From assembly GCA_003252375.1 (NCBI GenBank), contig QKEJ01000038.1, positions 1-64,000 of the forward strand: a DNA stretch of 64,000 nucleotides, in the 5' to 3' direction. Under the pieces are notes generated by a model. That model had not been told where the DNA came from and searched no databases. It saw nothing but the letters and a program-made list of their open reading frames with translations. A program made the position numbers and the translations under genes. The stretch is from Halodesulfovibrio sp. (lineage in GTDB: Bacteria; Desulfobacterota; Desulfovibrionia; Desulfovibrionales; Desulfovibrionaceae). Positions 1 to 64,000 of the stretch are shown piece by piece (within the stretch, counting starts at the first letter, position 1; every line of letters starts with the position of its first letter).

Positions 1-715
1 GGTTGTGGCCGGTGTGGCCGAGGGCTGCAAGCAGGCCCGTTCCGCGCTGCTCGGCGGTGAAACTGCCGAGATGCCCACCATGTATCCTGACGGCGAATAC
101 GATCTGGCCGGCTTCTGCGTCGGCATTGCCGACAATGCCCGCATTGTGGACGGTTCCTCCATTCGGGTGCACGACGTGGTGATCGGTCTTGCCTCCACCG
201 GCCCGCACTCCAACGGCTACACCCTTATCCGCAAGATTCTGGACAAGAGCGGCCTGAAGGGAACAGACACCTTCCCCGGCACCACGCGTACCGTTGCCGA
301 GGTGCTCATGGAGCCCACGGCCATTTACGTGGAGACCGTACGCAACCTGCAGCGCGATTTCGATATCAAGGGCATGGTGCATGTGACCGGCGGCGGCTTC
401 TACGACAACCTGCCCCGCGTGCTGCCCGCTTCGGTGCAGACCAACATCCAGTTCGGCAGCTGGGATATCGACCCGGTATTCCAGTGGCTCAAGGAAGAGG
501 GCGAGCTGTCCTGGCCGGAAATGCTGCAGATTTTCAACACGGGTATCGGGTACGTGCTCATCGTCAGCCCGGAATCCAGTGATGATGTCATGGCCCGCCT
601 GGAAGCCCTGCACCAGAAGGCGTGGGTCATCGGAACCGTGGAACGGCGAAGCTCCGATGACGCGGAGCAGGTGCACGTGACCTTTCCTGAAGATGAAGCG
701 TGCGGGTGCAAGTAG
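1..715 (+). CDS. purM: Phosphoribosylformylglycinamidine cyclo-ligase, 3' part (truncated by window edge)
   Basis: Translation AGVAEGCKQARSALLGGETAEMPTMYPDGEYDLAGFCVGI and HVTGGGFYDNLPRVLP match PurM motifs; ORF open at the left edge. Confidence 0.93.
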   Translation, partial: VVAGVAEGCKQARSALLGGETAEMPTMYPDGEYDLAGFCVGIADNARIVDGSSIRVHDVVIGLASTGPHSNGYTLIRKILDKSGLKGTDTFPGTTRTVAEVLMEPTAIYVETVRNLQRDFDIKGMVHVTGGGFYDNLPRVLPASVQTNIQFGSWDIDPVFQWLKEEGELSWPEMLQIFNTGIGYVLIVSPESSDDVMARLEALHQKAWVIGTVERRSSDDAEQVHVTFPEDEACGCK

Positions 716-724
716 ACAATGAAA

Positions 725-746
725 GCCGGGGAAACCCGGCTTTTTT
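725..746 (+). terminator. Intrinsic terminator after purM
   Basis: gccggg-gaaa-cccggc followed by tttttt. Confidence 0.85.
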
Positions 747-916
747 CTTTCCGTCCGGTTTTGCTTGCCTCTTTGTTATGGAGCGCCTAATTTGTTCTCC
801 GTACATGCCGCCCCGTGTCGGCGGTTCCGACTGTTCGTGCGCCTGAGACGGTCTCTTGTGCCCGGAACCGATCCTGTGCCGGGTCTGGTCTCTTCATCAT
901 CGCATCAACCATACCA

Positions 917-1849
917 ATGCTTATGAGATATACATCCATACGAGTTCTTCCCCTGCTGTGTCTGCTGGTTCTTGCCGTCCCTGTTTCCGCCGTGGCCCGT
1001 GTGGCAACGGCATTGTGGTATGACAAGCTCCCAGAGAACGTCACCTTTGAGGTGCAGCCGCCCATGTCCAAGGAAGCCGCCCGGCAGGTGGCCTTTGGCG
1101 AGGCCGTGTATGCCGAGGCGCTGGAGCTCGTCCGCAGCGAAATTCCCGAGGAACGCAAGGTGTACCTGCATGATTTTCTTGCGGCCCGGGCGGCCCATTT
1201 TGTGGTGAGCTATACCGAGCTGGGCGTTACGGACACAAGCTCCGGACGCCAGCTGAGCGCCGATGTGCAGGTGAACCGCGACGCCCTGCATGAGGAACTG
1301 CGCAGGCTCGGCCTTTTCGTTACCCTGCAGGCCCCGCTTGCATACAGCCCCCAGTACGGAACCGTGCAGCCGGAGACGTGGGAACAGCTGGGCAGACTGC
1401 ACGTTCTTTTCGGGCTTACCCCCAATTCCGATGCGCCGCTGGAGTTGCGCATGAATTTTGCCGACAAGGTCTGGACCATTACCATGCATGACCGCACCGG
1501 GGCAGCAGACGCCGCTCCCTATTTCGGAAGCGCGGGGACGCTGGAGGAAGCGTGGTTCAAGGTCTGGGGCAGCTATTTCGGCAAGCAGGCCGGTGGTGTT
1601 GCGCAGACTGCTTCCGGTGTGCTGAGCATAGACGGCTGGTTCACGCCTGATGGTGTGGAGGCCTTTGATGCCATGCTGCAGGAGTGGACGGATGTGCTCG
1701 GTTCGGCCGTGCTTGAAGATGTGAGCATGGAGGCTGCCGGCATCAGCGGACGCTGGGCCGTGGACGTGATCAATGGCGAAACGCTGAAGACGCGTCTGGT
1801 CGAATATACCTCGAAGCGTCGCCTGTCCTTTGCTCTGAAGGAAAAGTAG
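917..1849 (+). CDS. Hypothetical secreted protein (N-terminal signal peptide)
   Basis: ORF with internal start at 917: MLMRYTSIRVLPLLCLLVLAVPVSAVA...; terminator downstream. Confidence 0.75.
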   Translation: MLMRYTSIRVLPLLCLLVLAVPVSAVARVATALWYDKLPENVTFEVQPPMSKEAARQVAFGEAVYAEALELVRSEIPEERKVYLHDFLAARAAHFVVSYTELGVTDTSSGRQLSADVQVNRDALHEELRRLGLFVTLQAPLAYSPQYGTVQPETWEQLGRLHVLFGLTPNSDAPLELRMNFADKVWTITMHDRTGAADAAPYFGSAGTLEEAWFKVWGSYFGKQAGGVAQTASGVLSIDGWFTPDGVEAFDAMLQEWTDVLGSAVLEDVSMEAAGISGRWAVDVINGETLKTRLVEYTSKRRLSFALKEK

Positions 1850-1920
1850 AGCCTGGGGCCATGACGGCGGATGCGGAACATGGCCGCCTGACGGGCGCCG
1901 GGCGGAGCGAATGAAAAAAA

Positions 1921-1957
1921 CGAATCCCGGAGCGCACCTGCTTCGGGATTCGTTTTT
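1921..1957. terminator. Bidirectional terminator between convergent genes
   Basis: cgaatcccg ... cgggattcg followed by ttttt, aaaa on the other side; lies between convergent CDSs. Confidence 0.85.
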
Positions 1958-1984
1958 GAAATCTGGTTAGTGCCCTGACAGGGT

Positions 1985-2173
1985 TTAGGCGTCTTCGTCC
2001 TTCTTCTTGGAAGACGGCGTAACGTCGATCTCTTCGGGCTCAGTGGTCGCCTTCTTGAAGTTCTTGATGGCGCGTCCGAGGCCGCTTCCGATTTCGGGAA
2101 GGTTTTTGGCTCCGAAGACGATCATCACCACAACGAGAATCAACAGAATTTCTTGCATTCCTAATCCGAACAT
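1985..2173 (-). CDS. tatA: Sec-independent protein translocase TatA/E
   Basis: [47 protein letters not shown] helix plus FGxxxLPEIGxGLGxAIxxFK motif. Confidence 0.93.
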
Positions 2174-2367
2174 ACATTGCCTCCGTGGGATAATGAAGCA
2201 GGCTATACACAGCCCGTACGGCAAGGTCAAGGGAAAGTCGGGTTGATACCTGTTTCAAGGAATGCTAACTGTCTGTAATTGCAAGGTCTGGTGTCTTGGG
2301 GTAGTATGTCGCACCAATAGTCACCAATGGAAAATATCAGGCGAATACAAGCAAGAGGAAGCGCATA

Positions 2368-4023
2368 ATGCAACGTATTGTAGTTGTCAGTTCCGGTCTG
2401 GCCGGTGCCAAGACCGCTGCCCGCATCAAGCGGCTGGCACCGGAAATTGAGGTGAACCTTGTGGTTCCCGGTGAGATGGATACCGCTGCCCCCAAGGGCC
2501 CGTTTTCGCGGATTACCGCCGCACAGCAGATTTCCGAAACCCTGACGGAGGCACGTCAGGTCGGTGTTATCCAGGCCAATGAAGTGCAGTTCGACTTTGA
2601 GCAGCAGCAGGTTGTCGTCCGTTCCAAGCGTGGCGTCATCCAGATTCGCTTCAATCAGGTCGTGCTTGAGGTCGAGGCGACGCCCCGGCTGCCCCGCAGC
2701 CTGCGGGCCGCAGACAACGTCGTGCCGTGGCCGCTGGAGGATGGAGGACTGCTGGACAGCTGGATACAGGAGTCCACCCCAGCCCGGGCCGTGGTCGTGG
2801 GCGGCGGAACCGCGCTGAACCTGCTTTCCCCCATTCTCGAATCCGGCATGTCCGCTACATGGGTCCGCACGGCAGATGCGACCTTTGATCCCGATGTTTG
2901 GGACCAGATGGCCGGAAAGGTGGCGGCAGAGTCCAACGGGCGCATCACTGTCGAGGACTGGTCCGATGTGCGCCTTGAGGGCCTCGTTCCGGTACTTGAC
3001 GAGGACGGGCGCGTCACGGCCCTGCAGAACGGCCGTGATGATGCCGTTTCCGGCGACCTGTTCTTCTGGACCGAGCCCCAGCGTGCGCTGCACCCCATCA
3101 TTGCCCAGCCCGGCGTGGAACTTGATGCCTCGGGACTCATCGTCGTCGATGAACATTTCCGCTCCGGTCCGGAGGGGCTGCACGTCATCGGCTCCGCCGT
3201 ATCGATGGCCCGTCTGCCCAAGGGCGGTGCAAGGGGGGCTGTTCCCAGCGTGGCCATGGGGCAGGGGGCCGTATTGGCCTCTTCCCGCGTACTGGCCAAC
3301 CATCTTGCCGGTTTCGTCAATGATTCCGCCAAGTGGGAAGGTGCTCCCGGCGTATTCCGCTTTGCCGGTCCCGGCGTGCTGGCCTGCAAGGTCGGTCTGA
3401 CCATGCAGGAGGCCGTTGCCGCAGGCTATGAGCCGGAATTCGCTGTGCAGAGCGCCGTGCCCGGTCTCGGCGGGCACGGTGGAGCCCCCGTACTCGTCAA
3501 GCTGGTGTGCGACAGGCATTCCCATGCCGTGCTCGGCGTGCAGGTTGTGGCTTCGGAACAGTGCGGTTGGGCCGATACCGTGGCTGGCAGCGTCGCCATG
3601 GCCATGGCGGCCTCCATGACGGTGGAGCGCATGGCCGTTGTTGATTTTGCCTGTGGCGGCGGAGAGCTGCTGCAGCGCGTTGCCGCCATTCTTGCCAACA
3701 AGCTGCTGTACCGCTTCAACGGCATCAGCGCCGAGGAACTGCTCGCCTCCAAGGCGTCCGGGGCAAACTTCTTCATGCTGGATCTGCGTGACAACGTGGC
3801 CTGGAAGAACGGGCATATCGAGGATGCCTACAACATCCCCTATACCCAGCTCAAGAAGCGCCTGCAGGACGAGGTGCCCCGGTTTACGCCCATCGTGCTC
3901 ATCAGCAGTACCTCCGGCTCCGCCTATTCCGCAGCCTGCCAGCTGTTCGGCCTTGGTGCCACGGAGCTCTACGTGCTGGACGGCGGCATGGACCTGTGGC
4001 CTTTTGGCGTGGCAAAGGGCTAG
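2368..4023 (+). CDS. Pyridine nucleotide-disulfide oxidoreductase-like protein with C-terminal rhodanese domain
   Basis: 551 aa; Rossmann-like N-terminus, dimerisation-like segment, C-terminal rhodanese-like ANFFMLDLRDNVAWKNGHIEDAYNIPYTQLKKRL...LYVLDGGMDLW. Confidence 0.82.
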   Translation: MQRIVVVSSGLAGAKTAARIKRLAPEIEVNLVVPGEMDTAAPKGPFSRITAAQQISETLTEARQVGVIQANEVQFDFEQQQVVVRSKRGVIQIRFNQVVLEVEATPRLPRSLRAADNVVPWPLEDGGLLDSWIQESTPARAVVVGGGTALNLLSPILESGMSATWVRTADATFDPDVWDQMAGKVAAESNGRITVEDWSDVRLEGLVPVLDEDGRVTALQNGRDDAVSGDLFFWTEPQRALHPIIAQPGVELDASGLIVVDEHFRSGPEGLHVIGSAVSMARLPKGGARGAVPSVAMGQGAVLASSRVLANHLAGFVNDSAKWEGAPGVFRFAGPGVLACKVGLTMQEAVAAGYEPEFAVQSAVPGLGGHGGAPVLVKLVCDRHSHAVLGVQVVASEQCGWADTVAGSVAMAMAASMTVERMAVVDFACGGGELLQRVAAILANKLLYRFNGISAEELLASKASGANFFMLDLRDNVAWKNGHIEDAYNIPYTQLKKRLQDEVPRFTPIVLISSTSGSAYSAACQLFGLGATELYVLDGGMDLWPFGVAKG

Positions 4024-4025
4024 TC

Positions 4026-4514
4026 ATGTCCGCCAACGGGAAGGGAAAGGGCACCGTGCACCGGATGCCGGGCGTTCGTTGCGCCCTGTATGCGGAAGGC
4101 CACTGCCTTTACGAGGAACGGCTCAACCCCGAATTCGAGGCCGCCTGGCGCTGTACGGAGCTGCTCCGGTACACCGCCATGTATGACCAGTTGCTGGATC
4201 AGGCGGAGCGATTCTCCCTGACCGGCGACGCCATGCAGGGACTGTGGGAGAAGCGTATAGCTTCTGCAGGGCCTCCCGGGTCCGGCTGCGACTGCTACGC
4301 TCCCCGACGGACCGGTTGTCCGGGATGCGGAGGATGCGGAGGCGGAAAGGACGGCAATGCGGACGGAACTGCCTCGCAGGAGGCAGGCTCCGGCAATGTC
4401 GGCATGGAGTTTGTCGCCGCATTGGATTGCCGTTACGCGGAACGTGTTTCCTGCGTGCTGCGCATGCCCGTGTGCGACGGGATGTGTGAACGGTTCGTAC
4501 TGCGGGCTGATTGA
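4026..4514 (+). CDS. Hypothetical cysteine-rich protein
   Basis: Start ATG at 4026 just after the upstream stop; contains CDCYAPRRTGCPGCGGCGGG; compact gene spacing. Confidence 0.65.
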   Translation: MSANGKGKGTVHRMPGVRCALYAEGHCLYEERLNPEFEAAWRCTELLRYTAMYDQLLDQAERFSLTGDAMQGLWEKRIASAGPPGSGCDCYAPRRTGCPGCGGCGGGKDGNADGTASQEAGSGNVGMEFVAALDCRYAERVSCVLRMPVCDGMCERFVLRAD

Positions 4515-4548
4515 CCGCTTTGATTTTCGAGAAAAGGATGACACAGGC

Positions 4549-5403
4549 ATGACCACCAAATCGACCCCCCTGTTGCTGCATGTACCGGGCCTGCAGCCCG
4601 GACTGGCCCCCGAGGGGCTGCCCGGAGGAACCCTCTTTGTCTCACCCGGTCTGCCCGCAACGGACAGCGAGGCGTTCTGGCGCTCGCCCGAACTGCCGTT
4701 TTCCGCCGCCGAAGCACGGGGGTGCCAGAACGAGATGATCGCGTTGGGGGAGCAGTTCCGCAATACCCGGGATCTCGTAACCCTGGCCCTGCAGCCGGAG
4801 GCTGCCTCGGGCCGTCGTGATGCCGATTTCAGGCATGAAATGGCTGCCCTTGACCGCTTTGCCGAATCCGGCGTGGTGGAGCAGGGGAGCGGCGTTTCTG
4901 GCGCGGCTGCGGATGGCCCCCGGGAATCGGCCATGGCGGCGCAGAAGGCCCTTATCCTGGCATGGAATCTGGAAGCACGGGTGCATGAACTGCACGCGCT
5001 GCAGAGCTCCTTTTCCGAGGTGGCCGGCTCGTTCAGGAATGTGCTGGGGGTAGACGAGGAGGACCTTGAAGAGCTCCCGGGCATGCGCAATGTTGTTGCG
5101 GAATTGCCCGAAGGCCCCGACGGGATTGCCCGCCTTGCATGGCGTACCGTGCTGGATGCCGTGCTGCGGTTCGCCCCCGCTGATGCCGTGCTGGTCACGG
5201 CCGACGCCGGGCTTATCGGAGCGCTTGCCGAGCATGCCGAGGTTGTGCCCGTGGATGCGGACTGCCAGCCTGCCGCCGAAGGCGTCAGGGGCATGTGCCG
5301 CATTGCCGCATGGACCCTGCTTGGTCACAGCCGTCCTCCCGTGCAGCGCCCCTGGCTGGACCGGGAGCTGCGCATTCTCCTTGCGGATGCCCCGCAGGAC
5401 TAA
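4549..5403 (+). CDS. Hypothetical protein
   Basis: ORF from ATG 4549 (MTTKSTPLLLHVPGLQPGL...), collinear with neighbours. Confidence 0.7.
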   Translation: MTTKSTPLLLHVPGLQPGLAPEGLPGGTLFVSPGLPATDSEAFWRSPELPFSAAEARGCQNEMIALGEQFRNTRDLVTLALQPEAASGRRDADFRHEMAALDRFAESGVVEQGSGVSGAAADGPRESAMAAQKALILAWNLEARVHELHALQSSFSEVAGSFRNVLGVDEEDLEELPGMRNVVAELPEGPDGIARLAWRTVLDAVLRFAPADAVLVTADAGLIGALAEHAEVVPVDADCQPAAEGVRGMCRIAAWTLLGHSRPPVQRPWLDRELRILLADAPQD

Positions 5404-5431
5404 CCCTTTATCCGGCAAGGAGTCTCGCTGC

Positions 5432-6106
5432 GTGTTTGTGTCTGTTCAGAATCTCAAGGAATCCTTCCCCAACGGGATACAGGGACTCATCTTCGACTGT
5501 GACGGCGTCATGTTCGATACCCGGGACTGCAATGTGCAGTTCTATAACCTGATACTGGAACGTCTCGGGATCGGGCCCATGACCCGGTCTCAGGAGGATT
5601 TCGTCCACGTGGCCACCGTTGCGGAATCGCTCAAGCATATCATACCCGAAGCCCGGTGGGACGAAATCCCCACCGCACGCCAATCCGTGGACTACGTGGC
5701 GGAGATCATGCCGCTCATGCGGGTGGAACCGGGGCTGACGGAACTGCTGGAAACGCTGCACACCATGGGAAAGCGCATGGCCGTGTTCACCAACCGCACC
5801 AACACCATGGAGCTGGTGCTGGAAAAGTGGAACCTTGCCCAGTTCTTCTTTCCTGTCATGACGGCGCAGAAGGTCAAGGGCAAGCCGAACCCCGAAGGGG
5901 CGTTCCGCATTCTGGAAGCCTGGGATGCCAGACCGGAGGAAGTGGTCTTCGTGGGGGATTCCACGGCGGACCAGCAGGCTGCCGCCGCTGCCGGCATACC
6001 GTTCTGGGCCTTCAAGAACAGCGCGCTTGAGGCGCACCGGCATATCCCCGATTTCTGGAGCATGCGGCAGGTGCTCATGGAATGGGACAAGGAGTGCCGC
6101 TCCTGA
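5432..6106 (+). CDS. HAD-family hydrolase (phosphoglycolate phosphatase-like)
   Basis: GTG start at 5432; GLIFDCDGVMFDT (DxD), VFTNRT, KGKPNPE, VVFVGDSTADQQAA motifs. Confidence 0.85.
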   Translation: MFVSVQNLKESFPNGIQGLIFDCDGVMFDTRDCNVQFYNLILERLGIGPMTRSQEDFVHVATVAESLKHIIPEARWDEIPTARQSVDYVAEIMPLMRVEPGLTELLETLHTMGKRMAVFTNRTNTMELVLEKWNLAQFFFPVMTAQKVKGKPNPEGAFRILEAWDARPEEVVFVGDSTADQQAAAAAGIPFWAFKNSALEAHRHIPDFWSMRQVLMEWDKECRS

Positions 6107-6261
6107 TAACTGATTGGTATACTGCGGTATCGCGATAAATATGTGTCTGAATCATTTTTTTGCTTGATTTCGCCTTGCAGGAAATGGAAAGATGCTCATT
6201 AAGGAGAAACTCCAGAGAGACGTGGTCTTGATGGTGTTTTCCAAGTATATTCGGAGGCTAC

Positions 6262-6564
6262 ATGGATTTACTTGCTGGAAATTTTCTTGGGGCCATCGCC
6301 GGAATCATCAATGCGATCCTCTCTCTCTATTTCTGGATCATCATTGCATCGGCGGTGCTCTCCTGGGTCAATCCTGACCCGTACAATCCCATCGTTCGCA
6401 TCATTCGCAATCTGACGGAACCGGTTTTCTACAAGGTACGAAAACTGCTTCCGTTTACTAATTTGAGCGGACTGGATCTCTCGCCCATCGTGGTGCTGCT
6501 CGCCATCGAGTTCATCAAGGGGTTTGTGGTCCGCTCCCTGTACCAGTTCGCCGGGCACATGTAG
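6262..6564 (+). CDS. YggT family membrane protein
   Basis: FWIIIASAVLSWVNPDPYNPIVRIIRNLTEPVFYKVRKLLP is typical of YggT/YlmG. Confidence 0.9.
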   Translation: MDLLAGNFLGAIAGIINAILSLYFWIIIASAVLSWVNPDPYNPIVRIIRNLTEPVFYKVRKLLPFTNLSGLDLSPIVVLLAIEFIKGFVVRSLYQFAGHM

Positions 6565-6573
6565 GAGGTGACC

Positions 6574-7080
6574 ATGTCAGTCAGCCGTATCGACATCCTC
6601 AATCAGAAGTTTTCCAAGTCCCTGCGCGGCTATGACGTGCAGGAGGTGGATCGCTGCATGCAGGACGTGGCGGATACCCTGGGACAGATGGGGGAGGTCC
6701 GCTCCGGACTCGAGGCCCGCGTGGCCGAGCTTGAGGCGCGCCTGCGCGACTACAAGGAGCGGGAAAGCGCCCTGCGCGATACCCTTATCACGGCCCAGAA
6801 GATGACTGACGAGCTCAAGGCAACGGCGCAGCGCGAGGCGCAGCTCATCATTGATGCTGCCTACGCCAAGGCTGAGAACCTGATCAACCAGGGACATCAG
6901 CGCCTTGCCAAGATCCACGAAGAGATCAACGCCTCCAAGAAGATGCGTGCCCAGTTCGAGATGAAGGTGCAGGCGGTCATCGATTCGCACCAGCAGCTGA
7001 TCGAACTCGGAAGGAAAGAGGACGAACAGCTGGAGGCCATGGAGAAGAAGGTGGCCTATCTGAAGGCCAATAACGGGTAG
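6574..7080 (+). CDS. DivIVA domain-containing protein
   Basis: MSVSRIDILNQKFSKSLRGYDVQEVDRCMQDVADTLGQM followed by coiled coil. Confidence 0.87.
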   Translation: MSVSRIDILNQKFSKSLRGYDVQEVDRCMQDVADTLGQMGEVRSGLEARVAELEARLRDYKERESALRDTLITAQKMTDELKATAQREAQLIIDAAYAKAENLINQGHQRLAKIHEEINASKKMRAQFEMKVQAVIDSHQQLIELGRKEDEQLEAMEKKVAYLKANNG

Positions 7081-7081
7081 C

Positions 7082-7390
7082 ATGACGTTGCCCGAATACA
7101 TCGTGCCGGAGCCGGATGGCGGCCATGCGCTGCTTGTCTGGGTGCAGCCCGGCGCACGGAAGAGTGAGGTGGTAGGCGAGCACGAGGGGCGACTGAAGAT
7201 TCGTCTTAATGCTCCTGCTGTAGACAACAAGGCCAACAAGGCTCTCCTTGCATTCGTAGCGAAACTTCTGGAGGTGCGTTCCAGCCGGCTGGAGCTGGTG
7301 TCGGGACAGATGAGCCGCCAGAAGAGGATCCGCATAGCGTCGGCAGCGGAACCCGTGTGGGATGCTCTGATCACGGGTGGTGCTGAGTAA
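7082..7390 (+). CDS. DUF167 (YggU-family) protein
   Basis: VQPGARKSEVVGEHEGRLKIRLNAPAVDNKANKALLAFVAKLLEV. Confidence 0.9.
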   Translation: MTLPEYIVPEPDGGHALLVWVQPGARKSEVVGEHEGRLKIRLNAPAVDNKANKALLAFVAKLLEVRSSRLELVSGQMSRQKRIRIASAAEPVWDALITGGAE

Positions 7391-7414
7391 CATCCAAAGG
7401 AAGGAGTAAGGCTT

Positions 7415-7645
7415 ATGGAAGCACGTGATCTCGAATTACTTGAAAAGTATCTTCCGCAAGATCTTGAACTGAAGAACCTTTGGGATGACCACATCCTGTA
7501 CAAGAAGCAGATGGAAAAGCTTGAAAGCAAAATTGTCCGCTCGCCTTCCGAGGACATGACTCTGAAGGAAATCAAGAAACAGAAACTGGATGGGAAAACG
7601 CGGCTCCAGATCATACTGGACCGGTATCGCAATTCGGAGGGATAA
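7415..7645 (+). CDS. DUF465 (YdcH-like) family protein
   Basis: Short helical protein ...LYKKQMEKLESKIVRSPSEDMTLKEIKKQKLDGKTRLQIIL; stop directly abuts the ilvB ATG. Confidence 0.75.
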   Translation: MEARDLELLEKYLPQDLELKNLWDDHILYKKQMEKLESKIVRSPSEDMTLKEIKKQKLDGKTRLQIILDRYRNSEG

Positions 7646-9337
7646 ATGGAGCTTACAGGGGCCACGATCCTGTTGGAAAGCCTTAAGAAGGAAGGCGTTG
7701 ATGTTGTGTTCGGCTACCCCGGCGGTGCCGTTCTGGACATTTACAACGAGCTTCCCCGGCATGAAGAGATTCGGCACGTGCTGGTGCGCCACGAACAGGG
7801 CGCCGTACATGCCGCGGATGGCTACGCACGGGCTTCCGGAAAGGTGGGAGTGTGTCTGGTGACCTCGGGTCCCGGCGCCACCAACACCGTTACCGGCATT
7901 GCCACCGCGTATTGCGACTCCATTCCGCTCGTCGTGCTAACAGGACAGGTCCCCACTCCCCTGATCGGCAACGATGCGTTCCAGGAGGTTGATATTGTCG
8001 GCATCACCAGACCGTGCACCAAGCACAACTATCTGGTGAAGGACATCACCAAACTGGCTTCCACGATTAAGGAAGCCTTTTATCTGGCGCGCTCCGGCCG
8101 TCCGGGGCCTGTTCTTGTGGATATTCCCAAGGACGTGCAGAACCAGCTGTGCGAATTCGTCTATCCGGACGACATCAAGATGCGCAGCTACAATCCCACA
8201 TACAAGCCCAACCTGAATCAGCTGCGGCGTGCCGTCGATCATATCATGATGGCGAAGCGTCCCCTGATTTTCGCGGGGGGAGGTGTCATCACCTCCAATG
8301 CCAGTGCCGAGCTGGGTGAGCTGGCCCGGTCGCTGCGCATTCCCGTGGTGGGCAGCCTCATGGGGCTTGGCGGATTCCCCGGCGACGACCCCCTGTGGCT
8401 GGGTATGCTGGGAATGCACGGTACCTATGCGGCCAACAAGGCCGTCAGCAACGCCGATGTGATCATTGCGGCAGGCGCACGGTTTGACGACCGCGTGACG
8501 GGCAAGCTTTCTACCTTTGCCCCCGGCGCCAAGATCATCCACATTGACATTGATCCCACATCCATCCGCAAGAACGTGGAAGTGCATGTGCCCGTGGTGG
8601 GCGACTGTCGTCACGCCCTTGCCGGGATTCAGGAGATCGTGAACACCCGTATGGCCGAAAAGGACTGGCAGGGCGTGCATGGCGACTGGATCCGGCAGGT
8701 GGAGGAGTGGCGGGCCGCCCAGCCGGTGACCTATATCGAGAATGGTACGCTCAAACCCCAGAAGGTGGTGGAAACGATTTTCGAGCTTACCAAGGGCGAA
8801 GCGATCATTACCACCGAAGTGGGGCAGAACCAGATGTGGACTGCCCAGTTCTACAAGTTCCGCAAGCCGAGAACCCTGCTCACCTCGGGCGGGCTCGGTA
8901 CCATGGGATACGGCCTGCCTGCCGCCCTGGGCGCGCAGATGGCCTTCCCCGACAGAATGGTCATAGACATTGCGGGTGACGGCTCCATCCAGATGAACAG
9001 TCAGGAGCTGATGACCGCAGTGTGCAACCGTCTGCCGGTGAAGATCGTTATCCTGAACAACGGATTCCTCGGCATGGTCCGGCAGTGGCAGGAGCTGTTC
9101 TACAAGCGCAACTACTGCAACACCTGCATGGACGCCCAGCCCGATTTCGTGAAGCTGGCGGAAGCCTACGGGGCCTCCGGCTACCGGGTGACCGAAGAGT
9201 CGCAGCTGGAATCCGTTCTGAAGGAGGCGTTTGCCAACCCCAACACCTGCATCATCGACGTGCATGTGGAGCGGGAGGAAAACGTATACCCCATGGTGCC
9301 TGCCGGTGCCTCCCTTGAAGAAATGCTGCTGGTGTAG
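7646..9337 (+). CDS. ilvB: Acetolactate synthase large subunit
   Basis: [61 protein letters not shown]. Confidence 0.97.
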
Positions 9338-9346
9338 GAGGTATCC

Positions 9347-9835
9347 ATGCGTCACTTACTGTCGGTACTTGTCGAGAACGAACCCGGTGTGCTTTCCCGC
9401 GTGGCCGGACTTTTCAGCGGGCGCGGTTTCAACGTGGATTCCCTGAACGTTGCCCCCACGCTGGAAGAGGGCGTTTCCCTCATGACCATAACCACGACCG
9501 GTGATGACCAGATCGTGGAGCAGATCATAAAACAGCTCCGCAAGCTGGTAACCGTGATTAAAGTTGTTGACTTTCAGGACCTCGCTGCCGTAGAGCGAGA
9601 GATGGCGCTTATGAAGGTCTATGCGGAAGATAGCCGCAGGGCAGAGATTTTGCGCATTGCCGATATATTCCGCTGCAAGGTAGTCGATGTGAGCATGAAT
9701 GAATTGACCATAGAAGCCACGGGCGACCACGGCAAGATTGAAGCGATCATCGCGCTACTAACGCGTTTCGGCATTAAGGAAATTGCACGGACCGGCACTG
9801 TTGCTATGCGTCGATCCATGCAACCCGAGAGTTAG
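9347..9835 (+). CDS. ilvN: Acetolactate synthase small subunit
   Basis: [38 protein letters not shown] domain. Confidence 0.96.
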
Positions 9836-9850
9836 ACAAACACGCTAGGC

Positions 9851-9891
9851 AACCCGCCTGAGCGCCGGTCGGCTCTCAGGCGGGTTTTTTT
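9851..9891 (+). terminator. Intrinsic terminator/attenuator between ilvN and ilvC
   Basis: aacccgcctgag ... ctcaggcgggtt followed by ttttt. Confidence 0.85.
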
Positions 9892-9906
9892 ATACCCCTA
9901 ACCTAA

Positions 9907-10932
<1,026 letters not shown>

Positions 10933-10957
10933 CCGAGCCCAGGTCAGTGAATACAAG

Positions 10958-10985
10958 AAGGCCGCCCCCAGGGGCGGCCTTTTTT
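10958..10985 (+). terminator. Intrinsic terminator after ilvC
   Basis: aaggccgcccc ... ggggcggcctt plus T tract. Confidence 0.85.
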
Positions 10986-11121
10986 ATGGGATACCGGTCT
11001 GCCGGGAGGGGGGGATCGATTGTCATGGTCGCCAAAGTATGATGTGAATGCCGGGGGGGCATATGGTGTTCGCAACCTGCAAAACGGGAGAGGCTGCCCG
11101 TGCATCAGCCTCAGGTGCAGC

Positions 11122-11622
11122 ATGATTATCAGACCCGAAACCGCAGCGGATTACGCCGCCATAACACGAATGACCGCTGCCGCCTTTGCGGACCATCCGT
11201 ACAGCCGGAACACGGAACAGTTCATCATTACCGCCTTGCGCGCGGCAGGGGCGTTGACGCTCTCGCTTGTGGCCGAGGTTGAGGGGCAGGTCGCGGGGCA
11301 CATCGCCTTTTCTCCTGTCCGTATTGCAGGGGCCTCCGACGGCTGGCATGGCGTGGGACCCGTTTCCGTTGAGCCTGCATGCCAACGCGGGGGAATTGGC
11401 AGCGCTCTCGTCAGAGAGGGGCTGCAGCAGCTTCGCGGGCTTGGCTCACAGGGCTGCGTTCTGGCGGGTGATCCGCACTTCTATGGGCGGTTCGGGTTCC
11501 GCAATTACCCGGAGCTGGTGTACGAGGGCATCCCGCAGGAGTTCTTTCTTGCCTTGCCGTTCGGGGATGGCGCACCTGTTGGTGTCGTGCAGTTCCACGA
11601 AGGCTTTGGGGCAACGGAATAG
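11122..11622 (+). CDS. GNAT-family N-acetyltransferase
   Basis: MIIRPETAADYAAITRMTAAAF...VGPVSVEPACQRGGIGSALVREGL...GCVLAGDPHFYGRFGF. Confidence 0.9.
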   Translation: MIIRPETAADYAAITRMTAAAFADHPYSRNTEQFIITALRAAGALTLSLVAEVEGQVAGHIAFSPVRIAGASDGWHGVGPVSVEPACQRGGIGSALVREGLQQLRGLGSQGCVLAGDPHFYGRFGFRNYPELVYEGIPQEFFLALPFGDGAPVGVVQFHEGFGATE

Positions 11623-11664
11623 ATGGGTATACGCCAGCAGGGCAATTGGCGTGCATCAATCAAA

Positions 11665-11694
11665 AAGGCCGCCCGTCGTGTGACGGGCGGCCTT
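11665..11694. terminator. Bidirectional terminator between GNAT gene and lpd
   Basis: aaggccgcccgtc-gtgt-gacgggcggcctt between convergent genes. Confidence 0.8.
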
Positions 11695-11721
11695 GTCATT
11701 TCAAGTAACCAGTAGCGTTTG

Positions 11722-13083
11722 CTACACCGTCGTTCTCGGCGCGGTGGCGGCTGCCTCCAACGCTTCGTCCAGCGTGGGGTGCGCCCAGATGATGGTGTGC
11801 ACATCTTCCACCGTCCACTGCTGTGCCACCATGATGGTGGCGGCAGAGACGAGGTGCGACACGCCGTGACCGACAGCGGCGATACCCGCCATCCTGCCGT
11901 CCACCCACAGCACCTTCACGAATCCGTGCGTGGTGCCGTAGGACTGGGCGATGGGGTTGGCGACCAGCTGCGAAACGGACGCCTCAACGGACGTGCCCGC
12001 GGCCTTCAGTTCCGCCACCGTGGCGCCCACACGCATTACTTCCGTATGGCCGTAGATGCAGGCAGGCATGGGACCGGAGACGTATTCCGCATCGGTCCTG
12101 CCGCACAGATGGCGCACCACGTAGCGGGCCTGATGGTCCGCCGCATGGGCCAGCAGGGTGCGGCCGTTGATGTCGCCGATGGCGTAGACCGTGTCCGATG
12201 CCTTCAGGCAGGCGTCTGTCCTGATCCAACCGGCACCGACCGTTGCGCCCCCGGCAGCGTCGACCGAGAGGCCGTCGCTGGCGGGCTTGCGGCCAGCGGC
12301 CATGAGCGAGGTGTCCGCCGTAAGGGTTGCACCATCCTCGAAGGTCAGCACGGCCTTGCCGTCCACGGTCTTCAGGGAGGCGACCTTGCGGCCGGTATGG
12401 ATGGTCCATCCCTCGCGCTTGAGCTGCTTGCCGAGCACGTCGCCGATATCCGCATCCTCGGTGGGAGCAAGGCGGTCCATGCCCTCCACGATGGTGATCT
12501 TCGTGCCGAGGCGGCTGAAGAAATCGCCCATCTCGAGCCCGATGGCACCGGCGCCCACAATGATTATGGTTGCCGGGGCTTCGGTCAGGGTCAGCACGTG
12601 CGAGGAGTGCAGCACGCAGTCGCCGTCCGGTTCAAGACCGGGAAAGGCGGTGGGCATGGAACCCGTCGCCACGATGCACTTGGCAAAGGTCAGGTCCGTC
12701 GTGCCTTCGGCATTGGTCACCGCAAGACTCGTCGGTCCGGTAAAGGCGGCCGTGCCGTTGAACACGTCCACGCCCAGTGCCTGCAGCTGCTTGCCCACGG
12801 CGGTACGGCTTCCCTTGAGAAAGCGGTCCTTGCGGGTCTGCATGGCGGGCAGGTCGAAGTGCAGCTCGCCGGTGGCGGACTTCAGCTTGGCCTGTCCGTG
12901 CAGCAGGGGGGCGGCAGCCGTGGAGCCGAGGAACAACTTGGTGGGAATGCAGCCCCAGTTGAGGCAGGTGCCACCAAGGTCTTCCTTCTCCACCAGCCCG
13001 GTCTTCAGACCGGCCTGTGCCGCTTCCATGGCGGCGCGCATGCCGCCGGGGCCTGCGCCTATGACAAGACAATCATACGTCAT
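11722..13083 (-). CDS. lpdA: Dihydrolipoyl dehydrogenase
   Basis: MTYDCLVIGAGPGG...GGTCLNWGCIPTKLF; follows gcvPB. Confidence 0.95.
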   Translation of the reverse strand: MTYDCLVIGAGPGGMRAAMEAAQAGLKTGLVEKEDLGGTCLNWGCIPTKLFLGSTAAAPLLHGQAKLKSATGELHFDLPAMQTRKDRFLKGSRTAVGKQLQALGVDVFNGTAAFTGPTSLAVTNAEGTTDLTFAKCIVATGSMPTAFPGLEPDGDCVLHSSHVLTLTEAPATIIIVGAGAIGLEMGDFFSRLGTKITIVEGMDRLAPTEDADIGDVLGKQLKREGWTIHTGRKVASLKTVDGKAVLTFEDGATLTADTSLMAAGRKPASDGLSVDAAGGATVGAGWIRTDACLKASDTVYAIGDINGRTLLAHAADHQARYVVRHLCGRTDAEYVSGPMPACIYGHTEVMRVGATVAELKAAGTSVEASVSQLVANPIAQSYGTTHGFVKVLWVDGRMAGIAAVGHGVSHLVSAATIMVAQQWTVEDVHTIIWAHPTLDEALEAAATAPRTTV

Positions 13084-13097
13084 GACAGCACCTGGCC

Positions 13098-14546
13098 CTA
13101 CGCGGGGTCGATGAGGATCATGGACCGGGCAGCCTTGGTTTCATCAAGGCGGCGTACCGGCATGGTGACCGGCGCATCCTGCAGGGCTACGGGGTCCGTC
13201 TTTGCGGATTCCAGAATCTCGATGAGATCCTGCACGAAGGCGTCCATGGTCTCCTTGCTTTCCGTTTCCGTGGGCTCATACATCATGCATTCCTTGACGA
13301 TGAGCGGGAAGTAGATGGTGGGAGCATGGTAGCCCTTGTCCAGCAGGGCCTTGGCGATATCCAGCGCGCGCACGCCGCAGGCCGCCTGCTGGTCGCAGGC
13401 CGAGGCCACGAACTCGTGCATGCAGATGCGGTTGTAGGGAATATGCATGTGCTCTTCCAGCAGCTTGCGCATGTAGTTGGCGTTCAGCACCGCGTATTCG
13501 GACACGCGTTTCAGGCCTTCGCCGCCCAGGCGCAGAATGTAGGCATAGGCCTTCAGGACCACGCCGAAGTTGCCGTAGAAGGGCGCCATGAAGCCGATGG
13601 ACTTGGGGTAGTCGTAGTTCAGGAAGAACCGGCCGTCGCGCAGCTTGTCCACACGGGAGATGGGCAGGTAGGGCTCCAGGCGTTCGGAAACGCCCACGGG
13701 GCCGGAACCGGGGCCGCCGCCGCCGTGCGGGGTGGCAAAGGTCTTGTGCAGGTTCAGGTGCACCACGTCGAAGCCCACGTCGCCCACGCGCATCTTGCCC
13801 ATGATGGCGTTCAGGTTCGCGCCGTCATAGTAGAGCAGGGCGTCCACCTTGCGCAGCTTTTCCACGATCTCGGGCAGGTGCTTTTCGAAAAGCCCGAGGG
13901 TGTTGGGGCAGGTCATCATCAGGGCGGCCACTTCGTCGTCCAGTACGGCGTCCAGCGCCGCAGGATCGATCAGGCCGTCCTTGGATTCAATGTTCACCAC
14001 TTCGAACCCGGCAAGGGCTGCAGAAGCGGGGTTGGTGCCGTGGGCGGAGTCCGGGCAGATGACCTTGGTCTTCTTGTTGCCCTTGTCCTTGTGGTAGGCG
14101 GCAATGAGCATGGCCCCGGTCAGTTCGCCGTGTGCGCCGGCCATGGGATGCAGGGTGAAGGCATGCATGCCCGTCACCTCGCAGAGCAGGCGCTCCGATT
14201 CGTACATGACCTCAAGGGCGCCCTGCGTGTACAGGCCTGCGCTCTTGATCTGCGGCAGAAGGGGATGCAGGTTGGCAAAGCCGGGCAGGGCGGCGACGTT
14301 TTCCGTGAACTTGGGGTTGTACTTCATGGTACAGGAGCCCAGGGGGTAGAAATTGGAATCCACCCCGTAGTTCAGGCGCGAAAGGCGGGAGAAGTGGCGC
14401 ACCACGTCCAGCTCGCTCATTTCCGGCAGTGCGGGACGCTTGCCGCGCAGCAGGTTGGCGGGGATGAAGGCCTCCGCGCGCTCCTCCGGCATGGGAGGCA
14501 GGCAGGCGGTACGTCCGGGAACGGATTGTGCGAATACGGTCTTCAT
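13098..14546 (-). CDS. gcvPB: Glycine dehydrogenase (aminomethyl-transferring) subunit 2
   Basis: YPLGSCTMKYNPK, LHKTFATPHGGGGPGSGPVGV PLP-lysine region. Confidence 0.96.
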   Translation of the reverse strand: MKTVFAQSVPGRTACLPPMPEERAEAFIPANLLRGKRPALPEMSELDVVRHFSRLSRLNYGVDSNFYPLGSCTMKYNPKFTENVAALPGFANLHPLLPQIKSAGLYTQGALEVMYESERLLCEVTGMHAFTLHPMAGAHGELTGAMLIAAYHKDKGNKKTKVICPDSAHGTNPASAALAGFEVVNIESKDGLIDPAALDAVLDDEVAALMMTCPNTLGLFEKHLPEIVEKLRKVDALLYYDGANLNAIMGKMRVGDVGFDVVHLNLHKTFATPHGGGGPGSGPVGVSERLEPYLPISRVDKLRDGRFFLNYDYPKSIGFMAPFYGNFGVVLKAYAYILRLGGEGLKRVSEYAVLNANYMRKLLEEHMHIPYNRICMHEFVASACDQQAACGVRALDIAKALLDKGYHAPTIYFPLIVKECMMYEPTETESKETMDAFVQDLIEILESAKTDPVALQDAPVTMPVRRLDETKAARSMILIDPA

Positions 14547-15877
14547 TACAGTATCCCTCCCAGCATCTCGGCCAGAATGCCGACCTGTTCAAAGGTGTTC
14601 TTTTCCGTGCAGGCCATGAGCAGGACATCGTCCATGTCCTCGTAATAGCGGCCCAGCGGAACGCCGGCCACGTAGCCTCGTTCGACGAGCTTGTCCACGG
14701 CCTCAAAGGCGCTGATGGGCAGGCGCACGGCCACTTCGTTGCCGAAGGGGGCGTCGTTGAGCAGCTCCACGCCGGGGATGGCGGTAAGCCTGTCCGCAAG
14801 GTAGTGAGCGCGCTCCATGGAAAGCTCGGCCGTGCGGATGAGCCCTTCGGGTCCGAGCAGGCACATGTGGATGAGCGCACGCAGCGCACACAGGGCCTGG
14901 TTGGAGCAGATGTTCGAGGTAGCCTTGGCGCGGCGGATGTGCTGCTCGCGGGCCTGCAGGGTCAGCACGTAGCCCTCGCGGCCTTCCAGGTCCTCGGTGC
15001 GGCCCACGATGCGGCCGGGCATCTGACGGATGAGCTTTTCGGTGCAGGCCATCATGCCGAGGTAGGGCCCGCCGAAGGAAAGCGGCTGGCCAAGGCTCTG
15101 ACCTTCGGCCACGGCGATGTCTGCGCCCATTTCGCCGGGGGTCTTCAGCACGGACTGCATGACCGGGTACACGGAGATGATGCCCAGCGCCTTGTGAGCA
15201 TGCGCGTGTTCAAAGAGCTCGGTGAAGTCGCTGACATTGCCGAAGAAATTGGGGTTCTGCACCACCACGGCCGCACAGCGGTCATCAATGGCGGCCTTCA
15301 GCTTCTCGATGTCGGTGGTGCCGTTATCGTGCGGCACGGTGATGAATTCGAGATTCAGGTTGGAGGTGTAGGAAGCCAGCATGGTCCGGTAGATGGGGCT
15401 GACTGCTTCGGAGACCACGATGCGCGAGCGCTTGGTCGCGCGTACGGCCATCATCATGGCTTCGAAGATGGCGGAGCCGCCGTCATACACGGAAGCGTTG
15501 GAGGCATCCATGTCCAGCAGGCGGCAGACGGCCGTCTGAAATTCGAAGATGGCCTGCAGGGTGCCCTGCGAGGATTCGGGCTGGTAGGGCGTGTAGGCCG
15601 TGTAGAACTCGCCGCGCGAGATGAGCCCGTCGATCGCCTTGGGAATATGGTGGTTGTAGAAACCGGCTCCGAGGAAGCTGACCAGATCGGTTCTGCTCTT
15701 GGCAGCCAGCTGTTCAAGGTGGCTGCACACTTCCATTTCGCTCATGCCCTCGGGCAGATCGAAACTCTTGGGGCGCATGGATTCGGGAATGTCCGCGAAC
15801 AGATCTTCAAGGGTGGTGACGCCGATGACGTCGAGCATGGCCTTGAGATCTTCCGGAGTGTGGGGAACGAAAGGCAT
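14546..15877 (-). CDS. gcvPA: Glycine dehydrogenase (aminomethyl-transferring) subunit 1
   Basis: MPFVPHTPEDLKAMLDVIGV...SFLGAGFYNHHIPKAIDGLISRGEFYTAYTPYQPE; start/stop overlap with gcvPB. Confidence 0.96.
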   Translation of the reverse strand: MPFVPHTPEDLKAMLDVIGVTTLEDLFADIPESMRPKSFDLPEGMSEMEVCSHLEQLAAKSRTDLVSFLGAGFYNHHIPKAIDGLISRGEFYTAYTPYQPESSQGTLQAIFEFQTAVCRLLDMDASNASVYDGGSAIFEAMMMAVRATKRSRIVVSEAVSPIYRTMLASYTSNLNLEFITVPHDNGTTDIEKLKAAIDDRCAAVVVQNPNFFGNVSDFTELFEHAHAHKALGIISVYPVMQSVLKTPGEMGADIAVAEGQSLGQPLSFGGPYLGMMACTEKLIRQMPGRIVGRTEDLEGREGYVLTLQAREQHIRRAKATSNICSNQALCALRALIHMCLLGPEGLIRTAELSMERAHYLADRLTAIPGVELLNDAPFGNEVAVRLPISAFEAVDKLVERGYVAGVPLGRYYEDMDDVLLMACTEKNTFEQVGILAEMLGGIL

Positions 15878-16104
15878 AGGGCCTCCTGTGGCCTGTACAT
15901 TCTTCAGAAGAACGCGAATACGCTGCCTGATGGCAGATGAAACCCGGATGCGGCCGGGGGCCGTATCCTGCCGGACAACACGATGCGTCGGGGCGCTCCA
16001 GCGGTCTTGTCACCAGCGAACGGACACACGCACAGGAGGCAGGTCATAGCCTGCCGTTGCGGGGTGCCGGTCGGTGCGGAAAGGCGCGGGGACCGCCGCC
16101 GGGG

Positions 16105-16488
16105 CTAGTGGTCTTCGCTGGCGGCCAGTTCGGCGTATTCAGTGGCGGAGAGCAGGTCCTTGGGTTCGCCGGAGATGCGTACCTTGATGAGCCAGCCGTC
16201 TTCAAATGCAGATTCGTTGACCTTTTCGGGGGCGTCCTCAAGCGCTTCGTTTACGGCAATGACTTCGCCGCTGACGGGAGCGTAGAGTTCGCTGGCAGCC
16301 TTGACGGATTCGATGGAACCCATTTCCGCACCGGCAGCCACGGTGTCACCAACGGCAGGCAGTTCCACGAAGGTGATGTCGCCAAGCAGTTCCTGTGCAA
16401 AGTCGGTGATGCCGATGACGGCGGTGTCACCATCGATGTCTGCCCATTCGTGCGACTTGCTGTAGAGAAGATTTTCAGGGGTTTTCAT
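16105..16488 (-). CDS. gcvH: Glycine cleavage system H protein
   Basis: [44 protein letters not shown]...[17 protein letters not shown] (lipoyl-lysine region). Confidence 0.96.
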
Positions 16489-16654
16489 GGGGCGGAGCCT
16501 CCCGGGGGTTGATGTTGTTGTGGTTGTGGTATGGCGGTTTAGCGCCCGCCGTGCGATACTGGTTCTGCATACCTGCGGACCTGTTGTTGGGCAAGTCCTG
16601 AGTGTATGTTTTCGGCAGAAAGTGTGCCTGTTCCTGCACGATGGTGCACTTTGT

Positions 16655-16695
16655 CTAAAAGGAAAGGCCAGCACACACGCTTGGTGGAGCTGGCC
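16655..16695 (-). terminator. Intrinsic terminator after the response regulator gene
   Basis: ggccagc ... gctggcc; on the minus strand followed by TTTCCTTTT. Confidence 0.65.
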
Positions 16696-16717
16696 GTTGT
16701 TCTCATTGAGGACTCGT

Positions 16718-17131
16718 TTAGGCGGACGTCTTTTCCAGAGTGACACCCAGAGACTGGATCTCATCGAGAATCGTCTGCTTGCGAATGGGTTTGACGATGT
16801 AGCTGATGGCGTCGCCAAGGAAGAATGCATCGTGGACTTCCTTGTTGTCGTCCAGGCCGGAAATCATGATGACCTTGGCCGCCTTGTCGGTGCCAACGCC
16901 CATTTCCTTCTCGACCTCACGGATTTCGCGGAGCGCCTCCTGCCCGTCCATGTTGGGCATCATGATGTCCAGAGTGATGACATCATAGGGCTCGCCGTCC
17001 TTGAGGGCGGCGCGGAAGGCTTCCACACCTTCCTCTCCGTCGGCAGCCACCTCGACGTATCCGTAGGGATGCAGGATCTTCTGCACCAGCCGACGGCTGT
17101 CGAAGTCGTCGTCTATGACAAGAAACTTCAT
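16718..17131 (-). CDS. CheY-like single-domain response regulator
   Basis: [25 protein letters not shown]...[22 protein letters not shown]...KPIRKQTI. Confidence 0.92.
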
Positions 17132-17237
17132 GCAACTCCTCCAAAGTGTTCCGGAGATGTACTGGGCGTCAACAGTACATTTCCTAATGCTGTGCGTCAA
17201 TAAACTTGCAGGATGCCGGATACCTGGCAGGCCTGCA

Positions 17238-18884
17238 TCAGGCGCCCGCGGCCCTGAAGGCCTCGGCCACGATCAGTTTTGCCTCTTCCTGAAGCTGCCT
17301 GAGGTGCGCCTCGCCGGAGAAGCTTTCGGTGTAAATCTTGTATACGTCCTCCGTGCCGGAGGGGCGTGCCGCAAACCATCCCGCCTCGGTAACGACCTTC
17401 AGTCCGCCGATGGGGGCCCCGTTGCCGGGGGCGTGGGTGAGCTTGGCGGTAATGGGGTTGCCTGCCAGCGTGGCTGCCTGAACGGCTTCCGGGGCAAGGC
17501 TCTTGAGTACCTTTTTCTGCCCGGCGTCGGCCGGGGCTTCCAGCCGTTCGTATATGGGGGTGCCGTGGCGTTCCGTCAGGGCCTTATAGCACTGTTGCGG
17601 GTCCTTCCCGGTTGCGGCGAGGATTTCGCAGGCCAGCAGGTTCATGATGATGCCGTCCTTGTCCGTGGACCACACCCTGCCGTCCTTTTTCAGGAAGCTG
17701 GCTCCGGCGCTTTCCTCGCCGCCGAACCCGTACGAACCGTCAAGCAGGCCGGGAACGAACCACTTGAATCCTACCGGGACCTCGCTGACGGTGCGTCCCA
17801 GATCGGCGGCAACCCGGTCGATCATGGAGCTGGAGACCAATGTCTTGCCTATGGCAGCGGTGTTGTTCCAGCCGGTGCGGTGCGTGAAGAGGTACTGGAT
17901 GGCGGCGGAAAGATAATGGTTGGGATTCATTAACCCCGAGCGGGTGACAATGCCGTGTCGGTCGGTATCCGGGTCATTGCCGAAGGCGATGTCGTAGTCG
18001 CTGCTCAGGCGGATCATGTCGCTCATGGCCCAGGGCGAGGAGCAGTCCATGCGGATGCGGCCGTCCTTGTCCAGGGGCATGAACCGGAAGGTGGGGTCCA
18101 CCGCACGGTTGACCACCGTGATGTCCAGTCCGTATTTCGCCGCGATGGGCTCCCAGTAGGCCAGACCGGCTCCGCCAAGAGGGTCCACGCCAATCTTGAG
18201 GCCGGTGTTGCGAATGGCATCCATGTCCAGAATGGAGGACAGGTCGGCAACGTAGGGCGTGATGTAGTCGTGGGTGAGAGTGGTGCTGGCCTTGAGTGCC
18301 CGTTCCAGAGGCATGCGCAGTATACCGGCGGACGTGTCTGCCAGCAGGCTGTTCGCCCGTTGTTCGATCCACGATGTGACATCAGTATCGGCCGGGCCTC
18401 CGTGGGGCGGGTTATACTTGAACCCCCCGTCCTCCGGCGGATTGTGGGACGGAGTGATGACGATGCCGTCAGCCAGCGCGGTTCCGGTGGCGTTGTAGGA
18501 GAGTATGGCGTGGGAGATGACCGGAGTGGGGACGTAGCCATCCCGCTCGTCTATGCAGACCGTCACGCCGTTGGCTGCCAGAACCTCAAGGGCGGTGCCG
18601 TGCGCCGGTTCGGACAGGGCATGGGTATCCTTGCCGAGAAAGAGGGGGCCGGTGATGCCCTGCTTGGTGCGGTAGTCGCAGACAGCCTGCGTGATGGCCG
18701 CGATATGGGCCTCATTGAAGCTCGATTTCAGGGAGCTGCCCCGATGACCAGAGGTGCCGAAGGAAACACGCTGGGATGGAATGCCGGTGTCAGGCGTTCC
18801 GGTATAGTATGCGGCGACAAGCCGGGGAATGTTGACGATCTGGTCGGCAGGAATCTTTGTTCCGGCCAGCGGGTGGATTGCCAT
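17238..18884 (-). CDS. pgm: Phosphoglucomutase (alpha-D-glucose phosphate-specific)
   Basis: [60 protein letters not shown]. Confidence 0.95.
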
Positions 18885-19040
18885 GCAGCTTCCTGTGCAA
18901 ATAAGCGGTTAACACCATTGAGTTGTTTCGATCTATACGCGGATGAACCGGGAATCTCAAGGGATAAGGCGAAGTTATAAAAGCAGGTTCCCTATAGGGG
19001 AAAACTGCAGGGGGGAGCATGGTGTATATGGGAGAAGGGA

Positions 19041-22000
19041 TCAGGAGGAGAGGCCATCGCCCATGGCAGGGGGGAGCAGGGTATCAATGTCCGCCAGATA
19101 GTGCTCCACCTCGGAGATGGAAATGGTCAGCTGTTCACGCAGGCGGGGCATGATCTCGGCGCATCTGTCGGCATTGCCGAAGGATGCGCAATGTTCCAGC
19201 TCCTCCGCAAGGGTCGCCAGAGGCTCTGCCCCGATGTTGCGGACCGAGGATTTGAGCGAGTGGGCCATTCTGCGCAGGTCGCCGAAACTGCCGGCGGCAA
19301 GGTGTTCCTCAAGGGTGCGCATGGTGCCGGGCATGGTCTGCGAATAGACGCTGAGCAGGGTGATGATGACTCCCTTCTTGAAAGCCAGAAGCTGGCATAT
19401 GCGCGGAAAGCTGCTGATGGTCTGCGGGCTTTCCGTCTCTTCGCAGGAGGAAGGAGACGGCTCGGCAAGATAGGTGACGCGTGCGGGAAAGAGGTCCGCC
19501 AGCAGGCTGCGCAACTCGGCAAGGAGCAGGGGTTTGGGCAGGGCGCTGTAGATTTCGAGACTGTCCAGCTGCTCCAGCTCCCTGGGACGGATGTGGGCGC
19601 TGATGGGAATGATGGCGATGTCCGTGGGAATCTTCGGACGTGTGCCGGAACGGATGATGCGCGTGGCCTCCAGCCCGTCCATGACCGGCATCTGGATATC
19701 CATGAGCACGGCGTCAAAGGTCTGCGTTTCCAGCAGGGACAGGGCGTGTTCACCGTTTTCGGCAACGGTTGCGTGGTGGCCGTCGATTTCGAGCATCTGG
19801 CAGATGACAAGCTGATTGAAGCGGTTGTCCTCGGCAAGAAGCAGGTTCAGTCCGCGCACCACGGGCAGCAGTGCTTCCCCGGCTCCGGGCTGCGCCGTCG
19901 AGGTTGCTGCCACAGGCGGGGCCGGGGCCTTGCGAAGCGGCAGCACCACCGTGAAGGTTGAGCCAGCTCCTACTTCGCTTTCCACATGGATGGAGCCTTC
20001 CATGATTTCCGCAAGCCGTTTGGAGATGGCCAGCCCGAGACCGACCCCGCCATACCGGCGGGACGAGGAGCCGTCGGCCTGCGCAAAACTCTGGAAAATA
20101 TGGGTGCGCATATCCTCGGCAATGCCGATGCCGGTGTCCGAAACCCGGAATTCCACCCATTCCCGTTCGGCAGGTTCGTCAGCGTCCGGTTCGTGTTCCC
20201 CCAGCTTCGGGAAGTCCCTGAACGGGAGTGATAGATGCGGTGCCGGAGGCTGTGAACCGTGATGATGGGACACGGAGAGCACCACGGAACCCTGCTCCGT
20301 GAATTTGAGGGCGTTGCCCACAAGGTTGATGAGGATCTGGCGGATTCTGTCCGCATCACCGGAAACATACTCGGGGAGCGAGGGAGCGATGTGGGTTACC
20401 AGCTCCAACCCCTTGGTCTGCGCATGCATGTCCATGAGGGACCGTGTGCCTTCAATCAGCGAGGCGAGGTGGAAGGAGCAGGTGTCCAGCGCCATGGTGT
20501 CCGCCTCAATGCGGGCAAAATCGAGCAGATCGTTCAGCAGCTTGAGCAGCGCGTTGGCGGCGTCGCGCAAGATCGTCGTGTTTTTGATCTTCTGCCGGTC
20601 CTGCTCCGTGCGGAGGTTCAGGTCCGCCATGCCCACAATGGCCGTCATGGGGGTTCGCAGCTCATGGGTAATGTTGGCGAGGAATTCGCTTTTGGACTTG
20701 TTGGCGGCTTCGGCTGCCTCCTTTGCTTCCACAAGCATGAGCTCAGCCTGTTTCTGAGCCGTGATGTCGAGAACGAAGCCTTCGAAGAAGCGCGCCCCGT
20801 CGGGGCGGACAATGACCCGCGCGTTTTCCACAATCCAGATGCGACGTCCCATACCGGTTATGGCCTGCGTGGTTAGGTTCTGCACGACGCCGGTCTTAGC
20901 GAGTTCGCGCAGGAAGCTCTTGCGTGTTGTCGGGTCCGCGTAGAGACATTGCATCCGGTTGTTCAGGGCGTTGGACATTTCCTCGGCCGAAACATAGTCG
21001 AACATCTCTATCATGGCCGGGTTGAGGCTGGTGAATTCCCCGGCCTCCGTGCTCTGGTATATGCCGTACGGGGCATGCTGGATGAGGTTGCGGTGGTCTT
21101 CCTCGGCCCGTGCGAGAGCAAGGACGGCATTGAGGTGCTCCGTGATGTCCTCGAAGCTTTCCACCGTACCGATGAAGGCGCCGGCCGGGTCCGTGAGCGG
21201 CTCCTTGTTCAGGATGATGGTGCGCGTCTCCCCGGTGCGGGTGAGGATGATAAACTGCTGGCCACGGTCGGGATTCTTCGGGTTACCGAACAGGGGGGTC
21301 TGCAGTTCCTGCCCCTGAATGAAGAAGGATCTGCTCTTCCCCAGGGCATATTCAAGGGGAAACCCGGTGATTTCTTCCGCCCGGTTGTTCCAGGAGATGA
21401 TGTCCCCCTGCTGGTTGGTCGAATAGACGCCGCTGGGAATAACCTTGTTTACCTGTTCCGCGTGTGTTTTTAGACCCACAGCCTTGGTCTCGGCTGCCTT
21501 TCTGCTCTGGATTTCCAGCTGGAGCGTGCTGTTCTGGATGGACATTTTCTCCCTGTTTCGGCGGTAGGCCTCAATCCGCGAGGCCAGCGATGCGTTGCGC
21601 ATGGCCATGCGTGCGGCAGTAATCGCCGTCAGCAGGGTGATGATGACGATGCCGTACAGAATGGCGAAGCTGAGGGAGGAGACGGGGCCACGGGCGCTGG
21701 TGTCCTTTGCAAAGCAGCAATACAGGTCAAAGACCGTGCCCGGGACATCACAGCGGATGGCGAAGGCGGCTTCATGGTCCGCCGTGCCGCCTATACGCCG
21801 GATCGCTTCATAGGGCATTTGCCGCGCGTGGAGCAGGTCGTCTGCGGGCAGCTGCGGGCCACCCACGGAGAGGCTGTCCGTGGTTCGCTTGTGCATCAGG
21901 TAGGTTTGGTGCGGTATGTCGGTAACAATGAAGGAAAGATAGGCCTTGAGAGCTTCCACCGGGATGGTTGCAAACACGTATCCCACGATGGTCTGCTCGT

Positions 22001-22562
22001 GAACGTAGGGCACACTGAGCAATACGTGGCGTTCGTCCCCCGCAAGGATGTCCAGCAGGGTGCCGGAGTCGGCCTTGGCAATCCGGGCTGTCAGCTCCTC
22101 CTCCGTATAGGGGGCGGAGAGAGCCGTGTGGTGGTGCTTGAGAATGAACAGGTTGCTGGAGGTATCCCAGAATCCGACGTTGTCGAAGATGGATATGCCG
22201 TTGAGGGTTCTGGAGTTGAGAAAGAACTCCATCCTCGCATCCATCAACTGGATTGTGGAGGCCAGCCCGTACTTCATGGACATGCCCAAGGCCTTGCTGT
22301 GGTAATAGTTGGCAAAGCTGGATGACTGCGTCATGTCGCTCAGGTCATGCTGTGATTCCTGCAGGAAGTGGGACAGGGAACGGGCTTCTCTGTCCACCGT
22401 GGAGGCAATGCGCGTCAGCATGACCGCACGGAGGTCTTCCTCTCTGTTGTGCAGCATGGCGATGAGCGTGCAGAGAAAAATTCCCAGCGCAACGACGGCA
22501 CCATAGAGGGTTAACCGGCTCCAGCGCGCCCGTTGTTTCGGAATTTCACTGGGCCGGAGCAT
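19041..22562 (-). CDS. Hybrid sensor histidine kinase (periplasmic sensor region, PAS, HisKA/HATPase, REC, Hpt)
   Basis: FLANITHELRTPMTAIVGMADL; NLVGNALKFTEQG; LLLAEDNRFNQLV...DIQMPVMDGLEAT; MAHSLKSSVRNIGAEPL. Confidence 0.95.
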   Translation of the reverse strand: MLRPSEIPKQRARWSRLTLYGAVVALGIFLCTLIAMLHNREEDLRAVMLTRIASTVDREARSLSHFLQESQHDLSDMTQSSSFANYYHSKALGMSMKYGLASTIQLMDARMEFFLNSRTLNGISIFDNVGFWDTSSNLFILKHHHTALSAPYTEEELTARIAKADSGTLLDILAGDERHVLLSVPYVHEQTIVGYVFATIPVEALKAYLSFIVTDIPHQTYLMHKRTTDSLSVGGPQLPADDLLHARQMPYEAIRRIGGTADHEAAFAIRCDVPGTVFDLYCCFAKDTSARGPVSSLSFAILYGIVIITLLTAITAARMAMRNASLASRIEAYRRNREKMSIQNSTLQLEIQSRKAAETKAVGLKTHAEQVNKVIPSGVYSTNQQGDIISWNNRAEEITGFPLEYALGKSRSFFIQGQELQTPLFGNPKNPDRGQQFIILTRTGETRTIILNKEPLTDPAGAFIGTVESFEDITEHLNAVLALARAEEDHRNLIQHAPYGIYQSTEAGEFTSLNPAMIEMFDYVSAEEMSNALNNRMQCLYADPTTRKSFLRELAKTGVVQNLTTQAITGMGRRIWIVENARVIVRPDGARFFEGFVLDITAQKQAELMLVEAKEAAEAANKSKSEFLANITHELRTPMTAIVGMADLNLRTEQDRQKIKNTTILRDAANALLKLLNDLLDFARIEADTMALDTCSFHLASLIEGTRSLMDMHAQTKGLELVTHIAPSLPEYVSGDADRIRQILINLVGNALKFTEQGSVVLSVSHHHGSQPPAPHLSLPFRDFPKLGEHEPDADEPAEREWVEFRVSDTGIGIAEDMRTHIFQSFAQADGSSSRRYGGVGLGLAISKRLAEIMEGSIHVESEVGAGSTFTVVLPLRKAPAPPVAATSTAQPGAGEALLPVVRGLNLLLAEDNRFNQLVICQMLEIDGHHATVAENGEHALSLLETQTFDAVLMDIQMPVMDGLEATRIIRSGTRPKIPTDIAIIPISAHIRPRELEQLDSLEIYSALPKPLLLAELRSLLADLFPARVTYLAEPSPSSCEETESPQTISSFPRICQLLAFKKGVIITLLSVYSQTMPGTMRTLEEHLAAGSFGDLRRMAHSLKSSVRNIGAEPLATLAEELEHCASFGNADRCAEIMPRLREQLTISISEVEHYLADIDTLLPPAMGDGLSS

Positions 22563-23439
22563 GGGATGGATTACGGAAGTAGTGTTTGAAGCAGACCATG
22601 GCGTTGGCGTAGTACTTTTTCACCAGAACCATATAGGTGCCGTCTTCCTGGCATTGCCGCAGAAACGCGTTGAATGCCTCCCGGAGGGATGCGGATTCGG
22701 GGGCAAAGCCCACCCCCATACGCTGTTCCTCGGAAACGGGGCCAATCACCTTCAGGTTGCCCGGCCACTTGTTCAGGGCCAGCAGGGCATCCGGGACATC
22801 CAGCAATATGGCGTCTGCCTCATGGCGCAGCAGGGAGGGGGCGAGCATGTTCAGGTTCTTGTTCTTGTAGCGTATGGTGGCGCCTGCTGCGGGCAGGTTG
22901 AACCGGCCGGGGTCGGTGCAGGTCTGCCGCATGCCCATGACGCTGACTCCCTTGAGCTGGCTGCGGACATTCCGGATATCCTCCTCGGCGGAATTGCTCG
23001 GCGTAATGGGGGCCAGAGGCGAGTCCGCCCTGGTGATGAGCCATACCTGTGTGGGGAATGTCGGTGCGGAGAAGAGCATCAGCTCCGTGCGTGGCGGCAT
23101 CATGGTGATGCCCGAGGCCAAAAGGTCTCCACGTGGGGGACGGTTGCCGCCTGCTGCGGCCGTCCCCGTTAGGTCGCGTATCATGGTTGTCCAGTCTGTC
23201 TGGACAAACTCATACTCCACCCCGAGGTATTGGGCAAAGAGCCTGATCAGGTCGACGTCAAAGCCGGTATTTCTGCTGGTGACGAAGTTTGCATATGGAA
23301 TGCCCAGATGGCGCAGGACACCCCGTTCCCGTACTTCCTGTACGGTGGTTGCCATGGCGTGCCGGGGCAGAAGAAATGCAAAAACACCGAGGAACAGCAG
23401 ACAGAGCAGTGTTCTTCGGTGTTCTGGTATCCTGTGCAT
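22546..23439 (-). CDS. Periplasmic substrate-binding protein (SBP_bac_3-like)
   Basis: Signal peptide, then VRERGVLRHLGIPYANFVTSRNTGFDVDLIRLFAQYLGVEYEFVQTDWTTMIRDL; overlaps the kinase start by 17 nt. Confidence 0.85.
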   Translation of the reverse strand: MHRIPEHRRTLLCLLFLGVFAFLLPRHAMATTVQEVRERGVLRHLGIPYANFVTSRNTGFDVDLIRLFAQYLGVEYEFVQTDWTTMIRDLTGTAAAGGNRPPRGDLLASGITMMPPRTELMLFSAPTFPTQVWLITRADSPLAPITPSNSAEEDIRNVRSQLKGVSVMGMRQTCTDPGRFNLPAAGATIRYKNKNLNMLAPSLLRHEADAILLDVPDALLALNKWPGNLKVIGPVSEEQRMGVGFAPESASLREAFNAFLRQCQEDGTYMVLVKKYYANAMVCFKHYFRNPSHAPAQ

Positions 23440-23500
23440 GCATTCCCTCCTGTGATGGAGCGGCAGTCCCAGGGGGCGCTGCCGTCAGGGGGCAAGCCTA

Positions 23501-24601
23501 CTAGACATTGAAAAGGAAGTGAACCACATCACCATCCTTTACCACATATTCCTTTCCCTCTGAACGCATGGCGCCTGCAGCACGGCAGGCTGCCTCGGTC
23601 CTGTGCTTGACGAAATCGTCGTAGCCTATGACCTCGGCACGGATGAAGCCGCGTTCGAAATCGGAATGGATAACGCCGGCTGCCTGGGGGGCGGTCCAGC
23701 CGTTACGGATGGTCCAGGCGCGGACTTCCTTAACCCCTACGGTGAAGTAGCTGATAAGGCCCAGCGTATGGTAGCCGGTGCGGATGACCTGAACGAGGCC
23801 GCTTTCGGAAATGCCGTATGATTCCAGCATTTCCTGAGCTTCGGCATCTTCCAGTCCCTGCAGCTCCTCTTCCACCTTGGCGCAGATCTTGACGAGATCG
23901 CAGTTCCGTTCGGCGGCAAATGCGGCCAGACGTTGCACATGGGCGTTGTCTTCCATGAGGCCGTCTTCGTCCACGTTGGCGCAGTAGATGATCTTCTTGT
24001 CGGTCAGCAGAGCGAGTTCCTTGAACTGGGCGGCAAGAGCGTCCGCCTTGCGATCAGGGAAGGTGGCAACGGGATTGCCTTCGTTCAGGTGGGCCAGCAG
24101 GCGTTCCATGCCTTCAACGGTGGGGCGCATGGTCTTGTCGCCCTTGGAGGCGCGCTGGAGCCTGTCCAGACGCTTTTCCACGGCCTGCATGTCTGCAAGC
24201 AGGAGTTCCGTCTCAATGGTTTCAATATCGCGGAGCGGGTCAACAGATCCTTCCACGTGGGTGATATTCTCGTCGTCGAAGCAGCGTACCACTTCGAGTA
24301 TGGCTGCGGCTTCACGAATGTTGCCAAGGAACTGGTTGCCGAGTCCTTCGCCCTTGCTGGCACCGCGAACCAGCCCGGCGATGTCGATGAAATCTATGGT
24401 GGCGGACAGCGTCTTCTGGGGCTTGGCGATTTCGGTCAGCACATCCACGCGGGGATCGGGCACGGGCACGGTGGCCTTGTTGGGTTCGATCGTGCAGAAG
24501 GGATAGTTGGCGGATTCCGCGTTCTGTGCCTTGGTCAGTGCATTGAAAAGGGTGGACTTGCCCACGTTGGGCAGACCGACGATGCCTATGCTGAGTGCCA
24601 T
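23501..24601 (-). CDS. ychF: Redox-regulated ATPase YchF (Obg family)
   Basis: MALSIGIVGLPNVGKSTLFNALTKAQNAESANYPFCTIEPNKATVPVPDPR. Confidence 0.97.
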   Translation of the reverse strand: MALSIGIVGLPNVGKSTLFNALTKAQNAESANYPFCTIEPNKATVPVPDPRVDVLTEIAKPQKTLSATIDFIDIAGLVRGASKGEGLGNQFLGNIREAAAILEVVRCFDDENITHVEGSVDPLRDIETIETELLLADMQAVEKRLDRLQRASKGDKTMRPTVEGMERLLAHLNEGNPVATFPDRKADALAAQFKELALLTDKKIIYCANVDEDGLMEDNAHVQRLAAFAAERNCDLVKICAKVEEELQGLEDAEAQEMLESYGISESGLVQVIRTGYHTLGLISYFTVGVKEVRAWTIRNGWTAPQAAGVIHSDFERGFIRAEVIGYDDFVKHRTEAACRAAGAMRSEGKEYVVKDGDVVHFLFNV

Positions 24602-24713
24602 GTTGATTCTCCGGAAAAAAGATGGGAGCGCAATGCGTCCGCGCGGCTAATACGTTTTTTTGGGACGAAACACAAAGGAAATCTGCTGCTGCGGCCTGTG
24701 GCGGTCCGCCGGA

Positions 24714-24746
24714 TAAGGAAAGGGCCCCGGCACATGCCGGGGCCCT
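24714..24746 (-). terminator. Intrinsic terminator after the M16 peptidase gene
   Basis: agggccccggca-tg-tgccggggccct followed on the minus strand by TTCCTT. Confidence 0.7.
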
Positions 24747-24778
24747 GGAAGCTCACGAAGGTCGTGAAGGACGTCCGG

Positions 24779-27487
24779 TTAGGGGACGACACGCATGATG
24801 TATGCGGATTCCGGAGTGAGGTACTTGCGGGCCACGGCCCGCAGGTCTTCAGGGGTGAGCTTTTCTGCCTGCTCAATGACCTGACGGTTCAGATCGAGCG
24901 GAAGCCCCGATGCCGCAAGCGAGGCCGCTTCACCGCTGCGACTGCCCAGACTCTGGTGATCCCTGTAGTAGTCGCCGCGCAGCAGGTTCTTGCCGCGGCG
25001 CAGCTGTTCCTCGGGCAGGAGCGTCGTGTGCAGATTGGTGACAACCCGCCGGAAGCCGTCCATGGCCTGTGCTTCCTTCTCCGGCTCTGTGCCGATGTAG
25101 AAGGCCAGCAGGCCGGCGCGGTCGGACTGCCACGGGAAGGCCGTGACCGTGTAGCCGAGACCGTGCTTGTCGCGCAGATCATTGAAGAGCAGGCCGCTCT
25201 GGCCGGCAAGGATGGTTTGCAGCAGGTCAAGGGCCGGTCCGTCCTCGGAACCGAGAGGGGCCGTCTTGAAGATCATCAGCAGATGTGCCTGGTTGCGGTC
25301 CTTGAGCGTGAGGGTCTTGGACAGTTCCTCACCCCATTGCGGCTGTGATTCCGCGACCGGAGCTCCCGCAGGCATAGGCAGGGTTGCCGCCAGATGCAGG
25401 ATGGCTTCACGGTCAAACCTGCCGCAGACCGCAAGGGTCCATGGCTGGGTGACCTGGTGTTTCCAGTATTCCCGAACCGATTCCGGGGTAAAGGAGCCCA
25501 GCGTGGCTTCATCGCCCAGATGGTAGTACCCGTAGGCGTGGTTGCGGAACAGGAAGGGGAACATGTGGCGGAAGGCAAGTCCCAGAGGCTGGTCTTCACG
25601 CGACTTGATGGCTGCCTTCAGGTTGTTGATCTCGCGGGAAACCTCCTCGGACGCAAAGGCGGGGGCATCCAGTACGGATCGGAACAGGCCGAGCATGTCC
25701 GTGCTGAATCGCTCGGGGAACTTGGCCCGCAGGGTGAATGTCTGCCGTCCTGCGCTGGCACCGATGTCCGACGCCCTGTCGGACTGGAAGAGTTCCATGC
25801 CCGTGGCGTCCAGTTCGGATGTGCCCTTGGTCAGGGTACGCGCCGTCAATTCGGCAAGACCCTGATGGGACGCGTCAATAAGACTGTCGCCGCCCTTGAA
25901 GACCAAATCCATGGACAGGTAGGGCAGGGTGTCGTCGGGAATGAGGATGACCGTGCGCCCGTTGCCAAGGTCGACGGTTTCGGTCTGCTGCTTTGCATGG
26001 TCTACATCTGCCTGCTTCACGGCTACGGCATTGACCGGCCATGCCTGCCTGGTGGCCTTTTCAAGGGCAGTGGCATTGGCCTGCGCCCCTTCGGGCAGGA
26101 GAAGGACCGAGTGGAGACGCTCCGGGCGCAGGAAGGCCGAAATCACGTCCTGTATCTGGTCCGGTCCGGTCTGGCGCAGGGTCTGGATATAGTTCGCTTC
26201 GCCCTGTTCACCGCCGTTGAAGAACTGGAACATGCCGATCTTGGAGGTCAGTCCCGGAATGGTTTCCTTGGTCCGGAACATGGAATCCTCAAGGTTGAGC
26301 CGGGCACGCGCAAATTCGTCGTCAGAGAAGCTCTTTGCAGAGAGCGTCGCAAACGTGGCCATGAGTTCCTTCCAGAAGGTGTCCACCTTGTCGGCATCAA
26401 GGGTAGCCGAAAGGTAGAGGAAGCCGACCCGTTCGAAGGCATAGGCGCCGATGGAGATGTCATCCACCAGCTGCTTGTCATACTTGAAGGTGCGGTACAG
26501 TGTGGAGGTCCGGTCGCCGGCGAGCATCTGGGCCAGCACTTCAAGCGCGGTGGCGCGGGCGTCATTGAACCCGGGAATGGGCAGGGCTATGCTCATGTAG
26601 GCCTTGTTCCACTTGCCGTGCTCCACGGTTACGGTGGGCCCGTCCGTGAATGGGGCAAGATCAATACCTGCCGGAGGCAGACTTTCATGGGTGTTCGTGA
26701 GGTCGCCAAACTGTCTGCGGGCCTCGGAGAGCACGTCCTTGGCGCTGACGTCGCCGCTGACAACCAGCAGCATGGACTGCGGCTGGTAGTAGGTGGCGAT
26801 GTAGTCCTTGATATCCTGTCGGGAGAATCCGCTCACGGTATCCCGGTAGCCGATGATGGGCCGGGCATAGGGGGTGTTGGGCAATGTCTTGGCGGCAATG
26901 CGCTTGAAGAGCAGCTGGCCGGGATTGTCCTCGCCCCGTTCCAGTTCGGAAAGCACAACCTTCTTTTCGGATTCGAGTTCCTGCGGGTCGATGCTGGCGT
27001 TGAAGGCCATGTCCTTGAGCACGTCTATGCCGGTCTTCCAATGTTTGGAGGGGACATCGGCAAGGTAGACAGTGTAGTCGAAGCTGGTGGCGGCGTTGAT
27101 GTAGCCGCCAATGGCTTCAATATCCCCGGCGGCCCCGCCCTTGGGGCGCTTGTCCGTTCCCTTGAACACCATATGCTCGAGCAGATGGCTTATGCCGGCC
27201 TGCTTGGGCGTTTCATAGGCGGAACCGGCGTGCACGTAGAGGCGCACGGAGGCGAGAGGAAAACGCTTGTCCTCGAGCACGAGCACGGTCAGTCCGTTGG
27301 GGAGGCGGGTGACATGGGCCCCCCATGCAGGGAGTTCGGATGGCTTTTCTGTGACGGGGCGGGAGGTGGTAACTGGCAACATCTTCTCGCTTGGTTTGTC
27401 TGAAGGGTGATCTATGAACATGTAAATCGAGATCATCGCCAGCATGATGATGATCCCGAACAGGAAGCCTGAAAAGCGTTGAAACAT
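24779..27487 (-). CDS. M16-family zinc metallopeptidase (two M16 repeats), N-terminal membrane anchor
   Basis: GISHLLEHMVFKGT (HxxEH) then EKMAF-type region; second M16 half; N-terminal TM MFQRFSGFLFGIIIMLAMISIYMFI. Confidence 0.93.
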   Translation of the reverse strand: MFQRFSGFLFGIIIMLAMISIYMFIDHPSDKPSEKMLPVTTSRPVTEKPSELPAWGAHVTRLPNGLTVLVLEDKRFPLASVRLYVHAGSAYETPKQAGISHLLEHMVFKGTDKRPKGGAAGDIEAIGGYINAATSFDYTVYLADVPSKHWKTGIDVLKDMAFNASIDPQELESEKKVVLSELERGEDNPGQLLFKRIAAKTLPNTPYARPIIGYRDTVSGFSRQDIKDYIATYYQPQSMLLVVSGDVSAKDVLSEARRQFGDLTNTHESLPPAGIDLAPFTDGPTVTVEHGKWNKAYMSIALPIPGFNDARATALEVLAQMLAGDRTSTLYRTFKYDKQLVDDISIGAYAFERVGFLYLSATLDADKVDTFWKELMATFATLSAKSFSDDEFARARLNLEDSMFRTKETIPGLTSKIGMFQFFNGGEQGEANYIQTLRQTGPDQIQDVISAFLRPERLHSVLLLPEGAQANATALEKATRQAWPVNAVAVKQADVDHAKQQTETVDLGNGRTVILIPDDTLPYLSMDLVFKGGDSLIDASHQGLAELTARTLTKGTSELDATGMELFQSDRASDIGASAGRQTFTLRAKFPERFSTDMLGLFRSVLDAPAFASEEVSREINNLKAAIKSREDQPLGLAFRHMFPFLFRNHAYGYYHLGDEATLGSFTPESVREYWKHQVTQPWTLAVCGRFDREAILHLAATLPMPAGAPVAESQPQWGEELSKTLTLKDRNQAHLLMIFKTAPLGSEDGPALDLLQTILAGQSGLLFNDLRDKHGLGYTVTAFPWQSDRAGLLAFYIGTEPEKEAQAMDGFRRVVTNLHTTLLPEEQLRRGKNLLRGDYYRDHQSLGSRSGEAASLAASGLPLDLNRQVIEQAEKLTPEDLRAVARKYLTPESAYIMRVVP

Positions 27488-27659
27488 GAGTCTAGCTCCT
27501 GTGCGTATATGCGTTTGCGTTGGCAACCCGGACGGCACGATACGTCATTGTCCAAGGGTACGCAAAGCGTTCGTGCGGCATTGGATACAGGTAATGGCGA
27601 AACACCTCAAGGCAAGTCTTCCCGTAAATAATGTCACACGATTGCCGATAACGTTAGTG

Positions 27660-27688
27660 TTGTCTTAGCGATTGCAACACGATAGAAT
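27660..27688 (+). promoter_or_regulatory. Candidate sigma70 promoter for the Hpt-STAS gene
   Basis: TTGTCT-17 nt-TAGAAT. Confidence 0.4.
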
Positions 27689-27749
27689 ACAATACCCGTC
27701 ATGGTGCGTGACCATGCGTTTGTCGCCGGTAACAGACAAGAGGAGTGGT

Positions 27750-29645
27750 ATGCCAGAGCCATTGCAGGCACAATTTTTTCGACAGACCTCGGCGCTGCTG
27801 AGTGAGCTGGAACCCCATCTTCTCGAACTCGAGGTTGCGGGAGAAGAGGCGGAATCCGAACTGGTCGGGCGCATCTTCAGGATAGTGCACGCCATTCGGG
27901 GGAGCGCAAGCCTGTTGGGACTGGAGAATCTGGAAGATCTGGCACGCCTGATCGAATGCGTGCTCGATTTGCTTCGGAGCGGAACCCTGCCGCTGACTCA
28001 GGGAGTCATTCGGGATGTCCTTCGCAGTTGCAGTGTGGTGCAAACCATGGTGGAAGGCGAGGCTGACGAACACTATGACGCCTGCATGGCAACCCTCAAG
28101 GAACATGCTGCAGGCGTCATGGAAGATGCGGCCATGCTCAATGTCCGCTATCCCATTTCCCTGCCGGACGGCAGACCCATCATGCAGATGACCGGGCATG
28201 AGCTTGAAGCCTGCATGATGAATGACGCATTTCTCTACGTGCTTGAATTCGACATGAAACGGGATGTGACCGACAAGGACATCACCCCGTTGAGCCTCCT
28301 TGAATATCTGCAGAAGAGCGGGCATGTGCTGGGGACCCATTGTTCGGGATCCCTTGATGACGCGGCCTGCGGATGTGCGGAGGGTCACACCACGCTCTTC
28401 GTCCTTTTTTCCTCCATTCTGGAACCGGATCTGGTGGATGCCGTCTTCATGCTCGACAGGCAGCAGATTCATCAGCTTGATCTTACGGATATCGTCAACG
28501 GCGGCGGCTCGTGGGATGATCTGACCGAGGAGTATCCGGCAGGTGAAACCAGTCCGCAGGTGAGTGATACTCCTCTTGAGGGTATCGACGAGTTGATGGA
28601 GGAGTTTGATCTGGCCATGCGGAAGCTGCAGGAGGATTCTCACGTTCCCTTTGAGCCGTGGGATGAGTATGTGCAGGAGCATCCTGCTCCGGTGGCTGCC
28701 CGTCAGGAAGGTGATGTCTTTGACGACCTCGCTCCTGTTGATGAAATTCTGGAGGGCTTTGACCCGGAAGAGGCCATGCCGGAAGGAGCCTTGCTGGTTG
28801 GCGAGGATTCTGCCACGGAAGAGGCAGGTGAAGCCCCTGATGCATCCATGCGTGATGCATTGCCGGAGGTTCTGGAGGAGACCGTAACGGTCCCTGAGGA
28901 GGTTGTCATGCCTGATGGTCCTGACGAGCAAACCTTGGCGTCAATTGCTGACGGTGCTCCGGATGCGGTCCCTGCGTCATCTGATGCTGTCGCGGACCCT
29001 GATGCACTTTTCGAGGACGGAGATGCCGTGGCGGAAGAAGATGACGAGCTTGCCGCCCTTGAGCGTGAATTCGAGCGGGCGCTTGTGGCTGAAGCACGCG
29101 CCTCGGGCATGATCGTGCCTGGCGAGGAAGACGGGCCGGAGGTTGCGGACAGTGCGCCGGACGCGTTCCAGGGAACGGGCGCAGACGATGATCCGGACGC
29201 GGACCTGTTTGTGGATTCCGGACGGGAAGCGGATATGTCCTATCTGGACGCTCCCCGGAAGGATGCGCCCGAAGAGAGCGGCGTTTTGCTGAACCTGGAA
29301 GGAGAGGTGGGAACCGTGCACGGATTTTCTGTTGTGACGCAAGAGACCGACGTGGTCGTGACACTGGATGGTGACATGACCATAGCCAACGCTGCACGGG
29401 CCCGGGAGGCGCTTCTTGAATTGATGCAGGAGCACTCCAGGGTGGATATCGACTTGCAGCAGGTGGAATCGGCAGATGTAACCTTTGTACAGGTTTTGCT
29501 TGCCGCCCGCAAAAGTGCCGACGAGCGCGGGGTGGTGCTGCAAGTGCGGCAGCCCGTGGCAGATGCCGTGGGACGGGTATTCAGGCTCTGCGGGCTGGAC
29601 CTGGAGGCCCGCAAGCGGCTTGGGCTTGGGGCGCTTTTTGCGTAG
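27750..29645 (+). CDS. Signalling protein with N-terminal Hpt-like domain, long acidic linker and C-terminal STAS domain
   Basis: FRIVHAIRGSASLLGLENLEDLARLIE (Hpt-like); Asp/Glu-rich middle; VVVTLDGDMTIANAARAREALLELMQEHSRVDIDLQQVESADVTFVQVLLAARK (STAS). Confidence 0.8.
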   Translation: MPEPLQAQFFRQTSALLSELEPHLLELEVAGEEAESELVGRIFRIVHAIRGSASLLGLENLEDLARLIECVLDLLRSGTLPLTQGVIRDVLRSCSVVQTMVEGEADEHYDACMATLKEHAAGVMEDAAMLNVRYPISLPDGRPIMQMTGHELEACMMNDAFLYVLEFDMKRDVTDKDITPLSLLEYLQKSGHVLGTHCSGSLDDAACGCAEGHTTLFVLFSSILEPDLVDAVFMLDRQQIHQLDLTDIVNGGGSWDDLTEEYPAGETSPQVSDTPLEGIDELMEEFDLAMRKLQEDSHVPFEPWDEYVQEHPAPVAARQEGDVFDDLAPVDEILEGFDPEEAMPEGALLVGEDSATEEAGEAPDASMRDALPEVLEETVTVPEEVVMPDGPDEQTLASIADGAPDAVPASSDAVADPDALFEDGDAVAEEDDELAALEREFERALVAEARASGMIVPGEEDGPEVADSAPDAFQGTGADDDPDADLFVDSGREADMSYLDAPRKDAPEESGVLLNLEGEVGTVHGFSVVTQETDVVVTLDGDMTIANAARAREALLELMQEHSRVDIDLQQVESADVTFVQVLLAARKSADERGVVLQVRQPVADAVGRVFRLCGLDLEARKRLGLGALFA

Positions 29646-29662
29646 GTTGTTCCGATGATGTC

Positions 29663-29691
29663 AAAAAGGGAGGCGAAAGCCTCCCTTTTTT
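29663..29691. terminator. Bidirectional terminator
   Basis: aaaaagggaggc-gaaa-gcctcccttttt between convergent genes. Confidence 0.9.
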
Positions 29692-29706
29692 GTGCCGGGG
29701 AAGGGA

Positions 29707-32289
29707 TCAGTCCATGTGCTGGGCCGTCTTGGTCAGGGCAATGTCCAGAAGTCCAAAGGCCGGAGTCACGGCAAGGATGAGCTTGAGGGGGGATACGTAC
29801 AGATCGGACCAGTCGAAGGTCAGGTCGTAGCCTGCATCCGTAGGCTTGATTGAGTGGAAGAGGGGGCGAATGTCCACCAGCCGCGTGCCCTTTTTGGTCT
29901 CACGGGTCCATTCGAATGCCGTACACGCCGAAAAGTCGGCAAAGGCGGCATCAAATTCGGCTCTGCGTTCCGCAGGGCCGGCATAGTGAAGGGAAAACTC
30001 CTCTGCAATGGCCTGTGGTTGCTTGCGGGAATGGTCCAGCTGCTGCACGCGGGTGGGGTGCATGCCGCGGGGGAAGCCCGTGGCGATGGCGGTAAAGACC
30101 GACTGTGCAGGCATGGGCTCCCGCAGGTAGATATTTACCCATTCAGCAGTGCTGGCAACGCCGACAGGCAGGGCCTTTCCGAAGGAGATGAGCGGCAGGG
30201 GGTGGAAGCCCTGCGAAAAGGTCATGGGGAGCCCGGCCCGTCTGAAGACACGCTCGAAGACGGATTGCAATTCCAGCTGCGACAGGTACACGGAAGGACC
30301 TTCCTTGGTGTACCAGATACGGTAATGCACGGCCTTGTGTCCGAGGTCGCCGGCAAGTTGCGGCGGACCGCTGGTTTCCTGTTCCTTCTGAACGACATTG
30401 CCGCGTTCGTCGGTTTCAGCCTCGTGTGTCATCTGGTCCCGTTCGGGGCGGTTCAGGATGTTGCGATACGCTGCTTCGGGAACGGGACGGTCCAGCAGCG
30501 AGGGCTGTTTGCCCACGTCGCAGGTGCCGCACAGATGGCAGGCTCCGTACCGACAGTCGTCGGTGATGGCCATTTCATGGGCGCGCTGCCGCTCCTTGAG
30601 CAGGAACGTATCGGAGACGCCGCTCCGGATGTGGGCCCACGGCAGCGGCAGGGCGGTGTCACGCTCCGCGATATATTCCTCGTAGGTCAGCCCGTGCTCG
30701 GCAAGGGATTCCATATAGGGTTCCAGCTTGAAGTGTTCCATCCAGCTGCTGAAGACGGCTCCCTTGCGGTAGGCGGTTTCCACCACATCGGCGAGACGTC
30801 GGTCGCCGCGCGAGAAGATGCCTTCAAGTGCGCTGGAGGTGGGCTCGTGCCAGCGCATGCGCATGCTCTTTTCCTTGTTGAAGGCGTCACGCAGGTAGAA
30901 GATGCGGTTGCGGATTTCCTCCAGCGGAATCTGTGCCTCCCACTGGAAGGGGGTGTGCGCCTTGGGCACGAAGGGAGAGATGGATGCCGTGACGTTGAGG
31001 CGCCGGACGTGTCCGGCTGCTCCACGTACCTTGCGGCACAGCTCCACGATGGCGTCGAGATCCTCGTAGGTTTCCGTGGGCAGGCCGATCATGAAATAGA
31101 GTTTCACCTGCTGCCAGCCGTGCTGGAAGAGCTTGCGAATGTGCAGAAGGAGCTGTTCCTCGGTGATGCCCTTGTTGATCACGTCGCGCAGTCGCTGGCT
31201 GCCGGCCTCCGGTGCAAGAGTGGCCCCTGTACGGCGAATCCCGGCCATGCGGGCCATGATGTCGTCATCAATGGAGCCGACCCGCAGGGACGGCAGGGAG
31301 ACGGAAATCTGTTCATCGGCGCAGCGGTCCACGGTACGGGTGAACAGGGTTTTCAGAGCCGAAAAATCCCCGCTGGAGAGCGAGAGGAAGGACAGCTCGT
31401 CGTATCCCGTGGTGGTGAGGGTCTCCTGCAGGATCTGTTCTATCTGTTCGACGGAACGCTCCCGGGCAGGGCGGTAGATGATGCCCGCCTGGCAGAAGCG
31501 GCAGCCGCGGGTGCAGCCACGTCCGATTTCCAGTGCGAGTCTGCTGTGCACCGCGCCGAAGGGAATGGGCTGGGAAACGGGAAATTCGGCATCGTCCATG
31601 TCCGTGACCACGCGACGGGCCGGGGAGACATGGTCGTCGTACAAGGGCACAAGGGCTTCGTCCTTTCCGGTGAAGCGGAAGAATGAAGGGACGTATACGC
31701 CGGATATGCGGCAGGCCCGGCGCAGAAATTCATGTCGTGTGGTCTTCTCGGCCTTGCAGGCTTCCAGCAGGTCGAGCAGCTCGACCATCATGGTTTCCCC
31801 TTCGCCCAGCACCATCAGGTCCATGAACGGGGCAATGGGTTCGGCTGCAAGGGTACAGCCTCCGCCTGCCATGACAATGGGAATGTCCAGCGTGTCGCCC
31901 CGCTGTTCCGTACGCAGGGGGATGCCGCCGAGATCAAGCATGTACAGGATGTTGGTGAAGCACAGCTCGTGCGTCACGTGAAACCCGACCAAATCAAGCC
32001 TGGAAAGCGGCGTGTCCGATTCCAGGGTTGACAGTTCCGTCTTGTGCTCGCGCAGAATGGCAGCCGTATCGGTACAAGGGGTGAAGACGCGTTCTGCCCA
32101 CCATGCATCCCGTTTGTTGATGATGCCGTAAAGGATCTTCTGTCCGAGGTAGGACATGCCTACCTCATACATGTCGGGAAAGGCCAGTGCCAGATGGAGG
32201 GATACGGAATCCCGGTTCTTGTGGATGGCCCCTTCTTCTATGCCCAGATAACGGGTGGGTTTGGGGATAAGGGGGAGCAGTTCACGCAT
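29707..32289 (-). CDS. B12-binding-like radical SAM protein (TIGR03960 type) fused to a TIGR03936/DUF2344-type domain
   Basis: LALEIGRGCTRGCRFCQAG (CxxxCxxC); C-terminal RIWYTKEGPSVYLSQLELQSVFERVFRRAGLPMTFSQGFHPLPLISFGKALPVGVAS. Confidence 0.9.
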   Translation of the reverse strand: MRELLPLIPKPTRYLGIEEGAIHKNRDSVSLHLALAFPDMYEVGMSYLGQKILYGIINKRDAWWAERVFTPCTDTAAILREHKTELSTLESDTPLSRLDLVGFHVTHELCFTNILYMLDLGGIPLRTEQRGDTLDIPIVMAGGGCTLAAEPIAPFMDLMVLGEGETMMVELLDLLEACKAEKTTRHEFLRRACRISGVYVPSFFRFTGKDEALVPLYDDHVSPARRVVTDMDDAEFPVSQPIPFGAVHSRLALEIGRGCTRGCRFCQAGIIYRPARERSVEQIEQILQETLTTTGYDELSFLSLSSGDFSALKTLFTRTVDRCADEQISVSLPSLRVGSIDDDIMARMAGIRRTGATLAPEAGSQRLRDVINKGITEEQLLLHIRKLFQHGWQQVKLYFMIGLPTETYEDLDAIVELCRKVRGAAGHVRRLNVTASISPFVPKAHTPFQWEAQIPLEEIRNRIFYLRDAFNKEKSMRMRWHEPTSSALEGIFSRGDRRLADVVETAYRKGAVFSSWMEHFKLEPYMESLAEHGLTYEEYIAERDTALPLPWAHIRSGVSDTFLLKERQRAHEMAITDDCRYGACHLCGTCDVGKQPSLLDRPVPEAAYRNILNRPERDQMTHEAETDERGNVVQKEQETSGPPQLAGDLGHKAVHYRIWYTKEGPSVYLSQLELQSVFERVFRRAGLPMTFSQGFHPLPLISFGKALPVGVASTAEWVNIYLREPMPAQSVFTAIATGFPRGMHPTRVQQLDHSRKQPQAIAEEFSLHYAGPAERRAEFDAAFADFSACTAFEWTRETKKGTRLVDIRPLFHSIKPTDAGYDLTFDWSDLYVSPLKLILAVTPAFGLLDIALTKTAQHMD

Positions 32290-32338
32290 GGCAGGATTCC
32301 TTTGAGCCGGGAGGGCCGGGTATGGCGGGCAGGATAGC

Positions 32339-32366
32339 AAAGGGGGGTGGTTTGCACCACCCCCCT
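32339..32366 (-). terminator. Intrinsic terminator after the 116-aa Sm-like gene
   Basis: aggggggtggt-ttgc-accacccccct with a T run on the minus strand. Confidence 0.65.
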
Positions 32367-32389
32367 GGTATACGCAGGACGGGCTGCAG

Positions 32390-32740
32390 CTACTTGAGCA
32401 GCTTGGAGATGTCGGAAACGTTACCGCCACCGGGATTCTGCAGGTTCATGCCGCCGAGGCCACCGGTGCTGAGCGTCAGGTTGGAGATGGACTCCATGTA
32501 CTTGGTCTTCAGTTCCTCGGGGCAGGACTTGTATTCGTAAAGCACGTGCGCAAGGCTGATGGTGCTGTCGAAATCCTGTTCAAAGGGATAGCCGAAGGGC
32601 AGCATCATCATCTGAACCCCCTGCTGGGTGGGGACGGTCTGCAGCGCTGCGACTTCCGTCAGTTTTCCTTCTTCCACGCCGGACTTACCGATGACCATGT
32701 CACCGCTGACAAGCTTAACCAGCTTAACTTCATATGCCAT
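32390..32740 (-). CDS. Small conserved-looking protein with possible Sm-like/SH3-like barrel N-terminus
   Basis: MAYEVKLVKLVSGDMVIGKSGVEEGKLTEVAALQTVPTQQGVQMMMLPFGYPF; good RBS and dedicated terminator. Confidence 0.7.
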   Translation of the reverse strand: MAYEVKLVKLVSGDMVIGKSGVEEGKLTEVAALQTVPTQQGVQMMMLPFGYPFEQDFDSTISLAHVLYEYKSCPEELKTKYMESISNLTLSTGGLGGMNLQNPGGGNVSDISKLLK

Positions 32741-32792
32741 GTTGCTTTCTCCTTAGGGGGTTTCTACCGCGCAATAGGTAGGGCCTAGGCTC

Positions 32793-33992
32793 TTAACTGT
32801 CAAGCCGCGAGGTGTGTCTGCAGAACCGCAGAATGACAGGAATGCAGGCAATTCCCATAACGGCGAGAGCCTTGAACCCGGTTCCGAAACTTCCGAGATC
32901 ACCACACAGACCGATCATGGCCGGGATGGCGCCCGCTCCGAGCATGATAACCGGGGGCATGGTCAGGGAGAGGACCAGCGAACGTTCCTGCGGGACGAAC
33001 GCATGGGCGAAAATCTTGAAAATGGCGGGGAACATGAGGGGAGGCAGCATGGGCTGTGCAAAGAGAAACACCGTCAGCAGTGGACCCTCTGCGATTCCCA
33101 GCGCGGCAATGCAGACCACGCTGCCCACGAATGTCCAGAGAATGATGGGCTCCTCCTGCATTCTGTCCGTGAGCCAGCCCCCGACAAGAACGAGAAGGGG
33201 GGTGGTCATGCGCGACAGCCCGATGAGAGTATTGGCTTCCGCACGGGGCATGTGATGCTCGGTGACCAGATACAGGCTCATGATGCTGTAGGGAGCCCAT
33301 TCTATGGCCACCGCCACGATCATCAGCAGCAGGAACATCCACGTGTCGGATCGCCTCAGCAGAGGGGAGATGGTATGCCTGCCGGGAGGCTCGCCGCAGA
33401 AGCTGCCGCCGCGCCCAGCCACAAGGAAAAGTGCGGCGCAGCAAAGGGCTGAGCCACCCATGTATTGCAGGGCGTGCCGCCAGTCTGTGTACTGCAGTGC
33501 CACCTCGGCAAGGAGAGGGGCGAGGATGAATGCGAGGTTGGGCCCGAGTTCATGGACGGCGATGGTTTTTCCCCAGTGCCTGCGGTGCACAATGGAGCCG
33601 ATGGCGGCCATGCCCGAGGGGAAGTAGAGCCCGCCGGAAAGGCCGCAGAGGGCAAAGCCTATGCGCAGATCCGTCAGGGTGGCGGCATGGGAGAGTGTGA
33701 TCAGCGATAGACCGTAACACCCGACGGAAAGCGGAATGATGCGCCGGTGCTGCAGTCTTCCGGAGAGGAAGCCGCTGAGCAGCAGGCTGGTGGCGTTGCC
33801 CGTTGAAGTGAGCAGCAGCAGGCTGCCTGCCGTGGCATGGGAAAAGGCGAAATCGTGCTCCAGGGGAACAAGCATGGGGGACAGGATCATCCGAGATACC
33901 TGATTGCTGAGGAACATCAGGGTGATGAAGAGAATCCAGGGCAGTGCCTTGCCAAAGGCTTCATGGGGAGGAGGGGAGGATGCCGGGGTCAT
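32793..33992 (-). CDS. Major facilitator superfamily transporter
   Basis: 399 aa with about 12 hydrophobic segments; LLLSGFLSGRLQHRRIIPL MFS loop pattern. Confidence 0.88.
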   Translation of the reverse strand: MTPASSPPPHEAFGKALPWILFITLMFLSNQVSRMILSPMLVPLEHDFAFSHATAGSLLLLTSTGNATSLLLSGFLSGRLQHRRIIPLSVGCYGLSLITLSHAATLTDLRIGFALCGLSGGLYFPSGMAAIGSIVHRRHWGKTIAVHELGPNLAFILAPLLAEVALQYTDWRHALQYMGGSALCCAALFLVAGRGGSFCGEPPGRHTISPLLRRSDTWMFLLLMIVAVAIEWAPYSIMSLYLVTEHHMPRAEANTLIGLSRMTTPLLVLVGGWLTDRMQEEPIILWTFVGSVVCIAALGIAEGPLLTVFLFAQPMLPPLMFPAIFKIFAHAFVPQERSLVLSLTMPPVIMLGAGAIPAMIGLCGDLGSFGTGFKALAVMGIACIPVILRFCRHTSRLDS

Positions 33993-34154
33993 TCGTACCT
34001 GTCTGCAAGGGGTGGGGTGTGCATGATTATTGCTGCTATCCGGTCAAAGCCATCTTCCGGAAAAAAATGCCTGTTGCCGCACCTGGTTTCCGGATGCGGG
34101 GATAGTGCAACGGATACATGTTTTCCGGGTGATTGCAAGAGAGAAGGAGAGCAC

Positions 34155-34349
34155 ATGCAAAAGGCTGTACTGACGTTGGGCAAGGCATTGCTTGCCTTTG
34201 GCGTGGCAGCCGCCTGCATTAGTGCAGGTGGCACCTATTCCACCCGGGTGGTGGAGGTTGCCAGAGGGCATGGACAGTTTTCCATGCGCCGAGCGGTTAT
34301 TCCCATGCCGGTACCATCTTCGGGGGCGCAGGTGGTGCGGAAGGAGTAA
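34155..34349 (+). CDS. Small (64 aa) putative secreted/membrane protein
   Basis: Strong SD (gagaaggagagcacATG); hydrophobic N-terminus MQKAVLTLGKALLAFGVAAACISAGG; hairpin downstream. Confidence 0.55.
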   Translation: MQKAVLTLGKALLAFGVAAACISAGGTYSTRVVEVARGHGQFSMRRAVIPMPVPSSGAQVVRKE

Positions 34350-34430
34350 CGGGCCCCGTGCCGTGTTTCCGGCAGGGGGTGTATGCGCCGGTTTGCTGAA
34401 GGAACGCGGCATGCCATGGAGTCTCATTGA

Positions 34431-34467
34431 GAACGGGGAGATTTCCGTAGTGGAAATCCCCCCGTTC
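34431..34467. terminator. Hairpin terminator between convergent genes
   Basis: gaacggggagatttcc-gtagt-ggaaatccccccgttc. Confidence 0.65.
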
Positions 34468-34494
34468 TGGGTTTTGCATGTGAAGAGAAACGGA

Positions 34495-36924
34495 TTATTC
34501 GTCGTTGCTGGCGAGGTTCGCCACCAGCTCCTTGAGCTGCTGGGCGAGCGTTGCCAGTTCATGAACGGCGTCCGAGGACTGTTCCATGGATTGAGCGGTC
34601 TCCCGGCTCAGGTTGTTGATCTCGTCCGTTGCCCGGGTGATCTCTTCCGACGTGGCGGACTGCTGTTCGGCCGCGGTGGCAATGGAGCGGACCCTGTCGG
34701 ATGTGCTGAGTACCGTCTCAACGATGCTGGAAAGCGAGTCCCCGGCCTTGTGGGTCTGTTCCGCATTGTCGGCTACCAGCTTGGCCACGTCCTGCATATG
34801 ATGCAGAGTCTCCGACGTGCTGCCCTGAATGGCCCTGACAACGTTCTCCACTTCCTTGGTGGCCGTCATGGTCTTTTCAGCAAGTTTGCGCACTTCGTCG
34901 GCAACGACGGCGAAGCCGCGTCCTGCTTCGCCTGCGCGGGCAGCCTCGATGGCGGCGTTAAGGGCCAGCAGGTTTGTCTGATCAGCGATATCGTTGATGA
35001 CGCCTATGATCTGACCAATGCCTTCTGCCTGTTTGCCCAGCTGGGTAAGCGTCTTTTCCATCTCCTGCGTGTGAGTATGGACCTTGTCCGTGGAGAGGAT
35101 GACCCCCTGCACAACCGTGGCGCCATCACGGGCGATGATCTGTGCCTCTTCCGCCTTTTCTGCGGCCTCTCCGGCATTCTGCGCCACTTCCAGCGTGGTG
35201 GCGTTCATTTCCTCGATGGCAGTGGCTGATTCGTTTATACGGTCACTCTGCATGGCCGAGGTCTGGCTGGCGTCTGAAACCCTGTCCGCAAGCTGGGCGG
35301 CTGCGCTGGAAACCTGATTGGCGATTTCCGTGGCGGCAATAGCCGTTTCCGCGATACGTTCGTTCTGTGCCTTGACCTGCTGTTCGCTGTCCCGCACGTT
35401 GGTCAGGTCATACCAGAAGGTGATGGACCCGAGCATGACACCGTCGGAATCATAGAACGGCGTGCTGGTGACATCTATGTTGTATTCCTTGCCCGAGGGA
35501 GCCGTCAGCTTGATTTCCCTGTTCTGGCGCTGCTTATCCCTTATGGCCTTGTCAGAAAGAGTATCTCTTGCTGCGTCGCCCCAGAAGAATTCGCCGGAGC
35601 GGATTCCGATGTATTCCTCCGGCTTTTTGGTCTTTTCCAGTATGGTACAGATCTGTTCGTTGGCCCAGAGAATGGTGAATTCCGGGCTGACAATGACGCT
35701 GGGAGTGGTGATGCCGTTCAGCACGCCTTGCGCAAAGCCGAGCTTGTGCTTCAATTCGCCTACCATGGCGTTGACCGACTTGACGGTATCACCAATGGCA
35801 TCGGCGGAATCATACTGGAAGGTTGCGTTCAGGTCTCCGTCTGCAATGCGCCGCGTTACGGCGGAAAGGCCGGTAAGGGGACGCAGCATCATGCGGATGA
35901 GGAAGGAGAAGAGGATAATGGCAATGACGGCGCCACCGATGCTCATACCCACCATGGCCAGCATGATCTTCTTGTCCGCACCGAGATAGATGTCCTTGGC
36001 AGGCAGCCAGAACGTGATGTGCCAGTCCCAGGGCTTGTAATACCGTTTGTAGGCAATGAACTTGGTTCCCTCGTGCGTGAAGTCGAGGAAGCCTTCGGCT
36101 GCGCCGATGAGCGTCTTGCCGTGGGGGATATCTGCGAACGAGGCGCCCTTTTGGGTTTCATCCGCAGTGTAGGCATACTCTCCGTTGGAGAGAGCGATGT
36201 TCGTCTCGCCGAACCCGTTATAGGAGACCTTGGCGATGACCTTGCGCAGGCCGGGGGTAAGCATTTCGCGTCCTACGTAGATGACAGCGATAATCTTCCC
36301 CGTGGCATCCTTGATGGGCTTGTACGCGGTAACGTACCAGTTGTTCACCACGAATGCCTTGCCCCGGAAGGTCTCTCCGTTCATGACGGTCTTGTAGACC
36401 GGGCTTGATGAGGGGATGTATGTGCCCACGGCACGGTTGCCGTCAAGCTTGAGGACATTGGTTGAGACGCGGAGGAGCTTGTCCGGCAACACCTGGAATA
36501 TGGTGGCCGTACCGCCCACGGTTTTCTGGATGTCATCGACGAGGGTGAAGGTGTTATTGAGCGTGCTGCCCGTGAATCCATCCCCGATTTTCAGCAGAGG
36601 TATGGTAACCTTTTCCTTATCCTTGGTAACCTGATTGACGATGGTTGCTTGTACGGTTTCCATGGTGTCGAGGAACAGGGAACCGGTCTGGGCGATTTCC
36701 TTGTCCATGACGGCAAGGTCGGCGTCCAGTTTTTCCTGTGTAATCTGGTTCTGCAGTTCGATGGCGTCTTCCAGCTCCACAAGCAGGGAGGAAATGTAGT
36801 GTTCTCCTAGAATTTCCAGCGTGTGTTTGGATGTTGAATAGAAGTAGAGTCCGGAAACAAGCAGCATAGCTACAACGGTGCTGACAATGCTTAGCTGGAG
36901 TTTTCTGTTGAAGTTCAATTGCAT
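34495..36924 (-). CDS. Methyl-accepting chemotaxis protein (Cache-type sensor, HAMP, PAS, MCP signalling domain)
   Basis: [47 protein letters not shown] hallmark; N-terminal TM. Confidence 0.96.
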
Positions 36925-37206
36925 TGTGTCCCCTCCGGGTAGATGAATCTGAAGTCGGTGGGCTGCGGCTCCCTGTGCCGTATCCCGATCCCTTGTTCCT
37001 TGAAAACTTCTGAGCCGTACTGGCCATGAAGCCCGGAACAATCATGCCTCATGCTGAACCGAGAACGCATATGTTTTCTATCGGCTGGTATGCCGGAAAA
37101 GTTATGGTGAAATTGCAGGAAGATGCGATGTGCGCTCTTTGTCCGCTGCTGTATACCCGCAGAGGAGCGGCAGGCGGAAGATGGAACGCCGGAAGGAGTG
37201 GGGGCG

Positions 37207-37385
37207 AAAGGATGCCATGATGGCTCCCAGCCTCCGGAATCCGGTACCGGGGGGATACATGTCCCGCAACGGCAAGGCCGGATGGAGCGTATGCACGTGT
37301 TGAGGGCCATGCCCTCAGGCCACAGCGCAGGAAGGAAATTCATATGCTTCCCGAACGGCACGGGGGATCGGACAGGGTTTGCCCC
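37207..37385 (+). ncRNA. Candidate cobalamin-riboswitch-like element, possibly degenerate and orphan
   Basis: Ordered partial matches to the B12-riboswitch core: aggatgcc, ggaatccggt, cccgcaacggcaaggccgg, ggccacagcgcaggaagg, atcggaca...tgcc. Several conserved positions are altered. Confidence 0.3.
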
Positions 37386-37598
37386 GAGGTACCCGTGATA
37401 AGGATGCGGGCCCGGCCATGCGCCTGAGAGCGCGACGGGCCGTTACTTGAAACTTTGTGACAACGCTTTCAAATCAATGAAAAATCCACACGATATGGAC
37501 GTTAGATGAATATAGGCAATACTGTCAAGCTCCTCTGGCTGAAGATGGGCTTTCTCAATAAGGAATGCTATTTGCAAAGAAATGTGTCAGAATGGCAG

Positions 37599-37633
37599 AA
37601 AAATGGCGCCCGCACGAGTCGTGCAGGCGCCCT
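37599..37633 (-). terminator. Intrinsic terminator after the MoaE-like gene
   Basis: ggcgcc-cgcacga/tcgtgc-ggcgcc followed on the minus strand by TTTTT. Confidence 0.85.
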
Positions 37634-37658
37634 TGGCAAGACGGAATGGTATGTGACG

Positions 37659-38021
37659 TTAGCCGAAGACTTCTTCCTTGCTGACGGCTTCGGCCTTCAC
37701 TCGATCGAGCAACTCGGCAAAAACGGCTTTGACGTTTTCCCGGATGTCGCCTGCCACAACAAGAAAGAGCAGGTCGTCACCGGGGTGCAGTTCGCCCTCG
37801 TTCGCCTGCGCCAGAATGCGGAATATGCCGTCCCGCTGCTCCATTTCCTTGCAGATGGCTTCAATTCGGGCATGGTCGGGCGTGACGCGCACTGCGACGA
37901 CGTTGTTCTTGTCCTTGCGTGACCAGGCGCGTACGACACCGTTATGAATGAGCATCATGCCCACGTTGTCGGAAAAGCCGGGTTGGCGTTTCAGGTCGGC
38001 AAGGGCTGCATTGAGATCCAT
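37659..38021 (-). CDS. MoaE-like (molybdopterin synthase large subunit-like) protein, divergent
   Basis: LIHNGVVRAWSRKDK (cf. GTVR), FRILAQANEGELHPGDDLLFLVVAGDIRENVKAVFAELLDRVKAEAVSKEE. Confidence 0.65.
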   Translation of the reverse strand: MDLNAALADLKRQPGFSDNVGMMLIHNGVVRAWSRKDKNNVVAVRVTPDHARIEAICKEMEQRDGIFRILAQANEGELHPGDDLLFLVVAGDIRENVKAVFAELLDRVKAEAVSKEEVFG

Positions 38022-38055
38022 GGATACCTCCGCGTTCAAAGAATAGGAATACAGA

Positions 38056-40668
38056 ATGGCCAGACTTTCGACATTGCTTAGCAAACTCCCCCAGTTCAAG
38101 GAAGCCCGAATGGTAGCCTCCGGCTACGGGCTGTGGACGAACTGGGATGGTGACCTGAATGTCTCCATTACGCAAACGCTTCAGGATTACGGGGGATTGC
38201 AGATAGCCATTGACCGGGATCAGGCCGTCTGGTTTTTCTTTTCCACGGATATCTACCTTGCGCTGGCCCGACTGGAGGTTTGGGGAAAGTTCAATAAACT
38301 CCCTGTTTTTGCGCAGGTTTTTCCTGCCAAGCTGCTGTTCAGCAGCAAACGTGAGATTAATATTTCCGTTGATACGACTCTGGCAGCACAGACGGCCATC
38401 GTGCCGGAGGATCTGGAGATATGGATTCACTCCAGAGCCCGCGAAGACGGCAAGTCCATTCCCGGCCTTACCTTTGAGGACCGTAAGCCCTACACGGGGC
38501 TGGCCTCTGCCGAGTGGTCTGTGCTGCATGCCGATTCCCGTCTGCCGTTTCAGTCGGCCATGGGCTGGTACGGCGTGCTCAAGCCCTTGGGGAACCCCCT
38601 GGAAAAGGGGTTTCAGGCCGGGTGGCGTGAATTTTTCAAGGAAATTGAGGCCTTGTTTCAGCGCTTGAAGATCAAGTTCATGATCTTTGAGACATATGTC
38701 TTTTTCCAGATGGACAACCTGAGGGTGTTGCGGCTCTGGTGCCGGGAATACCTCTCTCTTATCGCCACGCTCAAGGAAGAGGCGCCGGAACGGTACTGGC
38801 CGTGTGTACAGGCCATCGTGGACCGCAAGGGCCTCAACTTCAACAATGAGCTGCACAAGAAGGTACGGCTTGATTGGGATCAGCTGGTTCCCGACTTTCC
38901 GCACATGAGTTACCGCAATGCGTATCTCATGGGGGAAGGGTTCGAGGTGCACGATACCCGGTTCAATGTCGAATCGAGCAGCGTGGATGACTGGTGCAAC
39001 ATCAACCTGGCCATGCAGGGAGAGGAAAGTCTCGGCATGCTGCCGGTGGTCATTTCCAACAGACTGGTGGCAGGGGCCAACAACCACTGCTTCTATTGCG
39101 GATTGAGGACGCATGAGCCTTCCGCCTGTCCCACACGCCGTTTCGAGGAGCTTGATTCCGGCATCTGGCGCAAGATTGCCTCCATGGAATTCGAGACCAT
39201 CAACCAGGGATTCAAGAGCATAGAGGATGCCTTGCAGGGCGATGTGCAGGAAGGCATAGCAGAAATTCTTGGCCGTGACGGGCTGGATAATGTGCTGCTG
39301 CGGGCCGTCTTCTCGGTGACCGATACCTTCCAGTTCCGCATGATGCGGCGCATGTGGATATCACGCGGCAAGGATTATCCCAAGGGGTTGGAGGAAATCG
39401 CTCCCAAGGATGAAAATCCGGTCTGGAACCTGCTCAACACCGTCATTGACGGTGACATCATCCATGCGGACAAGGAGCTGCAGCAGGTTGTCATCCGCTA
39501 TCCGCGGGATTTTCGTTCCCGGACCATCAACGGCTTCATCGCCATGGAGCGCGGCGATCTGGTGCGTGCCCAGCAACTCTGGAAAGAGGCGGAATCCTTC
39601 TGCACGTCTCCGCTGTTGCAGGCGTACCACGTCTTTCTGCAGGCCCGTAACCTCGAGATTCAGGGGCGGTATCAGCAGGCCAGCAATCTGTACAAGCAGG
39701 TTCTGCGTCTTTGTCCCATGTGGCTGGAAGCCATCTACCGTCAGGCCGTGTGTCAGGTGAAGATGGGCTTTGCCGATCAGGCCATGGGCTTTCTGGTCAA
39801 CCTGATCGAAAAGGACCCCAACATGTTCAACCGGGTGCTGCTTGATCCGGAAATGGAACGTGGTCATATCCAGATTCTTTCGGCCCTGCACGCGCCGTGG
39901 ACAGATGCGGAAACCAAGGCCGGCCAGATGCGCGAAGGGCTGGAGAAGCTCCGTATGGACATCGCCACCTGGTTCCCCGAGGAACACCCCTTTGCCGAAC
40001 AGGCGGCTGCGCGCATTTCCCGTTTGATGCAGCTGAGCGAAGTGAAGAACTTCGTTTCCTTCATGGGGTTGCTGCAGGGGCGGGAAAAGCTGGACAGGGA
40101 TCTGCAGATACGGGTGAACCAGGAAGCACGCGACCTGAAACAGAAGTTCAAGCACTATCTGGACAGGCTGACCTACATTCGCGACGAGGCGGCGTGGTTC
40201 CCCTTCCCGAGCATTCTCATCGAGTTCAACAAGCAGTACAACCTGTGTGCTGCAAACCTGAACTGGGCGCTGAAGACCCATTTTCAGGTGGCGGATACCT
40301 TCAAGCGGGCTCAGAAGATGGCGGAGGTGGAGGAAGAACGGCTGCTGCTGCTTGAAGGGCGGCTGCGCTTTCTCAGGGTGGTGCGTGACGCCACGCTGTT
40401 CATGCTGATTCTGGGCAAGACCTTCTTCTGGTTGGAACTGGCCTTTCTGCTGCTGACCCTCATCGGGCTGCCGCTGACCATATACTACGGGCAGACCATC
40501 GACGCCACATGGGCTACCGGACTGCTTGTGAAGCAGAAGTGGCAGATACAGAAGGGGCTCATCATCATTCTGTCGGTCCTTGCGCTGGGGCTTGCCTCGC
40601 TGCGGACCGCCGTGGTGTTCGACAAGACGAAGGACAGGCTGTTCCGCAAGGCCCGTGGCGAACTCTAG
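38056..40668 (+). CDS. 870-aa TPR-containing protein with CCHC zinc knuckle and C-terminal TM helices
   Basis: Continuous ORF; CFYCGLRTHEPSAC; TPR-like region at about aa 475-600; C-terminal hydrophobic helices LGKTFFWLELAFLLLTLIGLPLTIYY and GLIIILSVLALGLASL. Confidence 0.85.
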   Translation: MARLSTLLSKLPQFKEARMVASGYGLWTNWDGDLNVSITQTLQDYGGLQIAIDRDQAVWFFFSTDIYLALARLEVWGKFNKLPVFAQVFPAKLLFSSKREINISVDTTLAAQTAIVPEDLEIWIHSRAREDGKSIPGLTFEDRKPYTGLASAEWSVLHADSRLPFQSAMGWYGVLKPLGNPLEKGFQAGWREFFKEIEALFQRLKIKFMIFETYVFFQMDNLRVLRLWCREYLSLIATLKEEAPERYWPCVQAIVDRKGLNFNNELHKKVRLDWDQLVPDFPHMSYRNAYLMGEGFEVHDTRFNVESSSVDDWCNINLAMQGEESLGMLPVVISNRLVAGANNHCFYCGLRTHEPSACPTRRFEELDSGIWRKIASMEFETINQGFKSIEDALQGDVQEGIAEILGRDGLDNVLLRAVFSVTDTFQFRMMRRMWISRGKDYPKGLEEIAPKDENPVWNLLNTVIDGDIIHADKELQQVVIRYPRDFRSRTINGFIAMERGDLVRAQQLWKEAESFCTSPLLQAYHVFLQARNLEIQGRYQQASNLYKQVLRLCPMWLEAIYRQAVCQVKMGFADQAMGFLVNLIEKDPNMFNRVLLDPEMERGHIQILSALHAPWTDAETKAGQMREGLEKLRMDIATWFPEEHPFAEQAAARISRLMQLSEVKNFVSFMGLLQGREKLDRDLQIRVNQEARDLKQKFKHYLDRLTYIRDEAAWFPFPSILIEFNKQYNLCAANLNWALKTHFQVADTFKRAQKMAEVEEERLLLLEGRLRFLRVVRDATLFMLILGKTFFWLELAFLLLTLIGLPLTIYYGQTIDATWATGLLVKQKWQIQKGLIIILSVLALGLASLRTAVVFDKTKDRLFRKARGEL

Positions 40669-40682
40669 CCCCTGCCTGGAGG

Positions 40683-41582
40683 TTACGCGCTTGCGCTTCC
40701 GTGCCAGATGGTGCGTGTCTCCCGGATGAAGGATTCCAGAAGGGGGTCGTCCATCCGTCTTTCAAGGCAGGCCAGACTGAGGGGGACGCTCATGGGTTCC
40801 TCCCATATGGCCACAACGCCCTCCGCTTCCAGCGATTCCGCAATATCCCTCCGCATGGTGGTTACCCCTTTGCCGTTGGCCACCATTTCCCGGACAATGG
40901 CTTCATCCAGCGCGTCCGCCACGGGGCGCGGCTGAACACCGAATTCCGCCATGCGCTCGGCAACAAGCCTGTGGAAGGGGCATTCGCACGTTGACCATAA
41001 CCAGGGCAGCTCTGCCAGCGTGCGCCAAGTGAAGTCCGAAACCCTCCGGACTGTCTTCAGGAAACGGATGGGAATGACGACCGCCGTCGGGACGTCGGTC
41101 AGCCATGTTTCGACGATGCCTTCATCTCCGCTCATGCCGAACCGGAATCCGACGTCCAGCACTCCCTCCCGCAGCAGACTCGTGGTTGCCAGGGTTTGCG
41201 AGGTGATGAATTCGAGCCGAATATCCGGGTAAAGGCGTTCCATGCGGGCATCAAGGGCACGCATCCGCAGGAAAAGCGGATCGGTGTTCAGACCCACCGT
41301 CAATGTCCCGCTGAGCGAATTGGTCAGCTTGGTGGCTGTCAGGCGCATGGTATCTGCCGCTTCGAGAATTACCCCGGCCTGCTGAAGCAGAATCTTGCCA
41401 TTGGGGGTGAGCACCATGCCCCGCGCCTTGCGTTCGAAGAGGATGACATTGAGTGAATCCTCCAGTCCCCGTATCTGCGTACTGAGGGCGGATTGGCTGA
41501 TGTGCAGCATGCGGGCGGCGCGGGTGAGGTTCTGTTCGCGCGCCACGCAGAGAAAGGATCTGAGCTGGTTGAGTTCCATCAA
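40683..41582 (-). CDS. LysR-family transcriptional regulator
   Basis: MMELNQLRSFLCVAREQNLTRAARMLHISQSALSTQIRGLEDSLNVILFERKARGM. Confidence 0.95.
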   Translation of the reverse strand: MMELNQLRSFLCVAREQNLTRAARMLHISQSALSTQIRGLEDSLNVILFERKARGMVLTPNGKILLQQAGVILEAADTMRLTATKLTNSLSGTLTVGLNTDPLFLRMRALDARMERLYPDIRLEFITSQTLATTSLLREGVLDVGFRFGMSGDEGIVETWLTDVPTAVVIPIRFLKTVRRVSDFTWRTLAELPWLWSTCECPFHRLVAERMAEFGVQPRPVADALDEAIVREMVANGKGVTTMRRDIAESLEAEGVVAIWEEPMSVPLSLACLERRMDDPLLESFIRETRTIWHGSASA

Positions 41583-41660
41583 TGCCTCCGGGGACAGTTG
41601 GGCAGCCGGATCGTTCGATGAATGAGAATGCTGCCTTCATGAAATTCTGTTGGATGGAAT

Positions 41661-41684
41661 GATCTGAATACGTCATTACAGATC
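41661..41684. promoter_or_regulatory. Candidate LysR operator in the divergent intergenic region
   Basis: Perfect inverted repeat GATCTG-N12-CAGATC between divergent lysR and permease genes. Confidence 0.45.
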
Positions 41685-41723
41685 CGTCAGCAAGACGACA
41701 CCCTGTACAAAGGAGATTCGGAC

Positions 41724-42965
41724 ATGAGCAAAGGCAGACTCGGCCCATTTTTATTGAGCGGACTGATGGTGGGACCGGTACTGGGGTCGGGTATCTTCAT
41801 TCTGCCCCCGCTGGTGCATGCCGCCGCAGGAACATGGGCTTTGCCTGCATGGGGCGTTACCGTACTGTTGAACGCTGTCTTCGCCTTCGTGTTCGCCTTT
41901 CTTTCGGTTCAGTTTCCCGGGGACGGTGGGGCGGCAGACGCCATTGCAGCCGTGCTGGGACAACGGGCCCGCCGTCTGGCCTCCTATTACCTGATTTCGG
42001 CCGTCATTTTCGGTCCGGCTGCGGTGCTTCTGACCATTGCACGGTATATTCCCATGCCGTTGCTGGATGCGCTGCCCGGCGGCCGAATGGCCGTGGCCCT
42101 TGCGCTTGTTCCCATCGGGTACCTGCTGCTCCTGCAGCACATCAGGGCCGTGGGCACTGTTGCTCTGGTGCTTTCCTCCGTATCCACGGTTCTGCTCCTG
42201 ACAGGCGGTGTGCTGGTGCTTGGCTGGCACAGTAACGGGGTCTCGCTGGCTCCCGCTGCGGCGGAGTTTGACACCGGCGTATTCGGCCATGTCCTGCTCA
42301 TGCTGTTCTGGATCATTGTGGGCTGGGAAGTGGTGGGCAACTACAGCGGCGAAGTGGACGATCCGCGCAGAACCATTCCGCGTGCCGTCATGGGCAGCGT
42401 TGCCGCAGTGACCCTTGTGGAGCTGTGCGTGGCGGCTGCCATGAGCAGGGCGGCGGTTCCCGCTGAGGCTGGGTATGGCATGGCGCAGCTCTTTTATCCG
42501 CTTTTCGGCACGGCCGGGGCAACGGTCTGCGCGTTGCTGGTGGCGGCGCTGTGCACGACAACCTATCTCATGTTCGTCGGTGGTGTGGCCCGCCTCATGG
42601 CTTCTCTTGCAGAGGATGGCGCATTGCCTGCCGTGCTCGGCCGGCGCAATGGCAACGGGGTGCCGGTTGCGGGACTTACCGTGCTCTGCGTCATGCAGGC
42701 GGCATCACTGGTGGCATGTCTTGCCGGAATAGCGCGGCTGGAATCGCTGGTTGCCATTGCCAGTGGTTTCTTTCTTGCCAACGCGCTGGTGGGAATTCTG
42801 GCTGCGGTGCGCATTCTGCCTGCACGGTGGCACAAGGGATGTGCTCTGGTGCTTGCGGTTGTTCTGTGCATGGTTCTGGCCCAGGCAGCATGGTTTGTCC
42901 TGCTGGCCATTGTGGTGCTGGCCTGTGTGTGTTTGGCCCGGCCTGGGCGGGTGCTGTCGGCGTGA
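41724..42965 (+). CDS. APC-family amino acid permease
   Basis: SGLMVGPVLGSGIFILPPLVH...WEVVGNYSGEVDDPRRTIPRAVMG; multiple TM segments. Confidence 0.93.
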   Translation: MSKGRLGPFLLSGLMVGPVLGSGIFILPPLVHAAAGTWALPAWGVTVLLNAVFAFVFAFLSVQFPGDGGAADAIAAVLGQRARRLASYYLISAVIFGPAAVLLTIARYIPMPLLDALPGGRMAVALALVPIGYLLLLQHIRAVGTVALVLSSVSTVLLLTGGVLVLGWHSNGVSLAPAAAEFDTGVFGHVLLMLFWIIVGWEVVGNYSGEVDDPRRTIPRAVMGSVAAVTLVELCVAAAMSRAAVPAEAGYGMAQLFYPLFGTAGATVCALLVAALCTTTYLMFVGGVARLMASLAEDGALPAVLGRRNGNGVPVAGLTVLCVMQAASLVACLAGIARLESLVAIASGFFLANALVGILAAVRILPARWHKGCALVLAVVLCMVLAQAAWFVLLAIVVLACVCLARPGRVLSA

Positions 42966-43014
42966 TGAGCGATGTGGAAATTCCTGCAAGGATATGAATT
43001 TGATGGGTTCCGTG

Positions 43015-43043
43015 TTTACACAATCGTCAATTTATCATATCTG
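43015..43043 (+). promoter_or_regulatory. Candidate sigma70 promoter for rubrerythrin
   Basis: TTTACA-17 nt-TATCTG. Confidence 0.45.
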
Positions 43044-43157
43044 AGTGCTCAGTGAATTTTGTGCAACCGCTTACTTGCCGTTGCTCCGCCTTTTCCTGTG
43101 TCGTGCGCAGGAGGAAACTGGCAGGGCGACGGACTACCACGACAGGAGAAACACGTA

Positions 43158-43736
43158 ATGGCTAAATCCATCAAGGGCTCCCGCACCGAACGGAATCTGC
43201 TCACTTCCTTTGCCGGGGAATCCCAGGCCCGCAACCGTTACACCTACTTTGCAGCCATTGCCCGCAAGGAAGGGTTTGTTCAGATATCCCATATTTTTGA
43301 AGAGACGGCCAACCACGAAAAGGAACACGCCAAGCGCATGTTCAAATTCCTTGAAGGGGGCGAGGTGGAGATCACCGCTTCCTACCCCGCTGGCAAGCTC
43401 GGCTCCACGCTGGAGTGTCTGAAGGCGGCTGCTGACGGTGAGCATGAGGAGTTCGTTGAACTCTATCCCGAGTTTGCGCGTGTCGCCGACGAGGAAGGGT
43501 ATCCCGAGGTGGCCGAGATGTACCGCCGCATCTGTGTGGCCGAGGAGTATCACGAGGAGCGTTACCGTGCGCTCATCAAGAACATCGAAACCGACCGCGT
43601 GTTCCGCAAGGACGGCGAGATCGTATGGCGTTGCCGCAACTGCGGATACAACCACAAGGGCGCCGAAGCTCCGGAAACCTGTCCCGCGTGCGTGCATCCC
43701 CAGGCGCATTTCGAGATGAAGGCCACCAACTGGTAG
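43158..43736 (+). CDS. rbr: Rubrerythrin
   Basis: MAKSIKGSRTERNLLTSFAGESQARNRYTYFA...EETANHEKEHAKRMFKFLEGG...WRCRNCGYNHKGAEAPETCPAC. Confidence 0.97.
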   Translation: MAKSIKGSRTERNLLTSFAGESQARNRYTYFAAIARKEGFVQISHIFEETANHEKEHAKRMFKFLEGGEVEITASYPAGKLGSTLECLKAAADGEHEEFVELYPEFARVADEEGYPEVAEMYRRICVAEEYHEERYRALIKNIETDRVFRKDGEIVWRCRNCGYNHKGAEAPETCPACVHPQAHFEMKATNW

Positions 43737-43765
43737 CCGCTGCGGCAACATGGTTTGTCTGATAG

Positions 43766-43800
43766 AAAAAGGGGCACCGGATTTTTTCCGGTGCCCCTTT
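43766..43800. terminator. Bidirectional terminator
   Basis: aaaaaggggcaccgg-atttttt-ccggtgcccctttct between convergent genes. Confidence 0.85.
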
Positions 43801-43820
43801 CTGTTGTCAGGAGGTGGTTC

Positions 43821-45551
43821 CTAGCAGGCGCGCAGTTCGTCCAGATGTGTCCTGGCGAACTCGATGCCGGGATCGATTTCCAGCGCTGCGGAGAGATACT
43901 CTTCTGCCTCCTCGCGTTGTCCAAGGAACTTGCAGCACAGGCCGAGGTTGGCAAGATCTATGGCGGAGCCCTTGTCCAGATCCCTGATGAGGGTCCGGAA
44001 GTCGTCTGCCGCTTCCGCGTACATGCCCAGCTTGAAGTGGGTGACTCCACGGAAGTTGAAGTACTCCTTCATCTCCGGACAGAGGCGAACGGCCCTGTTC
44101 AATCCGGGAAGGGCATCCTGCCAGGCTTCCCGCAGGGTATGGCAGTAGCCGCTGTAGAAGGCCGCAAGCCCCTTGGCGTCATCCTCTGGCTGAAGCGGTT
44201 CAGCTTCCTCGAAAAGGCCGGCGGCCACATCGTATGCCTCGGCCCGCAGGGCCAGCATGCCCTTGAAGAAGGGCAGAAAGTGCGCATCGGGATACACGCG
44301 TTCCAGTACGTCCAGCCCTTCGGCAGCCTGTTTGGCGTCGTATTCCTCACTGAGGATGCGGCCGATGAACAGGCCAAGGGAGGCGTTCTTGTCCCGTTCC
44401 CGGAACCGGAATCCGGGAACAAAGCTGTAGTGCGCCGGCACCTCCACTTCGGGGTGCGTGGTCCGGATGGAGTAGAGACGGAACTGCTGCGCGTCCAGCC
44501 CGCGGGCCAGCGCCATGAGTTCTTCGTAGATATCGCCGTGTGCGACGGAGGGCAGCGCCTCCAGGGTGGTCTCGGAGCCGTCGAGCAGCCAGCCGAGGTC
44601 TTCGGGCCGCGCGTACTTGGGAAGTCCGGAAGCCTCGTAGCAGGCACCGGTTTCGAAATCGCCCGCCAGCTGCGCCACCTCGGTCAGGGCACGGACGGCG
44701 GCCTTGACCGGTGAGGAGGCCGTTCCGGCCGTGTAGACGATTTCCGATGTTTCGGGGAAGGTTGCCGGGTCCCAGGCAATGGCGGCCACCGTGGGGACGG
44801 GCATGCCTTCTGAAAAGTCCTTGAGGATGACGACGATGCCGTTGTCCCGGAACTTGCGGAGCAGGTCCGCCAGCACGGGATCTTCCGCACCGTCCGTCAC
44901 GATGGTGGGCACCGGAGTGCCGGCCCGGTCGATGAGGCAGCAGACATGGCGCTCCACCAGTTCGCAGGCTCCCTGAAAGATGGATTCCTCATCCGTGTTG
45001 CCTGCGGAGGAGCCGTTGAATTCACCCAGCTTGCGGAACCAGTCGAGCGGCACGATGCGCTCTTCGCCGGAGAGAATGTCCGTAGCCGGGCAGAACCACC
45101 ACTCCACCAGATCCAGGACCTGAACAGCCTGTTCATGTGGCAGCGTTTCGGAAACGGACTGGAGAATGACATCCAGGCCGATGAGCCGGTTTCCGAAGCG
45201 TTGTGCGGCCTCGGACCATGTGCAGCGCACCATCTCGGGTTTGCGGTCCCAGAAGGTCCAGTAGCTGTAGCGTTCCATCAGCTCCATGAGTGCCGAGGCT
45301 TCAGCCTGGTCAATGGAAGCGCCTTTGCCCATCTGCTTGCGGGTGGGCATGAAGCGGCGTGCATCGGCTCCGCACACGGACAGGAAAACCGGAATGCCCA
45401 GCCGCCCCGTGTCGATGCGCCGGGTCTCCGAAAGAATGCTCGTGTCGAGCCCGGCAAGCCGTTCCTTGACCCGGCGTACCGTTTCCGCAGGAGACATGAC
45501 CTTGTCCTGGTCCGTGGTATAGTGCTTCACGCAGCTTGAGAGTCTGATCAT
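43821..45551 (-). CDS. YcaO-like domain protein with C-terminal TPR region
   Basis: RKQMGKGASIDQAEASALMELMERYSYWTF is the YcaO ATP-binding signature; GSSAGNTDEESIFQGACELVERHV; C-terminal TPR repeats. Confidence 0.9.
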   Translation of the reverse strand: MIRLSSCVKHYTTDQDKVMSPAETVRRVKERLAGLDTSILSETRRIDTGRLGIPVFLSVCGADARRFMPTRKQMGKGASIDQAEASALMELMERYSYWTFWDRKPEMVRCTWSEAAQRFGNRLIGLDVILQSVSETLPHEQAVQVLDLVEWWFCPATDILSGEERIVPLDWFRKLGEFNGSSAGNTDEESIFQGACELVERHVCCLIDRAGTPVPTIVTDGAEDPVLADLLRKFRDNGIVVILKDFSEGMPVPTVAAIAWDPATFPETSEIVYTAGTASSPVKAAVRALTEVAQLAGDFETGACYEASGLPKYARPEDLGWLLDGSETTLEALPSVAHGDIYEELMALARGLDAQQFRLYSIRTTHPEVEVPAHYSFVPGFRFRERDKNASLGLFIGRILSEEYDAKQAAEGLDVLERVYPDAHFLPFFKGMLALRAEAYDVAAGLFEEAEPLQPEDDAKGLAAFYSGYCHTLREAWQDALPGLNRAVRLCPEMKEYFNFRGVTHFKLGMYAEAADDFRTLIRDLDKGSAIDLANLGLCCKFLGQREEAEEYLSAALEIDPGIEFARTHLDELRAC

Positions 45552-45552
45552 G

Positions 45553-46287
45553 CTATTTGGCCCGTAATCTGTGAATGGTGAAGAGGGCGCGTCCGGCGTT
45601 GTCCGCTGCGGCGTCAGCAGCCGGGGCGGTCGATGCCTTGGTGCCGACGGTCTGTTCCTGCATGCGGAAGTCGCGTTCTGCAAGCTTGAAGAACTTCTTG
45701 GCCTTGCGCATGTAATCCTTGGCCAGCACGGCTTCGGCATCGGCCCGGCTGGAGAGGTGATGGCCGATGAACTTGACCAGCGCGCGGTGCAGGGATTCAA
45801 GATAGAGCACTTCGGCTCCGACAATGTAGTCGAAGGTCCGGTCGAGCCGGGTCGTCTGTATGTCCACCCGGCGCACCTGCACACGGTCGTCAAAACCGTT
45901 CTGCAGGACATTGATGCGGGCAAAGAGCAGGGCGTCGTCATTGATGTCGGAGATGACGATTTCCGAGAAGCCCTGCGTGGCGGCTATGAGGCCGGTCACG
46001 CCGCATCCAGCGCCGATTTCCAGCAGGGAGCGTCCCTCGGAGGGGACATGACGCAGGAAATGGCCGAGCATGAAGGAGGCGGGCCATATCTTTGCCCAGA
46101 GCGGCAGAGCCTTGAGGGCGTCTTCCTTGATGGTCGGGACAAGGTTGTCCAGGTAGGCGCGCATGTTCTGAACCTGCAGCACCTCAAGGGTAGTATCCCC
46201 CACGGTGAGCGGCTCGAAGCCCACTTCGAAGCGTTGCCGCGCCATATCGAGCAGTTCGTCCAGTGGAGCATCCAGACGGTATTGCAT
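45553..46287 (-). CDS. SAM-dependent methyltransferase (METTL/PrmA-like class I)
   Basis: LPLWAKIWPASFMLGHFLRHVPSEGRSLLEIGAGCGVTGLIAATQGFSEIVISDINDDALLFARINVLQNG. Confidence 0.88.
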   Translation of the reverse strand: MQYRLDAPLDELLDMARQRFEVGFEPLTVGDTTLEVLQVQNMRAYLDNLVPTIKEDALKALPLWAKIWPASFMLGHFLRHVPSEGRSLLEIGAGCGVTGLIAATQGFSEIVISDINDDALLFARINVLQNGFDDRVQVRRVDIQTTRLDRTFDYIVGAEVLYLESLHRALVKFIGHHLSSRADAEAVLAKDYMRKAKKFFKLAERDFRMQEQTVGTKASTAPAADAAADNAGRALFTIHRLRAK

Positions 46288-46497
46288 AGGTAGTCCTTGG
46301 CTGTAAGAACGAGGCCGGTCCGGTAACCCCACGTCACCGGAGACAGGCACACAGGGTTCATGCACTATGCGGCGCGATTGTGCAAGACAGCGGCCGGGCG
46401 CAGGCGCGGTGCAAAGGCTTCCGGGGCTGACCTTCGCACGCTTTTCTGGTACAGATCGGTCCAACAATACATCAGTGCGCACTGCGCAGGAGAGAGC

Positions 46498-47004
46498 ATG
46501 GATAATCCATATGTACTGCTGGAAACGACCCTGGGGGACATCCTCATAGAACTGCTGCCGGAAAAGGCGCCCAAGAGCGTGGCCAACTTTCTGCGCTATG
46601 TGGACGACAAGAGCTACGACTATACCATTTTTCACCGCGTAATCCGCGGCTTCATGATTCAGGGCGGCGGGTATGACAACAGGCTGCAGCCCCGTGCGAC
46701 CTACGAACCCGTGGAGAATGAGGCCAAGAACGGCCTTTCCAACGTCAAGGGCAGCGTTGCCCTTGCCCGTGCCGCGGAAAAGGATTCCGCCTGCCGCGAG
46801 TTCTATATCAATGCCGAGGACAATCTGGACCTCGATCATCAGGATGAGACCGATGAGAACTATGGCTACGCCGTGTTCGGTCAGGTGGTCGAAGGGATGG
46901 ACGTGGTCAAGAAGCTGAACTGGAAGGTCACCAAGGCCCGTGACGGCTTTGACGACCTGCCTGTTGATGATCTGGAAATCATTTCCGCCCGTCGTTTCGA
47001 GTAA
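46498..47004 (+). CDS. Peptidyl-prolyl cis-trans isomerase (cyclophilin type)
   Basis: TTLGDILIELLPEKAPKSVANFLRYV...FHRVIRGFMIQGGGYD...FGQVVEGMDVV. Confidence 0.96.
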   Translation: MDNPYVLLETTLGDILIELLPEKAPKSVANFLRYVDDKSYDYTIFHRVIRGFMIQGGGYDNRLQPRATYEPVENEAKNGLSNVKGSVALARAAEKDSACREFYINAEDNLDLDHQDETDENYGYAVFGQVVEGMDVVKKLNWKVTKARDGFDDLPVDDLEIISARRFE

Positions 47005-47067
47005 TCGTGAGAACGGCGCGCACCGTGGGGCGGTCTCGGCCGCCCGCATGCCGAAAAAGGCAAAAGC

Positions 47068-47094
47068 AAAGGGCCGGTCAATGACCGGCCCTTT
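47068..47094. terminator. Intrinsic terminator between PPIase and tRNA cluster
   Basis: aaagggccggtca/tgaccggcccttt. Confidence 0.75.
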
Positions 47095-47100
47095 AAACTT

Positions 47101-47175
<75 letters not shown>

Positions 47176-47211
47176 TAAGGAATATATGATGCCTTGCGGC
47201 GTACCGACGAG

Positions 47212-47286
<75 letters not shown>

Positions 47287-47352
47287 GCTCAAAAAAGGTG
47301 CTCCAACCCTATTCGGGTAAAACTGGCGGCCTGAGCCGCCAGTCCGGATTAC

Positions 47353-47427
<75 letters not shown>

Positions 47428-47431
47428 AGGA

Positions 47432-47506
<75 letters not shown>

Positions 47507-47897
47507 TCATTGTTGGCTACGCGTTCCACTCCTGTGTATCCGTTCGGAATCAGAAGTGTTTTCCGCTGTTGCCGGAGTGCTTTTGCCTCAACCCGATGGG
47601 GATTGCAAGCACTTTTTTCAACTTTTTCCCGAAGTCGTTTTTCATCGTTTTCGCGGCGAAACCCGTCATTGGGGAAGCAGGTAATTGCCATACGCCGGGT
47701 ATCTTGTCAATTCCAAAGGCGTAATCCATGAAATTGGTTCGCTTTCAGCAGTGCAGAGGGGGGCGGATTTCGTTGGCGCTCATGGGATCTGCAGGAAAGG
47801 TTGTGGCGGTGCCGGGTTTTACTTGCGCTATTCTCTGTAGTATGGGGAAGTCCGCAACGGAAAACCCTGCATGAACAAGGTGGAGTGATTCAGCCGA

Positions 47898-48587
47898 ATG
47901 CAAACCGATATACTGCTTTTTGATGATGACGTGAAACTTCAGGCCCTGCTGGTCGAGTATCTGCAAGGGGCTGGATTTTCGGTGCATTGCCGTCAGAGCG
48001 GATTGAATGCCGTTGCTGACGTGCTGGCGGTGCAGCCTGTGCTTGTCATCCTTGATATCATGATGCCCGACATGGACGGACTGACGGTCCTCAGGACCCT
48101 GCGTGAGCAATCGTCTGTGCCCGTAGTCATGCTGACGGCTCGCGGGGATGACTCCGACCGCATTGTCGGACTTGAGCTGGGAGCGGACGACTACCTTGCA
48201 AAGCCGTTCAACCCGCGCGAACTGCTGGCGCGCATTCGTGCCGTACTCCGCCGTGCCGAGGTTGGTCAGCAGGGAACACCGCTGCAGCTTATAGAATGTG
48301 CCGGGCTGACCCTTAACACGGGGAAACAGGAACTCATTGTCGGCAACACCGTTACCCAGCTTTCTCCCACGGAAACCAAGCTCATGGCGGAGCTGATGCG
48401 TCAGCCCAACGTGGAGCACTCTCGTGAAGACCTCATGGTGCGCGTCTGGGAACGGGAATTTACCGCCTATGACCGGTGTATTGACGTGCACATTTCCAAG
48501 TTGCGCAGTGTTCTCAAGCCGTTTGCCGCCCATGCGGATCGCATCAGGACGGTCTGGGGGAAGGGGTACATGTTTCTGGGGGGCTGA
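47898..48587 (+). CDS. OmpR-family response regulator (CpxR-like)
   Basis: ILLFDDDVKLQALLVEYLQGAGF...VLDIMMPDMDGLTVLRTLRE...ELGADDYLAKPFNPRELLARIRAVLRRA. Confidence 0.95.
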   Translation: MQTDILLFDDDVKLQALLVEYLQGAGFSVHCRQSGLNAVADVLAVQPVLVILDIMMPDMDGLTVLRTLREQSSVPVVMLTARGDDSDRIVGLELGADDYLAKPFNPRELLARIRAVLRRAEVGQQGTPLQLIECAGLTLNTGKQELIVGNTVTQLSPTETKLMAELMRQPNVEHSREDLMVRVWEREFTAYDRCIDVHISKLRSVLKPFAAHADRIRTVWGKGYMFLGG

Positions 48588-49984
48588 TGCGTATTAACTG
48601 CCTGTATACCAAGTTGCTGCTTGGTTTCTTTGCAACGCTGGGCATGGTGGCGCTGTGCCTTGCCCTGTTGTTCTCCTATTTCGTCGGCGCCCGCCTGCAG
48701 GAGGATGGGGACAATGAACTGCAGGCGGCGTTCCGTCTTTCCTCCACCGGTCTTTCCCTGCTTGCTCCGCCCGACAGGCGCGCGAGTGATGCTGCCCGCC
48801 GGGAGCTGCAGGTCTTTGTGGATGATCTTGAAGTGGTCTACGAGGGGCCGGTCTGGCTGCGGCATGCCAACGGAACCGTCTTCATGGCGTCCAACGGGCA
48901 GCCGGTTCCCGCCTTTACGGAGTCAGACAGGTATACACGTGATCAGCTTGTATACGGCACTGTCCATCAGGCGCCGTATACGTACCATCTTTCCTATCCG
49001 GTCTCATTCTTCGGGTATGACGGCACGCTGGAAGTGCTCGGCTGTGAGGATATCCACAACAGACACGTGGTGATGACCCTTCTGTGGGTCATGGTCGTGG
49101 TTGTGGGAGGCATTTCATTGCTCGCCTTTCCGTTCGTCCGGAGAATTACCGGTCCCCTGCGAAGGCTGGAGGAGGGAGCATTGCAATGTGCAGCCGGAAA
49201 CCTGGATTTTCGGGTGGAAATTCCGCAACGCGATGAATTGGGCCGTGTGGCCAAGGCCTTCAATGCCATGGCGGACAGCGTGCAGGATATGCTGCGCCTG
49301 AAACAGGAGCTCATGGCCAACGTCTCCCATGAGATGCGCAGTCCGCTGGCCCGGATGCGGGTTGCCCTGGAGTTGGCCCAGCAGGATACGGCAGGGCATC
49401 AGTGCACCAATGCCGCACGCCACCTGGCGATTGTCGAGGAAGAGGTGGAGGCCATGGATGCCGTGATAGGCGAGGTGCTGGCCATAAGCCGGTACGGCAT
49501 AGAGGAGCGGGTGCGTCGTCGCGGGGCGTGCGACATGGCGGAAATGGTGCGTGCCGTGCTCGACAAGTATGCCCTGCTCATGTCGAGTCGCCGGATTCGC
49601 CTGGAGGCCATGCTTCCGGCGTCATTAACCGTGCATTGTCAGTACGAGGCACTGCCCACCGCCATCCGCAACATGGTGGAGAATGCCGTCAAGTTTACTC
49701 CGGAAGGGGGCATGATCAGGGTGGAGCTTGATCAGCTTCCGGGAGCTACGCGCCTGCGCATGACCAATAGTTATGCCCCTCTTTCGGAATGCCAGCTGAA
49801 GGGAATCTTTCAGCCCTTTGCCAGAATTGAGGGCGAGAGCGTTCCCGGCACCGGGCTGGGGCTTGCATTGACCGACCGGATCATTGTGGGACACGGCGGC
49901 ACCATCGTGGCGGAGAATGTTCCCGACGGCATCATGTTTACGGTGCTGTTGCCGGTGCAGGAGCCGATGGAAGAGATGCCATAG
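48587..49984 (+). CDS. Membrane sensor histidine kinase (CpxA-like)
   Basis: HAMP then LMANVSHEMRSPLARMRVALELA; GTGLGLALTDRIIVGHGG; overlaps the regulator stop. Confidence 0.95.
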   Translation: MRINCLYTKLLLGFFATLGMVALCLALLFSYFVGARLQEDGDNELQAAFRLSSTGLSLLAPPDRRASDAARRELQVFVDDLEVVYEGPVWLRHANGTVFMASNGQPVPAFTESDRYTRDQLVYGTVHQAPYTYHLSYPVSFFGYDGTLEVLGCEDIHNRHVVMTLLWVMVVVVGGISLLAFPFVRRITGPLRRLEEGALQCAAGNLDFRVEIPQRDELGRVAKAFNAMADSVQDMLRLKQELMANVSHEMRSPLARMRVALELAQQDTAGHQCTNAARHLAIVEEEVEAMDAVIGEVLAISRYGIEERVRRRGACDMAEMVRAVLDKYALLMSSRRIRLEAMLPASLTVHCQYEALPTAIRNMVENAVKFTPEGGMIRVELDQLPGATRLRMTNSYAPLSECQLKGIFQPFARIEGESVPGTGLGLALTDRIIVGHGGTIVAENVPDGIMFTVLLPVQEPMEEMP

Positions 49985-50026
49985 ACAAAGAAGAGCCCCC
50001 GGCTGATGCCGGGGGCTCTTCTTTGT
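49985..50026. terminator. Terminator with a 19-bp perfect stem
   Basis: acaaagaagagcccccggc-tgat-gccgggggctcttctttgt. Confidence 0.8.
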
Positions 50027-50076
50027 ATGTGTGCCACACACAGAGTCGTAAGGCCATGTATGGCTTTTTCGCGAAC

Positions 50077-50151
<75 letters not shown>

Positions 50152-50189
50152 TCGTTGTTGTGCCGGGCGTTGCCGTCCGACGAGGAGGG

Positions 50190-50218
50190 TTTATACGCAA
50201 AGCCCGTGGGGTGGTCAA
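50190..50218 (-). promoter_or_regulatory. Sigma70 promoter for tRNA-Gly
   Basis: Minus strand TTGACC-17 nt-TATAAA about 39 nt upstream of the tRNA 5' end. Confidence 0.6.
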
Positions 50219-50489
50219 GAAAAAGTCCCGATTTTTTGTACTTAAATATTTGCTGCGGAATTCCATTGTGTTATGCTCATTGAGGCGATTCATTTTACTG
50301 CGTTGCGAGACGTTTGGGCAGAATCGCCATGTCCCGCGTTTTAGGGGTGCCTGACGCAGCGAGGTTGTCTGTACTTTTGGGCGTGTGTGCTTATCTGTCT
50401 GTGAAAGGGGAGCCTATATCGACGGATGACCTGCCTCGACAATGTATCGTGGCGTAATTCCGGTTCTTTTTACCCCATTTCAAGTAGTG

Positions 50490-50518
50490 CTTTACTTTTA
50501 GGCGCGCCTTGGTATATC
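50490..50518 (+). promoter_or_regulatory. Candidate sigma70 promoter for the dksA-like gene
   Basis: CTTTAC-17 nt-TATATC; spacer holds a ggcgcgcc palindrome. Confidence 0.3.
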
Positions 50519-50609
50519 CCTCTGTGCTTAGTTAACTGGCTGCCGACGTGGTTCCACCTAATTCTATTTTGTTGTTCACTGCCCTGTGAACCATGCCGAG
50601 GAGGACATT

Positions 50610-50972
50610 ATGGATCAGAAGGACCTGGATTATTTCCGAGATCTCCTGCACACCATGCTGGAAGAAGCCCAGCAGAACGGTGATGCCACCCTCGATGAAT
50701 TGACAGACAGCAATGAAATGTTTGCTGATCCTGCGGATAGAGCTACCGCCGAATCGGACCGTGCCTTCACGCTTCGTATCCGTGATCGCGAACGCAAGCT
50801 GATCAAGAAGATACGTTCCGCCATTAACCGCATGGAGGATGGCACCTTTGGCGTATGTGACGAGTGCGGCGATGAGATTGGTGTTCCCCGTCTCAAGGCG
50901 CGTCCCGTGACAAAGCTGTGCATTAACTGCAAGAGCAAGCAGGAAGAGGATGAGCGCGAAAGGGCAGATTAA
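50610..50972 (+). CDS. dksA: DksA/TraR-type zinc-finger RNA polymerase-binding protein
   Basis: MDQKDLDYFRDLLHTMLEEAQQNG...FGVCDECGDEIGVPRLKARPVTKLCINCKSKQE. Confidence 0.93.
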   Translation: MDQKDLDYFRDLLHTMLEEAQQNGDATLDELTDSNEMFADPADRATAESDRAFTLRIRDRERKLIKKIRSAINRMEDGTFGVCDECGDEIGVPRLKARPVTKLCINCKSKQEEDERERAD

Positions 50973-51002
50973 CGTCTGTCGTGGAAGGTAGGGCATTCCG
51001 GC

Positions 51003-52580
51003 ATGGATGCTCATTTCTTCAGACGTCTGGCCTTTGAGTTGAGCAGCTCTCTTCAGGGAGCGCGAATAGAGCGGTTTTACGCTCCCGCTCCGGATATCAC
51101 GACCATAGTATTACATACGACCGGCCCGAAGCAGCATGTGTTGCTTCGGGCCGGTCGTCGTTTTCCCTTTCTGTTGCTGTCGCCGGAGCGTCCCCCAAAC
51201 CCGGAGACCCCCTCTGCCCATGCCATGTGGTTGCGCAAGCACGCTGGGGGGCGTCGTCTTGGACCAGCGGTCATCGATTGGTGTACGCGGCGCATGGCAT
51301 TTCCTCTTTCCGGGGCGACATCACAGTGGCTGATGCTTGATCTGCGAGACGGTGTCGGTGTGCTGGACGTCCTGCCCGAAGGGTTCGGACGTGAACCGGT
51401 CTGGCCTGAACCTGCTGAACTGCTGGCTATTTCCGAACATGCCGATGCATGGCAGACCCACCCTCAGCTTACTCCCTTGTTGCGAGAGACTCTTGCCCTG
51501 TTGCGTCAGGACGATCCGCTGGATGCCTGCGCTCTCTTGTCGGACCTGGAATACGGTCCACAGGAAGGCGGAGGAGAGGTGCATGTCTACGCCATGGGGA
51601 GCGAGGAGGTGCTGTGCAGTGCCTGGCCGCTGCCGGATGCCCAACGGCGAGGTCGGGACGAGGCGGTTTGGGATACTGCGCTGGAAGCTGCATTGGCTGC
51701 GGGCAGGCCCCTGGTGTTTGGCGGATTTGCCCAGCGGGCAGAGCAGCTGGAACGGGCTCCCATTGCAGCTGCCCTCAAACGGACCAGAAAGACGCTTGCC
51801 AAGCTCGATGCCGAGGAGGAACGGCTGCTGCGCATGATCGCCCAGCAGGATGACGGCATGGCTCTGCAGGGAGCGCTGTGGCGCATTGGGGCAGATACGA
51901 AGCTGGACGCCGTTGACCTTCCCGACAAGGAAGGCGTGGTGAAAACCCTGCATCTGGACCCGCTTTGTACCGTACGCGAAAACATGGAGCGCTTTTTCAA
52001 GCAGGCCGCTCGTGGCAAGCGCGGTATCGGCATGCTGCAGGAGCGACGGGAGCAGGTGCGGGATCAGGTGCGGCGGCTGGAACAGGGGGATACGGATGCT
52101 GTTCCCGTGCGCCAGAAGCGCATGGAGCCGGCACAAGGCTCCCGGAATGGCAGGAGCGGAAAGGGGGCGGCGGACACCGATGCCCGGCTCTTCCACCGGT
52201 TCCGCAGTTCGGATGGTTTCATGATGCTCAGGGGGCGTAATGCCAAGGGGAATCACACCATTCTCGACAAGGCCATGCCGCACGACCTGTGGTTTCATGC
52301 CGAGGACGGCCCGAGCGCCCATCTGGTTCTTCGCAGGCAATTTCCCGAACAGGATGTGCCTCAGTCCTCGTTGCTGGAGGCGGCGGAACTTGTTGGGTTG
52401 CGCAGCTGGCAGAAGGAGGGGCGGCAGGCGCGGGTGATGTACGCGCTGGTGCGCAATGTGCGCAAGGTCAAGGGAGCGGCCGTTGGCGCCGTTCACGTGG
52501 GACGCATGGAAGGCTCGTTGCTGGTGGCGCTTGATGCGGGCACCGAAGAGCGCCTGGCTGTTTCGCTCATGGAGGAGTAG
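51003..52580 (+). CDS. rqcH: NFACT-family (RqcH/FbpA-like) RNA-binding protein
   Basis: MDAHFFRRLAFELSSSLQGARIERFYAPAPD...; C-terminal FHRFRSSDGFMMLRGRNAKGNHTILDKAMPHDLWFHAEDGPSAHLVLR (NFACT-R/DUF814). Confidence 0.9.
   Translation: MDAHFFRRLAFELSSSLQGARIERFYAPAPDITTIVLHTTGPKQHVLLRAGRRFPFLLLSPERPPNPETPSAHAMWLRKHAGGRRLGPAVIDWCTRRMAFPLSGATSQWLMLDLRDGVGVLDVLPEGFGREPVWPEPAELLAISEHADAWQTHPQLTPLLRETLALLRQDDPLDACALLSDLEYGPQEGGGEVHVYAMGSEEVLCSAWPLPDAQRRGRDEAVWDTALEAALAAGRPLVFGGFAQRAEQLERAPIAAALKRTRKTLAKLDAEEERLLRMIAQQDDGMALQGALWRIGADTKLDAVDLPDKEGVVKTLHLDPLCTVRENMERFFKQAARGKRGIGMLQERREQVRDQVRRLEQGDTDAVPVRQKRMEPAQGSRNGRSGKGAADTDARLFHRFRSSDGFMMLRGRNAKGNHTILDKAMPHDLWFHAEDGPSAHLVLRRQFPEQDVPQSSLLEAAELVGLRSWQKEGRQARVMYALVRNVRKVKGAAVGAVHVGRMEGSLLVALDAGTEERLAVSLMEE
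51117..51158. repeat. Perfect 17-bp inverted repeat inside rqcH
   Basis: acgaccggcccgaagca-gcatgtgt-tgcttcgggccggtcgt followed by cgttttccc. Confidence 0.97.
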
Positions 52581-52616
52581 GGACGTTGCAGACCGTAGTG
52601 GTGCACAAAAATATGT

Positions 52617-52661
52617 TTGACGGACTGCTGTCTGCGTGTATTTTGTACTCTAGGGGGTACA
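52617..52661 (+). promoter_or_regulatory. Candidate promoter plus palindromic operator upstream of the EAL-HDOD gene
   Basis: TTGACG-16 nt-TATTTT, then TGTACTC-TAGG-GGGTACA. Confidence 0.5.
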
Positions 52662-52713
52662 GGTACGAATAGGCTGAACGTTGGGGGCGATGTGATGCTG
52701 CAAGGGGTTCCTG

Positions 52714-54042
52714 ATGCTGAAGAGGATAAAGAGCCTTTTTGAAGGCCCGCAACGTGATGTGCGTGCTGCCGTACATGATTCTGACGGGATTTCGGTTGCT
52801 CCGGTCTCGGAGAACCATGGGGTCACCTGCGCAACGCTGGTGGCCCGGCAACCCATTTTCGACCGCAAATCCTCCATCTGGGGCTATGAGCTTCTGTTCA
52901 GGCGTCCGCCTGATACATCCAAATTTCCCGGCGAAATGGACTCTGACATCGCCACCTCCACAGTCATTTCCGATGGGTTCTCCATTGTGCAGCCGGTACT
53001 GCAGCCGGACCAGAAGGTACTGATCAATTTTTCCGCAGACCTGCTGAAGCAGCAGATTCCCAAGGTGCTGCCCGCAGCCCAGTGCGGTGTGGAGATTCTC
53101 GAAACCGTGCAGCCGAGCAGGGAGCTGGTCAAATCTCTCTTGCAGCTTAAGCAGGATGGCTATCTGCTGGCCGTTGACGATTATACGGGCCAGAAGGAGC
53201 TTGAGGTCTTTCTGAAGGTGGCCGACATCGTGAAGGTGGAGATTCTCGGCCGGTCCATGAAGGACGTGTATGCCAACGTGAAGGACCTGAAGACCTTGCC
53301 CTGTCTGCTGCTGGCGGAAAAGGTGGAGGACCAGAAGACCTTCGAACTGTGCCACAAGATGGGCTTTGACCTGTTTCAGGGATTCTTCTTTTCCCGTCCC
53401 GAGCTCATGAAGGGAAAGAAGCTTTCGGCCTCGCAGGCGGTGAAGATGCGTCTGCTGTCACAGATTTCCGATGACGAGTTTTCCGTGAATGAAGTGGGGG
53501 GCATTCTGCGTGCGGACGTTTCCCTTGTCTATAAGCTCATGCGCTACCTCAATTCCGTCCACTTTGCTCTGCCCATGAAGGTGAAGAGCGTGGAGCACGG
53601 CATAGCGCTTTTGGGAAGCCAGAAGCTCAGGCAGTGGCTGTGCGTGACCGTGCTTTCGGAGCTGGAGGCCACGCCCATGTCGCGGCATGTGGTTTCGCAG
53701 TCCGCCCAGCGCGGAAAGTTTCTCGAGATTTTAGGTGAAAATGCCCGCAACGGCGTCAGGCCGGACAGTCTCTTTCTGCTGGGACTGTTCTCGCTGCTGG
53801 AAACCCTGCTTTCCGTTTCTCTTGATGATATGCTCAAGGACATGCCGCTTGATGAGGGGATCGTGGCGGCGCTGCAAGGGGAGGAGAGCCCCTATTCCCC
53901 ATGGCTGCGCCTGCTTTCGCACTATGAGCGCGCAGAGTGGGACGAGGCCGAGCAGGACATGCGGGAGGCGGGGATTACCGAGATGGCCGTGGTCAAGGCG
54001 TACGAGCAATCCCTGCAGTGGGCCATGGCCTTTTTCGACTGA
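52714..54042 (+). CDS. EAL-HDOD signal transduction protein (YuxH-like)
   Basis: LVARQPIFDRKSSIWGYELLFR; LLAEKVEDQKTFELCHKMGFDLFQGFFFSRPELMKGKKL; HDOD region LSQISDDEFSVNEVGGILRADVSLVYKLMRYLNS. Confidence 0.93.
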   Translation: MLKRIKSLFEGPQRDVRAAVHDSDGISVAPVSENHGVTCATLVARQPIFDRKSSIWGYELLFRRPPDTSKFPGEMDSDIATSTVISDGFSIVQPVLQPDQKVLINFSADLLKQQIPKVLPAAQCGVEILETVQPSRELVKSLLQLKQDGYLLAVDDYTGQKELEVFLKVADIVKVEILGRSMKDVYANVKDLKTLPCLLLAEKVEDQKTFELCHKMGFDLFQGFFFSRPELMKGKKLSASQAVKMRLLSQISDDEFSVNEVGGILRADVSLVYKLMRYLNSVHFALPMKVKSVEHGIALLGSQKLRQWLCVTVLSELEATPMSRHVVSQSAQRGKFLEILGENARNGVRPDSLFLLGLFSLLETLLSVSLDDMLKDMPLDEGIVAALQGEESPYSPWLRLLSHYERAEWDEAEQDMREAGITEMAVVKAYEQSLQWAMAFFD

Positions 54043-54080
54043 CCGGACGGCGGATGGCTCCGCCCTGACGTTTTTCCATG

Positions 54081-54110
54081 AAAAAAGGCCCTGCCGGAGC
54101 AGGGCCTTTT
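54081..54110. terminator. Bidirectional terminator
   Basis: aaaaaaggccctgc-cgga-gcagggcctttt between convergent genes. Confidence 0.85.
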
Positions 54111-54123
54111 GGTGTGCGCAAAT

Positions 54124-55125
54124 CTACAGCGATGCGCCGACCATCTTGAGCAGACGGACCAGCTGGTTGGTGAAGCCGGCCTCGTTGTCATACCAGATGA
54201 TCAGCTTGACGAGGGTGCCGTCAATGACGCTGGTGCACAGGGCGTCCACAACGCCGCCGTGCGTGTCACCGATGTAGTCCACGGAGACAAGCGGGAGTTC
54301 CGAGTAGCCCATGTTGCCCTTCATGGGGCCTTCGGCGGCGGCCTTCAGCGCGGCATTCACCTCTTCGACGGTGGTCGACTTCTTGAGGCGGCAGGTAAGG
54401 TCCACGATGGAGCCGTCGGGGGTGGGAACACGGACGGACATGCCGTCGAGCTTGCCCTTGAGTTCGGGAATCACCAGACCCACGGCCTTGGCGGCACCGG
54501 TGGTGGTGGGAATCATGGACATGCATGCGGCGCGGGCACGGCGCAGGTCCTTCTGGGAGCCGTCAAGAATGCGCTGGCTCATGGTGTAGCTGTGGATGGT
54601 GGTCATCAGGCCGTGTTCCACGCCGAAGGTATCGTTCAGCACCTTGGCCGCGGGGGCCAGACAGTTTGTGGTGCAGGAGGCGTTGGAGATCACGTCGTGC
54701 TTGGCGGCATCGTAGATGTCGTCGTTTACGCCCATGACAATGGTGGCGTCCACGTCCTTGCCGGGAGCGGAGATGATCGCCTTTTTCGCACCGCAGGCAA
54801 GGTGGCCTGCCAGACCGTTACGGTCCTTGATGGTGCCGGTGGTTTCCACGGCGATATCCACGCCGTACTTGGCCCATTCCCACTCATTCTGCTTGCAGCG
54901 GGTTACGATCACCTGCGTGCCGTTGATCAGGAAACCCTGTTCGTTGGCAACGACGTCACCCGAAAAGGTGCCGTGCACGGAGTCGTACTTGAAGAGGTGG
55001 GCAAGGGATTCGTTGTCCGCACGGGCGTTGATAACGGCAATCTGCAGATCGGCGTCATCCGCCAGCAGTCTGAGCAAGTAGCGGCCGATGCGGCCGAATC
55101 CGTTAATACCAAGTTTTACAGCCAT
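54124..55125 (-). CDS. gap: Glyceraldehyde-3-phosphate dehydrogenase, type I
   Basis: MAVKLGINGFGRIGRYLLR; ISNASCTTNCLAPAAKVL. Confidence 0.97.
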   Translation of the reverse strand: MAVKLGINGFGRIGRYLLRLLADDADLQIAVINARADNESLAHLFKYDSVHGTFSGDVVANEQGFLINGTQVIVTRCKQNEWEWAKYGVDIAVETTGTIKDRNGLAGHLACGAKKAIISAPGKDVDATIVMGVNDDIYDAAKHDVISNASCTTNCLAPAAKVLNDTFGVEHGLMTTIHSYTMSQRILDGSQKDLRRARAACMSMIPTTTGAAKAVGLVIPELKGKLDGMSVRVPTPDGSIVDLTCRLKKSTTVEEVNAALKAAAEGPMKGNMGYSELPLVSVDYIGDTHGGVVDALCTSVIDGTLVKLIIWYDNEAGFTNQLVRLLKMVGASL

Positions 55126-55143
55126 CGTTCGTCTCCTGACCGA

Positions 55144-56067
55144 CTATATCTTGTTGGAACAACCCAGCACGTTCTTGATCTTGTGCTGGACCATAAGTTT
55201 CACAGCCTCGCGTGCGGGCTTGAGGTACTGGCGCGGGTCGAAGTGGGAAGGGTTTTCTGCAAGATACTTGCGGATAACGGCCGTCATGGCGAGACGGATG
55301 TCCGTATCAATGTTGATCTTGCATACGCCGAAGGTGGCTGCCTTGCGGAGCAGTTCTTCCGGCACGCCGGTGGCGGAACCGATGTCGCCGCCGTACTGAT
55401 TGGCCATCTTCACGAACTCCTGCGGTACGGAAGAGGAACCATGCAGCACGATGGGGAAATCGGGCAGCATGTTGGTGATCTTTTCCAGGCGATCGAAGTC
55501 GAGCTTGGCTTCGCCGGTGAACTTGTAGGCCCCGTGGCTGGTGCCGATGGCGATGGCGAGCGAGTCGCAGCCGGTGCGCTCAACGAATTCCACGGCCTGG
55601 TCGGGGTCGGTGTAGATGGAGTGCTCGGAGGAGACCTCGTCTTCCACACCCGCCAGACGGCCCAGTTCCGCTTCGACAACCACGCCCTTGTCATGGGCGT
55701 AGGCCACCACGCGCTTGGTCATTTCAATGTTTTCTTCGAAGCTCAGGTGCGAACCGTCAATCATGATCGAGGAGAATCCGCCGTCTATGCACGACTTGCA
55801 GATGTCGAAATCCTGCCCATGGTCCAGATGCAGGGCAATGGGAAGGTCGCTCTCAATAAGGGCGGCCTCGATCAGCTTGCGGATGTAAGCCTGACCGGCA
55901 TACTTGCGGGCGCCGGCGGAAACCTGAAGGATCAGGGGGGACTGCTCTTCAGTGGCGGCCTCCATGATACCCTGAATGATTTCCATATTGTTCACGTTGA
56001 AAGCGCCGACGGCGTAGCCTTCCTTGTAGGCTCGCGCAAACATTTCCCTAGTGCCGGTAAGGGGCAT
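55144..56067 (-). CDS. fba: Class II fructose-1,6-bisphosphate aldolase
   Basis: MPLTGTREMFARAYKEGYAVGAFNVNNMEIIQGIMEAA; IALHLDHGQDF; VLHGSSSVPQEFV. Confidence 0.95.
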   Translation of the reverse strand: MPLTGTREMFARAYKEGYAVGAFNVNNMEIIQGIMEAATEEQSPLILQVSAGARKYAGQAYIRKLIEAALIESDLPIALHLDHGQDFDICKSCIDGGFSSIMIDGSHLSFEENIEMTKRVVAYAHDKGVVVEAELGRLAGVEDEVSSEHSIYTDPDQAVEFVERTGCDSLAIAIGTSHGAYKFTGEAKLDFDRLEKITNMLPDFPIVLHGSSSVPQEFVKMANQYGGDIGSATGVPEELLRKAATFGVCKINIDTDIRLAMTAVIRKYLAENPSHFDPRQYLKPAREAVKLMVQHKIKNVLGCSNKI

Positions 56068-56301
56068 ACATACCTCCAGAATTTGCGGACGTTGCGGTGC
56101 AATGGTGCCGAAATGTATCACTAAATGGCGTGCGCTGGCTGACACGCCTCTTGGCTTCACGATATGGGGTGGACGCAGCCTGACACAGGCATACTACCAC
56201 ACCCCGCCAACGAAGGCAGGAAGAGTTTACACATGTGTGTGCAGAAAATCAAAGGGGTTCATGCCTCTGGGAGGGCATGGGGGCATATTTCCCGGCCGTG
56301 C

Positions 56302-57069
56302 CTACTCCGGTGCGTTATCCATGTTGAGAACGGACAGCGCCTGCAGGGTGGCGTCGTCCGTGAACTCGAAACGCAGGGGCGTAAGGGTGATGTATCCCTC
56401 GGTCAGGAGGGCGCGGTCCGTACCCATGGCGACGGTTTCGGGCGGTATGACGCCGTTGAGCCACCAGTAGTCGGAACCACGGGGGTCCTTGCGGTGATCG
56501 TACCAGTCCTTCCACACGGCACTGGTCTGCGGGCAGACACGAAGTCCCTTGGCGTCCTTCATGGAGCAGGCCGGAAAGTTCAGATTGATCACGCATCGGG
56601 GCGGCAGGTTCGTCCACGGCATGTTGCCGATGAGGTCGGCGGCAAAGGCGGCCTGTGCGGTCAGGTCTTCCGGCCGGAAGTTGTCGTAGGAAACGGCAAT
56701 GGCGGGGTAGCCCATGTGCGCGCCTTCCGTGGCGGCGGAAACCGTGCCGGAGTAGAGAATGTCCGGGCCCACGTTGGCGCCGGCGTTGATGCCGGAAACC
56801 ACAATGTCGGGCTTATCGTCCACCAGGCATGTGAGTCCGAGTTTCATGCAGTCCACGGGGGTGCCGTAAACTCCCTTGCCCCGGAAACCGTTTTCGGAGA
56901 ATTCCTTGACGCGCAGCGGCATGGAAAGGGTCACGGCGTGCCCCACGGCGGATTGTTCGGTTACGGGCGCTATGCAGTGCACGGTGTGACCAGCGGCCAC
57001 GAGTGCCGCGTACAGGGCGCGCAGCCCCGGAGCCTGGATGCCGTCGTCGTTGGTAAGGGCGATGATCAT
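56302..57069 (-). CDS. surE: 5'/3'-nucleotidase SurE
   Basis: MIIALTNDDGIQAPGLRALYAAL; VVSGINAGANVGPDILYSGTVSAATEG. Confidence 0.96.
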   Translation of the reverse strand: MIIALTNDDGIQAPGLRALYAALVAAGHTVHCIAPVTEQSAVGHAVTLSMPLRVKEFSENGFRGKGVYGTPVDCMKLGLTCLVDDKPDIVVSGINAGANVGPDILYSGTVSAATEGAHMGYPAIAVSYDNFRPEDLTAQAAFAADLIGNMPWTNLPPRCVINLNFPACSMKDAKGLRVCPQTSAVWKDWYDHRKDPRGSDYWWLNGVIPPETVAMGTDRALLTEGYITLTPLRFEFTDDATLQALSVLNMDNAPE

Positions 57070-57249
57070 TATTCTTCCAGCATGGTTGCGGTATGTGGTG
57101 GCGCAGTGCATTCTCCATGTAAATCATGGATTGAAATTGACATCTGCGCAGAAAACAGGGAACGGTAACGTGAAACTTCACAATCCCGATGTCATCCGGC
57201 TCTCTGCGGAATGCGTTCCGCATTGCAGCCCCGTAGACCACCCTTTGAT

Positions 57250-58299
57250 ATGATGAACATGCAAAAAACTCAATTCATTCGCGACATCTCCGCCAACGAT
57301 GAGGTGCATTCCGTCTTTGCCCTGAGTCAGGCGACCCAGGGGCAGGCCAGAAACGGCCTTTTCTGGCGTCTGGTGTTGGCCGACGCCTCCGGGACCGTGG
57401 GGGCCAAGGTTTGGAGCCCACTCAGTCAGCAGTTTGCAGCGCTTGCGCCGGGCATGATGGTTGCCGTACGCGGCCGAGCTGCCACGTTCCGGGACCAGCT
57501 GGACGTGAACGTGGATGCCCTGCACATCCTTGGCGAAGAGGAACTGGCGGGCCTTGATATGGCCGACTTCATGCCTGCTTCCGAACGCCATCCCGACGAC
57601 ATGATGGAAGACCTGCTGCAACTGTGCCGCACCACCTTTACCCACAAGCCGTGGATGCGTTTCATCAAGGCCGTCTTCCGCGATGAGGAGATCGGGCTGC
57701 GCTTCAAGACCGCCGTGGGGGCCAAGCATCTGCACCACGCCTTTGCCGGCGGACTGCTTGAGCACACCCTGTCCGTGAGTCAGCTCTGCATGCGCCTGTG
57801 CGACCATTACCCGGAACTGGACCGGCAGGTGCTGCTTGCCGGGGCCATCTTCCATGACATGGGCAAGGCGTGGGAACTTTCCGGCGGTATCGCCAACGAC
57901 TACACGGACGAGGGACGTCTTATCGGGCATATCAGCATCGGTCTTGAAAAGGCCGAGCCCTATCTGGTCAAGTCCGGTCTGGACCCCGCCCTGGTCATGC
58001 ATTTCAAGCACCTCGTGCTGGGCCATCATGGCACCAAGGAATGGGGATCACCCGTTCTGCCCGCCACGCCCGAAGCCATGGTGCTGCACTACGCGGACAA
58101 CATCGACGCCAAGCTCGCCCAGACCCGCAGCCTGTTTGCCGATCTGGGAGAGGTGGATACAGGCTGGACGCCGTTCCAGCCCACGTTGGGACGCCAGATG
58201 TACAAGCCCGCCCGGACTCCGGAACCGGAAGCATCCGAAAACGCCAAACGCGAGACCGTTCGCGATACGCACAAGGACGATCAATGTTCATTACTCTAG
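57250..58299 (+). CDS. OB-fold plus HD-domain 3'-5' exoribonuclease (YhaM family)
   Basis: [64 protein letters not shown] (HD motif). Confidence 0.88.
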
Positions 58300-58925
58300 A
58301 AGGCACGGAAGGGTCGGGCAAGAGCACCGTCCTGGAACGGCTGAAGAACTGGCTCATGGAAGAGGGACACGGCGTGGTCCTTACGCGTGAGCCCGGAGGC
58401 AGCCGTCTGGGAAGAACCCTGCGTTCCATCCTGCTGGACATTGCCAGCAAGGACCTGACCGGCGAGGCCGAACTCTTCCTCTATCTTGCGGACAGGGCCC
58501 AGCACGTGCAGCAGGTCATCCGCCCGGCGCTGGACGAAGGCATGCTGGTGCTCTGCGACCGGTATGCCGACTCCACCGTCGTCTATCAGGGCTACGGGCG
58601 GGGGCTGGACCCCAAGCTGCTGCATCAGTTCAACGAGGTTGCCGTTCGTGGCCTGTGGCCGGACCTGACGCTGCTTCTGGACATTGACCCGGAAATCGGC
58701 CTCAAGCGCGCCATGTCCCGCAATCTGGCCGAAGGAATATGCAACACGGAAGGACGGTTCGAGGCCGAAGCCATGCCGTTCCACCACAGGATTCGCGACG
58801 GATACCTTGCCTGGGCCGCCGTGAACCGATCCCGGTTTGCCATTATTGATGCCTCCAAGTCCCCGGATGAGGTTTTTGAGCAGGTTACGGCTGCGGTACA
58901 GGCGAAGCTGACGCAGGCTTCCTAG
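58284..58925 (+). CDS. tmk: Thymidylate kinase
   Basis: [24 protein letters not shown]...[15 protein letters not shown]...[18 protein letters not shown]; overlaps the upstream stop. Confidence 0.96.
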
Positions 58926-58979
58926 GCACGGCGTGTTACCACGGGCTTCCCTGCAGGATGCCCGAAGCGGAGTGACGGT

Positions 58980-60299
58980 ATGTTGCAGGCAGACAAGTCG
59001 CTAGGTGTCATCTTCTTTCCCGCGTTCGACTGGGCCATCAGCCCCACGCACCCCGAGCGCGAGGAGCGTCTGCTGTACACGCAGGACCAGCTGCGCGAGG
59101 AGGGCCTCTTCGACATAGAGGGCATCACGGAACACAAGCCTCTCATCGCCACCCGCGAGGATGTGGAGCGCGTGCATTTCTGCATTCCCGATGTCTCGAC
59201 GGTCTGCACCAAATCCCATCTGATTTCGGCGGGCGGGGCCATTCGGGCTGCACAGCTGGTCATGGAAAAGGAGGCCGACAAGGCCTTTGCGCTGGTGCGT
59301 CCTCCCGGGCATCACGCCATGCGGGTGGTGCACGGCAACCGCGGCTTCTGCAACGTGAACATTGAAGCCGTCATGATCGAACACATCCGGGAAAAGTACG
59401 GCCCCCTGCGCGTGGCCATCGTGGATACGGACTGTCATCACGGCGATGGCACTCAGGATATCTACTGGCATGATTGGAACACCCTGTTCATCTCCATCCA
59501 TCAGGACGGGCGTACCCTGTACCCGGGAACGGGATTTCCCATCGAGATGGGCGGTCCCAACGCTCTTGGCAGGACCCTGAACATTCCGCTGCCGCCCAAT
59601 ACCTCCGACAGGGGATTCCTGCATGTGATCGACAATCTGGTGCTGCCCGTGCTGGAGGACTTCAAGCCAGACCTGATCATCAATTCCGCCGGGCAGGACA
59701 ACCACTATTCCGACCCCATCACCAACATGAACCTCTCGGCGCGCGGGTATGCCCAGCTCAACCAGAAGCTCAACCCGGACATTGCCGTGCTTGAAGGCGG
59801 CTATGCCATACAGGGAGCCTTGCCCTACGTGAATCTCGGCATCTGCCTTGCCATGGCCGGACTGGACTATTCGCATGTGGCGGAGCCGGACTACGATCCC
59901 GCAGCCATCGAACAGAGCCCGCAGGTTACGGCCTACATCGAGAAGCTGTGCGAGGAGATGCTTCATCTCTACCGCAATCCGCCCGCGCTTCCCAAGCAGG
60001 GCGAAGTGAGCGGGGAGTTCTTCGTCCGCACCAAGGATGTCTATTACGACACGGACAACATCAGCGAGAGCCAGGTGGAGTCCGTGGTCATGTGTCCGGA
60101 CTGTTCCGGCACCCTCAAAGTGGAAACATGGTCCACCGTGAATCCCCTGAGCGTGGGCATCCAGATTCCCATCGACGCCTGCGACCGGTGCGTCGGGCTG
60201 GGCCATCGCCTGCTTGAGGAGGCGCACGTGAAGGGGAATTATCGCTACATCCAATGCATCAACCGCAAGGAAAAGCAGTACACTCATTATGGATTCTAG
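58980..60299 (+). CDS. Histone deacetylase-like amidohydrolase with C-terminal zinc ribbon
   Basis: LVRPPGHHAMRVVHGNRGFCNVNIEA; AIVDTDCHHGDGTQDIYW; C-terminal CPDC...CDRC. Confidence 0.92.
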   Translation: MLQADKSLGVIFFPAFDWAISPTHPEREERLLYTQDQLREEGLFDIEGITEHKPLIATREDVERVHFCIPDVSTVCTKSHLISAGGAIRAAQLVMEKEADKAFALVRPPGHHAMRVVHGNRGFCNVNIEAVMIEHIREKYGPLRVAIVDTDCHHGDGTQDIYWHDWNTLFISIHQDGRTLYPGTGFPIEMGGPNALGRTLNIPLPPNTSDRGFLHVIDNLVLPVLEDFKPDLIINSAGQDNHYSDPITNMNLSARGYAQLNQKLNPDIAVLEGGYAIQGALPYVNLGICLAMAGLDYSHVAEPDYDPAAIEQSPQVTAYIEKLCEEMLHLYRNPPALPKQGEVSGEFFVRTKDVYYDTDNISESQVESVVMCPDCSGTLKVETWSTVNPLSVGIQIPIDACDRCVGLGHRLLEEAHVKGNYRYIQCINRKEKQYTHYGF

Positions 60300-61527
60300 A
60301 TACGTCCGTCCGTTCGTCCGTTGTCTTGTCGCTTGCGCTCTGTGCTCTGCCATGCTCCTGTCTGCCGTCGCCGGGGCAATGGCGGTAAAACGTCCCGATG
60401 TGGGGGCACTGCAGGGCGTTGCCGAAGCGGCGCAGTGGGAGTCCCTCAAGGAGCAGGCCACAGCGGACTCGCAATCCGACATGCTCACCGACAAGGAATT
60501 GGCGCAGGCATTTACCTATCTCGCCCTTGCCGAACTGAATCTCGACAGCCCCGGCCCGGCACTGGATGCTGCCGACCGGAGCGTTTCCCTTGATGATACG
60601 AACGCCCGTGGGTGGCTCATGCGCGGTTCCGCCTACATGATGCTGCGTCAGCTTGCGCCGGCCGAGGAAGATTTCAACAAGGCCCTGCATCTGGAACCCG
60701 GCATGTGGGAAGCGGCCCGAAACCTCGCCGAGGTGCAGCTGGCGCGGGGCGACCTGCCTGCCGCACTGGACTGGTTCGCCAAGGCCGTGGGACTTGCCCC
60801 GCAGAATGCGGACCTTGGCATGGAGTACGGGTTGCTCCTGCATACCTACGGGTTGCACGCCAAGGCCGAGCAGGTACTCACCGATACCATCGTGGTGGCA
60901 CAGGATTCCCCGGCGCTCTTCAACAACCGGGGCATGGTGCGCCTTGCCCTTGACCACTACGACGACGCCCTGTCCGATTTTTCCCGGGCCATTGTGCTTG
61001 ATCCCGGCAATGCCGAAGCGCTGGTGAACCGGGGGAATGTGCTGCGTGCCTTCAAGCGATACGATGATTCTCTAGCCGATTTTACGGCCGGCATCTCTGC
61101 CCATCCCGATTCGATCAAGCTGCTGATTGGCCGGGCCTATACCTTGGTCGCCATGGGCCGGTACACGGATGCCGCCACGGATATGAATTCGGCCTACACC
61201 CTCGGCAATGTGGATCCCTATGTGCTTAACGAAGTGGCCTGGTTCCTTGCCACCTGCCCGCAGGATGATATCCGGGACGGCAACAGGGCCGTGCGGCTGT
61301 CCAGGGAGGCCATCGGGCTGGTGCCGAATCCGGTGCCCGGATACTACGATACCCTGGCCGCCGCCTATGCTGCGGACGGGATGTTCGCCGATGCCATTGA
61401 AGTCCAGACGCAGGCCTTGTCGCTCGGCAGGAGAGCCGGCCTGACGGAACCGCAGCTCAAGGAATGGCAGGAGCGTCTTGAAGGGTACGAGCAGAAGATT
61501 CCCTATCATATCCCCCCGCAGCAATAG
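60289..61527 (+). CDS. TPR-repeat lipoprotein/secreted protein
   Basis: Signal-like N-terminus; repeated TPRs e.g. ALFNNRGMVRLALDHYDDALSDFSRAIVLDPGNAEALVNRGNVLRAFKRYDDSLADF. Confidence 0.87.
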   Translation: MDSRYVRPFVRCLVACALCSAMLLSAVAGAMAVKRPDVGALQGVAEAAQWESLKEQATADSQSDMLTDKELAQAFTYLALAELNLDSPGPALDAADRSVSLDDTNARGWLMRGSAYMMLRQLAPAEEDFNKALHLEPGMWEAARNLAEVQLARGDLPAALDWFAKAVGLAPQNADLGMEYGLLLHTYGLHAKAEQVLTDTIVVAQDSPALFNNRGMVRLALDHYDDALSDFSRAIVLDPGNAEALVNRGNVLRAFKRYDDSLADFTAGISAHPDSIKLLIGRAYTLVAMGRYTDAATDMNSAYTLGNVDPYVLNEVAWFLATCPQDDIRDGNRAVRLSREAIGLVPNPVPGYYDTLAAAYAADGMFADAIEVQTQALSLGRRAGLTEPQLKEWQERLEGYEQKIPYHIPPQQ

Positions 61528-61546
61528 CCAATATTCAGGAGAAAAT

Positions 61547-62263
61547 ATGTCCCGCAAGAATGATCCGAAGAAGGTTGTCATAGATACCCGTGTGGTCACC
61601 GCAAAGACGGACGGCCCGGTCGATACGTACTGGGCGTTGCGCCTTGCCGACGTGAAGCAGGCGTTGGAGGCAAATAATTTCGAGGTGTATGTGGCCGATT
61701 CGGCCAAGGCCGCCGGGGAACTGTTTCTCGGGACCATCCTGCCGACGCTGAAGGATGCCAAGACGGTTTCCTTTGGCGGTTCCAGAACGCTTGTGGATAC
61801 GGGCATCGTGGAGGCCGTGCGGGAGAATGCGGCCCTGGAGGTCATCGACACCTTCGATTCCTCGCTGTCACGCGAGGAGGTGCTGGCCCGTCGCAGGCTT
61901 TCCCTGCTGGCAGACGTGTTCCTGACCGGCACCAATGCCGTCACGGAGTGCGGCAAGCTGGTCAATCTGGACATGATCGGCAACCGCGTGGGCGGCATCA
62001 ACTACGGGCCGAACCACGTGGTGCTCTTCATCGGGCGGAACAAGATCGTGGACACGGTGCAGGACGCCATGGCCCGCATCAAGGAATACGTGGCTCCGGT
62101 CAACGCCATGCGCCTGAACAAGAATACTCCGTGCAGGCAGACCTCGCGCTGCATGGACTGTTCTAGCCCGGACCGGATCTGCAATGTCTGGACGATTACG
62201 GAGAAATCCTTCCCCAAGGGACGGATACGCATAGTGCTGATAAATGAGGAGGCCGGATACTAG
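61547..62263 (+). CDS. LUD-domain (LutC/DUF162-like) lactate utilisation protein
   Basis: TVSFGGSRTLVDTGIVEAV...LTGTNAVTECGKLVNLDMIGNRVGGINYGPNHVVLFIGRNKIV...CRQTSRCMDCSSPDRICNVW. Confidence 0.88.
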   Translation: MSRKNDPKKVVIDTRVVTAKTDGPVDTYWALRLADVKQALEANNFEVYVADSAKAAGELFLGTILPTLKDAKTVSFGGSRTLVDTGIVEAVRENAALEVIDTFDSSLSREEVLARRRLSLLADVFLTGTNAVTECGKLVNLDMIGNRVGGINYGPNHVVLFIGRNKIVDTVQDAMARIKEYVAPVNAMRLNKNTPCRQTSRCMDCSSPDRICNVWTITEKSFPKGRIRIVLINEEAGY

Positions 62264-62386
62264 CCGGGTACTGACCGGACACCAGCGCCTGTGGCACCCG
62301 ATGCCATGTTCGCTCCGCGGGAGAACGATTCGGTCCAGACGGCCCATGCCGTGATGCAGTAACCATTCACCACCGGACGGAGAACC

Positions 62387-64000
62387 ATGTTCCTGAACGA
62401 GCATCTGAGCAAGCAGCTGTTTGAGGAGGCCGGAATTCATGTTCCCCAGGGTGTCCTGCTGACGCCCGACACCATCGCGGTACCTGCCGCCATACGTCCC
62501 CCCTGGTACCTCAAGGCGCAGGTGCTTGCCGGGGGACGCGGCAAGGCGGGCGGCATCCGGCGGGCCGAAACGCCCGACGCATTCAGGGAATGCGCCTCGG
62601 CCATCTTCGGCATGACCATCAAGGGGCATGCCGTCCCCTTCATCCGTGTGGAAGCGGCAACGGATATCCGCAAGGAATGCTACCTCTCCTTCATGCTCTC
62701 GCGGGAGCGCAAGGACCTGCTGCTCACCACCAGCCGCGCAGGCGGCATGGAGGTGGAAAACGCTTCGGAGCAGGCCCGCCCCCTTGTGCAGCGCGTTCCC
62801 ATTGACGCCGGACTGCATGAGCACCACCTGCGCGCCGCCTTTTTTGAACTGGGCGTGGACAAGGCCCACTGGGCCGGATTCCGCGATCTTGCCACAAGGC
62901 TCTACGCGTCCGTGCGCGACAACGGCCTGCTTCTGGCCGAGATCAATCCGCTTGTGCTCACCGGCGATGGCCAGTGGCTGGCGCTGGACGGAAAGGTCGA
63001 GCTGGATGACAACGTGGTGGACATGCGTCCCGACACGCTGGAGCGCTTCTATACCCCGGAACACCATTCCCCCGAGGAAACCCTGGCACGCGAGGCCGGG
63101 CTCAGCTACGTGGAGCTCAAGGGCTGGGTGGGCATTCTGGTCAACGGTGCCGGGCTTGCCATGGCCACCATGGATCTGCTCAATTTCAACGGTCTGAGCG
63201 CTGCCAATTTCATGGACCTTGGCGGTGCGGCCAACCGGGAACGCATGCAGCGGGCGCTGGATCTGCTGTTCCGCAATGCCGGAGTCCGGGCCGTGTTCAT
63301 CAATCTTTTCGGCGGCATTGTCTCGTGCGCCGAGGTGGCCCGTGCGCTGCTTGCGGTGCTTGACGGCAAGCGGTCCGCCAAGCCGCTGGTGGTGCGCATG
63401 GCCGGGTTCGAATCGGAAGAGGGCAGGGAGCTGCTCCGGACGTCGGCGCATCCGGATATCTTCATCGCTTCTGAGATGCACGAGGCGCTGGACCACCTTA
63501 GGCGCATCAAGCCCGCGGACGTACCGGTCATCGAGTTTCCCTTTACGGAAGAGGCGCAGCCCACGGCCGCTGTCCCCTTCATTCGTTCCGGGCGCAGCGA
63601 CGGGTTGGGGCTGGGCGCCGGTTCCAACGTGCTGGTGCAGGGCATAACCGGCAAGGTGGCCCAGCGTCACGTGCAGCTGATGCAGTCCTTTGGCACCCGC
63701 ATCGTGGCCGGGGTCACGCCCTTCAAGGGGGGCGGTGACGTGCTGGGGGTGCCCGTGTACGACTCCGTGCACGAGGCCTGCAGGCAGCACCGTATCGATG
63801 CCTCCATCGTGTTCGTGCCCGCCCCGTTTGCTCCGGATGCCGTTTCCGAAGCTGCGTCAGAGGAAATTCCGTGGGTGGTCTGCATAACCGAGGGGATTGC
63901 CCAGGCGGCCATGCTTTCGGCTCTGAAGAATATTCCCCCGTCGCCCACCCGTGTGGTGGGGCCCAACACGCCCGGAATCATCGTGCCCCGTCAGACCAAG
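62387..64000 (+). CDS. Fused succinyl-CoA synthetase-like beta (ATP-grasp) and alpha (CoA-binding) protein, truncated by window edge
   Basis: Frame from ATG 62387: MFLNEHLSKQLFEEAGIHVPQGVLL...WYLKAQVLAGGRGKAGGI...GLGLGAGSNVLVQGITGKVAQRHVQLMQSFGTRIVAGVTPFKGGG...; open to the right edge, so absent from the ORF track. Confidence 0.9.
   Translation, partial: MFLNEHLSKQLFEEAGIHVPQGVLLTPDTIAVPAAIRPPWYLKAQVLAGGRGKAGGIRRAETPDAFRECASAIFGMTIKGHAVPFIRVEAATDIRKECYLSFMLSRERKDLLLTTSRAGGMEVENASEQARPLVQRVPIDAGLHEHHLRAAFFELGVDKAHWAGFRDLATRLYASVRDNGLLLAEINPLVLTGDGQWLALDGKVELDDNVVDMRPDTLERFYTPEHHSPEETLAREAGLSYVELKGWVGILVNGAGLAMATMDLLNFNGLSAANFMDLGGAANRERMQRALDLLFRNAGVRAVFINLFGGIVSCAEVARALLAVLDGKRSAKPLVVRMAGFESEEGRELLRTSAHPDIFIASEMHEALDHLRRIKPADVPVIEFPFTEEAQPTAAVPFIRSGRSDGLGLGAGSNVLVQGITGKVAQRHVQLMQSFGTRIVAGVTPFKGGGDVLGVPVYDSVHEACRQHRIDASIVFVPAPFAPDAVSEAASEEIPWVVCITEGIAQAAMLSALKNIPPSPTRVVGPNTPGIIVPRQTK

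Follow-up and report, generated by a model that had tools for sequence, protein, structure and literature searches.

McrA and uL16 are the only proteins known to be thioamidated (PMC13063428). The YcaO enzymes of methanogens form a thioglycine in McrA, and in M. jannaschii this is achieved without TfuA (PMC5589413). The E. coli YcaO thioamidates folded uL16 at Met82 using sulfide and ATP, needs neither TfuA nor an RRE, and free sulfide suffices for its reaction in vitro (PMC13063428).

Among sulfate reducers a YcaO protein with TPR repeats, DVU2210 of D. vulgaris, has been described, and the published evidence for it is a genetic phenotype only. Deletion of DVU2210 or mutation of its ATP motif leads to molybdate resistance, only in a delta-sat background; one resistance mutation was reported within the second ATP motif, and sulfate respiration is normal in the single mutant, which reaches denser fermentative growth (PMC7774982). 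Both DVU2210 and dsrC scored high among the genes mutated during syntrophic evolution, the changes in dsrC being missense rather than loss-of-function (PMC8319347). Among the papers searched, none names DsrC together with YcaO.

The gene pair in the window and its relatives

The window analysed here, a stretch of 64,000 nucleotides from Halodesulfovibrio sp., carries a gene for a methyltransferase (MT) followed by one for a YcaO protein with a C-terminal TPR region (YcaO-TPR) (Table 1). The first-pass annotation of this DNA had placed the pair correctly: both ORFs are intact on the minus strand, and a single base separates the stop of MT from the start of YcaO. Beyond the 3' end of the YcaO gene the sequence shows, by eye, a terminator-like hairpin rich in G+C with a run of T, which indicates that the operon consists of two genes in the source genome.

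Table 1. Features of the MT-YcaO pair, in window coordinates
Feature	Position	Strand	Basis
MT, class I (seven-beta-strand) methyltransferase, METTL21-like	45553..46287	-	ORF; PF10294; METTL21A; family alignment
YcaO-TPR protein, D. vulgaris DVU2210 ortholog	43821..45551	-	ORF; PF02624; AlphaFold2 model
YcaO catalytic domain, residues 74-382	44406..45332	-	PF02624
First nucleotide/Mg-binding motif GKGASIDQAEASALMELMERYS, YcaO residues 75-96	45264..45329	-	GKG, E90, E93, R94 invariant
Second ATP-binding motif SAGNTDEESIFQGACELVER, YcaO residues 182-201	44949..45008	-	E189, Q193, E197, E200, R201 invariant
C-terminal helical TPR region, YcaO residues 392-575	43827..44378	-	TPR Pfam matches; model helices
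Intrinsic-terminator-like hairpin ggggcaccgg...ccggtgcccc + T5	43766..43797	-	by eye

The YcaO domain scored 193.8 bits against PF02624 (cut-off 25.7) and is followed by Pfam TPR repeats; the GKG-type ATP signature and the C-terminal TPR region recorded in the first pass are both present. Both ATP/Mg motifs of the superfamily (Sx6-7Ex3Qx3ExxER and GKG...ExxER) occur in the protein, and its second motif is nearly identical to that of DVU2210, SAGNTEEESILQGSCELVER (PMC7774982). In the AlphaFold2 model (pLDDT 91.9) the TPR region is helical and is a candidate substrate-binding or dimerisation part. No other YcaO was found in the source genome, which is 86.5 % complete.

YcaO-TPR is nearest to the thioamidating YcaOs. 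The top NCBIfam profile was TIGR03266 (McrA-glycine thioamidation) with 108.6 bits against an equivalog cut-off of 365, so that this family is the nearest relative and the protein is not a member of it, while NF040716 (the E. coli type, associated with uL16/S12) gave 40.5 bits against a cut-off of 700, again short of membership. The methanogen enzyme MJ1094 (methanogenesis marker 1) was first among the YcaOs in a sequence search of the PDB, with 68 bits, and first again in a Foldseek search with the AlphaFold2 model, ahead of LynD and E. coli YcaO; it has been solved both with ATP and with peptide. Identity to E. coli YcaO was 28 % over only 111 residues. A phylogeny had been suggested for placing the protein among the YcaO types; the profile, PDB and fold scores used here in its place set it well apart from the E. 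coli (uL16) type and closest to the thioamidating YcaOs of methanogens.

Like the methanogen enzyme, which can dispense with TfuA in M. jannaschii (PMC5589413), YcaO-TPR is tied to a key enzyme of anaerobic respiration or methanogenesis; unlike it, YcaO-TPR has an additional TPR part of about 180 residues, a paired methyltransferase, linkage to dsrC and a bacterial host. It shares with the E. coli enzyme an acidic character and a C-terminal TPR-like region, but its distribution tracks dsrA and not ribosomes.

MT matched PF10294 (lysine methyltransferase) with 61.1 bits against a cut-off of 21, and METTL21A was its top PDB match. The family alignment shows the conserved motifs LPLWAKIWP, LEIGAG and [DE]xx[YF], the last occurring as EVLY. 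On these features MT is a predicted METTL21-like protein lysine methyltransferase of the METTL21/Methyltransf_16 kind, and it differs from METTL21 enzymes in being bacterial and, in Desulfovibrionales, in standing beside a YcaO.

Neither TfuA nor a precursor gene was seen adjoining the YcaO gene, as the first-pass annotation had observed. RiPP partners (precursor, RRE, TfuA, dehydrogenase) were neither seen around the pair nor recurrent in 41 loci of the order, peptides below 60-70 aa and TfuA profiles lying outside this search. A RiPP cluster is unlikely, no precursor, RRE or TfuA being seen beside the gene and the recurrent neighbours being MT and dsrC. Apart from this locus, four YcaO genes lie within 7 kb on contig C14 of genome G129 (about 73500-80450; L397, L405, L409, L411), possibly a RiPP locus.

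Conservation of the pair and co-occurrence with dsrA

YcaO-TPR was found in 184 of 199 Desulfovibrionales genomes at E <= 0.001, a count that takes in a few weak TPR-only matches; most genomes have one full-length copy, and across the order the gene is about 50-82 % identical. MT orthologs were sought by a search of their own, separate from that for YcaO. Coordinates of both genes were listed for 122 genomes of the order; in 121 of them MT lay directly upstream of YcaO and on its strand (median gap 73 nt), and in the one exception the two genes were on split contigs. MT was not found in any genome of the order that had no YcaO, whereas 28 of the order genomes listed had YcaO without MT, which implies that MT depends on YcaO and not the reverse. 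The pair is genuine and kept far beyond chance. The lack of co-conservation that would have spoken against the first-pass proposal was not seen, and its reading as a conserved pair with a host protein as the likely substrate is supported.

Beyond the order, MT is mostly unlinked to YcaO, and 74 of the 76 genomes with the MT family carry YcaO-TPR. Among dsrA-bearing Desulfobacterota genomes, MT occurs in 74 of 104 with YcaO and in none of 40 without it.

Full-length YcaO-TPR was present in 105 of 297 Desulfobacterota genomes, and 104 of these carry dsrA, which was counted if it passed the curated cut-off or was split; the remaining one is a 62 %-complete assembly. Of the other genomes, 152 had neither gene and 40 had dsrA without YcaO-TPR. 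The co-occurrence spans some 35 families and has a Fisher p of 3e-45, uncorrected for relatedness. Within the order, the four genomes found without dsrA (G103, G170, G181, G188) are also without YcaO-TPR. YcaO-TPR is not essential for sulfate or sulfite respiration: the deletion strain respires sulfate normally (PMC7774982) and thirteen Desulfovibrionaceae genomes have dsrA without YcaO-TPR.

As a separate observation, all four Desulfovibrionaceae found without dsrA (L318, L322, L323, L324) keep dsrC, and in their DsrC Lys94, next to Cys93, is Arg.

Linkage to dsrC and the DsrC arm

The order MT>YcaO>dsrC or YcaO>dsrC was found in 24 of 41 sampled loci of Desulfovibrionales, and dsrC was adjacent in about half (34 of 70) of the named loci with enough downstream sequence. 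Genera with dsrC downstream of YcaO include Pseudodesulfovibrio, Humidesulfovibrio, Solidesulfovibrio and Desulfonauticus. In nine further families outside the order the arrangement was YcaO>dsrC in seven and dsrC>YcaO in one, with the two genes one gene apart in another. A genome usually holds just one dsrC among its thousands of genes, so that repeated adjacency in varied arrangements is unlikely to arise by chance. In the genus of the window dsrC is on another contig and the linkage has been lost. No YcaO-TPR gene was noticed beside dsrAB in the loci examined.

YcaO proteins of another kind also occur near these genes. Genome G296 has a second, TPR-less YcaO near dsrC, and a TPR-less type of 437-438 aa lies inside dsr loci of G269 and G462 (L251, 9592-10905; L252, 8669-9985), both of which also have YcaO-TPR.

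The end of DsrC reads FPSGP-G-KGACK-M-AGL in genomes with YcaO, and FPSGP-A-KGACK-[ILV]-AGL in most genomes of the phylum with dsrA and without YcaO. None of the 106 DsrC sequences from YcaO-bearing genomes departs from Gly89 or Met95, and four other columns split the two groups less strictly. Gly89 alone also changes in members of family f44 without YcaO-TPR and in two Desulfovibrionaceae having neither dsrA nor YcaO. The DsrC tree has four changes between Gly and Ala, each in a lineage without YcaO, against at least ten changes of YcaO. YcaO has been lost several times with Gly89 kept; 18 sequences come from genomes that have Gly89 and no YcaO-TPR, so Gly89 does not require YcaO. Corrected for phylogeny by independent pairs, of which three to four were usable, the association is not significant. 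We take Gly89 as a pointer to the DsrC arm and not as proof. DsrC of Pyrobaculum and Archaeoglobus is of the Ala type, and by eye no DsrC residue clearly tracked the presence of MT inside the order.

The DsrC arm (FPSGPGKGACKMAGLPKPTGCV) is basic, with a pI of 9.4; the complete DsrC (pI 5.2) is acidic, as is YcaO-TPR (pI 4.8-5.0, family median 4.95). The four PDB entries with D. vulgaris-type DsrC (2v4j, 2xsj, 3or1, 3or2) list standard residues in the sequence file.

Two further gene types were seen where YcaO-TPR is missing. Congeners of the window organism without YcaO-TPR (L400-L403, L412), as well as L404 (G379), encode a divergent YcaO that is about 580 aa long and extended at its N-terminus by about 200 residues, and their DsrC keeps Gly89. 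In six loci from dsrA-bearing genomes without YcaO-TPR (L250, 2969-5970; L256, L258, L254, L265, L266) a protein about 470-650 aa long is encoded, and its C-terminal TPR part shows homology to the one in YcaO-TPR (125-148 bits). A gene for a B12-binding radical SAM protein stands directly upstream of it in five of the six, the pair in L250 lies within a dsr locus, and the DsrC of these genomes, where read, has Ala89. The B12-radical-SAM/TPR pair may be an alternative modification pair for the same substrate.

Proposed role and alternative explanations

The pair is co-conserved, linked to dsrC and nested in dsrA-bearing genomes, and the association is strong. Its position beside sulfite-reduction genes and its co-occurrence with them across sulfate reducers suggest that it probably modifies a protein of sulfate respiration, and the evidence points to the DsrABC machinery, which gives a lead to the substrate. 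The first-pass annotation recognised a true pair and guessed its kind rightly, and overlooked dsrC beside YcaO in many related families as well as the DVU2210 phenotype. Calling the pair uncharacterised was too strong for the YcaO, since that phenotype is published (PMC7774982).

We give about an even chance to the reading that the pair is a module for maturing, by protein modification, the machinery of dissimilatory sulfite reduction: YcaO-TPR would introduce a thioamide into DsrC close to Gly89, and MT would methylate the same machinery. The linkage to dsrC, the co-occurrence, the Gly89 association, the kinship with thioamidating YcaOs, the contrast in pI between YcaO-TPR and the DsrC arm and the published genetics speak for this reading. 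Against it stand the standard residues in the four PDB entries, the small number of Gly/Ala changes, the retention of Gly89 without YcaO-TPR, the unlinked dsrC in the genus of the window, the dsrA-bearing Desulfovibrionaceae that have no YcaO-TPR, the normal sulfate respiration of the DVU2210 deletion and the acidity of whole DsrC. For DsrC as the substrate the probability seems to be about one half; given a Dsr protein as substrate, that for thioamidation as the chemistry would be about two thirds. MT would act on the same protein as YcaO.

In the proposed mechanism YcaO-TPR would bind one of the folded DsrABC proteins; DsrC, held by its mobile and basic C-terminal arm, is the most likely one. 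With ATP and the abundant intracellular sulfide the enzyme would replace a backbone oxygen by sulfur (+15.98 Da). Sulfide is plentiful in a sulfate reducer, and the lack of a nearby TfuA is thus to be expected if the reaction is thioamidation. The target would be at or beside Gly89, four residues before the redox-active Cys93, and the DsrC peptide LFPSGPGKGACKMAGLPKPTGCV is the proposed place of the S-for-O shift of +15.977 Da. The METTL21-like MT, translated from the same mRNA, would methylate a side chain, probably of lysine, in the same protein or complex, and would have a role in YcaO-bearing organisms only. Such a change would adjust the arm by which the DsrC trisulfide enters DsrAB, and would be useful without being essential. 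A broader generalisation is more tentative: DsrC of most sulfate-reducing Desulfobacterota may have a backbone thioamide on or next to Gly89, together with a methylated residue, introduced by YcaO-TPR and MT, with the B12-radical-SAM/TPR pair acting instead in some Ala89 lineages.

Were thioamidation of DsrC correct, this abundant protein of 105 residues would be the third kind of thioamidated protein, at the heart of sulfate respiration, and the DsrABC system, which drives the sulfur cycle, would contain in a central step a hidden modification missed in its published crystal structures. It would also explain why DVU2210 is mutated under molybdate and in syntrophy alongside sat and dsrC, and would give a function to YcaO-TPR, which is largely common to the sampled families of sulfate reducers.

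Of the alternatives that remain, modification of DsrAB ranks first, sulfur donation by DsrC second and a uL16 substrate third. It is possible, though unlikely, that the pair modifies DsrA or DsrB in the active-site region, by analogy with McrA, the linkage to dsrC reflecting only a shared pathway. The co-occurrence is indeed with dsrA itself, MT lies 3.7 kb upstream of dsrA in G445, in G269 the second YcaO type precedes dsrA by about 3.9 kb, and McrA offers the closest known precedent for such a YcaO target (PMC5589413). However, in the loci examined it is dsrC and not dsrAB that YcaO-TPR repeatedly adjoins, and it is a site in the DsrC arm, Gly89, that follows YcaO.

DsrC/TusE proteins carry sulfur. 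DsrC could be the donor, its persulfide or trisulfide feeding YcaO in a TusE-like relay for the thioamidation of some other protein; the lack of TfuA beside the gene and the adjacency of dsrC would fit, but we regard this as improbable, as E. coli YcaO makes do with free sulfide in vitro (PMC13063428), the association with Gly89 is left unexplained and organisms without YcaO-TPR also keep DsrC.

A ribosomal substrate, which the first-pass annotation had raised through the RimO pathway, is very improbable. YcaO-TPR resembles E. coli YcaO in its low pI (4.8) and C-terminal TPR part (PMC13063428), but it is confined to dsrA-bearing genomes, whereas uL16 is universal, and the profile score and short alignment given above set the two apart. 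The search pattern found six uL16 loops, none from the source genome; five read RMG[KS]GKG after KKPAET. Among these few genomes the loop was alike with and without YcaO-TPR. On distribution, profile scores and loops, uL16 was rejected as substrate, and the suggested ribosomal or RimO link is not supported.

We know of no YcaO that acts on oxyanions. The proposal of Zane et al. that the enzyme adenylates molybdate or similar oxyanions in a futile activation, the link to sulfite reduction being incidental, draws on the molybdate resistance of the delta-sat delta-DVU2210 strain and of the motif mutant (PMC7774982), but it is the least probable reading, as it leaves MT, the dsrC linkage and the protein-type relatives unexplained and the phenotype also fits an altered state of DsrC or Dsr.

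Elsewhere in the window, at 38056-40668 on the plus strand, there is a gene for a protein of a type about 870-930 aa long with membrane-like C-terminal segments, relatives of which adjoin YcaO on the opposite strand in 12 of the 41 loci of the order.
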